A model generated the notes under the pieces. That model saw only the letters and a list, made by a program, of their open reading frames with translations. It had not been told where the DNA came from and did not search any database. Positions 1 to 53,404 of a DNA stretch of 53,404 nucleotides are shown here, piece after piece (the first letter of the stretch is position 1; each line of letters starts with the position of its first letter). The translations under genes were made by a program, and so were the position numbers. Origin of the DNA: Ruminococcus sp. (GTDB lineage: Bacteria > Bacillota > Clostridia > Oscillospirales > Ruminococcaceae); NCBI GenBank assembly GCA_030531185.1, contig JAUNOG010000012.1:1-53404 (forward strand), written 5' to 3'.

Positions 1-64
1 TGATGTCTATTTGAGACTTATAATGCTTGAAAGGCTGTTCAAGCTTTTTTACTGTTTTGCTCAA
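1..64 (-). CDS. possible 5' end of a divergent gene, cut by the window edge
   Basis: On the minus strand a TTG at 64-62 lies 8 nt after an AGGAG site and opens a frame of 21 codons that runs off the window start. A nearby ATG in another frame closes after ten codons, so TTG is the better start. A weak promoter sits upstream on the same strand (TTGAAA complementing 126-131 and TACTAT complementing 103-108, 17 bp apart). Too little protein is visible to name it, and the open frame could be chance. Confidence 0.35.
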   Translation of the reverse strand, partial: MSKTVKKLEQPFKHYKSQIDI

Positions 65-365
65 TTTTCATTCTCCTTTTCACTATCATTTGATTATATT
101 CTATAGTACATTATGTTATTTTAATTTTCAACAGACTATTGGCTCTTTATTTGAGTTATATATACTATGGATATGATTAATGAAAAATCTTTTCTCTAAT
201 AGAAGCTAGTAAGTATAGAAAATATAACAATACAGTAAGAAACTTTTGACGAGTGGAGTGTTAACTGATTTATTTCTAAAAAAAGTGTTAACCCCCTTTA
301 CAAAGAGATTGGTTTGTGCTATAATAGTAATCGTAAAAATTTGCGTAAAAAAGGAGGAGCTTATA
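65..365. other. divergent intergenic region before carA
   Basis: This stretch separates the possible minus-strand gene from carA. It is AT-rich and holds the weak minus-strand promoter near 103-131 and the strong carA promoter at 297-325. The predicted carA leader is only about 35 nt, with no room for a PyrR-type attenuator. Nothing else is recognisable. Confidence 0.6.
297..325 (+). promoter_or_regulatory. sigma-A promoter of carA
   Basis: TTTACA (297-302), a 17-bp spacer and a perfect TATAAT (320-325). It lies about 40 bp before the carA start and probably drives carA, carB-dapF and perhaps dapL. Confidence 0.8.
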
Positions 366-1439
366 GTGCAGAAAGCATATCTGATTTTGGAAAACGGTAC
401 TGTATTCGAGGGTAAAAGCTTTGGTGCTGTCGGCGAAGCTATCGGTGAAATTGTTTTCACAACAGCTATGACAGGCTATTTAGAGACTCTTACAGACCCC
501 AGCTATTACGGTCAGATCGTCGTTCAGACTTTCCCTTTGATCGGTAATTACGGCGTTATTCCAAACGATTTTGAGAGTGAATGTCCTCACGTTAAAGCTT
601 ATATTGTCAGAGATTGGTGTCAAGAACCCAGCAATTTCCGCTGCGAGGGTGATCTTGACATTTTTTTAAAACAGCATAACATCGTAGGTCTCTACGGTAT
701 CGACACCCGTCAGCTTACAAGAATTGTAAGAGAACACGGCGTTATGAACGGAAGAATAGTTCCCGAGGGAGCAAGCTTCGGACTTACCGATATTAAGAAT
801 TACACCATTGTGGACGCTGTCAAGAACACCACCTGCAAGGAGGAAAAGGTGTATTCTCCCGAGGGGGAGGTCAAGAACAGGGTAGTGCTGTTCGACTTCG
901 GCGCAAAGGCTAACATCTGCCGTTCTCTGGTGCAGAGAGGCTGCGAGGTCACGGTTGTTCCCGCGGACACGACCTGCGAGAGAGTTCTGGAGATCGACCC
1001 CGACGGCATTATGCTGTCCAACGGTCCCGGAGACCCTGCGGAAAATGTGGAGATTATTGAAGAGCTTAGAAAGCTTTCAGAGAAGAAAATACCTACCTTC
1101 GGTATCTGTCTGGGACATCAGCTTTACGCTCTTGCGCACGGCGCTAAGACCCACAAGCTGAAGTACGGTCACAGAGGAGCGAACCAGCCTGCCGAAAATC
1201 TTGAAACGGGCAGAGTTTACATTACTTCGCAGAACCACGGATATGCGGTCGTCAACGACAGTCTGCCCGAGTGCGCTGAGGTCTCGTTTGTGAACGCCAA
1301 CGACGGCACCTGCGAGGGAGTTAAGTATCTCGACGAGCCTGCATTCTCGGTACAGTTCCACCCCGAGGCTTGCGGAGGTCCGCTGGATACGGGATTTTTG
1401 TTTGACGAGTTCATTGAGATGATCGAGGCAAACAAGTAA
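366..1439 (+). CDS. carA: carbamoyl phosphate synthase small (glutaminase) subunit
   Basis: CarA removes ammonia from glutamine and passes it to CarB to make carbamoyl phosphate for arginine and pyrimidine synthesis in the cytoplasm. The 357-residue length is typical. The N-terminal half begins with a segment like AYLILENGTVFEGKSFGA. The C-terminal half is a class I glutamine amidotransferase, with the nucleophile Cys in FGICLGHQL and the His in QFHPEACGGP. I place the start at GTG 366, 7 nt after AAGGAGGAG. An in-frame upstream start at 246 would add 40 residues foreign to the family and cross the promoter. The gene is followed after 40 bp by carB-dapF, so both subunits are made together. 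Confidence 0.95.
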   Translation: MQKAYLILENGTVFEGKSFGAVGEAIGEIVFTTAMTGYLETLTDPSYYGQIVVQTFPLIGNYGVIPNDFESECPHVKAYIVRDWCQEPSNFRCEGDLDIFLKQHNIVGLYGIDTRQLTRIVREHGVMNGRIVPEGASFGLTDIKNYTIVDAVKNTTCKEEKVYSPEGEVKNRVVLFDFGAKANICRSLVQRGCEVTVVPADTTCERVLEIDPDGIMLSNGPGDPAENVEIIEELRKLSEKKIPTFGICLGHQLYALAHGAKTHKLKYGHRGANQPAENLETGRVYITSQNHGYAVVNDSLPECAEVSFVNANDGTCEGVKYLDEPAFSVQFHPEACGGPLDTGFLFDEFIEMIEANK

Positions 1440-1479
1440 CAGCGACATTGGCTAATTTATGAGAAAGGATTGAAATTTA

Positions 1480-4400
1480 ATGCCTTTAAATAAAGATATT
1501 AAGCGAGTTCTTGTTATCGGTTCGGGCCCTATCGTTATCGGTCAGGCTGCGGAGTTTGACTACGCGGGTACACAGGCTTGCCGCGCGCTCAAGCAGGAGG
1601 GTCTTGAGGTTATCCTCATCAACTCAAATCCCGCTACCATTATGACGGATAACGCTATGGCTGATAAGATATATATAGAGCCGCTTACACTTGAAACCGT
1701 AAAAAGAGTTATCAAAAAGGAACGCCCCGACAGCCTGCTTTCAACGCTGGGCGGTCAGACGGGTCTTACCCTTTCAATGCAGCTTGCAAAGGAGGGCTTC
1801 CTCGATAAGTATAACGTAAAGCTTCTGGGCGCAAATCCCGAGACTATCGACAAGGCTGAGGACAGACAGATGTTCAAGGACACTATGGAGTCTATAGGAC
1901 AGCCCTGCATTCCTTCAAAGGTAGTCAATACCGTTGAGGACGCTGTGGACTTTGCAAATCAGCCCAGCATAGGCTATCCTCTTATTATCAGACCCGCGTT
2001 TACCCTCGGCGGTACGGGCGGCGGTATCGTCCACAACGAGGAGGAGCTTATCGACATTACCAGAAACGGACTTTATCTTTCTCCTATCACACAGGTTCTT
2101 GTTGAAAAGTGTATAGCAGGCTGGAAGGAGATCGAGTTCGAGGTTATGAGAGACTCCAAGGGCAACGTTATCACGGTCTGCTCTATGGAGAACTTCGACC
2201 CTGTTGGAGTTCATACGGGTGATTCCGTGGTTATCGCTCCTACGGTTACGCTGGCGGACAAGGAATATCAGATGCTCCGTTCCGCTGCGCTGAAAATTAT
2301 CGATACTCTTAAAGTAGAGGGTGGCTGTAACTGCCAGTTTGCTCTGAACCCCGAGACCTTTGACTATGCTGTAATCGAAGTAAACCCGAGAGTTTCGCGT
2401 TCCTCAGCTCTTGCGTCAAAGGCGACAGGCTATCCTATCGCCAAGGTTGCGGCTCAGATCGCTATAGGATATACTCTCGACGAGATAAAGAACGCCGTAA
2501 CAGGCAAGACCTACGCTTGCTTTGAGCCTGCGCTGGACTATGTAGTTGTAAAGCTGCCTAAGTGGCCTTTCGATAAGTTCGTTTACGCAAAGCGCGATCT
2601 GGGTACTCAGATGAAGGCTACGGGCGAGGTAATGGCTATCGGTACGACCTTCGAGCAGGCTATTATGAAAGCAGTAAGGGGCGCGGAGATAGGTCTTGAC
2701 TACCTTACCGCTCCTAAGTTTGAGGAGCTTGACGACGAGACTATTGCAAAGAGACTTCACGAGTGCAGCGACGAGAGACTGTTCATTGTTTTCGAGGCTC
2801 TCAGAAGAGGTACTTCCGTTGAAGAAATTCACGAAATTACAAAAATAGACGAGTGGTTCCTTGACAAGCTGAGAAAGCTTATCGATATGGAAAGAGAGCT
2901 TGCCAAGGGCGATTACACTCAGGAAACATATTTACATGCTAAAAAGCTTGGTTTTACGGATAAGGTCATCGAGAGAATTTCGGGCAGAAAGGTGGAAAAG
3001 CCTGCCCACGCGGTATTCAAAATGGTTGACACCTGCGCCGCTGAGTTTGCGGCTATGACCCCGTATTTCTACTCTACTTACGACAGCGAGGACGAGGCTG
3101 CCGAGTTCATTCAGAGCAAGGGCAGTGACAGGGAAACTGTTATCGTATTCGGTTCGGGACCTATCAGAATAGGACAGGGTATCGAGTTCGACTATGCGTC
3201 GGTACACTGCGTATGGGCGCTTAAGGAACACGGCTACGACGTTGTTATCGTAAACAACAACCCCGAGACGGTTTCCACCGACTTCGATACAGCCGACAGA
3301 CTTTATTTCGAGCCTCTCACAAACGAGGACGTTATGAACATAATCAGAGTTGAAAAGCCTGTGGGCGTGGTAGTAGCTTTCGGCGGACAGACCGCTATCA
3401 AGCTTACAAAGCATCTTAACGAGCAGGGCGTGAGAATTCTCGGAACTCCTCCCGACTCTATCGACGCGGCGGAGGACAGAGAGCGTTTCGACGAGCTGCT
3501 TGAAGAGCTGAAGATCAAGAGACCCGAGGGCTTTACGGTAATGACCACCGAGGAGGCTCTTGAGATCGCCAATAAAATACACTATCCTGTTCTGATGAGA
3601 CCGTCGTATGTTCTCGGCGGACAGAATATGATAATCGCATTCAACGACGACGATATCAAGGAATATATGGCGATAATTCTCGCTCAGGGAATTGAGAACC
3701 CTGTGCTTATCGACAAGTATCTTATGGGTACGGAGCTTGAAATAGACGCTATCTGCGACGGCGAGGATATCCTTATCCCCGGAATTATGGAGCATATCGA
3801 GAGAACGGGTATACACTCGGGCGACTCCATTGCGGTTTACCCCGCTTGGAACGTTTCCGACAAGCTTATCGACAGAATTGTTGACTGCTCCAAGAGACTT
3901 GCCATTTCGCTTAATACAAAGGGACTTGTTAATATACAGTACCTTATTTATCACGACGAGCTGTTCGTTATCGAGGTAAATCCCCGTTCGTCAAGAACAA
4001 TTCCTTACATTTCAAAGGTTACGGGCGTTCCTATGGTCGATCTTGCCACAAGATGTATGCTGGGCGAGAGACTTGCGGATATGGGCTACGGTACGGGACT
4101 TTACAGAAATTCGCCTTACGTTGCGGTCAAGGTGCCTGTGTTCTCCTTTGAAAAGCTTATCGGCGTAGACAATCATCTGGGACCTGAGATGAAGTCCACA
4201 GGCGAGGTTCTTGCAGTATCAAGCTCCCTTGAGGAGTCGCTGTACAAGGGACTTACAGCGGCAGGCTATAAGCTTGACAAGAAGGGCGGAGTATTTATTA
4301 CCGTAAGAGACGCCGACAAGAGCGAGATACCTCACACTGCCAAGATGTTTGCTGATTTGGGCTTTAAGATATACGCTACTCACGGTACTGCTAAGGTGCT

Positions 4401-5538
4401 CCACGAGCACGGTATCGAGGCTGAAACCGTTGCCAAGATACACGAGGACGATAAGAACAATACGCTTTCGCTTATCGAGAGCGGAAAGATCTCATATGTT
4501 ATTTCTACCTCCTCAAAGGGAAGAATTCCTACGAGAGACTCCGTTAAGATAAGACGTAAGACCGTTGAGTGGAATATTCCCTGTCTTACATCTATCGATA
4601 CTGCGAACGCTATCGCGGCGTCTATCCGCAGTAAGTATACCGAGGCTACCACAGAAATTGTAGACATCAACGATATGAGAAACGAAAAGCAGACCCTACG
4701 GTTCACAAAAATGCAGGGCTGCGGAAACGATTATATCTATTTCAACTGCTTTGACCAGAGAATTGACAATCCCGAGGGCTTTGCGCTCAATCTGTCCGAC
4801 AGACATTTCGGTATCGGCGGCGACGGAGTAATTCTCATCTGCCGTTCGAAGATCGCCGACGCAAAGATGAAGATGTACAATCTCGACGGCTCGGAGGGTA
4901 AAATGTGCGGCAACGGTATCAGATGCGTCGCCAAGTTTATGAGAGACAACGGTCTTGTTGACAGAGACGAAATGACTATCGAAACTCTGTCGGGCATTAT
5001 CGGAGTTTCCCTGAGACGTCACTACGGAGAGGTTAACGGCGCAACGGTAAATATGGGTAAGGCAATACTTGAACCTGCGCTTATCCCAGTTGACCTTGAG
5101 GCTGATGAAAACGGCAGAGTAGCAGACAGAGAAGTGAACATTGACGGCAAGGATTATAAGATAACCTGCGTATCAATGGGAAATCCTCACGCAGTGGTAT
5201 TTATGAATAATGTTGACAATCTCGATATAGAAGATATCGGTCCTAAGTTTGAATATTCGCCTATATTCCCCGAGAGAGTTAATACGGAATTTATCAAGGT
5301 AATTGACAGTCACACTCTTAAAATGAGAGTATGGGAGAGAGGCTCGGGAGAGACCTTTGCCTGCGGTACGGGTGCGTGCGCAGCGGTAACTGCGGCTGTT
5401 CTCAACGGTTATTGTCCCAAGGACGAGGAGATCACGGTTATGCTGAAAGGCGGCACGCTGAAAATCAGATACACCGACGAGGCTGTTTACCTTACGGGCG
5501 ACGCTGTGACTGTGTTCTCGGGCAGCATTACAATTTAA
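1480..5538 (+). CDS. carB: CarB-DapF fusion: carbamoyl phosphate synthase large subunit joined to diaminopimelate epimerase
   Basis: One open frame of 1352 codons. Residues 1 to about 1060 are a full CarB: two ATP-grasp synthetase halves (each opening with a SGPI-IGQ-EFDYA motif near residues 12 and 560) and a C-terminal MGS-like regulatory domain. From about Met1066 (ATG 4675) the same frame encodes a full diaminopimelate epimerase of about 287 residues, with both catalytic cysteines: Cys1143 in KMCGNGIRC and Cys1295 in FACGTGACA. DapF converts LL- to meso-diaminopimelate for lysine and peptidoglycan. No ribosome binding site precedes Met1066 or the next Met, so translation as one chain is the simplest reading. 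The start at 1480 follows AAAGGA. DapL, which makes the DapF substrate, is encoded next. CarB alone is normally about 1065-1075 residues, so neither part looks truncated. Confidence 0.93.
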   Translation: MPLNKDIKRVLVIGSGPIVIGQAAEFDYAGTQACRALKQEGLEVILINSNPATIMTDNAMADKIYIEPLTLETVKRVIKKERPDSLLSTLGGQTGLTLSMQLAKEGFLDKYNVKLLGANPETIDKAEDRQMFKDTMESIGQPCIPSKVVNTVEDAVDFANQPSIGYPLIIRPAFTLGGTGGGIVHNEEELIDITRNGLYLSPITQVLVEKCIAGWKEIEFEVMRDSKGNVITVCSMENFDPVGVHTGDSVVIAPTVTLADKEYQMLRSAALKIIDTLKVEGGCNCQFALNPETFDYAVIEVNPRVSRSSALASKATGYPIAKVAAQIAIGYTLDEIKNAVTGKTYACFEPALDYVVVKLPKWPFDKFVYAKRDLGTQMKATGEVMAIGTTFEQAIMKAVRGAEIGLDYLTAPKFEELDDETIAKRLHECSDERLFIVFEALRRGTSVEEIHEITKIDEWFLDKLRKLIDMERELAKGDYTQETYLHAKKLGFTDKVIERISGRKVEKPAHAVFKMVDTCAAEFAAMTPYFYSTYDSEDEAAEFIQSKGSDRETVIVFGSGPIRIGQGIEFDYASVHCVWALKEHGYDVVIVNNNPETVSTDFDTADRLYFEPLTNEDVMNIIRVEKPVGVVVAFGGQTAIKLTKHLNEQGVRILGTPPDSIDAAEDRERFDELLEELKIKRPEGFTVMTTEEALEIANKIHYPVLMRPSYVLGGQNMIIAFNDDDIKEYMAIILAQGIENPVLIDKYLMGTELEIDAICDGEDILIPGIMEHIERTGIHSGDSIAVYPAWNVSDKLIDRIVDCSKRLAISLNTKGLVNIQYLIYHDELFVIEVNPRSSRTIPYISKVTGVPMVDLATRCMLGERLADMGYGTGLYRNSPYVAVKVPVFSFEKLIGVDNHLGPEMKSTGEVLAVSSSLEESLYKGLTAAGYKLDKKGGVFITVRDADKSEIPHTAKMFADLGFKIYATHGTAKVLHEHGIEAETVAKIHEDDKNNTLSLIESGKISYVISTSSKGRIPTRDSVKIRRKTVEWNIPCLTSIDTANAIAASIRSKYTEATTEIVDINDMRNEKQTLRFTKMQGCGNDYIYFNCFDQRIDNPEGFALNLSDRHFGIGGDGVILICRSKIADAKMKMYNLDGSEGKMCGNGIRCVAKFMRDNGLVDRDEMTIETLSGIIGVSLRRHYGEVNGATVNMGKAILEPALIPVDLEADENGRVADREVNIDGKDYKITCVSMGNPHAVVFMNNVDNLDIEDIGPKFEYSPIFPERVNTEFIKVIDSHTLKMRVWERGSGETFACGTGACAAVTAAVLNGYCPKDEEITVMLKGGTLKIRYTDEAVYLTGDAVTVFSGSITI

Positions 5539-5549
5539 ACATAATTTAC

Positions 5550-5581
5550 AGCCTTGCGCCGAGAGGCATTGGCGCAGGGCT
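5550..5581 (+). other. hairpin between carB-dapF and dapL
   Basis: Arms of 11 bases (5550-5560 and 5571-5581) pair with a single G-T wobble around a 10-nt loop. The following bases are AT-rich but not a clean T run. It could be a weak terminator, a processing site or a stabiliser between the two coding regions. Confidence 0.5.
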
Positions 5582-5618
5582 TGAATTGTTAATTTAAAAC
5601 GAAAAGGAGCGAACGATT

Positions 5619-6824
5619 ATGCCACAGATAAACGAAAATTTTCTGAAACTTGAAAAAAACTATCTTTTTATAAACATTGCCAAAAAGCTCAACGCTTTTA
5701 AGGAGGCTCACCCCGAGGCGGACATTATCAAAATGGGTATCGGAGACGTAACTCTGCCTATAGCTAAGGTCGTTATAGAGGCTATGAAAAAGGGCGCGGA
5801 CGAAATGGGCGTTAAGGAGACCTTTAAGGGCTATGAGGACAGCGGCGCAGGCTACGACTTCCTGAGAGAGGCTGTTTCGGGCTATTACAAGAGCTTCGGC
5901 GTTGATGTTCCCGCTGAGGATATCAGAATTAACGACGGTGCAAAGTCCGACTGCGGAAATATCGTTGATATTTTCGGTAACGACAACGTTGTGCTGGTAA
6001 CAGACCCTGCATACCCCGTATATGTCGACACAAACATTATGAGCGGCAGAAAGGTAATCTACGCAAATTCCAACGAGGAAAACGGCTTTGCGGCTATGCC
6101 TGATGAAAATGTTAAGTGCGACCTTATTTATCTCTGCTCGCCAAATAATCCCACAGGCTCTGTTTACACCAAGGAACAGCTCAAGGTGTGGATAGATTAC
6201 GCTAAGAAGAATGACGCGGTCATTATTTATGACTCCGCTTACGAGGCTTTCATCACGGAGGATAATATCCCAAGAAGTATTTTTGCGGTTGAGGGCGCAA
6301 AGGAGTGCGCTATCGAGATGTGTTCGCTGTCCAAGACCGCAGGCTTTACGGGTATGAGATGCGGATATACGGTAGTTCCTCACGAGCTTATGGTTAAGGC
6401 GTCCAACGGCGAGACCGTTTCCGTTGCGCAGCTCTGGGGCAGACGGCAGGGAAGCAAGTTCAACGGCGTTTCCTACCCCGTACAGTGCGCCGCTGCGGCG
6501 GTATTCACCGAGGAGGGACAGAAGCAGATAAAGGGAAACATCAGATACTATCAGGAAAATGCAAAGGTTATTTCAAAGACCTTTGACGAGCTTGGCGTCA
6601 AGTACACAGGCGGAAAGAATTCGCCTTATATCTGGTTCAAGTGCCCTAACGGTATGGGTTCGTGGGAGTTTTTTGACTACCTGCTTGAAAACGCAAACGT
6701 AGTGGGAACACCAGGCGAAGGCTTCGGCAAGAACGGCGAGGGCTGGTTCAGACTTACAGCTTTCGGAGACAAGGACAGAACCGTCGAGGCTATGGAGAGA
6801 TTTAAAAAGCTCCTGGGCAAGTAA
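5619..6824 (+). CDS. dapL: LL-diaminopimelate aminotransferase
   Basis: A PLP-dependent class I/II aminotransferase that makes LL-diaminopimelate from tetrahydrodipicolinate in one step, bypassing DapC/D/E. The 401-residue length is typical for DapL. The PLP lysine is in SLSKTAGFTGMRCGY; the substrate-domain motif CSPNNPTGSVY is present, as is the N-terminal MGIGDVTLP segment. The ATG follows AAAAGGAGCG. The gene lies 80 bp after the fused DapF, which acts on its product, so the two form a lysine/cell-wall module. A terminator follows directly. Confidence 0.93.
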   Translation: MPQINENFLKLEKNYLFINIAKKLNAFKEAHPEADIIKMGIGDVTLPIAKVVIEAMKKGADEMGVKETFKGYEDSGAGYDFLREAVSGYYKSFGVDVPAEDIRINDGAKSDCGNIVDIFGNDNVVLVTDPAYPVYVDTNIMSGRKVIYANSNEENGFAAMPDENVKCDLIYLCSPNNPTGSVYTKEQLKVWIDYAKKNDAVIIYDSAYEAFITEDNIPRSIFAVEGAKECAIEMCSLSKTAGFTGMRCGYTVVPHELMVKASNGETVSVAQLWGRRQGSKFNGVSYPVQCAAAAVFTEEGQKQIKGNIRYYQENAKVISKTFDELGVKYTGGKNSPYIWFKCPNGMGSWEFFDYLLENANVVGTPGEGFGKNGEGWFRLTAFGDKDRTVEAMERFKKLLGK

Positions 6825-6839
6825 TTTTGAATTATAGAG

Positions 6840-6870
6840 AAATCCCGTGCTGAATGGTGCGGGATTTTTT
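6840..6870 (+). terminator. rho-independent terminator after dapL
   Basis: AAATCCCG (6840-6847) pairs with CGGGATTT (6860-6867), and the stem runs into a T tract. It ends the carA-dapL block. Confidence 0.85.
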
Positions 6871-6910
6871 GTGAACAAAGGACAGCCTCCGCAGATTTCA
6901 GAAAAAACAG

Positions 6911-6939
6911 TTGACTTAATCGCAGGAATATGATATAAT
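6911..6939 (+). promoter_or_regulatory. sigma-A promoter of ilvB
   Basis: TTGACT (6911-6916), a 17-bp spacer and TATAAT (6934-6939). The predicted start near 6946 falls at the base of the palindrome at 6948-6968. Confidence 0.85.
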
Positions 6940-6947
6940 TATAAAAG

Positions 6948-6968
6948 CGTATCGGTATGACCGATACG
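6948..6968. promoter_or_regulatory. perfect palindrome at the predicted ilvB transcript start
   Basis: CGTATCGGT and ACCGATACG form a perfect 9-bp inverted repeat around ATG. In DNA it could be an operator directly downstream of the promoter. In RNA it would be a tight 5'-end hairpin that protects the mRNA. No run of branched-chain codons is nearby, so a classic leader-peptide attenuator is not supported. Confidence 0.55.
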
Positions 6969-7009
6969 GGCAAAGTTTTCAAATAATAATTTTAGGGAGG
7001 CGACTTAAT

Positions 7010-8650
7010 ATGAAAATGACGGTCAGTCAGGCTATTGTTGAATGTTTGAAAGCGGAGCGTATTAAGGTCGTCTACGGTTATCCCGGTGCGGCTATATGCC
7101 CCTTTTACGACGCTTTGCTGGACGCAAGGGACGAGATCGAAAATGTTCTGGTAAGACACGAGGCTAACGGAGGTCACGCTGCCAACGGGTTTGCAAGAAT
7201 TTCGGGGAAACCTGCGGTTTGTATTGCTACTTCGGGCCCTGGTGCGACTAATCTCATTACCGCCATTGCTACCGCTTATGCGGACTCCATACCCGTTATA
7301 TGCATTACGGGTCAGGTCAACACAGACCAGATCGGTTCGGACGTTTTTCAGGAGGCTGATATCACAGGCTCGGCTGAGCCTTTCGTAAAACACAGCTATC
7401 TGCTGAAAAATCCCGAGGACACCGCAAGAGTGTTCAAGGAGGCTTTTTATATTGCGGGCACGGGCAGACCGGGTCCTGTGCTTATAGATATCCCTATGGA
7501 CGTTCAGAAAATGGAGATAGATTTTAAGTACCCTGAAAAGTGTGAGATAAGGAGCTATAAGCCTACCACCAAGGGCAACTTTTTGCAGGTCAAAAGAGTT
7601 TGCGAGGCTTTGATGCAGGCAGAAAAACCTCTTATCTGCATCGGCGGAGGAGTTTTTGCGTCGAAGGCGGCGGACGAGGTAAGAAGGCTGTCGCAGAGAC
7701 TGAAAATCCCCGTAATCACCACTATGATGGGAATTTCTGTTTTCTCCGACGACGACCCGCTTTATTACGGTATGATAGGAACTCACGGTACTAAGCTTGC
7801 AAATTACGCTGTGAACGCCTGCGATACTCTGTTCCTTGTGGGGGCGAGGGTAGGCGACAGAGCGGTCAAGACCCCGCTTCAGCTTGCGGAAACCACTAAG
7901 ATTTTACATATAGACATTGATCCTGCGGAGATAGGCAAAAATATCGGCGCGGATTATCCTCTGGTAGGGGATGCGAAAATTGTTCTTGATCAGATGATAG
8001 AAGTCCTTGATAAACAGCTTGAGGGTGGATATATCGACAGGAATGACTGGCTTTGTCAGCTTGAAGAAAAACGTAAATATCCCGAATTTGCGGCTGTGCC
8101 TGAGGGTACGGTCAATCCGAAGGAGTTTATTCAGAGGCTGTCCGACAAAATGCCTGCAAATGTTACAATAGTTGCCGACGTAGGTCAGAACCAGATCTGG
8201 ACGTCAAGATATCATTTCAAGGACGGCGGACGTTTTCTTACGTCGGGCGGTATGGGTACAATGGGCTACTCAGTACCTGCGGCGATAGGCGCGAAAATGG
8301 CTGCGCCCGAAAGACCTACCGTTGCCGTATGCGGCGACGGCGGTTTCCAGATGAATTTTATGGAGCTTGCAACCGCTGTTCAGTACGGCGTTGACATCAA
8401 GGTAGTCGTGTTTACAAATACAAGGCTTGGAATGGTAAGAGAGCTTCAGACTATCAGCTATAATGACCGACAGACGGGAGTTTTCCTTGACGGCTCGCCC
8501 GATTTTATCAAGCTTGCGGAGGCTTACGGAATTCCCGCAGTAAGAGTAACAGACGGCGAAAGTATGGAAAAGGCTGTTGAGGAGCTTGCGGAGCATAAGG
8601 GTATTTTCCTTGCGGAGGTCGTTGTAGATAAGGATTTTCCGACCCTTTAA
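7010..8650 (+). CDS. ilvB: acetolactate synthase, large (catalytic) subunit
   Basis: Thiamin-diphosphate enzyme making acetolactate or acetohydroxybutyrate, the first common step to valine, leucine and isoleucine. The 546-residue chain has the N-terminal segment VVYGYPGAAICPFYDAL, the catalytic Glu region VRHEANGGHAANGFAR, the motif SGPGATNLI, a central DHS-like domain, and the C-terminal TPP/Mg motif CGDGGFQMNFMELATA. The ATG follows AGGGAGG by 9 nt. It has its own promoter and is followed by ilvN and ilvC. Confidence 0.95.
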   Translation: MKMTVSQAIVECLKAERIKVVYGYPGAAICPFYDALLDARDEIENVLVRHEANGGHAANGFARISGKPAVCIATSGPGATNLITAIATAYADSIPVICITGQVNTDQIGSDVFQEADITGSAEPFVKHSYLLKNPEDTARVFKEAFYIAGTGRPGPVLIDIPMDVQKMEIDFKYPEKCEIRSYKPTTKGNFLQVKRVCEALMQAEKPLICIGGGVFASKAADEVRRLSQRLKIPVITTMMGISVFSDDDPLYYGMIGTHGTKLANYAVNACDTLFLVGARVGDRAVKTPLQLAETTKILHIDIDPAEIGKNIGADYPLVGDAKIVLDQMIEVLDKQLEGGYIDRNDWLCQLEEKRKYPEFAAVPEGTVNPKEFIQRLSDKMPANVTIVADVGQNQIWTSRYHFKDGGRFLTSGGMGTMGYSVPAAIGAKMAAPERPTVAVCGDGGFQMNFMELATAVQYGVDIKVVVFTNTRLGMVRELQTISYNDRQTGVFLDGSPDFIKLAEAYGIPAVRVTDGESMEKAVEELAEHKGIFLAEVVVDKDFPTL

Positions 8651-8691
8651 TATGATTTACCATATATATTAAAGAATTATTAATAATGCGG

Positions 8692-8700
8692 TGCTATAAT
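8692..8700 (+). promoter_or_regulatory. extended -10 promoter before ilvN
   Basis: TGCTATAAT forms an extended -10 with TATAAT at 8695-8700. No good -35 lies 16-18 bp upstream. It would start a transcript near 8707, just before the hairpin at 8710-8740, allowing ilvN and ilvC to be transcribed apart from ilvB. Confidence 0.5.
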
Positions 8701-8709
8701 AAAATGTGC

Positions 8710-8744
8710 GGGGGATAGTTGCAGTGTGCTGCGATACCCCTTTT
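8710..8744 (+). promoter_or_regulatory. hairpin plus T4 immediately before the ilvN ribosome binding site
   Basis: GGGG and CCCC outer arms and GCAG/CTGC inner arms (8721-8724 and 8729-8732) fold with small internal mismatches, followed by TTTT and then GGAGG. It resembles a short terminator or attenuator placed in the leader of the internal ilvN transcript. Confidence 0.4.
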
Positions 8745-8756
8745 GGAGGTTAATTT

Positions 8757-9254
8757 ATGAAGCATACAATTTCTGTACTTGTGGAGAACCACAGCGGCGT
8801 GCTTTCAAGAATTTCAGGACTTTTTTCAAGAAGAGGATTTAACATCGAGAGCCTTGCGGTAGGTCCTACTCACGACCCTGAGATTTCAAGAATTACCATT
8901 GTCGCAGACGGTGACGAGCATACAGTTGAACAAATTGAAAAACAGCTTAACAAGCTTGTTGAGGTCATCAAGGTAAAGACCTTTGAGAGAGGAGATTACC
9001 TTGCGAGAGAGCTTATGATAGTTAAGATCTCGGCAGGAGCCGACAAGAGAAGCGAAATAATGACTATTGCCGATATCACAGGCGCAAAGGTTATGGACAT
9101 TACGCTTACAACAATGACGCTGTGTTTGTGCGATAAGTACGATCACCTATGCAGATTTGAGGAGGTAGTCGAGCCTTACGGTATTATTGAAATGGTAAGA
9201 ACAGGTACTATTGCCATTGAAAAGGGCGCGGAGGTTTTCAGCGCCAAGAAATAA
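8757..9254 (+). CDS. ilvN: acetolactate synthase, small regulatory subunit
   Basis: The regulatory partner of IlvB that confers valine feedback control. The 165 residues match the usual length. An N-terminal ACT domain begins HTISVLVENHSGVLSRISGLF and includes the motif SRRGFNIESLAVGPT; a C-terminal ALS-specific domain follows. The ATG is 9 nt after TTGGAGG. It lies between ilvB and ilvC. Confidence 0.95.
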   Translation: MKHTISVLVENHSGVLSRISGLFSRRGFNIESLAVGPTHDPEISRITIVADGDEHTVEQIEKQLNKLVEVIKVKTFERGDYLARELMIVKISAGADKRSEIMTIADITGAKVMDITLTTMTLCLCDKYDHLCRFEEVVEPYGIIEMVRTGTIAIEKGAEVFSAKK

Positions 9255-9317
9255 CTTAGATTATATAGCCGACGGCTGTCAAAGAAAGACCCAAGGCTAC
9301 ATAAAATACAAAAATAA

Positions 9318-10364
<1,047 letters not shown>

Positions 10365-10382
10365 TTCTTTACATAAAAAATC

Positions 10383-10413
10383 AAGCGGTTTGCCGATCGG
10401 CAGACCGCTTTTT
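10383..10413 (+). terminator. terminator after ilvC
   Basis: A near-perfect palindrome of 28 nt (10383-10410) with one T-G pair, followed by a T run. It ends the ilvBNC transcript. Confidence 0.85.
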
Positions 10414-10436
10414 GCGTGAATTAATGATATAACATT

Positions 10437-11402
10437 TTACCAGGTAGTTGGAAGAAATTCAGACAGATATTTATAATTATTATCGTATTTTTTGCGTGTC
10501 TCAGGTTCAACACCTGTTTTGCCCTCATACACAAATTTACAAAAATCATATATTGATAACATATAACGATATGCAAGCTCGCATTTTTCATAATTACCGG
10601 CAGTTTTAAAAACGGGCAGAAATTTATCTGTATAATACCGGCTCACCTGTGCGCCGCGTCCCCACATATTAAGCTGAAAATGATACGACTTATACATCAC
10701 ACCCACTCCCAGAGCAAAGGCGTACACTTCTGACGGAGGGTCGCCGTAATTAGGCTGTTGGTAATTAATCGTCTCTGACAAGCGCTTTTTCTTTATCAAA
10801 GATGTTTCATAAAGATAGTATTCGCATATCCGGCTTATTCTTGGCCATAAATCTCCTTGCAGCTTAAGCTGATTGTGGAAATAATCCTCCCACCTGAAAT
10901 CCTCCGGCATACCAAGATCCTCAGCGAATATGGCAAGCAGAAGATCCTCATAGTTAGTAAATCCAAGCTGATATAAACGATCCAGACGGTTCTTTTCGGT
11001 CTCGGTCAATTCTCTGAAAACTAATTTGTAATCCAGACTTTTGAAAAGTTCATCTGCAACATCGTAGTCATCGGTAACCTCCATATCTATACAATAAGAT
11101 TTTACAGAATGCAGCATACCTACAAAAGCTTTAAATTCGCTTTTCTTTTCATCATCGAACAGTTCTCCCTCCATAGGGAAATTAACCTTACAGAACCCAT
11201 TGGCTGATTTGCCGTTAAATTGCAGTACAAATGTCTCGCTCTTTTCATCACAAAAATCTATTATCATTTGATTTTCATTTATACTGCATATCCAATTCTT
11301 TGTAGGTCCTTTTTTCTTAATTGATTTCTGCAATTTGTTGAAGACATCTGATGAAGTTTTATTCTTTTTTAATTTCAGCTTGTAAAATATTGTATCTGCC
11401 AT
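10437..11402 (-). CDS. uncharacterised 321-residue protein
   Basis: Not recognised. The protein is soluble, with no signal peptide or membrane span, and is rich in Lys, Tyr and Phe. It has an N-terminal half with alternating beta-like segments and a helical C-terminal half containing LAYRYMLSIYDFCKFVYEGK. The ATG follows GGAAGG with good spacing. It is the last gene of a minus-strand block with the cytidine deaminase and alkyltransferase-like genes. Base composition is more AT-rich than the biosynthetic genes, so it may be accessory. Confidence 0.75.
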   Translation of the reverse strand: MADTIFYKLKLKKNKTSSDVFNKLQKSIKKKGPTKNWICSINENQMIIDFCDEKSETFVLQFNGKSANGFCKVNFPMEGELFDDEKKSEFKAFVGMLHSVKSYCIDMEVTDDYDVADELFKSLDYKLVFRELTETEKNRLDRLYQLGFTNYEDLLLAIFAEDLGMPEDFRWEDYFHNQLKLQGDLWPRISRICEYYLYETSLIKKKRLSETINYQQPNYGDPPSEVYAFALGVGVMYKSYHFQLNMWGRGAQVSRYYTDKFLPVFKTAGNYEKCELAYRYMLSIYDFCKFVYEGKTGVEPETRKKYDNNYKYLSEFLPTTW

Positions 11403-11454
11403 ATTACCTTCCGTATAATTATAAATTTTGACTTACTTCAGCGTAAAATCTGAT

Positions 11455-11850
11455 TTAGCCTATCCACCATTCAGGCGTCAACTCGCCCAATTTTATTACT
11501 CTGCCGCTTTCGTAATCAAGCATAATATCGATATCCCTGTATTTTTCGGGCATTAGCTGAACCATAAGCTCTCTTCAAGCTCCGCAGGGAGCGCCTGTTT
11601 TTCCGTCGGGCATAATGGCAAGGACTTTTTGAATTTCACTTTCTCCGTTTGTTATCATATTAAATATCGCATTGCGCTCGGCGCATATACCCAGTGTGGA
11701 GCAGGTATCTATACAAACTCCCGTGTAAATTTTACCCGAGGACGACAGAATTGCCGCCGCAACTCCGCCTGCGTCTATGCAGTCGGATATTTTTCTGTAA
11801 TTTTGTACCGCTTTTGCTGCTGAATACAGCTTTTCCCATATTTTGTCCAT
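11455..11850 (-). pseudogene. cdd: cytidine deaminase with TGA in place of a zinc-ligand cysteine codon
   Basis: The frame starts at ATG 11850 after AAAGGAG. It reads CAE (zinc Cys and catalytic Glu, in GICAERNAI) and then APCGA followed by TGA at 11577-11575. After the TGA the same frame continues for 39 codons (RELMVQLMPEKYRDIDIM and on) to TAA at 11457-11455. Cytidine deaminases have PCxxC, with both Cys binding zinc. The TGA sits exactly at the second Cys (codon 92), and the total length of 131 codons is standard. A TGC or TGT to TGA nonsense mutation is the simplest explanation. Selenocysteine insertion is a less likely alternative. Without readthrough the 91-residue product would lack a zinc ligand and be inactive. 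Confidence 0.8.
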
Positions 11851-11883
11851 AAGAATACTCCTTTGATCTCGTATAGTCGGACG

Positions 11884-12366
11884 TTATTCGGCAATATCAT
11901 ACAGAGCCTTTTCATAGTCCTTTACATAATACCTTATATTAGTCCTGCCTTTTTTGACAATGGAATGTCCCTCAGCCTCGAGAAGTTTCTTTTGTTCTTC
12001 AACGCCGCCGGGATATTTGGGATTAAGTTCGCCGTTCGCTTTCAAAGTCCGCCAATACGGAGTTTTATCCGTTTGCCGCTGATAGCTTGCCCAAGCAGCT
12101 ATTGAAACGAATATTCCCGCTGTAATAGGTTCGGTAAAATCTGCGCCGTTTTGTCTGGCAAAGTATTTTCTTATTTCGCCGACCGTAATAAGCTTTCCGT
12201 AAGGTATCAGACGCATAACCTTGTCGTAGTCAACAGGCGGAGCAAAATACATTCGGTCGCCGCCGTATTTTTCAATGCTCTTTTGGTCGGTAAGTATATG
12301 TATCTTCGGCATATCCTTGCTGTCGTTAAGCATTGCGTTAAAATCCTTGTTGTTTTCGTTTGCCAT
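11884..12366 (-). CDS. MGMT-type alkyltransferase-like DNA-binding protein
   Basis: 160 residues. The segment VMRLIPYGKLITVGEIRKYF and the later PYWRTLKANGELNPKYPGG match the DNA-binding (winged-helix) domain of the O6-methylguanine methyltransferase family. The active-site PCHR cysteine motif is replaced by PYWR, as in alkyltransferase-like proteins that bind alkylated DNA without repairing it directly. The ATG at 12366 follows GGGAGGTG. A longer frame reading from 12468 lacks such a site. A role in DNA damage recognition is inferred from the family. Confidence 0.75.
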   Translation of the reverse strand: MANENNKDFNAMLNDSKDMPKIHILTDQKSIEKYGGDRMYFAPPVDYDKVMRLIPYGKLITVGEIRKYFARQNGADFTEPITAGIFVSIAAWASYQRQTDKTPYWRTLKANGELNPKYPGGVEEQKKLLEAEGHSIVKKGRTNIRYYVKDYEKALYDIAE

Positions 12367-12385
12367 AAAAACACCTCCCGAACTA

Positions 12386-12414
12386 AGTATAGCATATCGT
12401 AAAGGGGATTGCAA
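12386..12414 (-). promoter_or_regulatory. promoter of the alkyltransferase-like gene
   Basis: On the minus strand TTGCAA (12414-12409), a 17-bp spacer and TATACT (12391-12386), about 20 bp before the start codon. Confidence 0.7.
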
Positions 12415-12451
12415 TGAGACTGTTTTTATTTTTAGGTTCACATCTGAAATA

Positions 12452-13084
12452 TTAATCTTCCGACGCATTCTTCCTGCCTTTTACCCTCCGGACAATACAC
12501 GCCAAAAGCCAGATCAAGCAAAATACGATCATTCCTGCTGCGGCAATATAAAACCATGCTAAATAAACCCAAGGATCTTTAAGCGAAACCACATAAATAA
12601 ATGTCCCGAATAATATAACCGTAAAAGCGGCAGAAAAAATAACCATATATTTGTATCTCTTTAAAATATCATTTTTAAAATCAATAATTGAACGCCTTGC
12701 CGTAAACAGGAGAACAAGAAGTATCAACGCCTCGGTTCCTGCCGTATACAATATTTCGTTGGGGTCGCCGTAATAAAACCGCATAGTGTCCTTGTAAACA
12801 TAAATTTTAACTTTATTTCCCACGCTGTATTCGGCAGGGGGAGTGTCATTCTTTGTGAAGTCAAAATCAGGCATATAGTCATAGGAATATTCCGTGCCGT
12901 TTTCCGTATAGCTCAGCTGATAGTGAAAGCGGTGAGTGCTGTATTGTCTTTCATCGTCGATAGATACTATCTCCGCATATATGGGCTTTATTGTTGCTCT
13001 GAACTGACAGTGGCATATTAACGTTATACCTAAAATCAGTAAACTGATATACGCAAAAAACAATACGGTATTATGTTTTTTCAT
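12452..13084 (-). CDS. membrane protein, possibly DUF3592-like
   Basis: 210 residues with one N-terminal hydrophobic segment (about 6-26), an extracellular-type region of about 90 residues rich in Tyr/Thr with VGNKVKIYVYKD, and three further hydrophobic segments near 110-130, 145-165 and 172-197, ending in a basic tail. The layout of a loop domain carrying VGNKVKIYV between membrane spans resembles DUF3592 proteins, of unknown function. I choose ATG 13084, which is 8 nt after AGGGGG. A GTG three codons earlier overlaps that site. Confidence 0.75.
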   Translation of the reverse strand: MKKHNTVLFFAYISLLILGITLICHCQFRATIKPIYAEIVSIDDERQYSTHRFHYQLSYTENGTEYSYDYMPDFDFTKNDTPPAEYSVGNKVKIYVYKDTMRFYYGDPNEILYTAGTEALILLVLLFTARRSIIDFKNDILKRYKYMVIFSAAFTVILFGTFIYVVSLKDPWVYLAWFYIAAAGMIVFCLIWLLACIVRRVKGRKNASED

Positions 13085-13118
13085 TTTCTGCACCCCCTAT
13101 ATTCCTTTTATTTAAAAC

Positions 13119-13147
13119 ATTATACCATATAGCGGCAAATGTGTCAA
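13119..13147 (-). promoter_or_regulatory. promoter of the membrane-protein gene
   Basis: Minus-strand TTGACA (13147-13142), a 17-bp spacer and TATAAT (13124-13119). Confidence 0.8.
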
Positions 13148-13161
13148 TGTTCCGAGCTGAC

Positions 13162-13195
13162 AAAAAACGCTCCCGACAAAAGTCAAGAGCGTTTT
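13162..13195 (-). terminator. terminator of the leuC-leuD operon
   Basis: AAAACGCTC and GAGCGTTTT arms (13164-13172 and 13187-13195), with a T run on the minus strand. It lies just past the leuD stop. Confidence 0.8.
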
Positions 13196-13203
13196 ACTGC
13201 AAA

Positions 13204-13683
13204 TTATTTAAGCGAATTAAGCAGACCGTTTGAGTTGATAATATTTATCAGGAACTCAGGGAAAGACTGTCCCTGATAGGTCTCATTCTTGGTCTTGTTG
13301 GTGATGACTCCTGTGTCGAAGTCAATATCAACCTCGTCTCCGTTTTCAATTTTTTCAGCCGCCTCGTCGCATTCGATTATCGGCAGACCGATGTTAATAG
13401 CGTTTCTGTAAAAAATTCTCGCAAAGGATTTTGCGATTACGCAGGAAACTCCGCTTGCCTTGATACACGCAGGAGCGTGCTCTCTGGACGAGCCGCAGCC
13501 GAAATTTGCCTTTGCGACTATAATATCTCCCGCCTGTACGTTTTTGGCGAAGTCTATATCGATATCCTCCATACAATGCTTTGCAAGCTCCTCCATATTG
13601 GCGGTGTTGAGGTATCTTGCAGGGATAATAACGTCGGTATCTACGTTATCTCCGTATTTATGAACTTTTCCGCAAGCCTTCAT
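13204..13683 (-). CDS. leuD: 3-isopropylmalate dehydratase small subunit
   Basis: With LeuC it isomerises 2- to 3-isopropylmalate in leucine synthesis. The 159-residue, clostridial/archaeal-type short form shows [14 protein letters not shown] and the active-site loop [13 protein letters not shown] choose ATG 13683, 8 nt after AAAGGAG. An in-frame ATG six codons upstream overlaps that site. The gene is separated from leuC by a small gene of unknown function. Confidence 0.94.
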
Positions 13684-13704
13684 AGTGAAAACTCCTTTCA
13701 ATAA

Positions 13705-14094
13705 TTAAGCGTTTTTATAATCGGGAGAACCGAAAACGTTCTCTCCCGAGGTCTGTCTCCTGAGCTCGCCGTATATCTGCTCCAGATAAGCCTTGTCGAT
13801 ATTGTCCTTATTTCTGGTGATAAAGTAGCAGATCTTGACTTTGTGAAACATACCCTCTTTGACAAGACCGTAAACGGACTTGCCGTTAACCTGTGCCGTA
13901 TAAGATTTATTAATTCCCTTTTTATCGAAAATCGACTGGGTCATTTCCACGGTAAAAAAATTATCCTTGTGCAGACCGTCGATGATCTCGTCGACCTTTT
14001 CTTCCTTTTGATCGTCGTTAAGGGAATTGCCGTACTTTTTGGTGACAATACTTAAAATTACGTCATAAAATATATCTTTGAGATAATTTTTCAT
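13705..14094 (-). CDS. unknown 129-residue protein between leuC and leuD
   Basis: Not recognised. The sequence is charged and soluble, mostly helical at the N terminus with a beta-like central part (YTAQVNGKSVYGLVKEGMFH). The ATG follows GTGAGG. It sits inside the leu operon, 72 bp after leuC and 21 bp before leuD, so it is expressed with both subunits. Whether it helps the isomerase (for example in assembly or Fe-S loading) cannot be told from sequence. Confidence 0.8.
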   Translation of the reverse strand: MKNYLKDIFYDVILSIVTKKYGNSLNDDQKEEKVDEIIDGLHKDNFFTVEMTQSIFDKKGINKSYTAQVNGKSVYGLVKEGMFHKVKICYFITRNKDNIDKAYLEQIYGELRRQTSGENVFGSPDYKNA

Positions 14095-14166
14095 AAAAAC
14101 CTCACTATAGTTAACTCGGTTGTTTGGCTTTAAGTAATTATCCCCCTATTTTATTTTTTGTAATAT

Positions 14167-15429
14167 TTATATTACCTCAGTAGGCTGAGCGATCTTACCT
14201 GCCACAGCGGACGCCGCCGCAACATAAGGCGAAGCGAGGTAAACCTCGGACTCCACGTGTCCCATTCTGCCTACAAAGTTTCTGTTGGTAGTCGCAACAG
14301 CCCTTTCGCCTGCCGCAAGAATACCCATATGTCCGCCGAGACAAGGTCCGCAGGTAGGCGTGGAAACAGCGCAGCCTGCGTTAATGAATATTTCCAGAAG
14401 TCCCTCTTTCATAGCCGTCATATAAATGTTCTGGGTTGCGGGGATAACGATACATCTTACGTGTTCGGCAATCCTTCTGCCCTTCAGTATCTCTGCGGCG
14501 CATCTCAGGTCTTCAATTCTGCCGTTGGTGCATGAGCCGATAACTACCTGATCGATCTTTATCTCGGGAATTTCGTCAAATGTCTTGGCGTTTTCAGGCA
14601 GGTGTGGGAACGCTACAGTAGGCTTTATCTCGCTGAGGTCAATGGTGTATTCCTCATCATACTCTGCGTCTGCGTCGGCCTCGTAAACCTTGAATTGCCT
14701 GTCCGTTCTGCCCTTGAGGTATTCGGTAGTAACGCTGTCAACGGCGAAAATTCCGTTCTTTGCGCCCGCCTCGATAGCCATATTAGCCATACACAGCCTG
14801 TCCTCCATAGTGAGGTTGATAAGTCCCTCGCCTGAGAATTCCATAGACTTGTAAAGGGCGCCGTCAACGCCTATCATACCGATAATGTGGAGGATAACGT
14901 CCTTTGCGGCGCTGTACTTGGGCAGCTTGCCGATAATGTTGAATTTAATTGCAGAGGGAACTCTGAACCATGTCTTTCCCTTTGCCATACCCGCGCACAT
15001 ATCGGTGGAACCGATACCCGTCGAGAATGCGCCCAGCGCGCCGTATGTACAGGTGTGAGAGTCCGCGCCGATCACGCAGTCACCCGGGACTACAAGTCCT
15101 TTTTCCGGGAGCAGAGCGTGCTCGATACCCATATCGCCCACATCGTAGTAGTGCTTGATGTCGTATTTTGCGGCAAAATCTCTGCACTGCTTGCACTGAG
15201 CTGCCGCCTTAATGTCCTTGTTAGGCGTGAAATGGTCCATAACCATTGTAACCTTTTGATTGTCGAAAATTTCAGTAAATCCCGCCTTGTTGAACTCATT
15301 GATAGCCACAGGGGAGGTAACGTCGTTACCCAGAACAAGGTCGAGATCAGCCATAATAAGCTGTCCTTCCTTGACCTCTGCAAGCCCCGCATGAGCCGCG
15401 AGGATCTTCTGCGTCATAGTCATACCCAT
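14167..15429 (-). CDS. leuC: 3-isopropylmalate dehydratase large subunit
   Basis: The Fe-S subunit of isopropylmalate isomerase. The 420-residue length matches the clostridial/archaeal LeuC type rather than the longer enterobacterial form. Motifs include [28 protein letters not shown], the first cluster Cys in VIGSCTNGR, and the paired cluster Cys in [12 protein letters not shown]. The start ATG 15429 follows AAGGAG. It is the first gene of a leuC-orf-leuD operon with its own promoter; leuA and leuB are not in the window. Confidence 0.94.
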
Positions 15430-15781
15430 AATCCAATCTTCTCCTTACTGCCGACGGATATTTCACACTCCGTCATATATTTTCAGATATTAATATTATA
15501 ACTCATTTTCCGCAAATTTTAAAGGGATAATTATTATTTATGTATGAATAATATTTATATGAAACGTTTGAAAAATGCCAAATTCAGCAAAGCTGAACCT
15601 CAAATGACCGATAGTTCCGTAAACGTTTAAATGTTCAGATTTTTAAAACAAAGCAATAATAGGAATTTCCGCCTTAAATATCCTTGCATTAATTTATGCG
15701 GACGGAGAAAAATAAACATAGGACAACGCCGTAATTTCGGTATTGTTTTGTAACATTTCACAGCAAAGGGAGGTCATTCAG
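15430..15781. other. intergenic region between leuC and the small gene
   Basis: This region contains the leuC promoter (15495-15523), a small hairpin TTCAGC/GCTGAA at 15583-15597, and two copies of the 8-bp palindrome AAACGTTT (15562-15569 and 15621-15628) 59 bp apart. The rest is AT-rich with no coding signal on either strand. No good promoter was found for the small gene that follows. Confidence 0.5.
15495..15523 (-). promoter_or_regulatory. promoter of leuC
   Basis: Minus-strand TTTAAA (15523-15518), a 17-bp spacer and a perfect TATAAT (15500-15495). Confidence 0.6.
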
Positions 15782-15955
15782 ATGAATATGAAACCTATTA
15801 TCACAGGCATTTCAACGGGTATCACAGCGGGAGCTATCGCATATGCCGTATCCACAGCCACCAACAAGGAAAAGCGTATGCTCAAATGCAGAGCGGGCAA
15901 AGCGCTCCATGCAATGGGAGACGTTATGGACGGTATCTCGATGATAATGAAATAG
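15782..15955 (+). CDS. small 57-residue protein with one hydrophobic segment
   Basis: The ATG follows AAGGGAGG by 9 nt. Residues 5-25 (IITGISTGITAGAIAYAVST) are Gly/Ala-rich and hydrophobic. A basic stretch (NKEKRMLKCRAGKAL) and an amphipathic tail (MGDVMDGISMIMK) follow. The layout recalls small membrane-associated proteins of the YtxH-like kind, but I do not recognise a family. It converges on the dockerin protein and shares a terminator region with it. Confidence 0.7.
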   Translation: MNMKPIITGISTGITAGAIAYAVSTATNKEKRMLKCRAGKALHAMGDVMDGISMIMK

Positions 15956-15956
15956 C

Positions 15957-15996
15957 CGAAAAAAGCAGAACGTCCGCGGTCGGGAACGTTCTGCTT
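15957..15996 (-). terminator. terminator between the small gene and the dockerin protein
   Basis: AAGCAGAACGT (15963-15973) pairs with ACGTTCTGCTT (15986-15996). Six As at 15959-15964 give a T run on the minus strand, so it serves mainly the minus-strand gene ending at 16012. It may also act on the plus strand. Confidence 0.75.
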
Positions 15997-16011
15997 ACAT
16001 AATCGTATGTT

Positions 16012-17763
16012 TTAGCTTTCGCTTATTTTCCGCAGTACAGACAGCGCGTCGATAACGTCTACAGTACCGTTTCCGTCATAGTCTGCCCTTGACAGCTGAT
16101 CGGTGGTAAGCTTAACGGTACCCGCGTTATGCCGCAGTATCATAAGAGCGTCCACTACGGTAAGGGATTTATCGCCGTTAACGTCTCCTTTTTGGAGCGT
16201 TGAAGACGACTTTTTACGGGTTATCTCAACGGTATAGGTGCGTTTTGAACCGCTTGCCGCAGTGCAGACTACCTTAAAGGTGTTCTTTCCCTCTTTGAGC
16301 TTTACGCTTCCCGTGCCGCTTACCGAGGCGTAAGCACCCAGCGTGTTTGCGTTTATCACAGCGGTTGAAGTCTCAGCGGAAACCGTTGCGGAGTACTTAT
16401 AGGTAAACTTATCAAAAGCGGGGGAAAGCTTCGCTCCCGAAACGCTCAGACTTTTCAGGTAATTGTTGTTGTCCCCCTCGGAGGAAGGCTTGGGACAAAG
16501 GCTTTCGGGCATATTGGTGTAAACGGGTATCTTGAATTCCATAGCCGTGGCAAGGATATCGTCGCTGTATGCGTTGAGCAGACTTACAGCCTCGTTAGCC
16601 TGTCCGAAAACGCAGGTCATATACTGATGAGCGTAATAGCCGTTGCCGCCGTCAACCATATCGAATTTCTGAAGATACAATGTGTCCTGTCCTTTGGTGA
16701 TGTAGCCTGTGCCAAGAAAGATAGAACCGCCGACGATCGATTTATACTGATTTGTCCAAGGGAGAAGATATGCGGAATTGGTGGTAGCCGCATACTTGCA
16801 GCCCATTTCCGCTGCCGTCATTGTCGAGGTCGCATATGCCTGAACGTCAAAGAAGTTGAAATAATTCTCCCAGCCCTTGACTGTGCCCAAAGACTGCGGA
16901 GCGCCGTAAACGCCCTGCTCGTTTCTGCATCTGGAGGCGAGATGATACGGCGAAACTCCCGACCTCTCCGCCGCCTCCATAAAGGTCTGCGCGTAGGATT
17001 TCACCTCTCCCGTATCGGGACAGGTGTAATTTCCGCTCATAAACGTGTCGGACAGAATGGTTTTTACTCCGTCGATAGTCTGATACGAAGGATTGTAGGA
17101 CAGGCTCTCGAACATAAATATGTATCTTTCGGTGAGGAAGTTTCTCGGGTCAAGATAGTATTTTATAATGTCCTCCGAAGCCGCGACCCACGTTCCGTCA
17201 AGACCGTACCAGTAGCCTCCGTTGAAATCGTACGCTCCCTTTTCCATAGACTTCCAAGACGCCAGAGCGGAGGAATGTACAAGATTTCTGCCTATAACAA
17301 GTTCCTCTTTGAGAGCGGTGTTCCAGTCGATACCCAGATGCTGAGCGGTAAAAATCCAGCTTGGGTGCTCTGCGTGGAGCTGTCTCAGATAGGGCTTGTA
17401 GCTTTCGGGAAAGCCCTGAGAGGTAAGATAGCTCTCAAAATTACTGTCCGACGTATAGCTTGTATTTTTTTTCGAGACCGTTATGTAATTGGACGCCGCA
17501 TATCCCGAGCCGCCCGAATAGCTTACCTTATACCATACGCCTCCGTTTTTGTCCTTGCTCTCGCCTGTGACAGTTACCTGTTCTCCGTAGGTTAGGTAGC
17601 CTACCTTTGCATATTCCGTACCCGCTCCCGTACGGACGTTAAGATAATCGGTATTACAGCTCCCGTATTTGGTTTCGTAAGCCGAGGCTGTCATCACCGT
17701 ACACAACGTCGCAATGAGTATCAGCAGAGCAGTCAACAGCGCTGTGGTTTTCCTGAAAGTCAT
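16012..17763 (-). CDS. secreted SH3-glucosaminidase-dockerin protein
   Basis: A 583-residue exported protein. A signal peptide (about 1-28, ending ASA) is followed by an SH3b-type domain (about 33-96, LNVRTGAGTEYAKVGYL) and a large domain (about 107-415) with ASRCRNEQGVYGAPQSLGT, resembling the endo-beta-N-acetylglucosaminidase family that cleaves peptidoglycan. Next come a cadherin-like beta-sandwich (about 430-517) and a C-terminal type I-like dockerin with two Ca-binding repeats (GDVNGDKSLTVVDALMIL and ADYDGNGTVDVIDALSVL). The dockerin implies docking to a cohesin in a cellulosome-like complex. I choose ATG 17763 after GAGGTG. It is divergent from a cohesin-type surface protein, a possible partner. 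Confidence 0.88.
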   Translation of the reverse strand: MTFRKTTALLTALLILIATLCTVMTASAYETKYGSCNTDYLNVRTGAGTEYAKVGYLTYGEQVTVTGESKDKNGGVWYKVSYSGGSGYAASNYITVSKKNTSYTSDSNFESYLTSQGFPESYKPYLRQLHAEHPSWIFTAQHLGIDWNTALKEELVIGRNLVHSSALASWKSMEKGAYDFNGGYWYGLDGTWVAASEDIIKYYLDPRNFLTERYIFMFESLSYNPSYQTIDGVKTILSDTFMSGNYTCPDTGEVKSYAQTFMEAAERSGVSPYHLASRCRNEQGVYGAPQSLGTVKGWENYFNFFDVQAYATSTMTAAEMGCKYAATTNSAYLLPWTNQYKSIVGGSIFLGTGYITKGQDTLYLQKFDMVDGGNGYYAHQYMTCVFGQANEAVSLLNAYSDDILATAMEFKIPVYTNMPESLCPKPSSEGDNNNYLKSLSVSGAKLSPAFDKFTYKYSATVSAETSTAVINANTLGAYASVSGTGSVKLKEGKNTFKVVCTAASGSKRTYTVEITRKKSSSTLQKGDVNGDKSLTVVDALMILRHNAGTVKLTTDQLSRADYDGNGTVDVIDALSVLRKISES

Positions 17764-17823
17764 TTTTGTCACCTCTTAATAGTAGTCGTTACTGCGAAAA
17801 ATATCGGTACATTTATCCGCACT

Positions 17824-17843
17824 TTGTACATATTATAGTACAA
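17824..17843. promoter_or_regulatory. inverted repeat over the -10 of the dockerin gene
   Basis: TTGTAC, 8 bp, GTACAA. It encloses the whole -10 element (17832-17837), the position expected of a repressor operator. Confidence 0.45.
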
Positions 17844-17861
17844 TTCGACGGCGTTTGTCAA
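17832..17861 (-). promoter_or_regulatory. promoter of the dockerin gene
   Basis: Minus-strand consensus TTGACA (17861-17856), an 18-bp spacer and perfect TATAAT (17837-17832). Confidence 0.8.
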
Positions 17862-18041
17862 CAGAAAATTTGTTCATATAAAATTTACAAATACGTTTTC
17901 ACGGACTTGGTTACAAAAGTTACAGAAAGATTACAGCGCATCTAGGGCGTTTCGGGACTTTCAATACATATATCTAGTGAAGGAAAATCCTGCCATAGTA
18001 TTTTTCACAAATTTTTGAGCGTAAATTCGACGTTTTGACTA

Positions 18042-18071
18042 TTGACGTTTTAATAATAGATGTGATATAAT
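18042..18071 (+). promoter_or_regulatory. promoter of the cohesin surface protein
   Basis: TTGACG (18042-18047), an 18-bp spacer and TATAAT (18066-18071). Confidence 0.75.
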
Positions 18072-18080
18072 TCATATCAC
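18062..18080. promoter_or_regulatory. inverted repeat over the -10 of the cohesin gene
   Basis: GTGATAT, 5 bp, ATATCAC. It overlaps the -10 and the predicted start, suggesting an operator distinct from that of the divergent gene. Confidence 0.5.
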
Positions 18081-18209
18081 CTAAAAGTAACAAATTTCGT
18101 AATATTTACGAACAAACGGTTACAAGAGGAAAGATATTCCTATAAGATAAATTATTTAATTATATTGTAAACTTACGGCAATAAGGGTTGAAACAAGGAG
18201 GACATAATT

Positions 18210-19919
18210 ATGAGATTTAGGGTGAACAGGATAGCGCTGTCCTTAGCGACGGCTTTTTTAATGATTTCGTCCATTGTGACAATGGCGACTTCTGCGGCGG
18301 GTACAAATCGGCTTACGCTTTCCGCCGATAAAACCGACGTGCAGGCAGGGGATACCTTTAACGTGACCGTAGGATTGGCTCCGGACAGCAGCGGTATCGC
18401 AGGCTTTACTGTCAGTCTGCATTATGACTCCTCTAAGCTGTCGGTATATATTCCCTCGGAGGAGGAGCTTGAAAGTACTTACGACGTGTCAAGCAAATTT
18501 TCTGTGATCGCGAATTATGCGGCAGCGGGAGATACTATAAAAATTGTCGGGGCAAATCTTAAAGGTTCAAACGTAAAGCAGACTACGGACCTTGCGCTCG
18601 CCACATTTACCGTCAAGGACGGCGCAACGGGCGATCTGGGTTTCTGGCTTGAGGTTGAAACCTTGGTAAGAGCTATAGACGACGGCTACGAGACAGCCTC
18701 ATATTCCGCTCCTACGCAGAACGCTCCCTATAAGGTAAACGGTCCCGTTAAGGCGACTTCGTCCGCTTCTAAGGCAACGACGACTACCGTAAAATCGGAA
18801 ACCACGACTACAACGACGACCGCTTCCACAACAGTTAAAACAACAAAGGCGACGGATAAATCAGAAACGTCTTCCGTAACCTCGAAAGAGACTGCAGCGG
18901 AAACAACTAAGGCGACTGCCGCCGAGACTGCAACGTCTAAGGAAACGACCACGACCGCAAAGCAGACAACTGATGCCGAGACGACAACACAGCCTGTAAC
19001 TACGGAAAGCTCCGAGCCGCTGTTTACATACGAGCAGGGCGCAAACGATTTCCAGAGCGAGGAGGCTTTGCAGTACGGTTTCAGACTTTCCGACTATATT
19101 ACGGACTATTCAAAAAACTACAATATCAAAATTAATTTCAATACCACAGGCAATATCAACGGCGCGATCGGTATGCTGGTAGACGGCGTGTGGAATTCTC
19201 AGTCTAACAAAAGCTACGGCGTAACTCAGGACAGCTGGACTTATGAAAATCTCGACCCCAACAGTACCAGCGATCTGGTTTATATGCAGGTTTATTATAT
19301 GAAGGCTTTCTCGGAGCTTGAAGTGACCTCTATAGAGGTTACGGCAGTAGGCGAGGACGATACCGTTATAGGCGCAGTTACCAAGGCGCCAGCAGTTCAG
19401 GCACCCGCTGAGGAAACATCAGCCGAGACGACTTCGGCTCCTGTTGAAACAACTTCCGCTCCTGCTGAAACAACGGCAGAGACAGAGGAAACCAAACCTG
19501 AAACAACGACCTCCGCAGAGCCTGCTCAACCCGAGCAGACAAGCGAGGAGACCGAGAAGACACAGGCGACTGAAACTACTTTGTCAAAGGAGCAGTCCTC
19601 CGAAACGGAAGAACAGTCCAAGGAGACAGAGGCTGCTCAGGAAAATCAGTCCAATGCAGTAACAACAGTTTCCGATAACAGCAGTGAGGAGGTTTCCACA
19701 AACGTCTCCGAAAAAGAGGAAATAATCAATGCTGTGGACAGCGCGGCAAGCACGGCGAAGAAAACCGTGGGCAGTACCGAGAACCCCAACACAGGTTCGG
19801 CTGTAAAGACGGTTATGAACCTGTTGACCCTTGTTTCCATTGCAATTATTGCATTCTCGCTTTTCGCTGTGATCTACAATAAAATTGCGGACAGAAAAGA
19901 AGACGAGGGCGAATACTGA
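18210..19919 (+). CDS. cell-wall-anchored cohesin-type surface protein
   Basis: A 569-residue exported protein. A signal peptide (about 1-30) is followed by a cohesin-like module (about 33-175) beginning LTLSADKTDVQAGDTFNVTV and including VSLHYDSSKLSVY. A Thr-rich linker (about 183-270) leads to a beta-type module (about 275-390) with possible carbohydrate-binding character, then a second Thr/Glu/Pro linker. The C terminus has NPNTG (525-529), a hydrophobic span and a charged tail, which fits sortase anchoring. Cohesins bind dockerins; the divergent gene encodes a dockerin protein. The ATG follows AAGGAGG. The exact cohesin type cannot be set by eye. Confidence 0.85.
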   Translation: MRFRVNRIALSLATAFLMISSIVTMATSAAGTNRLTLSADKTDVQAGDTFNVTVGLAPDSSGIAGFTVSLHYDSSKLSVYIPSEEELESTYDVSSKFSVIANYAAAGDTIKIVGANLKGSNVKQTTDLALATFTVKDGATGDLGFWLEVETLVRAIDDGYETASYSAPTQNAPYKVNGPVKATSSASKATTTTVKSETTTTTTTASTTVKTTKATDKSETSSVTSKETAAETTKATAAETATSKETTTTAKQTTDAETTTQPVTTESSEPLFTYEQGANDFQSEEALQYGFRLSDYITDYSKNYNIKINFNTTGNINGAIGMLVDGVWNSQSNKSYGVTQDSWTYENLDPNSTSDLVYMQVYYMKAFSELEVTSIEVTAVGEDDTVIGAVTKAPAVQAPAEETSAETTSAPVETTSAPAETTAETEETKPETTTSAEPAQPEQTSEETEKTQATETTLSKEQSSETEEQSKETEAAQENQSNAVTTVSDNSSEEVSTNVSEKEEIINAVDSAASTAKKTVGSTENPNTGSAVKTVMNLLTLVSIAIIAFSLFAVIYNKIADRKEDEGEY

Positions 19920-19944
19920 TAAATAATGATCTCCTTAAAATAAA

Positions 19945-19981
19945 ATGAGCGGACAGCCGATAAAAGACTGTCCGCTCATTG
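19945..19981. terminator. bidirectional terminator between the cohesin and zinc-ribbon genes
   Basis: A perfect 13-bp stem (19945-19957 and 19969-19981) with an A-rich left flank and a T-rich right flank. It serves the two converging genes. Confidence 0.8.
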
Positions 19982-19991
19982 CTTTGTATAA

Positions 19992-20783
19992 CTACATAAA
20001 TTGGTGATATAATAAAACAGACGAATAGGACTGATAATCTCCGTCGTTGTCAAAATTAACGGTAAGTACCACAGGCTGTACGTCTCCGCTGTCGTTTTCA
20101 TACCAGTAGCGGTAAACGTATGCCGCGCCGTCCTTGCTGTAGGTCACGCTGTAATAGTCCATATCAAGCTCTTTTTCAACGGTACTGCGTGAAGAACCCA
20201 CGTTGAATTTATCAAGATTAACTATGTGTTCCTTTTTATAGCCCTTAATGTCGCTTTTGATACTTTCAAAATCGGCATATTTTACGGTAACTATACGTCC
20301 CTCGTCGTCAAGCTTGACAAGCACTGCCCATTCGGGGTATGTCACGCCGTCAACCTTAACGCTTCCGTCGGACTCCGCAACTCTGTCGTAATCGATAACG
20401 TTGGTCAAACCTCTGTATGCGGATTCCTCCTTGAACTTTGCGTCAAGCTTTTTCTCGGCGACATCAAAATCCGCTCCGATAAAATCAGAGGTCTTTTGTG
20501 CGATCTTTTCGCCTTTATTGGAGGCGATCGAGACTATTATTATAACGGCGATCGCAATTACTAAAATAACCGCCGCTGCGATAACGATAAATTTCAAATG
20601 CTTTTTTAGATCGGGCAATTTGCGCGGTTTTTTGACTTTTTCGGGACTTTCTTCGATCAGCGGAGCTGATGATTTGTTGAATATCTTGTCCGCAAGAGCA
20701 GTGTCGATAAAAAGCTCCGTACCGCAGTTGGGACAGATAGCGTCGTGATCGCCCACAGCTTTGCCGCATTTTGGACAATTCAT
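19992..20783 (-). CDS. zinc-ribbon membrane protein
   Basis: 263 residues. The N terminus is a zinc ribbon (MNCPKCGKAVGDHDAICPNCG, two CxxC pairs). A basic stretch and one membrane span follow (about 64-88, FIVIAAAVILVIAIAVIIIV). An extracellular region of about 170 residues has two similar parts, each with a DF-SIKS or NLDKFNVGSS-type segment suggestive of SmpA/OmlA-like beta folds. Function unknown. The ATG follows AAGGAAGTG, and a consensus promoter is upstream. Confidence 0.8.
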   Translation of the reverse strand: MNCPKCGKAVGDHDAICPNCGTELFIDTALADKIFNKSSAPLIEESPEKVKKPRKLPDLKKHLKFIVIAAAVILVIAIAVIIIVSIASNKGEKIAQKTSDFIGADFDVAEKKLDAKFKEESAYRGLTNVIDYDRVAESDGSVKVDGVTYPEWAVLVKLDDEGRIVTVKYADFESIKSDIKGYKKEHIVNLDKFNVGSSRSTVEKELDMDYYSVTYSKDGAAYVYRYWYENDSGDVQPVVLTVNFDNDGDYQSYSSVLLYHQFM

Positions 20784-20821
20784 AATAGCACTTCCTTGTT
20801 GTTAAAATAATTATTAAAATG

Positions 20822-20851
20822 ATTATATCACAAATACGGATAATTTGTCAA
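20822..20851 (-). promoter_or_regulatory. promoter of the zinc-ribbon gene
   Basis: Minus-strand TTGACA (20851-20846), an 18-bp spacer and TATAAT (20827-20822). Confidence 0.8.
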
Positions 20852-20859
20852 CATACAAT

Positions 20860-21127
20860 TTCAATTCACAATGCACAATAATTTAATTGACAATTGACAG
20901 TTGACAATGTACAATTAAAGGTATGCGCCGCGGGCGCATTTTATATAAGAATGTCGGAGCCGCATTCCCGACGTGTCGTTTTAAAGAGGCAAATTGTTTA
21001 CATTTGGACGGATAATATCCGCCCTGATAACCTACAACATAACTTATAACGGAAATCACGTAACAGCAAGCGCAGCGCAGAAAAAATCCCGCCGCAGGCG
21101 CACCTTAATTGTGCATTGTGCATTGAA
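20860..21127. mobile_element. MITE-like 268-bp element with 20-bp terminal inverted repeats
   Basis: The left end (20860-20879) and the reverse complement of the right end (21108-21127) match at 19 of 20 bases. Similarity resumes further in (ACAATTAA then GGT and GCGCC on both arms), with about 31 extra bases in the left arm. Inside are a promoter (20887-20915), a terminator-like hairpin (20923-20942), and further hairpins including CGGATAATATCCG. It codes for nothing convincing and ends directly before the cls ribosome binding site. No flanking target duplication is obvious. Confidence 0.65.
20887..20915 (+). promoter_or_regulatory. promoter inside the MITE-like element, reading toward cls
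   Basis: Consensus TTGACA (20887-20892), a 17-bp spacer and TACAAT (20910-20915). It is the best visible promoter for cls. A 7-bp stem (20923-20929 with 20933-20939) followed by TTTT lies at the predicted start and may limit its output. Confidence 0.55.
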
Positions 21128-21140
21128 GGAGGATATTTGT

Positions 21141-22646
21141 ATGAAACGATTTTTCAGATTTTATTTTTTTAGAGTCATAATAATTGCATTAATGTTAGGA
21201 CTGCAGCTTGTTGGTTTGGTGTGGTGCGCCTGCTGCGCGTATTACTTTTATAAAGCTTTCAGGATCGCACTGTGGATATTATCTGCGGCAACGGCGGTGA
21301 AGATATCGGCTTGCCAAAGCTGTACTCCCAATAAGACAGGCTGGATAATCGGAGTACTTGCGCTGCCTGTGGTATTTCTGCCAATGTATTATCTCTACGG
21401 CAGCGGACGGGTCATCGGAAGAATTCAGCGGTACTTTGAAAAAATCAGAACGCCCGAAAATTTGACCGAGAAATTCCCCGATAAAATCCCGCAGTCGGTG
21501 AAAAATCAGTTCTTTTCGGCGGCAAAATCGGGAGGCTTCGGACTTTATGACGGCGGGAGCTGTAAATATCTCCCCGACGGCGAGGCTTTTTTCGAGCAGA
21601 TAAAAGCTATCGTCTCCAAAGCGGAACGGTATATTTTTATGGAGTTTTTCATACTGGACAAGGGCAGTATGCTGGACGAAATTTTTGATATCCTCAAGCG
21701 GAAAATCAGCGAGGGAGTAAAAATATATATCCTTATGGACGATCTGGGAACTATCTGCCTGCTCCCCTCGGACTACCCTCAAAGGCTGAAAAAAATGGGT
21801 ATCGAATGTCTGCGTCACAACGCCTTCTCCCCGAAAATCACCGCAGGAGTGAACTACCGTGACCACAGAAAGATCGTAGTCGCGGACGGAAGATACGCTA
21901 TGACAGGCGGCGCAAATATCGCCGACGAGTATATCAATCTCATTTCCCCCTACGGCTATTGGAAGGATACGGGCGTTTATACGGAGGGCAGAGCTGCACA
22001 GGGCTTTGCTGAGATGTTCAGACAGATGTGGGAGCTTAACGGCGGGGTTATTCCCGACGGATTTTTTGACGGTGCGGAGCATTCCGAAAGGCTGTCCGAA
22101 AGTCTTTGTATGCCGTTGGGAGATATTCCCTCCTGCGGTATGGGAACGAGCGAGACAGCATTTATAAATATGATTAGCTCCGCCGAAAAAAAGGTTTATA
22201 TCACAACGCCCTATCTCATTCCCGATAAGGAGCTTACGGGTGCGTTGTGCAGAGCCGCAGAGCGGGGAGCAGACGTGCGTATAATCACGCCGCTTGTGCC
22301 AGATAAGCGTTACGTCCATATAATGACAAGGCGGAGCTATAAGCCGCTGTTGGAAAAAGGCGTGAAGATATACGAATATCAGCCGGGATTTATACACGCA
22401 AAGAGTATTCTCTGCGACGGCAGGCTTGCTTATGTGGGCTCGGCAAACCTTGATTACCGCAGTCTGTATCTGCATTTTGAATGCGGACTACTGATGTACG
22501 ATACCCCCGCCTGCAAACAGCTTGATGAGGATTTTGCTGAGCTGTTCAAAGTATCGGAGCAGGTGAGCATAGGAGATAAAACAGTACAAGCGGCGCAGAG
22601 AAGTCTGTTGGGCAAACTGCTGTCATTGGTAATGCCGTTGCTGTAA
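21141..22646 (+). CDS. cls: cardiolipin synthase (phospholipase D family)
   Basis: Joins phosphatidylglycerol molecules into cardiolipin at the membrane. 501 residues: two N-terminal hydrophobic segments (about 10-35 and 60-85), then two PLD catalytic HKD motifs, HRKIVVADGRYAMTGGAN and HAKSILCDGRLAYVGSAN. The length fits bacterial Cls. I choose ATG 21141, 8 nt after AAGGAGG. The open frame extends upstream to 20994 but only through the repeat element. Confidence 0.9.
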   Translation: MKRFFRFYFFRVIIIALMLGLQLVGLVWCACCAYYFYKAFRIALWILSAATAVKISACQSCTPNKTGWIIGVLALPVVFLPMYYLYGSGRVIGRIQRYFEKIRTPENLTEKFPDKIPQSVKNQFFSAAKSGGFGLYDGGSCKYLPDGEAFFEQIKAIVSKAERYIFMEFFILDKGSMLDEIFDILKRKISEGVKIYILMDDLGTICLLPSDYPQRLKKMGIECLRHNAFSPKITAGVNYRDHRKIVVADGRYAMTGGANIADEYINLISPYGYWKDTGVYTEGRAAQGFAEMFRQMWELNGGVIPDGFFDGAEHSERLSESLCMPLGDIPSCGMGTSETAFINMISSAEKKVYITTPYLIPDKELTGALCRAAERGADVRIITPLVPDKRYVHIMTRRSYKPLLEKGVKIYEYQPGFIHAKSILCDGRLAYVGSANLDYRSLYLHFECGLLMYDTPACKQLDEDFAELFKVSEQVSIGDKTVQAAQRSLLGKLLSLVMPLL

Positions 22647-22811
22647 AATGTATGTATAAAAAGGTGCGGGACATCTACAGTACAAACGCAGGAAATATTT
22701 CAAGGGTTTAGTCCGAAAGTCAAACTCAAATATATGGTGTCCGTCTGTGAAGTACAAGCGTATTCCACAACAAGACACAAAAAATTAATGAAAAATTCTC
22801 TCATTTGTACA

Positions 22812-22840
22812 TTGACTTATTAAGAGATATTTTGTATACT
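22812..22840 (+). promoter_or_regulatory. promoter of lysC
   Basis: TTGACT (22812-22817), a 17-bp spacer and TATACT (22835-22840). The leader is only about 40 nt, too short for a lysine riboswitch. Confidence 0.75.
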
Positions 22841-22883
22841 AATTATTGTTCAATTATAATTTATAAGTAAGGGGCTTTATGAA

Positions 22884-24203
22884 ATGACAAAAGTGGTAAA
22901 ATTCGGCGGCAGTTCTCTTGCAAGCGCCGAGCAGTTCAAAAAGGTTAAAGAGATAATTACGGCGGAGGAGTCGAGAAGATTTGTCGTTCCGTCTGCGCCG
23001 GGAAAGAGATTTTCCGCAGATACTAAGGTCACGGATATGCTCTACGGCTGTTATGACCTTGCCGCAAAGGGTAGGGATTTCAGTACCGAGTTCAGCGCTA
23101 TCAAGGACAGATATTACGGCATTATCAACGAGCTTGGTATCGAGCTTTCTCTCGAGGACGAGTTCAATACAATAAAGGCTTGCTTTATCGGTAAGGCGGG
23201 CAGAGACTATGCCGCGTCAAGAGGCGAGTACCTTAACGGTATCGTGCTTGCAAAGTATCTGGGCTATAATTTTGTGGACGCCGCAGATGTTATCTACTTT
23301 AACGAGCAGGGACAGTTCGACGGCAAAAAGACAAACAAAATACTCTCCGAAAAGCTCGCCGGAATGGAAAATGCAGTCGTTCCGGGCTTTTACGGTTCAA
23401 TGCCCAACGATACTATCAAGACCTTTTCAAGAGGCGGTTCGGATATTACAGGTTCTATCGTTGCGGCGGCTGTCAATGCTGATCTTTACGAGAACTGGAC
23501 GGACGTTTCGGGCTTTTTGACCTGCGACCCGAGGATTATCAATAATCCTGCGCCTATCACTATCATTACATATAAGGAACTGAGAGAGCTTTCATATATG
23601 GGCGCAACAGTACTTCACGAGGACGCTATTTTCCCTGTAAGAAAAGCGGGTATTCCGATAAATATCAAGAACACAAACAAGCCCGAGGACGTGGGAACAA
23701 TGATAGTTGAGTCCACATCGCAGAAGCCTGCTTACACTATCACAGGCATTGCAGGCAAAAAGGGCTTTACCGTAATCAATATCGAAAAGGATATGATGAA
23801 CGCCGAGATCGGTTTCGGCAGAAAGGTTCTAGAGGTATTTGAAAAGAACGGTATCTGCTTTGAGCATATGCCTTCGGGTATCGATACTATGTCGGTAGTG
23901 GTTCATCAAGCGGAATTTGCCGATAAGGAGCAGGAGATACTTGCGGGTCTCCACAGAAACTGTCACCCCGACACTATCGACATTGAAACAGACCTTGCGC
24001 TTATCGCTGTGGTAGGACGTGCAATGAAGTCCAACAGAGGTACGGCGGGCAGGATATTCTCCGCCCTTGCTCACGCTCACGTTAACGTAAAGATGATAGA
24101 TCAAGGCTCCAGCGAGCTTAATGTTATTGTCGGCGTTGCGGAGCAGGATTTCGAGGCGGCAAACAAGGCGATCTACGACATTTTTGTTGAAACAAAGCTT
24201 TAA
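22884..24203 (+). CDS. lysC: aspartokinase
   Basis: Phosphorylates aspartate, the entry to lysine, threonine and methionine. 439 residues: an N-terminal kinase domain starting VVKFGGSSLAS with VVPSAPGKRFSADTKVTDML, the GSDITGS motif, and two C-terminal ACT domains (ITGIAGKKGFTVINIEKDMM and LIAVVGRAMKSNRGTAGRIF) for feedback control. The ATG at 22884 follows AAGGGG. It supplies the pathway that continues through DapL and the fused DapF at the start of the window, but is transcribed separately. Confidence 0.94.
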   Translation: MTKVVKFGGSSLASAEQFKKVKEIITAEESRRFVVPSAPGKRFSADTKVTDMLYGCYDLAAKGRDFSTEFSAIKDRYYGIINELGIELSLEDEFNTIKACFIGKAGRDYAASRGEYLNGIVLAKYLGYNFVDAADVIYFNEQGQFDGKKTNKILSEKLAGMENAVVPGFYGSMPNDTIKTFSRGGSDITGSIVAAAVNADLYENWTDVSGFLTCDPRIINNPAPITIITYKELRELSYMGATVLHEDAIFPVRKAGIPINIKNTNKPEDVGTMIVESTSQKPAYTITGIAGKKGFTVINIEKDMMNAEIGFGRKVLEVFEKNGICFEHMPSGIDTMSVVVHQAEFADKEQEILAGLHRNCHPDTIDIETDLALIAVVGRAMKSNRGTAGRIFSALAHAHVNVKMIDQGSSELNVIVGVAEQDFEAANKAIYDIFVETKL

Positions 24204-24213
24204 TATACAAGTT

Positions 24214-24245
24214 AAGCGGAGGAATGACAGTTCCTCCGCTTTTGA
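24214..24245 (+). terminator. terminator of lysC
   Basis: An 11-bp stem (24214-24224 and 24231-24241) running into TTTT. Confidence 0.85.
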
Positions 24246-24364
24246 ATTTTATTGAGTGTTTGTTACATATCCTTAATAAGCCTTTATTTATCTGCCTTTA
24301 AATTGCCGTTGACAGTTCGGATTAACCTGCGCACTGTTCAACGCAATGTTTTAACACACATATT

Positions 24365-24402
24365 AAAAAAGTATTAAGGAGCGAAATAAATCCGCTCCTT
24401 AA
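24365..24402 (-). terminator. terminator of the J-like gene
   Basis: TTAAGGAGCG (24374-24383) pairs with CGCTCCTTAA (24393-24402), followed on the minus strand by a T6 run (24370-24365). Confidence 0.8.
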
Positions 24403-24419
24403 ATTTATCTGTCAAATTA

Positions 24420-26384
24420 TCACTGCGTACCGAAATAAAGGAACAGCACGATAGCAAGTATCAGAATAACAGTACCGAAAAATTTCAAGAAGAATTTGGA
24501 CATATTTTTCTGCTGCTGCTTTTCCTTCTGGAATTCGTCAATGGCGCTTGGCTGGTATTCTCTGTTGAGCTTGTTGCCCATAGTAGGATTAAGCATATCG
24601 TTGATGTTGATGTTCTTGTACTTTTCTTTTATTGCCTTTTTAGGGTCCGACTCGTCGTATTTCTTTGCGCCGTAGGATGAATCAAGATTGGACATATCGA
24701 TCTTATCCATTTTGATAGCGTCCATAGTCAAGTCTGCTTTAGGAGTGCTGCCCATAGAGTCCCCGTTGTCGAAAATGTGGGAGGTATCGACTTCCTTCAT
24801 CATCTTATTGGAGCGGTTTGCTCTCAGCAGCTTGACCAGAGCGTCGGTGTAGAGATTGTCCTCTTTTTCTTGCTCGGTAAGGAGCTGATCGGCGGTTTCC
24901 TCGGTTTTGCTCTCGACCTCGTCAATAATATCCGTAAGAGTTCTGCGTTCAACCTTTGACTTCTTAGGCTCCTCCTGAACGGGCTGCGACACGGCAGTTT
25001 TTACGCCCTTTGGAGCGGTAAGCTGAATATCGGGAACAGACTGAACTTCATTTTCAGCAAGACCGTCCAGACCCGTAAGATTTACCTTGCGGCGTCTTGT
25101 ACCCGAGCTTGCCTCGGTTTTGTCGGCGGAAGAAGCAGGAACATTTGCAGACGAAACTGCAAACGGATCGACGGGAGCGCTTTCCGTCATAACAAACGCG
25201 GCGGGTTCTTCTTTCTTGGGAGGAGTATACACAGGAGCAGGTTCTTCCTGCTTTACTGCTGTCTCCTCGGGAGACGGAACATTTATGGTCGGCGCGCTGT
25301 CCTTAACAGCAAATGATATCGGAGCAGGTGAAGCGGCAGGAGTTTCCTCGGGTATTGTAACCGCAGGCTTAGGTCTTTTTCTTTCAAGAATGTCCACAGG
25401 TTCAACGTGACGTACAGGAATTTCAGGCTCGCTTGCAGATACTTCAGCCGCAGGGACAGGCTCTGGCGCAGCCGTAACAGGCTCAGCCGCCGGTTCAGCG
25501 ACTGCGGCAGGCTGTACAGGCGCAGTTTCCTCCTCGCCTACGATAGCCGCCGCCGAAATAGTTGTGGAGGTCTCGGCAAAATTATTGTTTTCAACTGCGG
25601 CTTCGGCGTCCGACGCAAAGCTGACCATTTTGCCTGCCGTAACGTCAAAGTATTCTTCTCCGTCTTTTACGGCGATTTTAAGCTTAGGCTCGGGTTCTCC
25701 CGGTCTCGGCTTATTAGCCTGGGGAATATCGATATCGGGGAATTTTTCGTCAACGTCTACTTTAGCCGCCCTGAGGATGTCAATAGCCGTCTTGCACCTC
25801 ATCGAACCTCTTACCATTTCCTTTATAGGGAGCAGTATTATATCCTTGAAGGTCTCGTGAAACGATAGGAGAGCGTCTGCGTTTTTATCCATAGGAGTAT
25901 GGAAACGGCAGTCGAAATACTCAGCCCATTTGTCGGGACCCGACGTTATCATTTTGTCTATGTATTTGCAAAGCGGCACCCACAGCTCGGGTTCTTCAAA
26001 ATCTCTGTCATTGGTGATAAGCCACATATAGCACCTGAGAAAACAGTCATAGCTTGTGATATCCTTAAGATTAAGCATAACGTCGTCAATGTTAAGCGCC
26101 TGCGAGAAAATACCGTCCGAGTACGCGAAACAGCGGTAGCCGTTGCTGGCAAGCTTGGCGTATGCGGTTTTAAGGGTGATCTCGTCTCTTTTAAACGGCG
26201 GCAGCGACGGAAAATCAAAATCCGTAGAGTAGCTTTCAGCCTCGGGAGTGCCCGCCATAGCGAGCAGTTTTTTGTAGGCCGCGGAAATTTCATCATCAGA
26301 GGCGTTTACAGGCAAGCCCAGAATTCTGAACGGGTTGCAGGCAAACAGCTCGGTAGCGGTAATACCCAGTGTCTGATTAGGCAT
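24420..26384 (-). CDS. tail-anchored protein with a J-like N-terminal domain
   Basis: 654 residues of unknown function. The N terminus (about 14-75) reads NPFRILGLPVNASDDEISAAYKKLL, like the first helices of a DnaJ J-domain, but the HPD motif needed to stimulate DnaK is absent. A globular region runs to about 245. A long low-complexity Ala/Pro/Glu/Val segment (about 260-430) follows, then a charged helical region and a single C-terminal span (about 630-651) with almost nothing after it. No signal peptide, so the bulk should be cytoplasmic and held to the membrane by its tail. The ATG follows GAGGGGG. It is divergent from two other unknown genes. Confidence 0.8.
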   Translation of the reverse strand: MPNQTLGITATELFACNPFRILGLPVNASDDEISAAYKKLLAMAGTPEAESYSTDFDFPSLPPFKRDEITLKTAYAKLASNGYRCFAYSDGIFSQALNIDDVMLNLKDITSYDCFLRCYMWLITNDRDFEEPELWVPLCKYIDKMITSGPDKWAEYFDCRFHTPMDKNADALLSFHETFKDIILLPIKEMVRGSMRCKTAIDILRAAKVDVDEKFPDIDIPQANKPRPGEPEPKLKIAVKDGEEYFDVTAGKMVSFASDAEAAVENNNFAETSTTISAAAIVGEEETAPVQPAAVAEPAAEPVTAAPEPVPAAEVSASEPEIPVRHVEPVDILERKRPKPAVTIPEETPAASPAPISFAVKDSAPTINVPSPEETAVKQEEPAPVYTPPKKEEPAAFVMTESAPVDPFAVSSANVPASSADKTEASSGTRRRKVNLTGLDGLAENEVQSVPDIQLTAPKGVKTAVSQPVQEEPKKSKVERRTLTDIIDEVESKTEETADQLLTEQEKEDNLYTDALVKLLRANRSNKMMKEVDTSHIFDNGDSMGSTPKADLTMDAIKMDKIDMSNLDSSYGAKKYDESDPKKAIKEKYKNININDMLNPTMGNKLNREYQPSAIDEFQKEKQQQKNMSKFFLKFFGTVILILAIVLFLYFGTQ

Positions 26385-26474
26385 TATTATTCCCCCTCAT
26401 AAATTATAATCTAACAGAAAATGAACTGGTTAAATATTCATACATTCTGAATATACAGTTACACCAGTTTATAT

Positions 26475-26504
26475 AATATATTAATTATACCAAATATAAG
26501 TCAA
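26475..26504 (-). promoter_or_regulatory. promoter of the J-like gene
   Basis: Minus-strand TTGACT (26504-26499), an 18-bp spacer and TATATT (26480-26475). Confidence 0.55.
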
Positions 26505-26609
26505 ACATATATCGACGTGCAATTAATATTATATAACTAAATTATTAAAACAAGTAAAAATGCACAAAACAGTAATTTAAATTTGTCTGAGTTAGACTAC
26601 AAAAAGTAT

Positions 26610-26638
26610 TTGCAATTTTTGCGGAAATATAGTATAAT
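26610..26638 (+). promoter_or_regulatory. promoter of the 241-residue protein gene
   Basis: TTGCAA (26610-26615), a 17-bp spacer and TATAAT (26633-26638). Confidence 0.7.
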
Positions 26639-26730
26639 TATTATTGTATAGAATTATGCGTGTATAACTATGACATTATGTCTGCAATTTTGCGGACTGT
26701 CAAATAAAACAATTCAGGGGGAAAAGAAAT

Positions 26731-27456
26731 ATGGGTCTTTTCAGCAAAAAGAAAGCGCCTGCGCCTGTAAGCACGGGAACGGCTGCTGTACCGAAGAAAC
26801 CTGCCGCTGTCAATCCTGATGATATCTGGAATACGCCGGTGAGAAAAAAGGCGGACGAAGTTACAATCAAAGAGTCTAAGTACGACGAGCCTATGCCCGA
26901 AAAGCTGGAGGTAGAATCCATTGAGCCCGAGGTGATCAGGAGCAAAATGGCGCAGCTTGAAAAGGAGCTTGCGGAGAAAAAGAACAGACCTGTCAAAACC
27001 CATGCCGACTACGGTACGAGTACGGTCGATTACGACGAGATCGTCGACGCTCAGGCTGAGTATGAAAAGCTGTACGAGGTAGAGCACGAGAGGTATGTCA
27101 AGTCCCACTATGAGGATATAACCGTTGCGGCTCAGACCGGTGTGGAAGAGAAGATGCAGGCTATGTATGCCGAGCACGAGCAGAAGCAGCAGGAGCTTGA
27201 GACCACTGATTTCAAATTCAACGAGGTAGCGCAGGAGGAGGTCGACAGAAAGCTTGCGGAGCTTCCTTATGCGAAAAAGCCCGAGGATTATCCCGAGTAT
27301 AAGGACATCAAGGCGGTTGCCGCCGAGCCCGATCAGGAGGAGATAGAAAAGCTGGGCCGTATCGACCACAGCGAAGATCCTGACAATATCGGCGAGGTGC
27401 CTGACGAGCTGTTGGCTCAGAAGGTAAGGGAATTTGAGGCAAAATACGGTAATTAA
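26731..27456 (+). CDS. unknown acidic, coiled-coil-like protein
   Basis: 241 residues, not recognised. The N terminus MGLFSKKKAPAP is basic and Pro-rich, and is followed by long Glu/Lys/Gln-rich helical stretches (IRSKMAQLEKELAEKK and MYAEHEQKQQELETTDF) suggesting coiled coil. There is no signal peptide or membrane span. The ATG follows AGGGGGAAAAG. It lies 48 bp before another unknown gene and divergent from the J-like protein. Confidence 0.8.
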   Translation: MGLFSKKKAPAPVSTGTAAVPKKPAAVNPDDIWNTPVRKKADEVTIKESKYDEPMPEKLEVESIEPEVIRSKMAQLEKELAEKKNRPVKTHADYGTSTVDYDEIVDAQAEYEKLYEVEHERYVKSHYEDITVAAQTGVEEKMQAMYAEHEQKQQELETTDFKFNEVAQEEVDRKLAELPYAKKPEDYPEYKDIKAVAAEPDQEEIEKLGRIDHSEDPDNIGEVPDELLAQKVREFEAKYGN

Positions 27457-27504
27457 ACCGTTTTGCATATATTTTTATAGAATTTATTTTGGGAGCGATA
27501 TTAA

Positions 27505-28014
27505 TTGAACATCAACACAGACAATCCGATTATTAAGTTTTCAGAGGCGGGTAAGAACTTTCCTTACGACAAGCTTTTTTATGCTACTCTCAACGATTAC
27601 ATTCTTGAGTATAAGAACGCAAGACTTGATAAGCTTACCGATCAGGACGCGTCGATATGCCTTGCGAGAATTATCAGAAAAATGGAAGTGAACCATGTTC
27701 CTGTCCAGCAGTTTTTCAAGGAGGAGCTTGACGCTTGGTCTGACGTTTCAAATTATACCAGAGTGCTGAGATTATGCGATCTTATGGCCAGAGATATGTT
27801 CTGCTGCTTTGATAAGAACAGGTATGACGATGACGGAAATTTCGCGAGAGTAGACAGGCTCTACTGCGTTAACAACGACGGAGAGAGAGATTACATCACT
27901 CTTGAGGAATATGAGAAAAAGGGTCTTTTCAAGAAAGTACTGACGCCTGAAAGCGAGTATTTCAAGGAGCTTGAAAGAAAGAACGCGGCAGGACTTCTGC
28001 CTAAGTCGAAGTAA
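27505..28014 (+). CDS. unknown 169-residue protein
   Basis: Not recognised. The start is TTG 27505, 9 nt after GGGAG; the translation continues NINTDNPIIKFSEAGKNFPY. It is a soluble, mostly helical protein rich in Asp, Lys and aromatic residues, ending in a Lys-rich tail. It is probably co-transcribed with the gene before it, and the cyclophilin gene follows after 35 bp. Confidence 0.8.
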   Translation: MNINTDNPIIKFSEAGKNFPYDKLFYATLNDYILEYKNARLDKLTDQDASICLARIIRKMEVNHVPVQQFFKEELDAWSDVSNYTRVLRLCDLMARDMFCCFDKNRYDDDGNFARVDRLYCVNNDGERDYITLEEYEKKGLFKKVLTPESEYFKELERKNAAGLLPKSK

Positions 28015-28049
28015 TAGACGTATCACATTAATTGTTAAGGAGTATTTTT

Positions 28050-28526
28050 ATGGTAAATATAGAACTTGAAAACGGAAAAAACATTAAGATAGAGCTTTAT
28101 CCGGAGGTTGCGCCTATTACGGTAGCTAACTTTGAAAAGCTTGTCTCCGAGGGCTTTTACGACGGACTTATCTTCCACAGAGTTATTAAAGGATTTATGA
28201 TACAGGGCGGCGATCCCGAGGGAACAGGTATGGGCGGCGCAAAGAATAAGATCAAAGGCGAATTCAGGAGCAACGGCGTTAAGAACGATCTCAAGCACAC
28301 AAGGGGAGTTATCTCTATGGCAAGGTCGATGATGCCCAATTCCGCAAGCTCTCAGTTTTTCATTATGCATCAGGACGCTCCTCATCTGGACGGACAGTAT
28401 GCGGCTTTCGGCAAGGTCGTAGAGGGTATGGACGCGGTAGACGAAATTGCGTCTGTAAGAGTTGATTACAACGACAAGCCTATTGAGCCTCAGGTGATGA
28501 AAAAGGTTACGCTTACAGAAGATTAA
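28050..28526 (+). CDS. peptidyl-prolyl cis-trans isomerase, cyclophilin type
   Basis: 158 residues, a cytoplasmic single-domain cyclophilin that speeds proline isomerisation during folding. Motifs: FHRVIKGFMIQGGDPEGTGMGG, the active-site region SMARSMMPNSASSQFFIM, and AAFGKVVEGMDAVDEIASV. I choose ATG 28050, 8 nt after AAGGAG. An in-frame TTG six codons earlier overlaps that site. The gene is the last of the 26.7-28.5 kb block, closed by a hairpin terminator. Confidence 0.93.
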   Translation: MVNIELENGKNIKIELYPEVAPITVANFEKLVSEGFYDGLIFHRVIKGFMIQGGDPEGTGMGGAKNKIKGEFRSNGVKNDLKHTRGVISMARSMMPNSASSQFFIMHQDAPHLDGQYAAFGKVVEGMDAVDEIASVRVDYNDKPIEPQVMKKVTLTED

Positions 28527-28538
28527 CAGCAAATTTAT

Positions 28539-28570
28539 GCCTCTGTATTTTGCGGAATATGGAGGCTTTT
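28539..28570 (+). terminator. weak terminator after the cyclophilin gene
   Basis: GCCTC and GAGGC arms (28539-28543 and 28562-28566) with an inner GTATT/AATAT stem and a TTTT tail. Confidence 0.6.
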
Positions 28571-28609
28571 ACACTATAAACAGAGTTTTTTTACAAGGGG
28601 GGCGACGGA

Positions 28610-30514
28610 ATGTCTGAACGTACGATCATAGGCGTATGCTTCTGCGGCACAGGCGAGGAATATCAGGATAAGATATGCAACGCGCTGATAGAGTACGCTG
28701 CGGAGCTTGGCAATGTAAAACTGATCTTCTATACGAGTTTTCTTAATAATCCTGAAAATCAAAGCTACAGCGCGGGCGAGCTGAGCGTATTCAATCTTAT
28801 AGATTACAGCAAGCTGGACGGTATGATAATTTTGGGAATGACCGTTAAGGACAGTTCGGTTACCGAAAAGATTATTGCAAGCTGTAAAAAGAATAATGTA
28901 AAGGTCGTTTGTTACGACTATGAGACTCAGAACTGCTCTTACGTTTCACACGACAGCTTTAAGACTGTTTACGAGCTTACATCGCACCTTATTGAAAAAC
29001 ACGGCTGTACAAAAATAAATTTTATGGGCGGAGGCAAACGGGATATACTGTCGCTCATAAGAGAAAACGCATATATGAAAGCTTTGTCGGATCACGACCT
29101 TCCTGCGAACAAACGCAGGGTAGGCGAGGGCTTCTGGTGGACGCATACTGCGGAAACTGTCTGCGGCAAGTGGGTAGACGACGGCTTGGAGTTCGACGCA
29201 GTTGTGTGCGCTAACGACCTTATGGCTGTCTCCGTTATCAAAGCTCTTAATGAAAAAGGGCTGAGGGTTCCTGAGGACGTTAAGGTCGTGGGAATTGACA
29301 ATCTCCGTGAGGGAGCGTATTATGATCCTGCGTTGACTACGGCGGATTTCTGTCATAGCGAGGGCGTAAGAAAGGCTATGGATATTGTTCTCGGCAAAAA
29401 ACGAGAGGACAAATATCAGTTCGATCTTAAAATATTGTACCGAGCCAGCTGCGGGTGCGGCTGCGGAGAAGAGCTTGACGCAAACGCGTTTCACCGTGAA
29501 ATGTACGATAAGCTGGATCAGGCTAACGCCGATAATGAGGAATTGTACAGTCTGATCTCCAGAATGATAGAACAGCCCGAGGCGGAGCAGTCCTTTGCTT
29601 GTCTGAATTTGTATTTACAGCAGCTTTGGACGTCGAAGATATGGGTCTGCATAAATACCGATCTGATAGAGCGCAATGCAGAGGTGACCGAGGATCTTGA
29701 CGCTATAAGAAAGCTTCCCAAGCATTATTCAAAGTATGTCGAGGTCATTGCCGCTAAGGACGGCGGAGCGGGCGATAAGGGAAAGGTCATCAAGTCCTGC
29801 GATCTGTGTCCGGATATTGACAAGTGTTTTGACGAATATACGGCGGTTATGGTTTTTCCTTTACATATAAACGACAATATACTGGGCTATGTGGTCAAGG
29901 AGCACGGCGCAAATTTCATAATGAATAAGTGGTATTCACTGGCAATGAATTTGTCCACGGCTTTGCTTTCGGTCAAGCAGACTAACGACGTCCGTATTGC
30001 GAATAAGCGTCTTGAGGAAATGTATATCAGGGACTCTATGACGAATATTTTTAACAGACGGGGATTTTTCCAGTCTCTGAAGAGATATATGATGACGGCT
30101 AAAAATAAGAATATGACGGTTATTTCCATTGATCTGGACGGACTGAAAAATATAAACGACAGCTACGGTCACATCGAGGGCGATAACGCTATAATCGTTA
30201 CTGCCGGGGCAATGATAAAAGCGGCGGGGGAGGATTTTATCTGCGCCCGTTTCGGCGGCGACGAATTTATAGCCGCAGGTCCCTATGCTGAGGACGATGA
30301 TTTTGAGGAGCGTTTTACAAAGCTCCTTGACAAGTATAACGAAAACTCACATAAGCCCTACAATATTTCTGCGAGCGTGGGATATGTGATAAAGGAATGT
30401 CAATCCTTTAAGGACTTTGACGGGCTCATCAGACTTGCGGACGAAAAAATGTACCGCAAAAAAATGAGCGCAGGCTCGGGACTTTGCAGAGAGAGACCGA
30501 GAACGGATATTTAG
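28610..30514 (+). CDS. sugar-sensor (LacI/periplasmic-binding fold) diguanylate cyclase
   Basis: 634 residues. Residues about 5-285 have the LacI-type ligand-binding fold (FDAVVCANDLMAVSVIKAL, VPEDVKVVGIDNL) but no DNA-binding HTH, and there is no signal peptide, so it senses a ligand in the cytoplasm. A Cys-rich stretch (ASCGCGCGEELD) and a GAF-like middle region (about 310-455) follow. The C terminus is a GGDEF domain (GGDEF at 549-553, preceded by DSMTNIFNRRGFF and FICARF) that should make c-di-GMP. The RxxD inhibitory site is absent. The ATG follows AAGGGGGGCG. A membrane-bound cohesin-like protein gene starts 23 bp downstream. Confidence 0.88.
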   Translation: MSERTIIGVCFCGTGEEYQDKICNALIEYAAELGNVKLIFYTSFLNNPENQSYSAGELSVFNLIDYSKLDGMIILGMTVKDSSVTEKIIASCKKNNVKVVCYDYETQNCSYVSHDSFKTVYELTSHLIEKHGCTKINFMGGGKRDILSLIRENAYMKALSDHDLPANKRRVGEGFWWTHTAETVCGKWVDDGLEFDAVVCANDLMAVSVIKALNEKGLRVPEDVKVVGIDNLREGAYYDPALTTADFCHSEGVRKAMDIVLGKKREDKYQFDLKILYRASCGCGCGEELDANAFHREMYDKLDQANADNEELYSLISRMIEQPEAEQSFACLNLYLQQLWTSKIWVCINTDLIERNAEVTEDLDAIRKLPKHYSKYVEVIAAKDGGAGDKGKVIKSCDLCPDIDKCFDEYTAVMVFPLHINDNILGYVVKEHGANFIMNKWYSLAMNLSTALLSVKQTNDVRIANKRLEEMYIRDSMTNIFNRRGFFQSLKRYMMTAKNKNMTVISIDLDGLKNINDSYGHIEGDNAIIVTAGAMIKAAGEDFICARFGGDEFIAAGPYAEDDDFEERFTKLLDKYNENSHKPYNISASVGYVIKECQSFKDFDGLIRLADEKMYRKKMSAGSGLCRERPRTDI

Positions 30515-30536
30515 CATTTTAGGAGCGAAGTAACTG

Positions 30537-31844
30537 ATGATATTAAAAAGAACAGCCGCCGCTCTGCTCGCTGCTTTTGCGGCAGCGGCAATGACGGCGA
30601 CGGCTTATGCGGATAACGATACTTATAATACATACGATAATGCTGCGCCTGCGCAGACGGAGGCTCCCTCCTACAATAATCAGGCGGCGGATAACCAGTG
30701 GCAGGATACTGCGGCGGCAACCACAACTACTCAGCCTGTGTATACTGCTCCTGCGCCTACGACCACTACTACGCTGGTCGCGGACAAACCCACGTCAAAG
30801 CCGGGAACGGTGGCTCTCGATGTGGGGGAGGTCAAAAACGGAGAATTTAAGGTCAAGCTTAAAATCAACTGCGACGCGCTTATTTCCAACGCGTCGGCAT
30901 CGGTTTCCTACGACAGCGCACTGCTTGAGTATGTAAGCTCGGAGCAGAACGACGACGCAGGCGGAATGGCGGTCGAAAACTGCTTTGACGGAAAATTTGT
31001 ATACAACTACGTTAATAAGGACGGCACCGATTATCAGGGAACATACATTACACTGAAATTCAAGATCATTGACGAGACTATGGTTTCGACCGTACTGTAC
31101 CTTTCTGTGACTTCTCTTGACGATAATAACCTCGTGCCTATTTCCTATTCTGCGGAGAACGCTATTGTACGAAATCCCGACGCAGCGGTGGAAGAACCTG
31201 AACCTGAGGAAAGCGAATTGGAGGAAATCGTAATTCCTTTTACAAATGAGCCTGTTATGCTGTCCGAGTACGGCATTGAGGACGTTAAGGAATGCGTGAT
31301 AGAAAACGGAGAGGTAATGCTGTATGAAGACGGGTCGGTCCTCACTATGGAGACGGGAACAACAAAAATTACGGTGACGCATTCCGACGGCAGTAAATCT
31401 TACTATCTTGTGAAAGTGACCGACGAGACGGAAAGCTCCGACGGCAAAGCAGTGGAAGCGGCGGCTAGCATTAACGATAAAACCGATAAGCAAAGCAAGA
31501 CCGCAGATAAAGCAAAGGACGGAAACCGTATTAGAAATCTTCTCATTATAGGCGTGGTGACTATTGCGGTTATCGTACTTATTGCAGAGTACATTATGAT
31601 TATGAAGCCTTTCGGAAAAAAAGCGAAGAAAACCGCCGATGACGACGAGGCGGCAGAGGACGGACAGACCTCCGCAGACGAGGAAACAATGGCGGAGCTT
31701 GAAAAGGCGATAAAGGAAAAGAACGCAAAAAGTCCCGCCGCTAAGATAGACGACAGCAGTAGAACCGAGCAGATAAATAAGGAACTCGTGAAAAAGGGCT
31801 TTATTCTCACTGAACAATCAGACGATGACGAGTACGACGAATAA
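30537..31844 (+). CDS. membrane-anchored cohesin-like protein with a cytoplasmic tail
   Basis: 435 residues. A signal peptide (about 1-25, ending AYA) and a Thr/Gln/Pro-rich region (27-85) precede a cohesin-like module (about 88-212, SKPGTVALDVGEVKNGEFKV and ASVSYDSALLEYVSSE). A smaller beta domain follows (about 230-305). One membrane span (about 334-357) is followed by a charged tail of about 78 residues, rich in Asp, Glu and Lys, predicted in the cytoplasm. This differs from sortase-anchored cohesins. The ATG follows AGGAG by 11 nt and lies 23 bp after the GGDEF gene, so the two are probably one operon. Confidence 0.8.
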   Translation: MILKRTAAALLAAFAAAAMTATAYADNDTYNTYDNAAPAQTEAPSYNNQAADNQWQDTAAATTTTQPVYTAPAPTTTTTLVADKPTSKPGTVALDVGEVKNGEFKVKLKINCDALISNASASVSYDSALLEYVSSEQNDDAGGMAVENCFDGKFVYNYVNKDGTDYQGTYITLKFKIIDETMVSTVLYLSVTSLDDNNLVPISYSAENAIVRNPDAAVEEPEPEESELEEIVIPFTNEPVMLSEYGIEDVKECVIENGEVMLYEDGSVLTMETGTTKITVTHSDGSKSYYLVKVTDETESSDGKAVEAAASINDKTDKQSKTADKAKDGNRIRNLLIIGVVTIAVIVLIAEYIMIMKPFGKKAKKTADDDEAAEDGQTSADEETMAELEKAIKEKNAKSPAAKIDDSSRTEQINKELVKKGFILTEQSDDDEYDE

Positions 31845-31865
31845 TATAAATCGCAGATAAATAAG

Positions 31866-31909
31866 AAATCTCCGCGCTTGCCTTTCGGGCAAAGTACGGA
31901 GATTTTTTT
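31866..31909. terminator. bidirectional terminator between the cohesin-like gene and spoVAE
   Basis: AAATCTCCG (31866-31874) pairs with CGGAGATTT (31897-31905), with an inner TTGCC/GGCAA stem and a T7 tail. Confidence 0.85.
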
Positions 31910-31927
31910 GTATAACGATTTGTTCGG

Positions 31928-32284
31928 CTATTTTTTCGGAGTACTCTTGCAGAAAAGCGAGAATATAAATGCAAACAGCATTGCCGCCGAAATTCCCGCC
32001 GCGCCTGCGGTCAAGCCGCCTGTAAAAATACCCAGAAAGCCTTTTTCGTCTATAGCCTTTTCTACGCCCTCCGCCATAAGATTTCCGAAGCCAGTGAGAG
32101 GAACGCTTGCTCCGCAGCCTGCGAAGTCTATGAGCTTGCGGTATACTCCGAACGCTCCTAAAACCACGCCTGCCACAACGTATGATACAAGTATTCTTGC
32201 GGGAGTAAGCTTGGTGAAATCGATCAGCGCCTGTCCTACGGCGCAGAAAAGTCCGCCTATAACAAAAGCCCAAAAATAATCCAT
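31928..32284 (-). CDS. spoVAE: stage V sporulation protein AE
   Basis: 118 residues with about four hydrophobic segments (YFWAFVIGGLFCAVGQAL, ILVSYVVAGVVLGAFGVY, and a Gly/Ala-rich pair near the C terminus), plus the family motif GCGASVPLTGFGNLMAEGV. SpoVA proteins form the channel that moves dipicolinic acid and Ca into and out of spores. The ATG lies one base after the spoVAD stop, so the two are translationally coupled. A longer overlapping frame in another phase is a shadow. Confidence 0.9.
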   Translation of the reverse strand: MDYFWAFVIGGLFCAVGQALIDFTKLTPARILVSYVVAGVVLGAFGVYRKLIDFAGCGASVPLTGFGNLMAEGVEKAIDEKGFLGIFTGGLTAGAAGISAAMLFAFIFSLFCKSTPKK

Positions 32285-32285
32285 A

Positions 32286-33332
32286 TCAGTTCTCCTTTTC
32301 CGCAGAGTTAGTATCGGACAGATCGTCCGCCGTTTCGTGAGAAAGCCACACCAGATGTGAAATGGAGGGTATGGTTTCTCCCTGCTGATTTACGGTAGGG
32401 GACAGCAGCGCTCCAGTTGCCGCAAATAAAATATTCCGTATCGCGCCCGCTCTGAGCTGAGGGATAAAATATCCGCACAGCATACTGCCCGCACAGCCGC
32501 AGCCGCTGCCGCCTGCGTGGACGTCCTGTTCGTCAAAGCTGTAAAGCATCAGACCGCAGTCCTTGTGTCTGTCTCTGATGTTTATTCCGTCGCGCTCGAA
32601 AAGCTCGCATAGAATTCGGCTGCCTACCTTTCCTAAATCTCCTGTGACGATAAAGTCGAAGTCCTCGGGAGACATACCCGTGTCCTCGAAAAATTCCTTT
32701 ATGGTTGAATACGCCGCAGGAGCCATTGCCGCGCCCATATTGTTGGCGTCGGTAACTCCCATATCGACGATCTTGCCTATTGTACAGGCTCGGACGTAAG
32801 GCGGGTTTTCTTTGGCGGACACCACCAGCGCTCCCCCTGCCGTCGCAGTCCACTGGGAAGTGGGAGTGCGCTGTCCTCCGTAATTAAGGGGAAATCGGTA
32901 CTGCCTTTCCGCTGTGCAGAAGTGGGAGGAGGTAACAGCCATTGCCTTGTCCGCATAGCCTGCGTTAACGAACAGCGAGGACATAAGCAGTCCCTCAGCC
33001 ATAGTGGAGCAGGCTCCGTAAATTCCCAGAAAGGGCATTTCAAAGCTGCGGACGCCGTAGGTCGTTCCCGTACATTGATTAAGAAGGTCTCCGCCGAAAA
33101 GCACGTCGATGTCCGTCGCTTCAAGTCCCGCTTTGTTGAGAGTGTGGAGCACAGACTGCTTTTGCAGTTGACATTCGCCCTGTTCAAAGGTGTCCCCCGA
33201 AAAGTAGGGATCGTCGTTTATCTTGTCGAAATAATCTCCCATAGGACCCTCGTGTTCTTTTTTGCCGCCCACAGCCGCCGAGGCGATCACCGAGGGAGTA
33301 TGTTTAAGTATCTTTGTAGCCTTTAAAGACAT
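32286..33332 (-). CDS. spoVAD: stage V sporulation protein AD
   Basis: 348 residues with a thiolase-like fold that binds dipicolinic acid in Bacillus. Motifs: DIDVLFGGDLLNQCTGTTYG, FLGIYGACSTMAEGL, AVTSSHFCTAERQYRFPL and GSGCGCAGSMLCGYF. I choose ATG 33332 after AAAGGA; the frame upstream of it is not part of the family. Usually spoVAC precedes spoVAD, but here the divergent queH gene lies upstream and no spoVAC is present. Together with spoVAE it suggests an organism that sporulates or descends from sporulators. Confidence 0.93.
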   Translation of the reverse strand: MSLKATKILKHTPSVIASAAVGGKKEHEGPMGDYFDKINDDPYFSGDTFEQGECQLQKQSVLHTLNKAGLEATDIDVLFGGDLLNQCTGTTYGVRSFEMPFLGIYGACSTMAEGLLMSSLFVNAGYADKAMAVTSSHFCTAERQYRFPLNYGGQRTPTSQWTATAGGALVVSAKENPPYVRACTIGKIVDMGVTDANNMGAAMAPAAYSTIKEFFEDTGMSPEDFDFIVTGDLGKVGSRILCELFERDGINIRDRHKDCGLMLYSFDEQDVHAGGSGCGCAGSMLCGYFIPQLRAGAIRNILFAATGALLSPTVNQQGETIPSISHLVWLSHETADDLSDTNSAEKEN

Positions 33333-33411
33333 AAAATCATTCCTTTCGGGTTTTGTTATAGTTTTTGCATTCAGAGGAGATTTTATGCGTAAAATTATGA
33401 AAAACAAACGG

Positions 33412-33440
33412 TTGATTTTTTCTTGGACAGGTGCTATAAT
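33412..33440 (+). promoter_or_regulatory. promoter of queH
   Basis: TTGATT (33412-33417), a 17-bp spacer and TATAAT (33435-33440). Confidence 0.75.
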
Positions 33441-33481
33441 GTTCTATGAACGATACACTGTAATAAAAGGGACTGATAAAA

Positions 33482-34123
33482 ATGTCAAATTTACCTAAAA
33501 TAAATTATCAGAAAAAATTGGACGAAATTATATGCGATTTGCAGAAAAGCGGAAGTATTCCCAAGCTTTTGCTGCACAGCTGCTGCGCTCCGTGTTCTTC
33601 CTATGTGCTGGAGTATCTGTCCCTGTATTTTAAGATAACGGTTTTTTACTATAATCCGAATATCTATCCTGAGGAGGAATACTTCCGCAGAGTTGAGGAA
33701 CAGAAAAGGCTTATTGACAGTATGCCCACAAAAAACAAAATTAATTTTATCGAGCGGGGCTACGATCCGCAGGAATTTTATAACTGCGTCAAGGGACTGG
33801 AGCATATTCCCGAGGGTGGAGAACGCTGTTTTGCCTGTTACCGGCTGAGGCTCGAGAAAGCGGCGGAGCTTGCAAAGGAAATCGAGGCGGATTATTTTAC
33901 CACGACTTTGTCTATCTCTCCTTATAAAAATGCGGCTAAGCTCAATGAAATTTCCGAAGAACTGGGGGAGCTTTACAGCGTGGCGGCATTGCCTGCGGAC
34001 TTTAAAAAGAGGGAGGGCTACAAGCGTTCCTGCCTGCTTTCGGCGGAGTACGGTCTGTATCGCCAGGATTACTGCGGCTGTATATTTTCAAAGCGGGAAA
34101 GGGAAGAACGTATGAGAAATTAG
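33482..34123 (+). CDS. queH: epoxyqueuosine reductase, QueH family
   Basis: 213 residues. Reduces epoxyqueuosine to queuosine at the wobble base of certain tRNAs, the non-QueG route. The DUF208 signature is clear: LLLHSCCAPCSSYVLEYL near the N terminus, FYYNPNIYPEEEYFRR, ERCFACYRLRLEKAA, and the late Cys pair in YCGCIFS. These cysteines are thought to bind Fe-S clusters or act in redox. It has its own promoter and is divergent from spoVAD. Confidence 0.93.
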   Translation: MSNLPKINYQKKLDEIICDLQKSGSIPKLLLHSCCAPCSSYVLEYLSLYFKITVFYYNPNIYPEEEYFRRVEEQKRLIDSMPTKNKINFIERGYDPQEFYNCVKGLEHIPEGGERCFACYRLRLEKAAELAKEIEADYFTTTLSISPYKNAAKLNEISEELGELYSVAALPADFKKREGYKRSCLLSAEYGLYRQDYCGCIFSKREREERMRN

Positions 34124-34306
34124 TCGTATGACAGCAATATTGTGCTAATTTTAAATTTTCAAAAGACGAAAAAATTACAAAAAAGTTTCAATTGCATTAC
34201 ATAAAATGGTATGAAAACCTTTTCAGATTATGGGAAACGGCAAAAAAATCGTGCAAATTTGTTAAATGTGTACTAATTTATGTGATATATTTGTGAAAAA
34301 CGATAC

Positions 34307-34335
34307 TTGAAAAGTTAACAAAATTATGATACAAT
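34307..34335 (+). promoter_or_regulatory. promoter of the NPNTG surface protein
   Basis: TTGAAA (34307-34312), a 17-bp spacer and TACAAT (34330-34335). The 286-bp intergenic space before the gene is otherwise AT-rich with no coding signal; the leader is about 70 nt. Confidence 0.7.
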
Positions 34336-34409
34336 GAATTTACAATGATATGTTGAGGAGATATCGCTCAATATATTATTGAATATATTTTAAATTGGAG
34401 GAAATAAAA

Positions 34410-35777
34410 ATGAAAATTTCTAAGATTTTCGCAGGTATGTCAGCTATGGCTCTCGCAGCTTCTATGCTTACAGTAGCAGCTTCTGCTGATGACGCTGCTG
34501 CACTCAAGGCAGAACTCGGAACAGGCGTTGCTAATATGAACGCTCTTTCACTTCTTGATGAGCTTGATAAGGATACCGGAGAAGTAGTAAACACGGGTCT
34601 TCTTACAGGTACAGGTGTTGCAGTAACTGACATTTACGGCATTAAGATCAACGTAACAGTTGGCGAGACAACTGCTGCAGGTATCGCTGACGGTTCTTGG
34701 ATCGGCGGCGGTATGGGTTACAACTCAGATTCAACAAGCTGGGCTTCTACTGAGTGGTCATTCCAGGATGGCGCTAAACCTGTTACCGGTACAGTTACAG
34801 ATGACGGTTCTTATGACTTTGTTCTTCTCGGCGATGCTCCTGTATTCACCGACTCAGAAACATATGCACAGGTTTGGATGCAGAACTGGTCGACATCAGA
34901 CTTTACATACAACTATGTAGAGCTTCTTGACGCTGACGGCAATGCTCTTGTTACAGTTGAAAACGGTGCGGATGATCCTGTTGTTACACCGTATGCAAAC
35001 GTATATGCTGCTGATATTGAGGGTAAGGGTAACTTCAGAATTGAGCTCTTCAATATTTACGGTGATACAAATAACAATGAAGATTTCAAAGCGGCTTATG
35101 AGACACTTTCCGCTGCTAAGGAGATCGAAGTACAGTTCACAATCCAGGGTATTCCTGAGTCTGAGGAGGGCTTCACAGCATTCCTTATGTACACAGATAA
35201 GAACTGGGCTTGGGGTAACTGGGATCCAGGTACAACACCCGGTGCTGTAGACGCAGTAGTTAATGCAGACGGCACATATTCTGTTAAGATCAACAATGAG
35301 ATCGCAGGCGCAACTGCTGAAGACGGCGGCGCAATGATCGCAACAGGCGCAAACGTATTCTGCGTAGATATTATTGGTCTTGCTGACGCTGCCGGTGCAG
35401 GTACAGCAGGTACAGATCTTTCAACAGCTGCTGACAAGCAGGCTCTTGCAGTTGAAAAGGGTCTTATTGTAACAGATGTTAAGGTATTCACAGACGGCGT
35501 TGAGTTTGTTCCCGGCGTTGGATATAAGGATGAGCCTATAGACGATTCTTCTGAGGCTGAGGAGTCTTCTTCCGAAGCAGAGACATCTTGTTCTGAGGCT
35601 GAGGTTTCTTCTTCAGAGTCAACAGCTGACAGCACATCTTCTAAGGCTTCCAGCAGTTCTTCTAAGGCAACAAACAACAATACTACAACTAACCCTAACA
35701 CAGGTGCTGCCGCTCTTGCTGCAGTAGGCGTAGCTCTTGCAGGCGCTGCTGTTGTAGCTTCTAAGAAGAGAAAGTAA
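34410..35777 (+). CDS. probable abundant cell-wall-anchored surface protein
   Basis: 455 residues. A signal peptide (about 1-26, ending ASA) is followed by two beta-type modules (about 55-215 and 225-375) rich in Trp, Asp and Gly (DGSWIGGGMGYNSDS, NWAWGNWDPGTT), compatible with carbohydrate binding. A Ser/Glu-rich linker leads to NPNTG (428-432), a Gly/Ala hydrophobic span and a KKRK tail, a standard sortase layout. The gene uses GCT, CTT, GGT and ACA codons like ilvC and gap, suggesting very high expression. I choose ATG 34410 after TTGGAGG. The modules are not recognised as a named family. Confidence 0.85.
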   Translation: MKISKIFAGMSAMALAASMLTVAASADDAAALKAELGTGVANMNALSLLDELDKDTGEVVNTGLLTGTGVAVTDIYGIKINVTVGETTAAGIADGSWIGGGMGYNSDSTSWASTEWSFQDGAKPVTGTVTDDGSYDFVLLGDAPVFTDSETYAQVWMQNWSTSDFTYNYVELLDADGNALVTVENGADDPVVTPYANVYAADIEGKGNFRIELFNIYGDTNNNEDFKAAYETLSAAKEIEVQFTIQGIPESEEGFTAFLMYTDKNWAWGNWDPGTTPGAVDAVVNADGTYSVKINNEIAGATAEDGGAMIATGANVFCVDIIGLADAAGAGTAGTDLSTAADKQALAVEKGLIVTDVKVFTDGVEFVPGVGYKDEPIDDSSEAEESSSEAETSCSEAEVSSSESTADSTSSKASSSSSKATNNNTTTNPNTGAAALAAVGVALAGAAVVASKKRK

Positions 35778-35816
35778 TTAGACGACTGAATAAGTCTGAT
35801 AATAACTGAATTTTCA

Positions 35817-35847
35817 GAACCTGCTCTTTATGGGCAGGTTCTTTTTT
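35817..35847 (+). terminator. terminator of the surface protein gene
   Basis: GAACCTGC (35817-35824) pairs with GCAGGTTC (35834-35841), followed by T6. Confidence 0.9.
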
Positions 35848-35861
35848 GTACTTTTGCATAA

Positions 35862-35891
35862 AAACCGCCGCTCCGATCGGAACGGCGGTTT
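35862..35891. other. extra hairpin between converging genes
   Basis: AAACCGCCG and CGGCGGTTT arms around CTCCGATCGGAA. It has As on the left, so on the minus strand it could act as a back-up terminator behind the main gap terminator. Confidence 0.5.
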
Positions 35892-35897
35892 GATTGT

Positions 35898-35928
35898 AAA
35901 AAAGGAGCTGTCCATACAGGACAGCTCC
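35898..35928 (-). terminator. terminator of gap
   Basis: GGAGCTGTCC (35904-35913) pairs with GGACAGCTCC (35919-35928), followed on the minus strand by a T6 run. Confidence 0.9.
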
Positions 35929-35951
35929 GAAGTATTTATTAAGCTTATAAA

Positions 35952-36989
35952 TTAAGCAAGCTCAGCAAAGTACTTGATTGTTCTTACCATCTGTGATGTG
36001 TAAGAATTCTCGTTGTCGTACCAAGAAACAACCTGTACCTCATAGAGATCGTCAGCGATCTTTGATACCATTGTCTGAGTAGCGTCAAAGAGTGAACCGT
36101 ATCTCATACCGATAACGTCGGAAGAAACGATAGGATCTGTGTTGTAACCGAATGACTCGGAAGCAGCAGCCTTCATAGCAGCGTTGATACCGTCAACTGT
36201 AACGTCAGCGCCCTTAACAACTGCTGTAAGAATTGTTGTAGAACCTGTTGGAACAGGAACTCTTTGTGCAGAACCGATGAGCTTTCCGTTGAGCTCAGGA
36301 ATAACAAGACCGATAGCCTTAGCTGCGCCTGTTGAGTTAGGAACAATGTTAGCAGCGCCTGCTCTTGCTCTTCTCAAATCGCCCTTTCTGTGAGGACCGT
36401 CAAGGATCATCTGGTCGCCTGTGTAAGCGTGGATCGTTGACATAATACCGCTCTGGATAGGAGCATAATCATTAAGAGCCTTTGCCATAGGAGCAAGGCA
36501 GTTTGTTGTACAAGAAGCAGCGGAGATGATTGTGTCGTCAGCTGTAAGTGTCTTCTCGTTTACTGAGAATACGATAGTAGGAAGATCATTGCCTGCAGGA
36601 GCGGAAATAACAACCTTCTTAGCGCCTGCGTCAATGTGAGCCTGAGCCTTAGCCTTTGAGCAATAGAAACCAGTGCACTCGAGAACTACGTCAACACCGA
36701 TCTCGCCCCAAGGAAGCTCTGCTGCGTTTGCCATAGCGTAAATCTTAAGAGTTTTGCCGTCAACTGTGATCGTGCCGGCCTCGTCGTCAGCCTCTACTGT
36801 GTGAAGATTTTCACCGATCTTGCCGCAGTAACCGCCCTGTGCGGTGTCATACTTGAGAAGATCAGCGAGCATTGAAGGCTTAGTAAGGTCGTTGATTGCA
36901 ACTACCTCATAACCCTCTGCACCGAACATCTGTCTGAATGCAAGACGTCCGATACGTCCAAAACCATTAATTGCGACTTTAACTGCCAT
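35952..36989 (-). CDS. gap: glyceraldehyde-3-phosphate dehydrogenase, type I
   Basis: Glycolytic enzyme, 345 residues. NAD-binding start [19 protein letters not shown]; catalytic Cys in [12 protein letters not shown]; substrate region [18 protein letters not shown]-terminal [17 protein letters not shown] choose ATG 36989 after AGGAGG. The upstream in-frame extension crosses the ribosome binding site and promoter. Strong codon bias (GCT, GTT, CTT, AAG) fits high expression. Confidence 0.96.
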
Positions 36990-37022
36990 AATTAATTTAC
37001 CTCCTAAAAATTTTCTGATACT

Positions 37023-37051
37023 ATTATACACCATTTCGAATGATATTTCAA
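37023..37051 (-). promoter_or_regulatory. promoter of gap
   Basis: Minus-strand TTGAAA (37051-37046), a 17-bp spacer and perfect TATAAT (37028-37023). Confidence 0.8.
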
Positions 37052-37187
37052 GTGTTTTTCCAAAAAACTTATATATTTTTTTCAGGTATTTTATTTCAAT
37101 TCGGTTGAGTTATCATTAATGGAAATCAATTTGCGGGTTTGGACTGCTGCCGCATAAGTCAAAGCCTGAAATTCTCGGAACAGTTGA

Positions 37188-37216
37188 TTGACCTTATGCG
37201 GAAAATGTGGTATGAT
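37188..37216 (+). promoter_or_regulatory. promoter in the gap-XRE intergenic region
   Basis: TTGACC (37188-37193), a 17-bp spacer and TATGAT (37211-37216). It would start a transcript near 37223 that runs through two small ORFs toward the XRE gene. Confidence 0.65.
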
Positions 37217-37242
37217 AAAGGTAAAGAAAGGGGGAGGTCGTG

Positions 37243-37311
37243 TTGAACGAAAACTTATGGTTTTTCGTGGGAAACAGACTGAGACTGCCCGTGAAAGGCA
37301 TTCAGAAGTAA
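37243..37311 (+). CDS. possible 22-residue peptide
   Basis: TTG 37243 lies 5 nt after GGGGGAGG and reads NENLWFFVGNRLRLPVKGIQ before Lys and TAA. A GTG one codon earlier is too close to the site. It begins about 20 nt after the predicted transcript start. No family is recognised; support is the promoter plus ribosome binding site only. Confidence 0.35.
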   Translation: MNENLWFFVGNRLRLPVKGIQK

Positions 37312-37321
37312 ATTTTATATT

Positions 37322-37366
37322 TCCCGCAGGCGGATCGTTCCCCGAGGCGGCAGCTTCGGGGGCGGG
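37322..37366 (+). other. GC-rich nested hairpin in the small-ORF transcript
   Basis: Outer arms CCCGC and GCGGG enclose an inner CCCCGA/TCGGGG-type hairpin. It lies between the two small ORFs and stands out against the AT-rich surroundings. There is no T run directly after it, so it is not a typical terminator. Confidence 0.4.
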
Positions 37367-37411
37367 TCTGTCTTGTTTTGCTGATATATATCTGAAAGGA
37401 GGAGAATACAT

Positions 37412-37522
37412 TTGGCTTTTTATCATATAGTTCTTTACTTAGTTCTTTTGAGAAATGTATGCAGGCTTCTTTCGGGTCATTTTGACAGAAGCTACGAAAG
37501 AACGGCATTCGTTTCACTTTAA
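37412..37522 (+). CDS. possible 36-residue hydrophobic peptide
   Basis: TTG 37412 is 7 nt after AAAGGAGGAG, one of the best ribosome binding sites in the region. The product begins AFYHIVLYLVLLRN (hydrophobic) and ends with a charged tail (HFDRSYERTAFVSL). It could be a small membrane peptide. No family is recognised, and it ends 48 bp before the XRE gene. Confidence 0.4.
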   Translation: MAFYHIVLYLVLLRNVCRLLSGHFDRSYERTAFVSL

Positions 37523-37570
37523 ACAGGGGACGCAGTAAAAGCGTCCCGACACTTTGAAGGGAGTGCTTTT

Positions 37571-37774
37571 ATGTCTTTACAGCTTGGGGAAGTTATCCGT
37601 CGTCTAAGGACTGAGCGTGGGCTCACTCAGCTTCAGCTTGCCCGTGTACTTAATGTTTCTCCGCAGGCGGTCAGCCGCTGGGAAAACGGCAGCACTTACC
37701 CCGATATTACGCTTCTTCCTGAGATCGCAATTTTTTTCGGGGTTTCTGCGGACTTGCTTCTTGGCATTGAATAA
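37571..37774 (+). CDS. small XRE-family transcriptional regulator
   Basis: 67 residues, essentially just a helix-turn-helix domain: LGEVIRRLRTERGLTQLQLA, then VSPQAVSRWENGSTYPDI and VSADLLLGIE. It has no effector domain, so it is probably a simple DNA-binding repressor. The ATG follows GAAGGGAG. A GGGACGC/GCGTCCC hairpin (near 37526-37546) lies just upstream, and a terminator follows. Confidence 0.88.
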   Translation: MSLQLGEVIRRLRTERGLTQLQLARVLNVSPQAVSRWENGSTYPDITLLPEIAIFFGVSADLLLGIE

Positions 37775-37781
37775 CTTTTAA

Positions 37782-37808
37782 AAGGAACTTTTTGGAAGTT
37801 CCTTTTTT
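37782..37808 (+). terminator. terminator of the XRE gene
   Basis: AAGGAACTT (37782-37790) pairs with AAGTTCCTT (37796-37804), followed by a T run. Confidence 0.9.
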
Positions 37809-37872
37809 GTTCGGACTGAGAAGGTTAAGTCCCCCAAAATAAGTTGTGTGGAAAAAATATGAGCCGGAGATT

Positions 37873-37974
37873 AGAGGTTAGAAATAAGAAGTTAGAAAAG
37901 CTGTGCGCAAAGCGGACAAAATTATATGATCACGCAAAATGCGATACTTGCCTGATTTCTTACCTCTAACCTCT
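37873..37974. repeat. 102-bp inverted-repeat element
   Basis: The left end (37873-37890) and the reverse complement of the right end (37957-37974) match at 16 of 18 bases (AGAGGTTAGA core). The left flank also shows tandem TTAGA-type units. No coding. It sits between the XRE terminator and the promoter of the PrsA-like gene and resembles a small non-autonomous repeat. Confidence 0.5.
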
Positions 37975-37999
37975 TTTTACAGAAAAATAGCATAAACTC

Positions 38000-38028
38000 T
38001 TGACTTAATGGGATAATTGGTGTATAAT
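38000..38028 (+). promoter_or_regulatory. promoter of the PrsA-like lipoprotein
   Basis: TTGACT (38000-38005), a 17-bp spacer and TATAAT (38023-38028). Confidence 0.85.
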
Positions 38029-38083
38029 GTATAAGTTAAAGTCTGTTCGGACGAGAATAATTCGGAAAGGAAATGAACGATAG

Positions 38084-39406
38084 ATGAATAAATTCAAGAA
38101 GATCTGCGCCGTTTGCGCCGCTGCGGTTATGACGCTTAGCCTTGCGGGCTGTACCGATACAAGTTATGTAATGCAGAGCGGAGACGAAAAAGTAAACGCA
38201 GGTATTTATATTTATAATATGTACAGCGAGATGTCCTACCAGATCTCTATGCTTTATTATATGCAGGGCGTCACGGAGAATTATTTTGATCAGGAGATCG
38301 AGGGTCAGAAGTTTGCGGACTATCTGTCCGACTATGCGCTCAAGTCAACTAAAGAGTACGTCGCGGTAGTCGATAAGTTTGAAGAGCTGGGACTTGAGCT
38401 TACCGAGGAAGAAACTAAGGAGATCAGCGACAGCGTCAGAGAGACATGGGAGTCCTACGGCAATTTCTATGAGAGCGAGGGTATTTCCAAGGACTCTGTA
38501 AAGCTTGTGCAGAGAGCGTCAAAAATGCGCACAAAGATATTTGATTATTATTACGGCGAGGGCGGGGAAGAGGCTGTTTCCGACAGCGATATTGAAAGCT
38601 ACCTGAATGAAAATTATGTGCGCTATAAGACGATCACCATTGCTAAAAGCACCAATGAGGACGAGACCGCCGCTGCGGCAGAGGACGAGGAGAGCAAGGC
38701 TCTCAGAGACGAATATCTGGAAATGGCAAACGGAGTGTCCTTTGAGGATTTCGATACGGTCATAGACGCTTATAACGATTATGTAGCAGAGCAATCCGCG
38801 CAATCTTCGGACGACAGCTCGGCAGACGACAGTTCTGCGGCTGATACCGACAGCAGTACGGCTGATGATACGTCTTCCGCTGCGGAGACGGACAGCAGTC
38901 TTGCGGACGAAAGCTCAGCGGCGGACAGTACAGCTTCTCTAGACGACAGCAGTTTGTCCGACAACAGCAGTGCGTCCGATGACAGCAATGTAAATTCCGA
39001 AAATGAGGACGAAACATCAGGGGAGGACGCCGACACGGTTGAAGAAGACCCCTACGCAAAGGAAACTCTCTACAATTACGGCGCAATGGACGACGAAGCA
39101 AAGGAGTCAAACACAGGCAAGCTGGCAGAGGCTGTTAACGCTCTTGAGGTCGGGGTAGCAACCGCTTATGAGGACGATAGCAGTTACTATATCATTATCA
39201 AGGGCGACATCACCGAGAGAAGTGCAGAGTACGCCGCTGAAAACCACGACAGTATGGTACAGACAATGAAGTCCGACGATTTCCAGACAAAGGTTGACAG
39301 CTGGGTCGAGGCTATAGACATCAAGGAAAATAAGGACGCGATCAAGAGATATACTCCAAAGGCTGTTTATGACAGACAGGTTGAGTATCAGGAAAAAAAT
39401 CAGTAA
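38084..39406 (+). CDS. PrsA/SurA-like foldase lipoprotein with an acidic Ser/Asp insert
   Basis: 440 residues. Lipobox LAGC places the acylated cysteine at residue 23, so the protein is held on the outer face of the membrane. The N-terminal helical region (about 30-165) resembles the SurA/PrsA chaperone domain. The parvulin-like region (from about 175, YVRYKTITIAK) is broken by a low-complexity Ser/Asp/Ala tract (about 245-325) and resumes with YNYGAMDDEAKESNTGKLAE and a C-terminal SYYIIIKGDI segment. Whether it keeps isomerase activity is unclear. The ATG follows GGAAAGG. The likely role is folding of exported proteins. Confidence 0.75.
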   Translation: MNKFKKICAVCAAAVMTLSLAGCTDTSYVMQSGDEKVNAGIYIYNMYSEMSYQISMLYYMQGVTENYFDQEIEGQKFADYLSDYALKSTKEYVAVVDKFEELGLELTEEETKEISDSVRETWESYGNFYESEGISKDSVKLVQRASKMRTKIFDYYYGEGGEEAVSDSDIESYLNENYVRYKTITIAKSTNEDETAAAAEDEESKALRDEYLEMANGVSFEDFDTVIDAYNDYVAEQSAQSSDDSSADDSSAADTDSSTADDTSSAAETDSSLADESSAADSTASLDDSSLSDNSSASDDSNVNSENEDETSGEDADTVEEDPYAKETLYNYGAMDDEAKESNTGKLAEAVNALEVGVATAYEDDSSYYIIIKGDITERSAEYAAENHDSMVQTMKSDDFQTKVDSWVEAIDIKENKDAIKRYTPKAVYDRQVEYQEKNQ

Positions 39407-39415
39407 TTAATAAAT

Positions 39416-39452
39416 ACGGCGGACGTTCAGTCACGAATGTCCGCCGTTTTTT
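39416..39452 (+). terminator. terminator of the PrsA-like gene
   Basis: ACGGCGGAC (39416-39424) pairs with GTCCGCCGT (39439-39447), followed by a T run. Confidence 0.85.
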
Positions 39453-39492
39453 ATATCGGGTTACTGTGGAATTCAGCAGTGCCTTATGTCTG

Positions 39493-39963
39493 CTACAGGA
39501 TAATTTCCATTCCTGTTTTATAGGGCGTTAATCCCACTGCCTCGTAAAACTTCATAGCTGAGGGATTGCACTCCCATACGTTAAGGGTAACGTTGTAGCA
39601 TCCTTGCTCCTTGGCGAATTCCTTGACCGCATTGTAAAGCAGACTGCCTATATGATGTCCCCGACAGCCTTCGTCAACGCAAAGATCGTCTATGTACAGA
39701 GTTTTAATATCCGTTAGAACATTGTCGCCCTTATGCTGCTGAAAAATACAGAACGCATAGCCTTTCATAATGTCGTTTTCGTCCACAGCAGCAAAGATCG
39801 GCTTACTTTTGTCGGAGAGTATCTCTCTCAGTTCGCCGTCGGTATACTTTTTCGCATTGCCCTTGAATAAATCGGGACGTCCCCGATGATGAACCTCGGC
39901 AACCTGATAAAGCAGTTGGTTCATTTGAGGGATATCTTTTTCCTGTGCCATTCTTACTGTCAT
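39493..39963 (-). CDS. GNAT-family N-acetyltransferase
   Basis: 156 residues. The start MTVRMAQEKDIPQMNQLLYQ and the acetyl-CoA-binding segment VDEGCRGHHIGSLLYNAVKE, followed by NVTLNVWECNPSAMKFYEAV, are typical of GNAT enzymes of the RimI type. Substrate unknown. I choose ATG 39963 after AAAGGTG; the upstream extension would cross the promoter. Confidence 0.88.
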   Translation of the reverse strand: MTVRMAQEKDIPQMNQLLYQVAEVHHRGRPDLFKGNAKKYTDGELREILSDKSKPIFAAVDENDIMKGYAFCIFQQHKGDNVLTDIKTLYIDDLCVDEGCRGHHIGSLLYNAVKEFAKEQGCYNVTLNVWECNPSAMKFYEAVGLTPYKTGMEIIL

Positions 39964-39999
39964 AATTTTCACCTTTGTTTTCTTAATTTGAATATAATC

Positions 40000-40028
40000 A
40001 TTGTAGCACATATATATGTAAAAGTCAA
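40000..40028 (-). promoter_or_regulatory. promoter of the GNAT gene
   Basis: Minus-strand TTGACT (40028-40023), a 17-bp spacer and TACAAT (40005-40000). Confidence 0.7.
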
Positions 40029-40134
40029 ATCGTTGCATTCACAACTTACCGTCTCTGTTCATATCATAAAAAAGGGTCTCGCCGCACGGAATTTACGGCG
40101 TTTCCCTAAGAAAATGAAAGGACATATTTTGCTT

Positions 40135-40920
40135 ATGAACGGTTTACTGTGGGCGGCGGGCGGAACGGGATTTACATTTGCTATGACTGCGCTTGGCGCC
40201 GCTATGGTTTTTTTCTTTAAAAAAGAGGCGGGAGACGCTCTGCAAAAGGCGTTCCTCGGCTTTGCGGCGGGAGTAATGATCGCCGCCTCCGTGTGGAGCC
40301 TGCTTATTCCTGCTATCGATGAGGCTGAAAACCTTGGCAAGATCGGCTGGATACCCGCCGCAGGCGGTTTTGCATTGGGTGTAATGTTCCTTATGGGACT
40401 TGACAAGGTCATGCCGTATTTTCACCCCGAGCCCGATCGACAGGAGGGCGTAAGGCGGGGACTGAAACATTCCGCAATGCTGATTTTCGCAATTACGCTC
40501 CATAATATCCCCGAGGGTATGGCAGTAGGCTTGGCGTTTTCTCTTGCGGCGACCAGCGGAAATTCCGTACTGTTAGCCTCCGCAATAGCACTGGCGCTGG
40601 GTATGGGTATTCAGAATTTCCCCGAGGGAGCGGCGATAGCCCTGCCTCTGAGACAGTCGGGAATGTCAAGAGGAAAAGCTTTTCTGTGCGGAGCTGCGTC
40701 GGGTCTGGTTGAACCTATATTCGGAATGATAACGGTTCTTATAGCGGGAACTATTCAGACTATTCTTCCGTGGCTGCTGGCTTTTGCGGCGGGGGCAATG
40801 CTTTATGTGGTTGTAGAGGAGCTTATCCCCGAAGCGCATCTGGGAAAATCAAATCTCGGCACTATAGGCGTAATGGCAGGTTTTGTGCTTATGATGATCT
40901 TGGACGTCGCTCTCGGCTAA
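40135..40920 (+). CDS. ZIP-family metal transporter
   Basis: 261 residues with about eight hydrophobic segments. The two metal-pathway motifs are clear: LHNIPEGMAVGLAFS and IQNFPEGAAIALPLR, and the central loop has a DKVMPYFHPEP stretch. The family moves zinc, iron or other divalent metals inward. The start is uncertain: ATG 40135 is 12 nt from AAAGGA, while an in-frame TTG at 40129 has better spacing. An ATG at 40114 lacks a site. No clear promoter was found just upstream. Confidence 0.88.
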   Translation: MNGLLWAAGGTGFTFAMTALGAAMVFFFKKEAGDALQKAFLGFAAGVMIAASVWSLLIPAIDEAENLGKIGWIPAAGGFALGVMFLMGLDKVMPYFHPEPDRQEGVRRGLKHSAMLIFAITLHNIPEGMAVGLAFSLAATSGNSVLLASAIALALGMGIQNFPEGAAIALPLRQSGMSRGKAFLCGAASGLVEPIFGMITVLIAGTIQTILPWLLAFAAGAMLYVVVEELIPEAHLGKSNLGTIGVMAGFVLMMILDVALG

Positions 40921-40942
40921 TTTCTCCGTCTGATTTAAATTG

Positions 40943-40980
40943 AAAAGGCAAGTGTACTGAAATTTGTACACTTGCCTTTT
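40943..40980. terminator. bidirectional terminator between ZIP and amylase genes
   Basis: A perfect 15-bp stem (40943-40957 and 40966-40980) with A and T runs at its ends. Confidence 0.9.
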
Positions 40981-41002
40981 GGCGTTATAATAAAGATCTG
41001 AA

Positions 41003-42313
41003 TTATCTTTCCATTTTCCAAACCTCTACGGAGTAGGGTTTCAGCTCGCTGCCTCCGCCGAAATCGTGTATTGTGCCTGTGATAAGCTCGTCCGCTCTTC
41101 CGCAGCGCGCGTCAAAATGTGCGGTATAAGGCTGATCGTCGGCGTTTATCGCTACGAGTATTCTTTCGTCCTCAAACTCTCTCTCGATAATGCACTGCTT
41201 GTTGGTAAGCACGGGAATTTTGATAGAACCGTAGCACAGCGCCTTGCTGTTCTTATGGATATCCGCAAGCTTTGAAATTAGGTCTGTAAGCTCGTTCCAT
41301 TCAGGCTTTTCAAAGGAAACTCTCAGCGCAGGATCGCCCTCGCTTTTGCTTGCCTTTGTTCCCCACTCTGAACCGTAATAAACGCAGGGAATTCCCGGCA
41401 TACCGAACAGCATACCGTAAATCAGCGGCAGGTGCTTTTCGTTGGTAAGCTGGCTTGCGATCCTTGAAACGTCGTGATTGTCCACAAAGCAGAGCAGGTG
41501 CTTTCCTCTGTATCTGCACCAGTCCTCGGGACCGAACTGATTTTTCAGCGAGTGACATATCTCAAACATATTCATACTGTTAAAGCTGGAATAAAGTCCC
41601 TTGTAGCACTCGTAATTGGTGCAGGAATGCAGCATTTCGTCATTTACCCAGCGTGCATAATCTCCGTGGAGCAGCTCGCCGATAAGCACGAAATCCTCCT
41701 TGACCCAGTTTGCGTGCTGTCTCAGTCTCTTGAGGAAATCAAAGCTCAGGCAGTATGCTACGTCAAGGCGAAGTCCGTCAATGTCGAACTCCTTCACCCA
41801 AGCAGTAACGCATTCAAGAATATGGTCAACTACCGCAGGATTGTTAAGATTGAGCTTTACAAGATCGTAATGACCCTCCCAGCCCTCGTACCACAGTCCG
41901 TCGTTGTAGTTGCTGTTACCGCCGAAATTGATGTTGAACCAATCCTTGTACTGCGAATTTTCTCTGTTTTTCAGAACATCCTGAAAAGCCCAGAAACCTC
42001 TGCCCACGTGATTGAATACGCCGTCAAGAACGACCTTAATACCTGCGTCGTGCATTTCCTTAACGACTTCGGCAAAATCCTCGTTGGTACCCAGACGGCA
42101 GTCTATAACACGGTAATCCCTTGTATTGTAGCCGTGAGTGTCCGACTGAAAAACAGGGGAGAAATAAACGGCATTTGCGCCTAACTTCTGAATATGCGGT
42201 ATCCATTCCTTGACCTTTAAAATTCTGTGCTCCTCCTTGCCGTCGTTTTCAAACGGCGCGCCGCAGAAGCCCAGAGGATAGATCTGATAAAAAACACTTT
42301 CATAAGCCCACAT
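41003..42313 (-). CDS. GH13 alpha-amylase family glycosidase, cytoplasmic
   Basis: 436 residues. The four GH13 regions are visible: DGVFNHVGRG, GLRLDVAYCLSF (nucleophile Asp), LIGELLHGDY (acid/base Glu) and CFVDNHDVSRI. There is no signal peptide, so it should act on maltodextrins or alpha-glucans inside the cell. The start WAYESVFYQIYPLGFCGAP is like neopullulanase or maltogenic amylase types, but the N-terminal domain of those enzymes is absent. I choose ATG 42313 after AAAGGAAG; the frame upstream crosses the promoter. Confidence 0.9.
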   Translation of the reverse strand: MWAYESVFYQIYPLGFCGAPFENDGKEEHRILKVKEWIPHIQKLGANAVYFSPVFQSDTHGYNTRDYRVIDCRLGTNEDFAEVVKEMHDAGIKVVLDGVFNHVGRGFWAFQDVLKNRENSQYKDWFNINFGGNSNYNDGLWYEGWEGHYDLVKLNLNNPAVVDHILECVTAWVKEFDIDGLRLDVAYCLSFDFLKRLRQHANWVKEDFVLIGELLHGDYARWVNDEMLHSCTNYECYKGLYSSFNSMNMFEICHSLKNQFGPEDWCRYRGKHLLCFVDNHDVSRIASQLTNEKHLPLIYGMLFGMPGIPCVYYGSEWGTKASKSEGDPALRVSFEKPEWNELTDLISKLADIHKNSKALCYGSIKIPVLTNKQCIIEREFEDERILVAINADDQPYTAHFDARCGRADELITGTIHDFGGGSELKPYSVEVWKMER

Positions 42314-42376
42314 TGTTAATAAACTTCCTTTCATAATTAAATACTGAAACTGCAAAGTGCAAAACTCACATTTATT

Positions 42377-42405
42377 ATTATACCAAATTTCACATAGATA
42401 CTCAA
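42377..42405 (-). promoter_or_regulatory. promoter of the amylase gene
   Basis: Minus-strand TTGAGT (42405-42400), a 17-bp spacer and TATAAT (42382-42377). Confidence 0.7.
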
Positions 42406-42456
42406 TACCCATTTTCCATTAATGTTTTTAAGAATTTTATGCATTTTGCACAACTG

Positions 42457-42485
42457 TTGACAAATCTTAACCTTTGTGATATTAT
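42457..42485 (+). promoter_or_regulatory. promoter of the asparaginase gene
   Basis: TTGACA (42457-42462), a 17-bp spacer and TATTAT (42480-42485). Confidence 0.75.
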
Positions 42486-42551
42486 ATTTATAACAATAAC
42501 AGGTATTATTTCACAGCTTTTGCACTATAATATATGAAACGGAGGGATATG

Positions 42552-43553
42552 ATGAAAAAGATACTTGTTCTTTTCACAGGCGGTACGATAGGCAGCGTCA
42601 ACGAGGACGGCGTTATAAACGTTGCAGGCGACGGGAAATTTGCGCTTATATCCGCTTACCGCCGGCAGTTCGGCAACGATACTAAATTTGAATGCAGACA
42701 GATCTTGAATATTCTCAGCGAAAATATGCTGTATCCTCACTGGGAGCGAATGGCTGAAATCCTTGCTAATGTGGACGCTTCAAACTATGCGGGGATAATC
42801 ATTACTCACGGAAGCGATACCCTTGCGTATACCTCCGCTTTTCTGGGAATGTATTTTCGTCATATAAATATTCCCGTTTATATAATCGCCTCCAACAAGC
42901 CAATAGACGAAAAAGGCTCCAACGGACTTTTCAATTTTGCGGCGGCGGTGGAAAAAATCAAGGAGAACAAGTATCAGGGCGTATTTACTCTGTACGAAAA
43001 GGTGTACCTTCCCACAAGAGTAATTCCTGCGGACACCTGCTGCGACCGATTTCAGGCTTACGGCGAGGACGGCTGCAACGAATTCACTGTGTTTAAGTCG
43101 GTCAATGAAAAATGGCTGTTACAGCCCAAAAGTCAAGTCTTTCACGAAAAGCCGGAACTGAAAAACAGGATAATGAAGATAGACGGCTATCCCGGTATCG
43201 ACTTTTCAAATTATTCTCTCGACGGAAATCCCACAGCGGTGCTTTATGTTCCGTACCACAGCGGTACGGCGTGTACGGACGAAAGCTGCGGTGCGCAGTA
43301 CTCTCTGTGCAGGTTTATTGAAAAATGCCTTATCAGGGACATAAAGGTCTATATCTGCGGAATAAAAAAAGGTATGCCTATGTACGACACTCTTGATAAG
43401 ATCATCAAAACGGGCAGTATCCCTATGTATAATATAAGCGACCCCGCCGCATATATGAAGCTTATCATCGCTTACAATCAGAAGGAGTATCCTGTGGGCG
43501 AGGTGCTCAAACGAAATCTCTGCTTTGAGATAATCGGAGAAAATATAAAATAA
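42552..43553 (+). CDS. L-asparaginase
   Basis: 333 residues, cytoplasmic. Hydrolyses asparagine to aspartate and ammonia. The N-terminal LVLFTGGTIGSVNEDGV carries the first catalytic Thr, and IITHGSDTLAYTSAFLGMYF the second motif (Ser in place of the usual second Thr of HGTDT). The C-terminal half contains YHSGTACTDESCG. I choose ATG 42552, 5 nt after GGAGGG; the adjacent ATG is closer. It is divergent from the amylase gene. Confidence 0.88.
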   Translation: MKKILVLFTGGTIGSVNEDGVINVAGDGKFALISAYRRQFGNDTKFECRQILNILSENMLYPHWERMAEILANVDASNYAGIIITHGSDTLAYTSAFLGMYFRHINIPVYIIASNKPIDEKGSNGLFNFAAAVEKIKENKYQGVFTLYEKVYLPTRVIPADTCCDRFQAYGEDGCNEFTVFKSVNEKWLLQPKSQVFHEKPELKNRIMKIDGYPGIDFSNYSLDGNPTAVLYVPYHSGTACTDESCGAQYSLCRFIEKCLIRDIKVYICGIKKGMPMYDTLDKIIKTGSIPMYNISDPAAYMKLIIAYNQKEYPVGEVLKRNLCFEIIGENIK

Positions 43554-43602
43554 AAAGCTCGGGTATCAGTCCGTATTTTGGGACTGATACCCGAGCTTTT
43601 TT
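43553..43602. terminator. strong bidirectional terminator
   Basis: A perfect 20-bp stem (43553-43572 and 43581-43600) that starts on the last base of the asparaginase stop codon and ends in a T run. It serves both converging genes. Confidence 0.92.
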
Positions 43603-43647
43603 CATAATTCTATACTCTTATAAATTGGAAAACCAATCTATACGGCT

Positions 43648-45306
43648 CTAATTGCTGTAATGTACAGAGGTAATTCTCTGATAAAAATCCTTTTCATCGA
43701 GCGGTTTGTCGTAAACATAGCCCTGAATTCTGTGACAGTTCATTTCTTTAAGCCTGTCACGCTGAATGTCCGTCTCAACGCCCTCGGCAACGATTTCAAG
43801 ACCGATGTCCGCCGCCATATTTATAATGTGCCTGAGTATGACGTTTTCACGTTTGCCTTCGTCCTCCGCCACTTCGGAAACGAAAGACTTGTCAATTTTA
43901 AGCACGTCAACGCATACCGACTGCAAAAGGTGCAGAGAAGAATATCCGATACCGAAATCGTCAATGGCGACAGTAAAATTATTTTTGTGAAGTCCCTTAA
44001 CATAGCCAAGAAGCTTTTTTGTGGCTTCTGCGTCAACCGTTTCTGTCATTTCTATTTCAATAAGCTTGTGGTCAATGCCGTATCTGTCAACGACCTCTGC
44101 TATTCGTTCGACGAGATTTTCGCTGTACAAATGCTCGTTTGAAAAGTTAACGGATATCTTAACAGGCTTTGCGCCGCTGTATATCCACCTACGGATGTTT
44201 TTGCAGGTCTGCTCCAACACATAGAAATCAAGCTGGCAAATAAGGTGCTCCTTTTCAAGGATCTCAATAAAATCTCCCGGAGGTATGATCTTGCCGTCGT
44301 TTATCCAGCGGACAAGAGCCTCGCCGCCGTAAATGGAATTATTGTCCGTATAAACCTTAGGCTGATACATCACAAAGAATTCACCGTTGTCGAGCGCGGA
44401 TTTGAACTTCTGGGAATATTCCTTGTGTTTGATAACCTGCTTTTCGATTTCCTCCGAATAGAAAACGACAGGAGTGCGTGAAATGCTCTTAGCGTAATTG
44501 ACCGTAGCGGAAATTTTATTCATTATCGGACCGAAAGGTTCGTCGGACTGCTGAATTCTGTATATTCCCGCCCTTGCTCTTATATGAAAATTAATACTGC
44601 TGCTTGCAAAATCAACGCTGATATTCGTACCCGCAAGAAAATCCAGAATTTTCTTCTCGTTACTTTTTTTGAAGAAAACAATAAAATTATCTCCGCCCAG
44701 CCGAGCTGCCATTTCGTTGTCGTCAAGCAGACCCATAAGCTTGTGTCCGTACTGAGAAAGTATGCCCACGCCCGTTTTATAGCCTACTTTTTTGGTTATG
44801 TAGTTACAGCCTATTATGTTAAGGAATACAGCCTCATAATCGCTGATTTTACGCTGTACGGTAAGCTGCGAAACAAATTTCTCCAGTTTTTTCAGATTTG
44901 GCATTCTCGTTTCCGTATCGAAAAAATAGAATTCGCCTGCAAGCTTTGATAAGCGTATCTTACCCGACAGATTGTAAGCAAGATTGTTAAGAAAACGAAT
45001 GTCCTCGATCTCCTCTTCGTTCCAGACAGCGCCCTTGCGGTTTGTCCAGGAAAACTCAGCCATTCTTTCATCGCCTGTTCTGCCCGAGTATTTAATTATC
45101 TGTTCACCGAAATCTTCTTTCGGGATACTGTAAAAAATGATCGGTTCCTTATAGAATTTATTTCCTGTAAGCTCTGCTTTAAACTCAGCCGCTCCGTATG
45201 CCTCAGCTACGGGCTTTATGATTTTGCAGAATTTATCGTAGTCGTATCCCCCGATATTTATCAGCTGTTCATAAGCTTTTTTTATTAGTTTAAATTTGTC
45301 TGTCAT
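43648..45306 (-). CDS. c-di-GMP phosphodiesterase with degenerate GGDEF and intact EAL domains
   Basis: 552 residues, no membrane span. An N-terminal sensor-like region (about 1-125) is followed by a GGDEF-like domain (about 130-290) in which the active-site motif is GGDNF, so cyclase activity is unlikely. The C-terminal EAL domain (about 300-545) has EALVRW, VNFSNEHL, EIEMTET, AIDDFGIGYSSL, LKIDKSFV and EIVAEGVET, all the usual metal and catalytic residues, so it should degrade c-di-GMP. I choose ATG 45306 after GAGGTG. It counters the GGDEF protein at 28.6 kb. Confidence 0.92.
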   Translation of the reverse strand: MTDKFKLIKKAYEQLINIGGYDYDKFCKIIKPVAEAYGAAEFKAELTGNKFYKEPIIFYSIPKEDFGEQIIKYSGRTGDERMAEFSWTNRKGAVWNEEEIEDIRFLNNLAYNLSGKIRLSKLAGEFYFFDTETRMPNLKKLEKFVSQLTVQRKISDYEAVFLNIIGCNYITKKVGYKTGVGILSQYGHKLMGLLDDNEMAARLGGDNFIVFFKKSNEKKILDFLAGTNISVDFASSSINFHIRARAGIYRIQQSDEPFGPIMNKISATVNYAKSISRTPVVFYSEEIEKQVIKHKEYSQKFKSALDNGEFFVMYQPKVYTDNNSIYGGEALVRWINDGKIIPPGDFIEILEKEHLICQLDFYVLEQTCKNIRRWIYSGAKPVKISVNFSNEHLYSENLVERIAEVVDRYGIDHKLIEIEMTETVDAEATKKLLGYVKGLHKNNFTVAIDDFGIGYSSLHLLQSVCVDVLKIDKSFVSEVAEDEGKRENVILRHIINMAADIGLEIVAEGVETDIQRDRLKEMNCHRIQGYVYDKPLDEKDFYQRITSVHYSN

Positions 45307-45354
45307 AGTCTTCACCTCAGACATTGTTAACCTACACATTTCCCTCTATAAGTA

Positions 45355-45383
45355 ATTATATTATAATTTTTAGCGAAAATCAA
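45355..45383 (-). promoter_or_regulatory. promoter of the EAL gene
   Basis: Minus-strand TTGATT (45383-45378), a 17-bp spacer and TATAAT (45360-45355). Confidence 0.7.
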
Positions 45384-45642
45384 GAGTTATGTTAAATGTT
45401 CTAAGAATATGTCAAATTTGGAAAATTGCTAAAACGTTTATTGTCACTTTTCCACAAATAAAAAAGCGTATTTATGCTGGACTATAAATATACTAACGTT
45501 ATCAGAAGTCAATGTTCAAATTTTTATATAATTTTGAACTTCACGTAAAGAAAAGTATACACAATACACAAGTATACCGTTGGGAAATTGTGAGATATGT
45601 ACAGCAAATGGGTGTCTGTTAAAATCAATAGTTTTACTGCTC

Positions 45643-45671
45643 TTGATTAAAAATTTAACTTGTGATATAAT
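45643..45671 (+). promoter_or_regulatory. promoter of trpF
   Basis: TTGATT (45643-45648), a 17-bp spacer and TATAAT (45666-45671). Confidence 0.75.
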
Positions 45672-45709
45672 TAATTAAGACATATTCTAAGAAAAAAGGG
45701 GATATTTAT

Positions 45710-46324
45710 ATGAATAGAACACTTGTAAAAATATGCGGATTGACTTCCTGCGCCGAGGCAGGATACCTTAACGAGTACGGCGCAGATTTTGCGGGAATGG
45801 TACTGTTTTTCCCGAAAAGCAAGCGGAATATTACCTTGGATACCGCAAAGGAAATTATGTCCGCATTGAACAAAAATATCAAGAAAGCAGCCGTTACGGT
45901 TTCTCCCACCAAGGAGCAGATATTGCAAATTCAGGAGGCGGGATTTGATTACATTCAGATACACGGCTCGCTCGGCGCAGAAATTTTAGAAACCGTTACC
46001 ATTCCCGTACTGAAAGCCTTTAACGTAAGCGATATGGGTGATTATGAGTTTTATCACTCCTGTCCGAAGGTAGCGGGCTATGTTTTTGACGCGGCGGAGT
46101 ACGGCAGCGGAAAGACGTTTGACTGGGAGCTTATGAAAAATGTTCCGAGGGACGAAAAGCTGCTTTTTCTGGCAGGCGGACTGAATGCGGATAACGTGGG
46201 CGACGCAGTGCGTTTTGTCAAGCCGGACGGCGTTGACGTTTCCTCGGGCGTGGAATTTTCGGACAAATCGGGCAAGGACCCCGAGAAGATCAAAAGTTTC
46301 ATAAGCAATGCAAAAAATGTCTGA
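45710..46324 (+). CDS. trpF: phosphoribosylanthranilate isomerase
   Basis: 204 residues, a TIM-barrel enzyme of tryptophan synthesis. Motifs: LVKICGLTSCAEAGYLNEYG (KICG), IQIHGSLG, FLAGGLNADNV and VDVSSGVE. The ATG follows AAAAGGGG. It stands alone with its own promoter, away from any other trp gene in the window. Confidence 0.93.
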   Translation: MNRTLVKICGLTSCAEAGYLNEYGADFAGMVLFFPKSKRNITLDTAKEIMSALNKNIKKAAVTVSPTKEQILQIQEAGFDYIQIHGSLGAEILETVTIPVLKAFNVSDMGDYEFYHSCPKVAGYVFDAAEYGSGKTFDWELMKNVPRDEKLLFLAGGLNADNVGDAVRFVKPDGVDVSSGVEFSDKSGKDPEKIKSFISNAKNV

Positions 46325-46435
46325 AAAATATAATAAGGCTAAGAATAAAATGTAAAAAAATATTATGGCATTAACAAACAGTACACTTAGAGAAAAGTTT
46401 TTAGAAATATTTTTTGGATAAATAGCCTATTTATA

Positions 46436-46464
46436 TTGACATTTATTTTTTTATATTGTATAAT
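46436..46464 (+). promoter_or_regulatory. promoter of the HTH/coiled-coil protein
   Basis: Consensus TTGACA (46436-46441), a 17-bp spacer and TATAAT (46459-46464). Confidence 0.85.
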
Positions 46465-46568
46465 ATATTCAGATAACGTTTATGCTTTGTAAGCTGAATT
46501 GTTCAGGGGGCAGGGCAGTGAACAGTGTATTTATATGAAAATTATAGTTTCGGAAGGAATGAGTTTCA

Positions 46569-47927
46569 TTGGCGAAGAAAAGCGAAAGCACCAACGAGAA
46601 AATAGTTCGTCTCTATAAGGAGGGACACACAATCGATGAAATTGCCAGAACAATGGCAATTCCAAAGGGTAATATCGCAGGTATACTCGAAAAGTATTTC
46701 CCCGATTATCAGAGCTACGTTCAGCCTGTTATCAATCACCCCGATGTGAGCGAAGAAAAAGAAAAGAGCAAAAAGAGCGTATTCAGTATGAATGTGGGCG
46801 ATTTGCTCAAAAAAGGCAAACGTACCGTTGAAGATGAAACGCCCAAGGTCGCTATCAACCTTGAAATGGACGAAAACGGCTTTGTTGACAGAACTGTGGC
46901 AGGTATGGCTCAGATGCTCAAAAAGGGCAAGCCTTTGGCGGACGTTGCCGAATTTTTTAATAAAGATAAATCCGAAATTAAGGCTGTTCAGGACGTAATG
47001 GACGAGCATTTCAAGAGACAGGAGGCTGCTGCTTCGCCGGCAGAGGATACTGTTGAGGAGACTCCTGCGGAAGAAAAGAGCGTATTCGGCAGAGGCAACG
47101 GATTTACCACAGGTCTTGAGGAGCAAAAGCCTGCAAAGCCGAAGTATACTCCGCCTACATATACAAAGAGAGACGATCCTAAGCCAGTTTCTGCAAGCTA
47201 CGGTCTTGCAGAGGACGCAAAGCCCATTGAAGCTGTAAAGCCTGCCGAGAAACACAATGATCCGATTTCCTTGCTGGATACTCCTAAGCCCACAAAGAAT
47301 ATCGATCTGGTCAAAGAGTCCACAGTTAAGGACAGTGCCGATATCGATCTTGTGGCTGAATCGCAAAAGCCTGCGTCCACCGATATCGACTTGGTCGCTG
47401 AAACATCAGCGCCCGAGGTCCACGAGGTCAAGCTTGTTCCCGACAGCGCAGAGCCTGTAAAGGAGCAGAAGAAGTCGGTAAGTCTTACGGACGAAATGCC
47501 TGAAATGCCGTCGATCGATCCTATCAGTCTTGACGCGCTTGATAAGGAGCTTAAAAGAGCTCCCGCCCCTGTTTCGGATATTCCCGCTATCGGCGGTATT
47601 AATACTAAATCGGCTGATGCCGATATTTCAAAGGAGGATAATTCAGGTATGAGCCCTATGGAAAAAATGAGACAGTTTGCTCAGGAGCAGATTGCGCTTA
47701 ACAATCAGAAGATCGAAGAACTGAAAACAAAGAAGGTTGACGCTGAAAATACTGCATTTGACTGCAACACAAAGGTTGAGGCAATGAAAAAACAGATCGA
47801 GGATATGCAGGCTCAGCTTAAGGTTCTTATTGACGAAAAGACAAAGGCAGGCGATATCGTCGGCGGTATCAATGACGAGATCGAGGCTATCAACAAGGAA
47901 AACGCTGAATACGGCGCATACCTTTAA
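46569..47927 (+). CDS. unknown protein with HTH-like N terminus, IDLV repeats and C-terminal coiled coil
   Basis: 452 residues. Residues about 9-45 (IVRLYKEGHTIDEIARTMAI) look like a helix-turn-helix of the resolvase/sigma-region type, and a second similar stretch lies near 110-135. A Lys/Pro/Glu-rich linker contains four related repeats around 265-320 (IDLVKES, IDLVAES, IDLVAET, VKLVPDS). The last 90 residues are a predicted coiled coil. There is no signal peptide or membrane span. The start is TTG 46569 after GGAAGGA; an ATG at 46559 is out of frame. The family is not recognised; a DNA- or chromosome-organising role is only a guess. Confidence 0.78.
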   Translation: MAKKSESTNEKIVRLYKEGHTIDEIARTMAIPKGNIAGILEKYFPDYQSYVQPVINHPDVSEEKEKSKKSVFSMNVGDLLKKGKRTVEDETPKVAINLEMDENGFVDRTVAGMAQMLKKGKPLADVAEFFNKDKSEIKAVQDVMDEHFKRQEAAASPAEDTVEETPAEEKSVFGRGNGFTTGLEEQKPAKPKYTPPTYTKRDDPKPVSASYGLAEDAKPIEAVKPAEKHNDPISLLDTPKPTKNIDLVKESTVKDSADIDLVAESQKPASTDIDLVAETSAPEVHEVKLVPDSAEPVKEQKKSVSLTDEMPEMPSIDPISLDALDKELKRAPAPVSDIPAIGGINTKSADADISKEDNSGMSPMEKMRQFAQEQIALNNQKIEELKTKKVDAENTAFDCNTKVEAMKKQIEDMQAQLKVLIDEKTKAGDIVGGINDEIEAINKENAEYGAYL

Positions 47928-47967
47928 TTAAATAATACAAGGCAGTCCCGAGATTGTCTAAAAAAAT

Positions 47968-48000
47968 ATCCCCTGAGAAGAAATTTTCTTCTCGGGGGAT
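47968..48000. terminator. bidirectional terminator
   Basis: A long stem (about 47968-47983 with 47985-48000, one T-G mismatch) with an A run before it and T-rich sequence after it. It closes the plus gene and the minus-strand uvrC operon. Confidence 0.85.
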
Positions 48001-48035
48001 TTGTGTTTTTACGGATCATCGGTAGTCGAATACAT

Positions 48036-48289
48036 TTATTTCAATTCGTCGCTGAAGCTCTTTAAATCACGCTTGACTTCATCGGAAAGACGGTTGTACT
48101 CTGTTCCGTCGATAGCCCCTTGGAGCGTATACAGGTGAACCGGACAAACATTGGATAACGGGTTTTTAAGCGCAAAAACGCCTCCTTGCTCCCCAGCTTT
48201 GTAAGTTCCTCCGCTGAACCGATACCGACAGATATGAGCTTTTTTTCAATTTCTTTTCCGATGTTCGGCATAGAACTTAATTCTGCCAT
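48036..48289 (-). pseudogene. TfoX C-terminal-domain protein, frameshifted
   Basis: The frame from ATG 48289 reads ELSSMPNIGKEIEKKLISVG and EELTKLGSKEAFLRLKTRYP, matching the TfoX/Sxy C-terminal domain. After about 48152 the matching sequence moves to another frame: NVCPVHLYTLQGAIDGTEYN and RLSDEVKRDLKSFSDELK, ending with TAA at 48038-48036. A one-base loss in a short A run would explain it. The uncorrected frame gives a 75-residue product with an unrelated tail. Related proteins help control DNA uptake or bind nucleic acid. It is last in the uvrC operon. Confidence 0.78.
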
Positions 48290-48318
48290 AAATGAACCTC
48301 CTCACATTTTACATACTG

Positions 48319-50163
48319 TCACATCATATTATCGATTATATCCTTCAAAGCCCGAGCGGTCTCCTCGTTAACTCCCGCCGTCCTTCGGATATCTTCAAGC
48401 GAGGCTTTTTTCAGCGCCTCCTTGGTTTTGTATGCCATAATAAGTTTTTGCGCTTTCTTTTCGCCAACTCCTTTGACGGAGGTAAGTTCCAGACTGAATG
48501 CGCTTTTGTTCCGTTTGGACTTCTGGTAGGTAATAGCAACTCTGTGTACCTCGTCCTGTATCTCCGTAACCAGATTAAATGCGCAGCGGCTTTTCAGCAG
48601 GGATATCTCTCCGTCTCCCGTGGCGATAGCTCGGGTGCGGTGCTTGTCGTCCTTGACAAGACCGTACAGCGGTACGTCAATGCCCATATCTTTAAGTACA
48701 GGAGCGACAGCATTGACGTGACCGTTACCGCCGTCCAGAAGAATTAGATCGGGCAGAGTTGAAAATCCTTCGTCGGTTTTCTCAAAATAGTTTCTGAAAC
48801 GGCGTTCGATTACCTCCTGCATACAGGCGTAGTCGTTCTGCTCCTCGACGGTTTTGATTGAAAATTTCTTGTAGAATTTCTTGCAGGGACGTCCGTTTTC
48901 AAACACTACCATTCCCGCAACCATATTGGTTGACGCAAGGTTGGATATATCGTAGCACTCTATAAAGCGGGGCGGCTTCGGGAGATTTAAAGCCTTTGCA
49001 AGCTCCTCCAAGCCCGCGACCTCTCTGCCCGTTCTGCCTACCTTTACCGAAATGAATTCGTTGGCGTTGCTTTTGGCAAGAGTAGTAAGCCTTAGTAAGT
49101 GTCCTTTTTTCGGTACAGCTATACGAACTGCGTGTTTGTATTTTTCACGCAGGAACTGTTCCAAAAGCTCGGGATTTTCAATTTCCTCGTCCAGTAAGAT
49201 CGTTTTGGGCGCGGTATCCTTCATAGAATAAAATCGTAGCAGAAAATCCTCAAGCATTTTGCCCGAGTCCTCTTTTTCGCCGAGAAAATAGTCCGCCTTG
49301 TCAACAAGCCTGCCGCCTCGGTACATTATTACGCTTGCGCAGGCGACCTCCACATTCTGCGACATAGCGATAATATCGCAGTCGGGAATTGTTTCGTCAA
49401 TTATCTTCTGATTTTCTGCGGCTTTCTGTATCGCCGCGATCCTGTCGCGGAGCTTTGCCGCAAGCTCAAATTCAAGATTTTCAGCCGCGCGCTCCATTTC
49501 TGCAGTAAGCCTTTCAACCGACTGCGCCGAACCGTTTTTGATATAGTCTACAGCCTGAGAAACTGTTTCTCTGTATTCCTTTTCTGTAAATTGACCCGTG
49601 CAAACGCCCATACAGCGCTTGATATGATAATTAAGACAGGGACGCGCCTTTCTGAAATCCCTCGGGAAAACTCTGTTGCAGGTAGGAAGTCTGAAAACCT
49701 TATTTGCCTCTTCGACAGCCTGTTTGACCGCATAGGAGCTCATATACGGACCGATATATTCCGCCGTGTTGTCAAACTTCTGCAATGTCGCCTGAAGTCT
49801 TGGAAAAGGCTCGTCGGTAACACGAATATAGCTGTAGCCCTTGTCGTCCTTGAGCAGGATATTATACTTAGGCGTGTGGAGCTTTATCAGCGAGCATTCA
49901 AGCACCAGCGCCTCAAACTCCGAGTCGGTAACGATAAATTCATAGTCGTTCACATTTGAAACCATTTTCCAGACCTTGGGCAGATGATCCTGTCCTTTGC
50001 GGAAATATGAAGTCACGCGGTTGCGCAGATTTTTCGCTTTTCCTATATATATTATTTTACCCGACTTGTCCTTCATAATATAGCACCCGGGGGAGGTCGT
50101 AAGCTTTGACGTTTTATCCCTCAGGTAGGGAAGCCGTGGATTGTGTTCGTCTGTAATGTACAT
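48319..50163 (-). CDS. uvrC: excinuclease ABC subunit C
   Basis: 614 residues. UvrC makes the two incisions around DNA lesions in nucleotide excision repair. In order: GIY-YIG nuclease (PGCYIMKDKSGKIIYIGKAK, about 20-95), a Cys-containing linker, the UVR motif (about 200-235), an RNase H-like nuclease with IECYDISNL and LILLDGGNGHVNA, and C-terminal helix-hairpin-helix repeats (VKGVGEKKAQKL). I choose ATG 50163 after AAGGAG. It follows the nucleotidyltransferase gene by 10 bp. Confidence 0.96.
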   Translation of the reverse strand: MYITDEHNPRLPYLRDKTSKLTTSPGCYIMKDKSGKIIYIGKAKNLRNRVTSYFRKGQDHLPKVWKMVSNVNDYEFIVTDSEFEALVLECSLIKLHTPKYNILLKDDKGYSYIRVTDEPFPRLQATLQKFDNTAEYIGPYMSSYAVKQAVEEANKVFRLPTCNRVFPRDFRKARPCLNYHIKRCMGVCTGQFTEKEYRETVSQAVDYIKNGSAQSVERLTAEMERAAENLEFELAAKLRDRIAAIQKAAENQKIIDETIPDCDIIAMSQNVEVACASVIMYRGGRLVDKADYFLGEKEDSGKMLEDFLLRFYSMKDTAPKTILLDEEIENPELLEQFLREKYKHAVRIAVPKKGHLLRLTTLAKSNANEFISVKVGRTGREVAGLEELAKALNLPKPPRFIECYDISNLASTNMVAGMVVFENGRPCKKFYKKFSIKTVEEQNDYACMQEVIERRFRNYFEKTDEGFSTLPDLILLDGGNGHVNAVAPVLKDMGIDVPLYGLVKDDKHRTRAIATGDGEISLLKSRCAFNLVTEIQDEVHRVAITYQKSKRNKSAFSLELTSVKGVGEKKAQKLIMAYKTKEALKKASLEDIRRTAGVNEETARALKDIIDNMM

Positions 50164-50173
50164 TTGGTTCTCC

Positions 50174-50929
50174 TTAATCAAATTCTGTAAGCTTATCTTC
50201 CAGCACGTCGGCGAAAAGCTGAACGCTGTCTCCCAAACGTTCGGAATAGTCCTGCAATACGGGATTATCATTAAAAAGCTTAGGGTTGTTTCTTATGCTT
50301 ACAGCCGTCGCCAGAGCCTGCATATCGGGACAAAGTCCGTTTTCCAAAGCCCATTCTCCCGCCGCCGTTTTGGATACCACAACGCCGTTTTTCAGCACAT
50401 ACAGTCCTCGAGCTATATCCAGAAGCCAGCCGTAGGAGTAGATACTCCGTCCCGTAGTTACGGCGTGTTTCCGTATCGTTTCCAGATGAGCCGCAACGCC
50501 TTGCCTGAGTTCTGAAAATTTAGGGACCTCAAAAAAATCCCGCAGATCGTCTCCGAAAAGCAGGATTGCGTTTTCCGCAAGCTGATATCTGCAAAAGCAG
50601 TCGGGAGTAAAACTGTCGATGATTTTTGATTTTCCCGTACCCCAGTAAACGACCTTTTCTTTTCTGTGCTCGAAAAATCCTCCTTGGGATATAAAAACGC
50701 CCTCAAACAGCCTGAAATATGGGTTATCGGGCTGATGTTCCCGCAAAGTGAGTAGTTTTTCCGCTTGAACGTCCTCCAAAGGAGCTTTTGTCAAACATAT
50801 AAAATCAATGTCGCTCCAGCCAATTCTGAAATCGTTGTCCGTTACAGAGCCGTAAAGATAGATTGACGGATCAGCGTTCCACAGCACACTAAGTATTTCA
50901 TTAATCCCGGAGATTACAGCGTCGTTCAT
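50174..50929 (-). CDS. nucleotidyltransferase of the aminoglycoside-adenylyltransferase type
   Basis: 251 residues. The N-terminal YLYGSVTDNDFRIGWSDIDF is the nucleotidyltransferase GS-x(n)-DxD metal site. The helical C-terminal part resembles the AadA C-terminal (DUF4111-type) domain, with GWLLDIARGLYVLKNG and SKTAAGEWAL. Sequence similarity to resistance enzymes is only general, so resistance should not be assumed. The ATG follows GAAGGTG. It lies in the HTH-membrane-uvrC operon. Confidence 0.8.
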   Translation of the reverse strand: MNDAVISGINEILSVLWNADPSIYLYGSVTDNDFRIGWSDIDFICLTKAPLEDVQAEKLLTLREHQPDNPYFRLFEGVFISQGGFFEHRKEKVVYWGTGKSKIIDSFTPDCFCRYQLAENAILLFGDDLRDFFEVPKFSELRQGVAAHLETIRKHAVTTGRSIYSYGWLLDIARGLYVLKNGVVVSKTAAGEWALENGLCPDMQALATAVSIRNNPKLFNDNPVLQDYSERLGDSVQLFADVLEDKLTEFD

Positions 50930-50943
50930 TTATACACCTTCGA

Positions 50944-51405
50944 TCACATAGTTTTCTTATAATAAAAGATTAGAGCAAAATGTACCGCATTCATAAATAC
51001 CAGCGCACCCAAGAGCGTAAAAAATACTACGCTGCTGAAATATCCAGAAATTATAGCGGCAAGCAGCATTGGATAGCACCAAGCCATAAACAGATTATGC
51101 CCCGATTTTTCGCAGATAGCCTTGGAACGTTCGTCGGTTTCGCCTATGTACATATGTTTCAGCTTGTCTCTGCTTTTCAAAGCGGAAAGCATTTTTACTA
51201 TGCTGAAAACGGCTGCCAGCATAAGAGCGGTGAAAAGTCCGAATTGAAATCCGCTGAGAAAATCGCCGAAATCGCCTTTGGGGCCGAAGCTGTCAAAAAC
51301 TCCTGTAAGACCGCTGATAAACACTGCGGCGGCGATAATGACGATAACGGCTGTGTATGTCATTCTGAAAATTAGCCTTGATCTGTATTTTTCCATAGTT
51401 TCCAT
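50944..51405 (-). CDS. small membrane protein paired with an XRE regulator
   Basis: 153 residues with four hydrophobic segments (about 14-34, 50-72, 105-122, 126-148). A cytoplasmic-type loop has LKHMYIGETDERSKAICEKSG, reminiscent of DUF2178-like membrane proteins that are often encoded beside a short XRE regulator. I choose ATG 51405, which lies one base after the regulator's stop and 6 nt after its overlapping GGAGGAAC site. Function unknown. Confidence 0.8.
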   Translation of the reverse strand: METMEKYRSRLIFRMTYTAVIVIIAAAVFISGLTGVFDSFGPKGDFGDFLSGFQFGLFTALMLAAVFSIVKMLSALKSRDKLKHMYIGETDERSKAICEKSGHNLFMAWCYPMLLAAIISGYFSSVVFFTLLGALVFMNAVHFALIFYYKKTM

Positions 51406-51406
51406 T

Positions 51407-51613
51407 TTAAAGTTCCTCCACATCGGAAAAATCGAAAATCTCCTCGATAGTCATATTGAAATAGCGGGCTATCTTATATGCAAGCACCAGAGAGGCGGTG
51501 TATTTTTCACATTCAAGGGACGTAATAGTCTGCCTTGTTACGCCCACAGCGAGAGCAAGCTCGTCCTGAGAAATTTTATTCTTTTTCCGCAGTTCACGTA
51601 TTTTTGATTTCAT
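51407..51613 (-). CDS. short XRE-family regulator
   Basis: 68 residues, a single helix-turn-helix: IRELRKKNKISQDELALAVG, VTRQTITSLECEKYTASLVL, FNMTIEEIFDF. This is the short YozG/YgzD-like type. It heads an operon with the membrane protein, nucleotidyltransferase, uvrC and the tfoX-like gene. Its ribosome binding site is weak. Direct repeats around the promoter may be its own binding sites. Confidence 0.9.
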   Translation of the reverse strand: MKSKIRELRKKNKISQDELALAVGVTRQTITSLECEKYTASLVLAYKIARYFNMTIEEIFDFSDVEEL

Positions 51614-51640
51614 TATATCACAACCTGTTTTGCTTAGTTA

Positions 51641-51671
51641 ACTTTGCAAAAACAGTATAGCATACTTTGCA
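51641..51671. promoter_or_regulatory. direct repeats flanking the XRE operon -10
   Basis: ACTTTGCA occurs at 51641-51648 and 51664-51671, 23 bp apart (about two helix turns), on either side of the -10 (51654-51659). Such spacing suits a dimeric autoregulator. Confidence 0.45.
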
Positions 51672-51682
51672 GGAAAAGTCAA
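51654..51682 (-). promoter_or_regulatory. promoter of the XRE-uvrC operon
   Basis: Minus-strand TTGACT (51682-51677), a 17-bp spacer and TATACT (51659-51654). Confidence 0.75.
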
Positions 51683-51764
51683 GGGAAGAGGTAAGAAAAA
51701 GCGCTCAGCGGAACAGAATGAAAAGTGCGCACGAAACGATGACGTGAGTTAAAAAGCGGAGGGT

Positions 51765-51960
51765 CAAGCCCGCCGCCGGAGGGCTTGCGAGGGTTCAAAG
51801 GGGCGAGGAGCCCCTTGCGGGTGCAGGGCAGAGCCCGCTCGCCTCCGCAGAGGCGAAATCCCCTGCTGGCGGCTAGAAGATTAGAGACTAGAATGAAAAG
51901 TCCCGACAAGCGGCAATATATGCGGGTCAGTGAGACGGATAATATCCGCCTCTATTCTAT
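51765..51960. repeat. GC-rich multi-hairpin repeat region
   Basis: Four successive stem-loops: CAAGCCC/GGGCTTG (51765-51787), GGGGC/GCCCC (51800-51814), GCGGG/CCCGC (51817-51838) and GCCTC/GAGGC (51841-51854). A TAGA-rich stretch (about 51872-51892) and a 17-mer at 51935-51951 follow; the 17-mer also occurs exactly inside the element before cls (21007-21023). The region is much more GC-rich than other spacers. A minus-strand open frame across it looks spurious. Confidence 0.5.
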
Positions 51961-51996
51961 CCCAAAACATATCAGGTTCAGGTCAAATCGTTTTGC

Positions 51997-52025
51997 TTGA
52001 CAAATATACGATAACGTGCTATACT
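51997..52025 (+). promoter_or_regulatory. promoter of tyrA
   Basis: Consensus TTGACA (51997-52002), a 17-bp spacer and TATACT (52020-52025). Confidence 0.85.
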
Positions 52026-52067
52026 TTATTACATAAAAGCATAAAAGTGCGGAAGGACTTGATATAA

Positions 52068-52910
52068 ATGAAAATCGGAATAGTAGGACTGGGTCTTATC
52101 GGAGGTTCGCTGGCAAAGGCAATTAAGAAAAATACTCAGCACAGCTGTTTTGCGCTGGACATTAATAAAGGCACAATAGCGGGAGCTATCGCTCAGGAGG
52201 CTATAGACGGAGAAATATCCGCAGACAGTCTGCAAAGCTGCGATGTTGTTATAGTGAGCCTTCACCCGCAGCAGACGATAGACTTCATCATTGAAAATAA
52301 AGGCAATTTCCGTAAAGGCGGTATAGTTATCGATACCTGCGGAGTTAAAGAAAAAATCGTCTCTGCGGTGGAAGATAAGCTTACCGAGGAGGGCGTTTGT
52401 TTCCTCGGCTGTCACCCTATGGCAGGACGTGAATTTTCGGGCTTCGCTTATGCGGTGGACAATCTTTTCGAAAAAGCAAGCTTTATTATGACCCCTACCG
52501 ACAATACTCCTATGAAGGTCGTCAAGGAGATCTCTCATCTTGCATACAACATCGGCTTTGCAAAGGTAGTCGTTTCCAATGCGGAGGAGCACGACAGAGT
52601 TATTGCGTTTACATCTCAGCTTGCTCATATTGTTTCCAGCGCATATGTTAAAAGTCCGAGCCTGTTGAAACAGTCGGGATTTTCGGCGGGTTCTTTCAAG
52701 GATCTTACCCGTGTTGCAAAGCTTAACGAGGATATGTGGACTACGCTGTTCCTTATGAACAAAGAGCCTCTTGTGTTTGAGATAGACTGCATTATCGCAC
52801 GATTGAAGGAGTACCGCGACAGCATAGCAAGCGGAGACGCTCAGACCCTCCACGATCTGCTGAGAGACGGCAGAGAGCTGAAAGAATTGTCTCTTAATCA
52901 AAGCAAATAA
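52068..52910 (+). CDS. tyrA: prephenate dehydrogenase
   Basis: 280 residues. Oxidatively decarboxylates prephenate to 4-hydroxyphenylpyruvate for tyrosine. The NAD fold begins IGIVGLGLIGGSLAKAIKK. The catalytic His region is LGCHPMAGREFSGFAYA, and the helical C-terminal domain contains AFTSQLAHIVSSAYV and GSFKDLTRVAK. No ACT or chorismate-mutase domain is attached. The ATG follows GGAAGGA by 11 nt. A GNAT gene follows after 13 bp. Confidence 0.94.
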   Translation: MKIGIVGLGLIGGSLAKAIKKNTQHSCFALDINKGTIAGAIAQEAIDGEISADSLQSCDVVIVSLHPQQTIDFIIENKGNFRKGGIVIDTCGVKEKIVSAVEDKLTEEGVCFLGCHPMAGREFSGFAYAVDNLFEKASFIMTPTDNTPMKVVKEISHLAYNIGFAKVVVSNAEEHDRVIAFTSQLAHIVSSAYVKSPSLLKQSGFSAGSFKDLTRVAKLNEDMWTTLFLMNKEPLVFEIDCIIARLKEYRDSIASGDAQTLHDLLRDGRELKELSLNQSK

Positions 52911-52923
52911 TAAGGAGCAGAAT

Positions 52924-53370
52924 TTGAAAATAATAAATTATTCTGAACAGACGGAAACTGATAAAGCACATTGGCGTGAAGAAATACAAAAAGCCGACTG
53001 GGGTGCAGCAAAGTATTTATATACATTGCTGAATGAAAATAGGCTGATCGAAATGTGCGGACAAAGCGAAGTACTGCTTGTAACAGATGAACATAAGCTT
53101 GTGTCTTTCTGCACTTTAGCAGAACAGGACGAAGTCATCGATGAAAATATGAAGCCGTGGATAGGCTTTGTGTATACTTTTGAGGAGCACAGAGGCAACA
53201 GATATTCACAGAAACTTATCGATTATTGCTGTGAACTGGCAAGAAAAGCGAAGTGCAAAAATGTGTATATATCCTCAGACCACATAGGCTTGTATGAGAA
53301 ATACGGATTTGTTTTTATTAAGCATACAACAACTGTATGGGGTGAGAACCAGGGCAACCGAATGAAATAA
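52924..53370 (+). CDS. GNAT-family N-acetyltransferase
   Basis: 148 residues. The acetyl-CoA-binding segment is VYTFEEHRGNRYSQKLIDYC, followed by NVYISSDHIGLYEKYGFVFI, typical of GNAT. The start is TTG 52924, 6 nt after AAGGAG. It is probably co-transcribed with tyrA. Substrate unknown. Confidence 0.87.
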   Translation: MKIINYSEQTETDKAHWREEIQKADWGAAKYLYTLLNENRLIEMCGQSEVLLVTDEHKLVSFCTLAEQDEVIDENMKPWIGFVYTFEEHRGNRYSQKLIDYCCELARKAKCKNVYISSDHIGLYEKYGFVFIKHTTTVWGENQGNRMK

Positions 53371-53404
53371 AACAAAAAATATGGTAAAACCGACGAAAAG
53401 GTGA

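Follow-up and report, generated by a model that had tools for sequence, protein, structure and literature searches.

A carbamoyl phosphate synthase large subunit joined in frame to diaminopimelate epimerase in Ruminococcus and its relatives, with repeated loss of a catalytic cysteine from the epimerase domain

In a 53,404-nucleotide stretch of Ruminococcus sp. DNA (the window), the large subunit of carbamoyl phosphate synthase (CarB) and diaminopimelate epimerase (DapF), enzymes of different pathways, are encoded as one protein, CarB first. The fusion is real and is no oddity of the window genome. In many relatives with another source of meso-diaminopimelate (meso-DAP), a catalytic cysteine of the fused DapF domain has repeatedly been lost while the domain, most of its ligand pocket, and the reading frame have been kept; the repeated loss is a new observation. 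We think it somewhat probable that the protein is bifunctional in the window and that its DapF domain also serves CarB, most likely by sensing a ligand. If so, an essential cell-wall enzyme of gut and rumen bacteria has been built into the enzyme at the head of pyrimidine and arginine synthesis, and in many lineages that built-in DapF became a noncatalytic part.

The fused gene occupies positions 1480 to 5538 of the forward strand, as do all features given below, and its ATG opens a single frame of 1,352 codons (1,352 amino acids) with no internal stops. The CarB part (residues 1 to 1056; 1480 to 4647) matches its profiles over their full length and above the curated cutoffs (NF003671, 1,521 bits against a cutoff of 599; TIGR01369, 1,472 bits against 1,027). 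Like the CarB of CarAB enzymes (Escherichia coli 1bxr and others), it has both ATP-grasp halves and the MGS-like (allosteric) domain (residues 953 to 1037; 4336 to 4590; PF02142, 80.8 bits), but the window protein continues beyond the MGS domain into an epimerase domain. The junction (4648 to 4698) consists of the CarB C-terminal motif TEIVDINDMR and a few residues ahead of the first DapF strand; its length is almost invariant across the fused clade. The DapF part (residues 1074 to 1352; 4699 to 5535) is also a full-length match (TIGR00652, residues 1074 to 1350, 281 bits against a curated cutoff of 114.65), and the Pfam DAP_epimerase profile matches as well. Alignment places both catalytic cysteines, Cys1143 (Cys73 of Haemophilus influenzae DapF; 4906 to 4908) and Cys1295 (Cys217; 5362 to 5364), and the substrate-pocket sites in the window copy. 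A sequence-only reading of this DNA had claimed one frame joining two full-length enzymes with an intact cysteine pair; the open reading frame and the NCBIfam and Pfam matches bear out the first part, and the alignment confirms the second.

The small-subunit gene carA (348 to 1439, with a tentative start and a frame listed from 246; TIGR01368, 460 bits) adjoins the fusion, as a partner of CarB would. The next gene downstream, as had been claimed, is dapL, which encodes the LL-diaminopimelate aminotransferase that makes the DapF substrate (5619 to 6824; TIGR03542, 509 bits). Directly 3′ of the fusion stop is a stable predicted RNA hairpin (5541 to 5589; −29.4 kcal/mol, z = −5.7) without a T-run; a search of the window for RNA leaders gave no Rfam match at gathering thresholds. 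In the window genome, which is 87% complete, the fusion is the sole CarB and the sole DapF found, and no DAP dehydrogenase (Ddh) was found. With an intact active site, and neither a second DapF nor a Ddh found, the DapF part is probably active. Sequence and gene content point to a probable bifunctional enzyme in the window, whose DapF part would take LL-DAP from the neighboring DapL.

CarB and DapF are in one frame in all 109 loci of a first set from other records (L004 to L112) and in 80 regions fetched afterwards; counted with flanking sequence, 160 loci of other records carry the joined frame. The DapF part of the window protein was the query that selected these loci, and the final 80 were taken for spanning the joined frame, so these figures demonstrate recurrence and are not a rate. 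The window assembly is a draft in 121 contigs, which might suggest an error of assembly or sequencing, but the same frame recurs at those 160 loci in many separate assemblies, some of them from isolates; artefact or chance is thereby ruled out and has a negligible probability. The earlier reading knew of no description of this fusion, and our literature search, which covered open-access work and few subscription journals, likewise found none. Among the structures listed for each part, no solved chain covers both.

The same reading had proposed a search for this architecture in related genomes, and that search found it in many families, with one origin. In a tree rooted on Ilyobacter, with all 87 rows used and L158 omitted for its long branch, the fused CarBs form a single clade (support, 100) that spans many families of the phylum; therefore, the fusion arose once. 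Several origins found no support in the CarB tree under three roots, and none of the 34 standalone CarBs sampled falls inside the fused clade. The DapF tree requires 7 changes, with 62 of its 128 inner branches poorly supported, and places five standalone DapFs (L108, L186, L216, L217, and L231) among the fused ones; we read these as former fusions whose CarB part was lost later, or as products of duplication. The fusion appears to have spread by transfer as well as by descent.

Cys73 is missing from 41 of 90 aligned fused domains, which thus lack the two-cysteine-plus-pocket pattern of DapF, versus 0 of 42 standalone DapFs (P = 3 × 10⁻⁹, relatedness ignored); a further 25 standalone DapFs all keep it, for a total of 0/67. 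Apart from this difference and their lack of CarB, standalone DapFs of the TIGR00652 family resemble the window domain in family, active-site motifs, and both cysteines. The fraction 41/90 is not a population rate: 80 loci were hand-picked from the listed matches to span families, and the alignment took in only 9 of the other 80 loci, from named organisms. With all 80 of the latter added, the count becomes 41/161; 79 of them keep both cysteines, and the searches that found them had used patterns like that of the window. On the CarB tree, the state of Cys73 changes 17 times, at least 14 of them on starred branches. Because 19 of the 41 losses belong to one clade (type II), there is less independent evidence than the sequence counts, or the contrasts in dapL and argF, would suggest. 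A second change accompanies the loss: the residue corresponding to Ser1289 (5344 to 5346) is Asn in 29 of the 41 Cys73-less copies, in 2 of the 49 fused copies with Cys73, and in 0 of 42 standalone DapFs. The C83A mutant of CgDapF is nearly inactive (PMC5296763).

All 40 genomes with a Cys73-less domain have another route to meso-DAP, versus 24 of 40 with Cys73 (P = 4.7 × 10⁻⁶, relatedness ignored; a genome with two fusions, G036, was counted once). In 27 of the 40 the other route is a second DapF, which keeps both cysteines in 27/27 cases, and the remaining 13 all have Ddh. Conversely, where no backup was found, as judged on draft genomes of which several are <90% complete, the fused domain keeps both cysteines in 15 of 16 genomes; the sixteenth, G998, has no DapA. 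Independent-pair tests on the tree gave weak results, the median P being 0.25 for any backup and 0.22 for a second DapF, and Ddh alone was not a significant correlate of Cys73 loss (P = 0.37).

These results bear on a plainer explanation, to which we give a minor though real chance: a stop codon was lost between operon neighbors, the cell gained equal amounts of two independent enzymes, and the Cys73-less copies are relics stuck to an essential CarB. The operon layout carA-carB.dapF-(pyrG)-dapL suits this explanation, as does the backup route in every Cys73-less genome; furthermore, in 52 of 80 genomes no CarB match besides the fused one appears at an E value of 1e-120 (in five genomes, a match split into two halves was counted as one). 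However, a relic would be expected to lose the polar residues of its pocket, and all 12 other pocket sites are kept in 27 of the 41 Cys73-less domains and at least 11 of 12 in 37 of them. Exceptions include L159 (G331), with 5 of 12, and L192 (G1169), with 8 of 12, despite the presence of dapA. Mostly, then, these relatives show the pattern of a pseudoenzyme, in which the catalytic residue is gone and the ligand-pocket residues remain. Within genera, dN/dS of the Cys-less domains is 0.01 to 0.28; they evolve under purifying selection. These low values and the recurrent change of Ser to Asn argue against relics, as does the lack of sampled standalone CarBs in the fused clade, even though escape would be easy, by means of a stop codon after CarB.

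Better conservation of the pocket than of other invariant sites is not apparent: in Cys73-less domains, its 12 columns are conserved at 96% and 93%, versus 93% and 94% for invariant sites outside the pocket. Because the two are kept about equally, constraint on the fold could by itself account for the retention, which suits the plainer explanation and also a scaffold, in which the domain would determine how CarB oligomerizes or how stable it is, whether or not a ligand binds. DapF dimerizes, the fold is retained once catalysis is lost, the junction length is almost fixed, and G998 keeps the domain in frame despite a decayed pocket; on the other side, a scaffold leaves unexplained the survival of polar pocket residues in most Cys73-less copies, and we consider it unlikely, more so than the plainer explanation. 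The earlier reading had raised shared control or simple co-expression. For the entire clade, simple co-expression falls short, because lineages that repeatedly lost the catalytic base still retained the domain; shared control appears to fit the clade better.

The repeated loss of Cys73, the mostly kept pocket, purifying selection, and the other meso-DAP routes together suggest that the DapF domain probably has a noncatalytic role on CarB. In the window's own copy there is no sign of such a role; the case for it comes from its kin. The likeliest reading of that role appears to be an amino acid (DAP) sensor. DAP would bind in the DapF cleft, or, in copies within arginine operons, perhaps ornithine, arginine, or lysine; the two lobes would close on the ligand, and the short junction could relay their movement to the MGS domain, tuning carbamoyl phosphate synthesis. 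DapF undergoes wide closure upon DAP binding (PMC5296763). Such coupling might tie the supply of pyrimidines and UTP, needed for UDP-MurNAc, to that of DAP. More tentatively, CarB-DapF may represent a novel type of allosteric carbamoyl phosphate synthase, whose output is set by the epimerase domain, whether catalytically active or dead, acting as a sensor of DAP or another amino acid. If the sensor reading is true, pyrimidine or arginine synthesis is coupled to the supply of a cell-wall and lysine precursor in a large clostridial group. With repeated Cys73 loss mapped on the tree and the pocket mostly kept, a DAP-responsive carbamoyl phosphate synthase is directly testable. For pathway prediction, it matters that a DapF match in a fusion-bearing genome may be catalytically dead.

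Catalytically dead paralogues or domains act as regulatory units in HisZ-HisG and, as an inactive glutaminase-like domain, in human CPS1, but their folds and ligands differ from those of CarB-DapF. A second role for DapF itself is known from the bifunctional DapF/glutamate racemase (NF038284; Chlamydia trachomatis DapF), in which both activities reside in one domain; the window protein scores 110 bits against that profile, below the cutoff of 350. In keeping with the role proposed here, E. coli DapF is a partner and regulator of the unrelated enzyme RppH (PMC4227774), but that association is noncovalent whereas CarB-DapF is covalent and the target enzyme is another.

Finally, the fusion would be partly formal if internal initiation also yielded a separate DapF, which we regard as improbable. 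For the window it is ruled out, in agreement with the earlier reading: the position where DapF usually starts reads CAG, and the nearest ATG ahead of DapF, in the linker (4675 to 4677), has no Shine-Dalgarno (SD)-like sequence. At 41 of 161 loci, including that of R. bromii ATCC 27255, the native DapF start does have a start codon and an SD-like sequence; the signal is missing from the other 120. Among 81 loci (the hand-picked ones plus the window), it is present in 14 of 41 copies with Cys73 versus 2 of 40 without (P = 0.0015, relatedness ignored). A looser count of a start plus an SD-like sequence at the junction gave 42/161; the 21 control stretches within CarB averaged 10 (range, 0 to 65), and real carA starts gave 80% (116/145). 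Thus, a free DapF may exist alongside the fusion in some relatives. The gene directly 5′ of the fusion is carA in 137 of 161 loci, and 14 further loci end there. Counting against a role of the domain on CarB, in 4 loci carB is gone and carA adjoins a free dapF; some lineages have undone the link between CarB and DapF.

The CarB-DapF fusion (window positions 1480 to 5538, forward strand) is one open frame of 1352 codons, in which profile matches covered a complete carbamoyl phosphate synthase (CPS) large subunit, CarB (residues 1 to 1056), and a complete diaminopimelate (DAP) epimerase, DapF (residues 1074 to 1350). The gene for the CPS small subunit, carA, lies upstream, and dapL (LL-DAP aminotransferase), ilvB, ilvN, and ilvC lie downstream. 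In the window genome, which is 87% complete, the fusion gene was both the single DapF (TIGR00652, E 1e-15) and the single CarB (TIGR01369, E 1e-120); DapA was found, and a search for DAP dehydrogenase (Ddh), another route to meso-DAP, found none. We infer that the window fusion is bifunctional, with both halves active as enzymes. Between the fusion and dapL (5541 to 5589) is a predicted, very stable hairpin (−29.4 kcal/mol, z −5.7) without a T-run, possibly a processing or attenuation site. Aspartokinase is the entry to the lysine/DAP pathway, and an aspartokinase-like amino acid kinase with an ACT domain is encoded at 22884 to 24203.

At the family level, at least 63 of 297 sampled genomes carried the fusion, as did at least 134 of 394 at the order level and 55 of 391 at the class level; these are lower bounds among the matches listed. 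At the phylum level, where the search used a strict E-value, the count was at least 19 of 398. The four samples share genomes. Matches were read by hand and counted, with the window genome included, if they extended across both enzymes in a single frame. Ruminococcus bromii ATCC 27255 and Ruminococcus sp. YE71 are among the named carriers. CarB is unfused in the plasmid-collection records of S. variabile, E. eligens, and Monoglobus. In the literature searched, mostly without subscription journals, we found no description of a CarB-DapF fusion.

We compared 161 flanked loci: the best 80 of 100 relatives, 80 chosen because they span the joined frame, and the window. The CarB part ends in a conserved TELVDINNMR-like motif, followed a few residues on, at nearly fixed spacing, by DapF strand 1. 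ATG encodes the linker Met in 138 loci, none of which has a Shine-Dalgarno (SD)-like sequence ahead of it; the other 23 have a different codon there. In 41/161 loci, the window not among them, an SD-like sequence accompanies a start codon at the native DapF start position. One locus, L168, has a break within CarB, away from the junction.

The fusion had a single origin and has been widely kept. On a CarB tree of 118 rows, one change (support 100) separated the 88 fused from the 30 standalone sequences. In rooted trees (FastTree and IQ-TREE), fused CarB formed one clade (support 100; n = 87, with the diverged locus L158 left out) under an Ilyobacter (Fusobacteriota) root and two other roots, and all 34 standalone rows fell outside it. 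Because families of other orders and classes are interleaved within this clade, the data suggest that the fused gene was transferred as a unit. On the DapF tree, five standalone DapFs were nested among the fused ones. At four loci (L193, L207, L209, and L217), carA adjoins a free dapF with no carB between them, followed by pyrG (CTP synthase), and dapL is present in three of the four; we read this arrangement as the trace of a carB that was lost or relocated. Genome G700 has an unfused carA-carB-dapF-dapL cluster (L203, 255 to 6567) in which a single stop separates carB and dapF. Its CarB fell outside, and not near, the fused clade; therefore, this adjacency arose apart or was rebuilt. At another locus (L108, 1564 to 8251), a second dapF, this one standalone, comes immediately after the fusion, with pyrG next.

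Within this clade the catalytic base of DapF was lost repeatedly, while the fold and most of the pocket were retained. Our alignment held 132 DapF domains: 70 type I fused, 20 type II fused (our labels for groups on the DapF tree), and 42 standalone. Cys73 (H. influenzae numbering; Cys1143 in the window) was lost in 22/70 type I and 19/20 type II domains, replaced by Ala (21), Gly (10), Ser (8), Phe (1), or Thr (1), but in none of the 42 standalone domains; a further 25 standalone DapFs all kept both Cys. On the fused CarB tree, Cys73 state required 17 changes, at least 14 of them on starred branches. Of seven genera examined in more detail, six lacked Cys73 in every member sampled; the fusions of the remaining genus, g223 (two species; loci L306 and L307), kept Cys73 and had Ser in place of Cys217 (window Cys1295). 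Published mutants likewise indicate that a single Cys is insufficient: C. glutamicum DapF C83A and C221A were almost inactive (PMC5296763), and chlamydial DapF C72A or C207A did not rescue a D-glutamate auxotroph (PMC5885031).

Across 90 reference rows (42 standalone and 48 fused with Cys73), 68 columns were invariant (≥95%). The 12 other pocket columns were kept at 96% in the 22 type I and 93% in the 19 type II Cys73-less domains, and the 55 nonpocket columns at 93% and 94%, respectively. All 12 pocket sites were kept in 27/41 Cys73-less domains, and at least 11 in 37/41. The pocket sites include Asn64, Glu208, Arg209, and Asn157, which hold the distal amino acid of DAP according to our transfer of Anabaena numbering (PMC12039745). 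The position of window Ser1289 was Asn in 29/41. Within genera, dN/dS (Nei-Gojobori; several pairs were saturated and gave no value) was 0.01 to 0.28 for the Cys-less domain, 0 to 0.16 for MGS, the CarB allosteric domain, and 0.01 to 0.18 for DapF with both Cys.

In an 80-genome set, another meso-DAP route was found in 40/40 Cys73-less versus 24/40 Cys73 genomes (P = 4.7e-6, uncorrected): a second DapF in 27 of the Cys73-less genomes, with both Cys kept in every case, and Ddh in the remaining 13. No backup was found in 16 genomes, 15 of which kept both Cys; the sixteenth, G998, kept Cys73, had lost most of the pocket, and was without dapA. The dapA match exceeded the cutoff in 77/80 genomes, the exceptions being G998 (99% complete), G691 (76%), and G341 (match under the cutoff, 87%). 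Among the window and the 80 loci chosen for the joined frame, dapL lay within three genes downstream in 24/41 Cys73 versus 1/40 Cys73-less loci, and argF lay upstream in 0/41 versus 8/40, with contig ends cutting some loci and one clade supplying half of the Cys73-less ones.

The fused DapF domain, we infer, also serves CarB noncatalytically; the likeliest mode is the sensing of a ligand through cleft closure, as seen when DapF binds DAP (PMC5296763). Alternatively, the domain may be a scaffold or a tethered relic. UDP-MurNAc-tripeptide needs UTP plus meso-DAP. Because of this requirement, and because pyrG is directly downstream of the fusion in 70/161 loci (mostly within the best-80-of-100 relatives), the physiological link may be the joint supply of these two compounds.

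Genome G036 carries two CarB-DapF fusions (L124 and L125). At L158 (genome G370), the CarB half is far diverged (41% identity, under the TIGR01369 cutoff), and the genome has two other CarBs; CPS function has possibly been lost there too.
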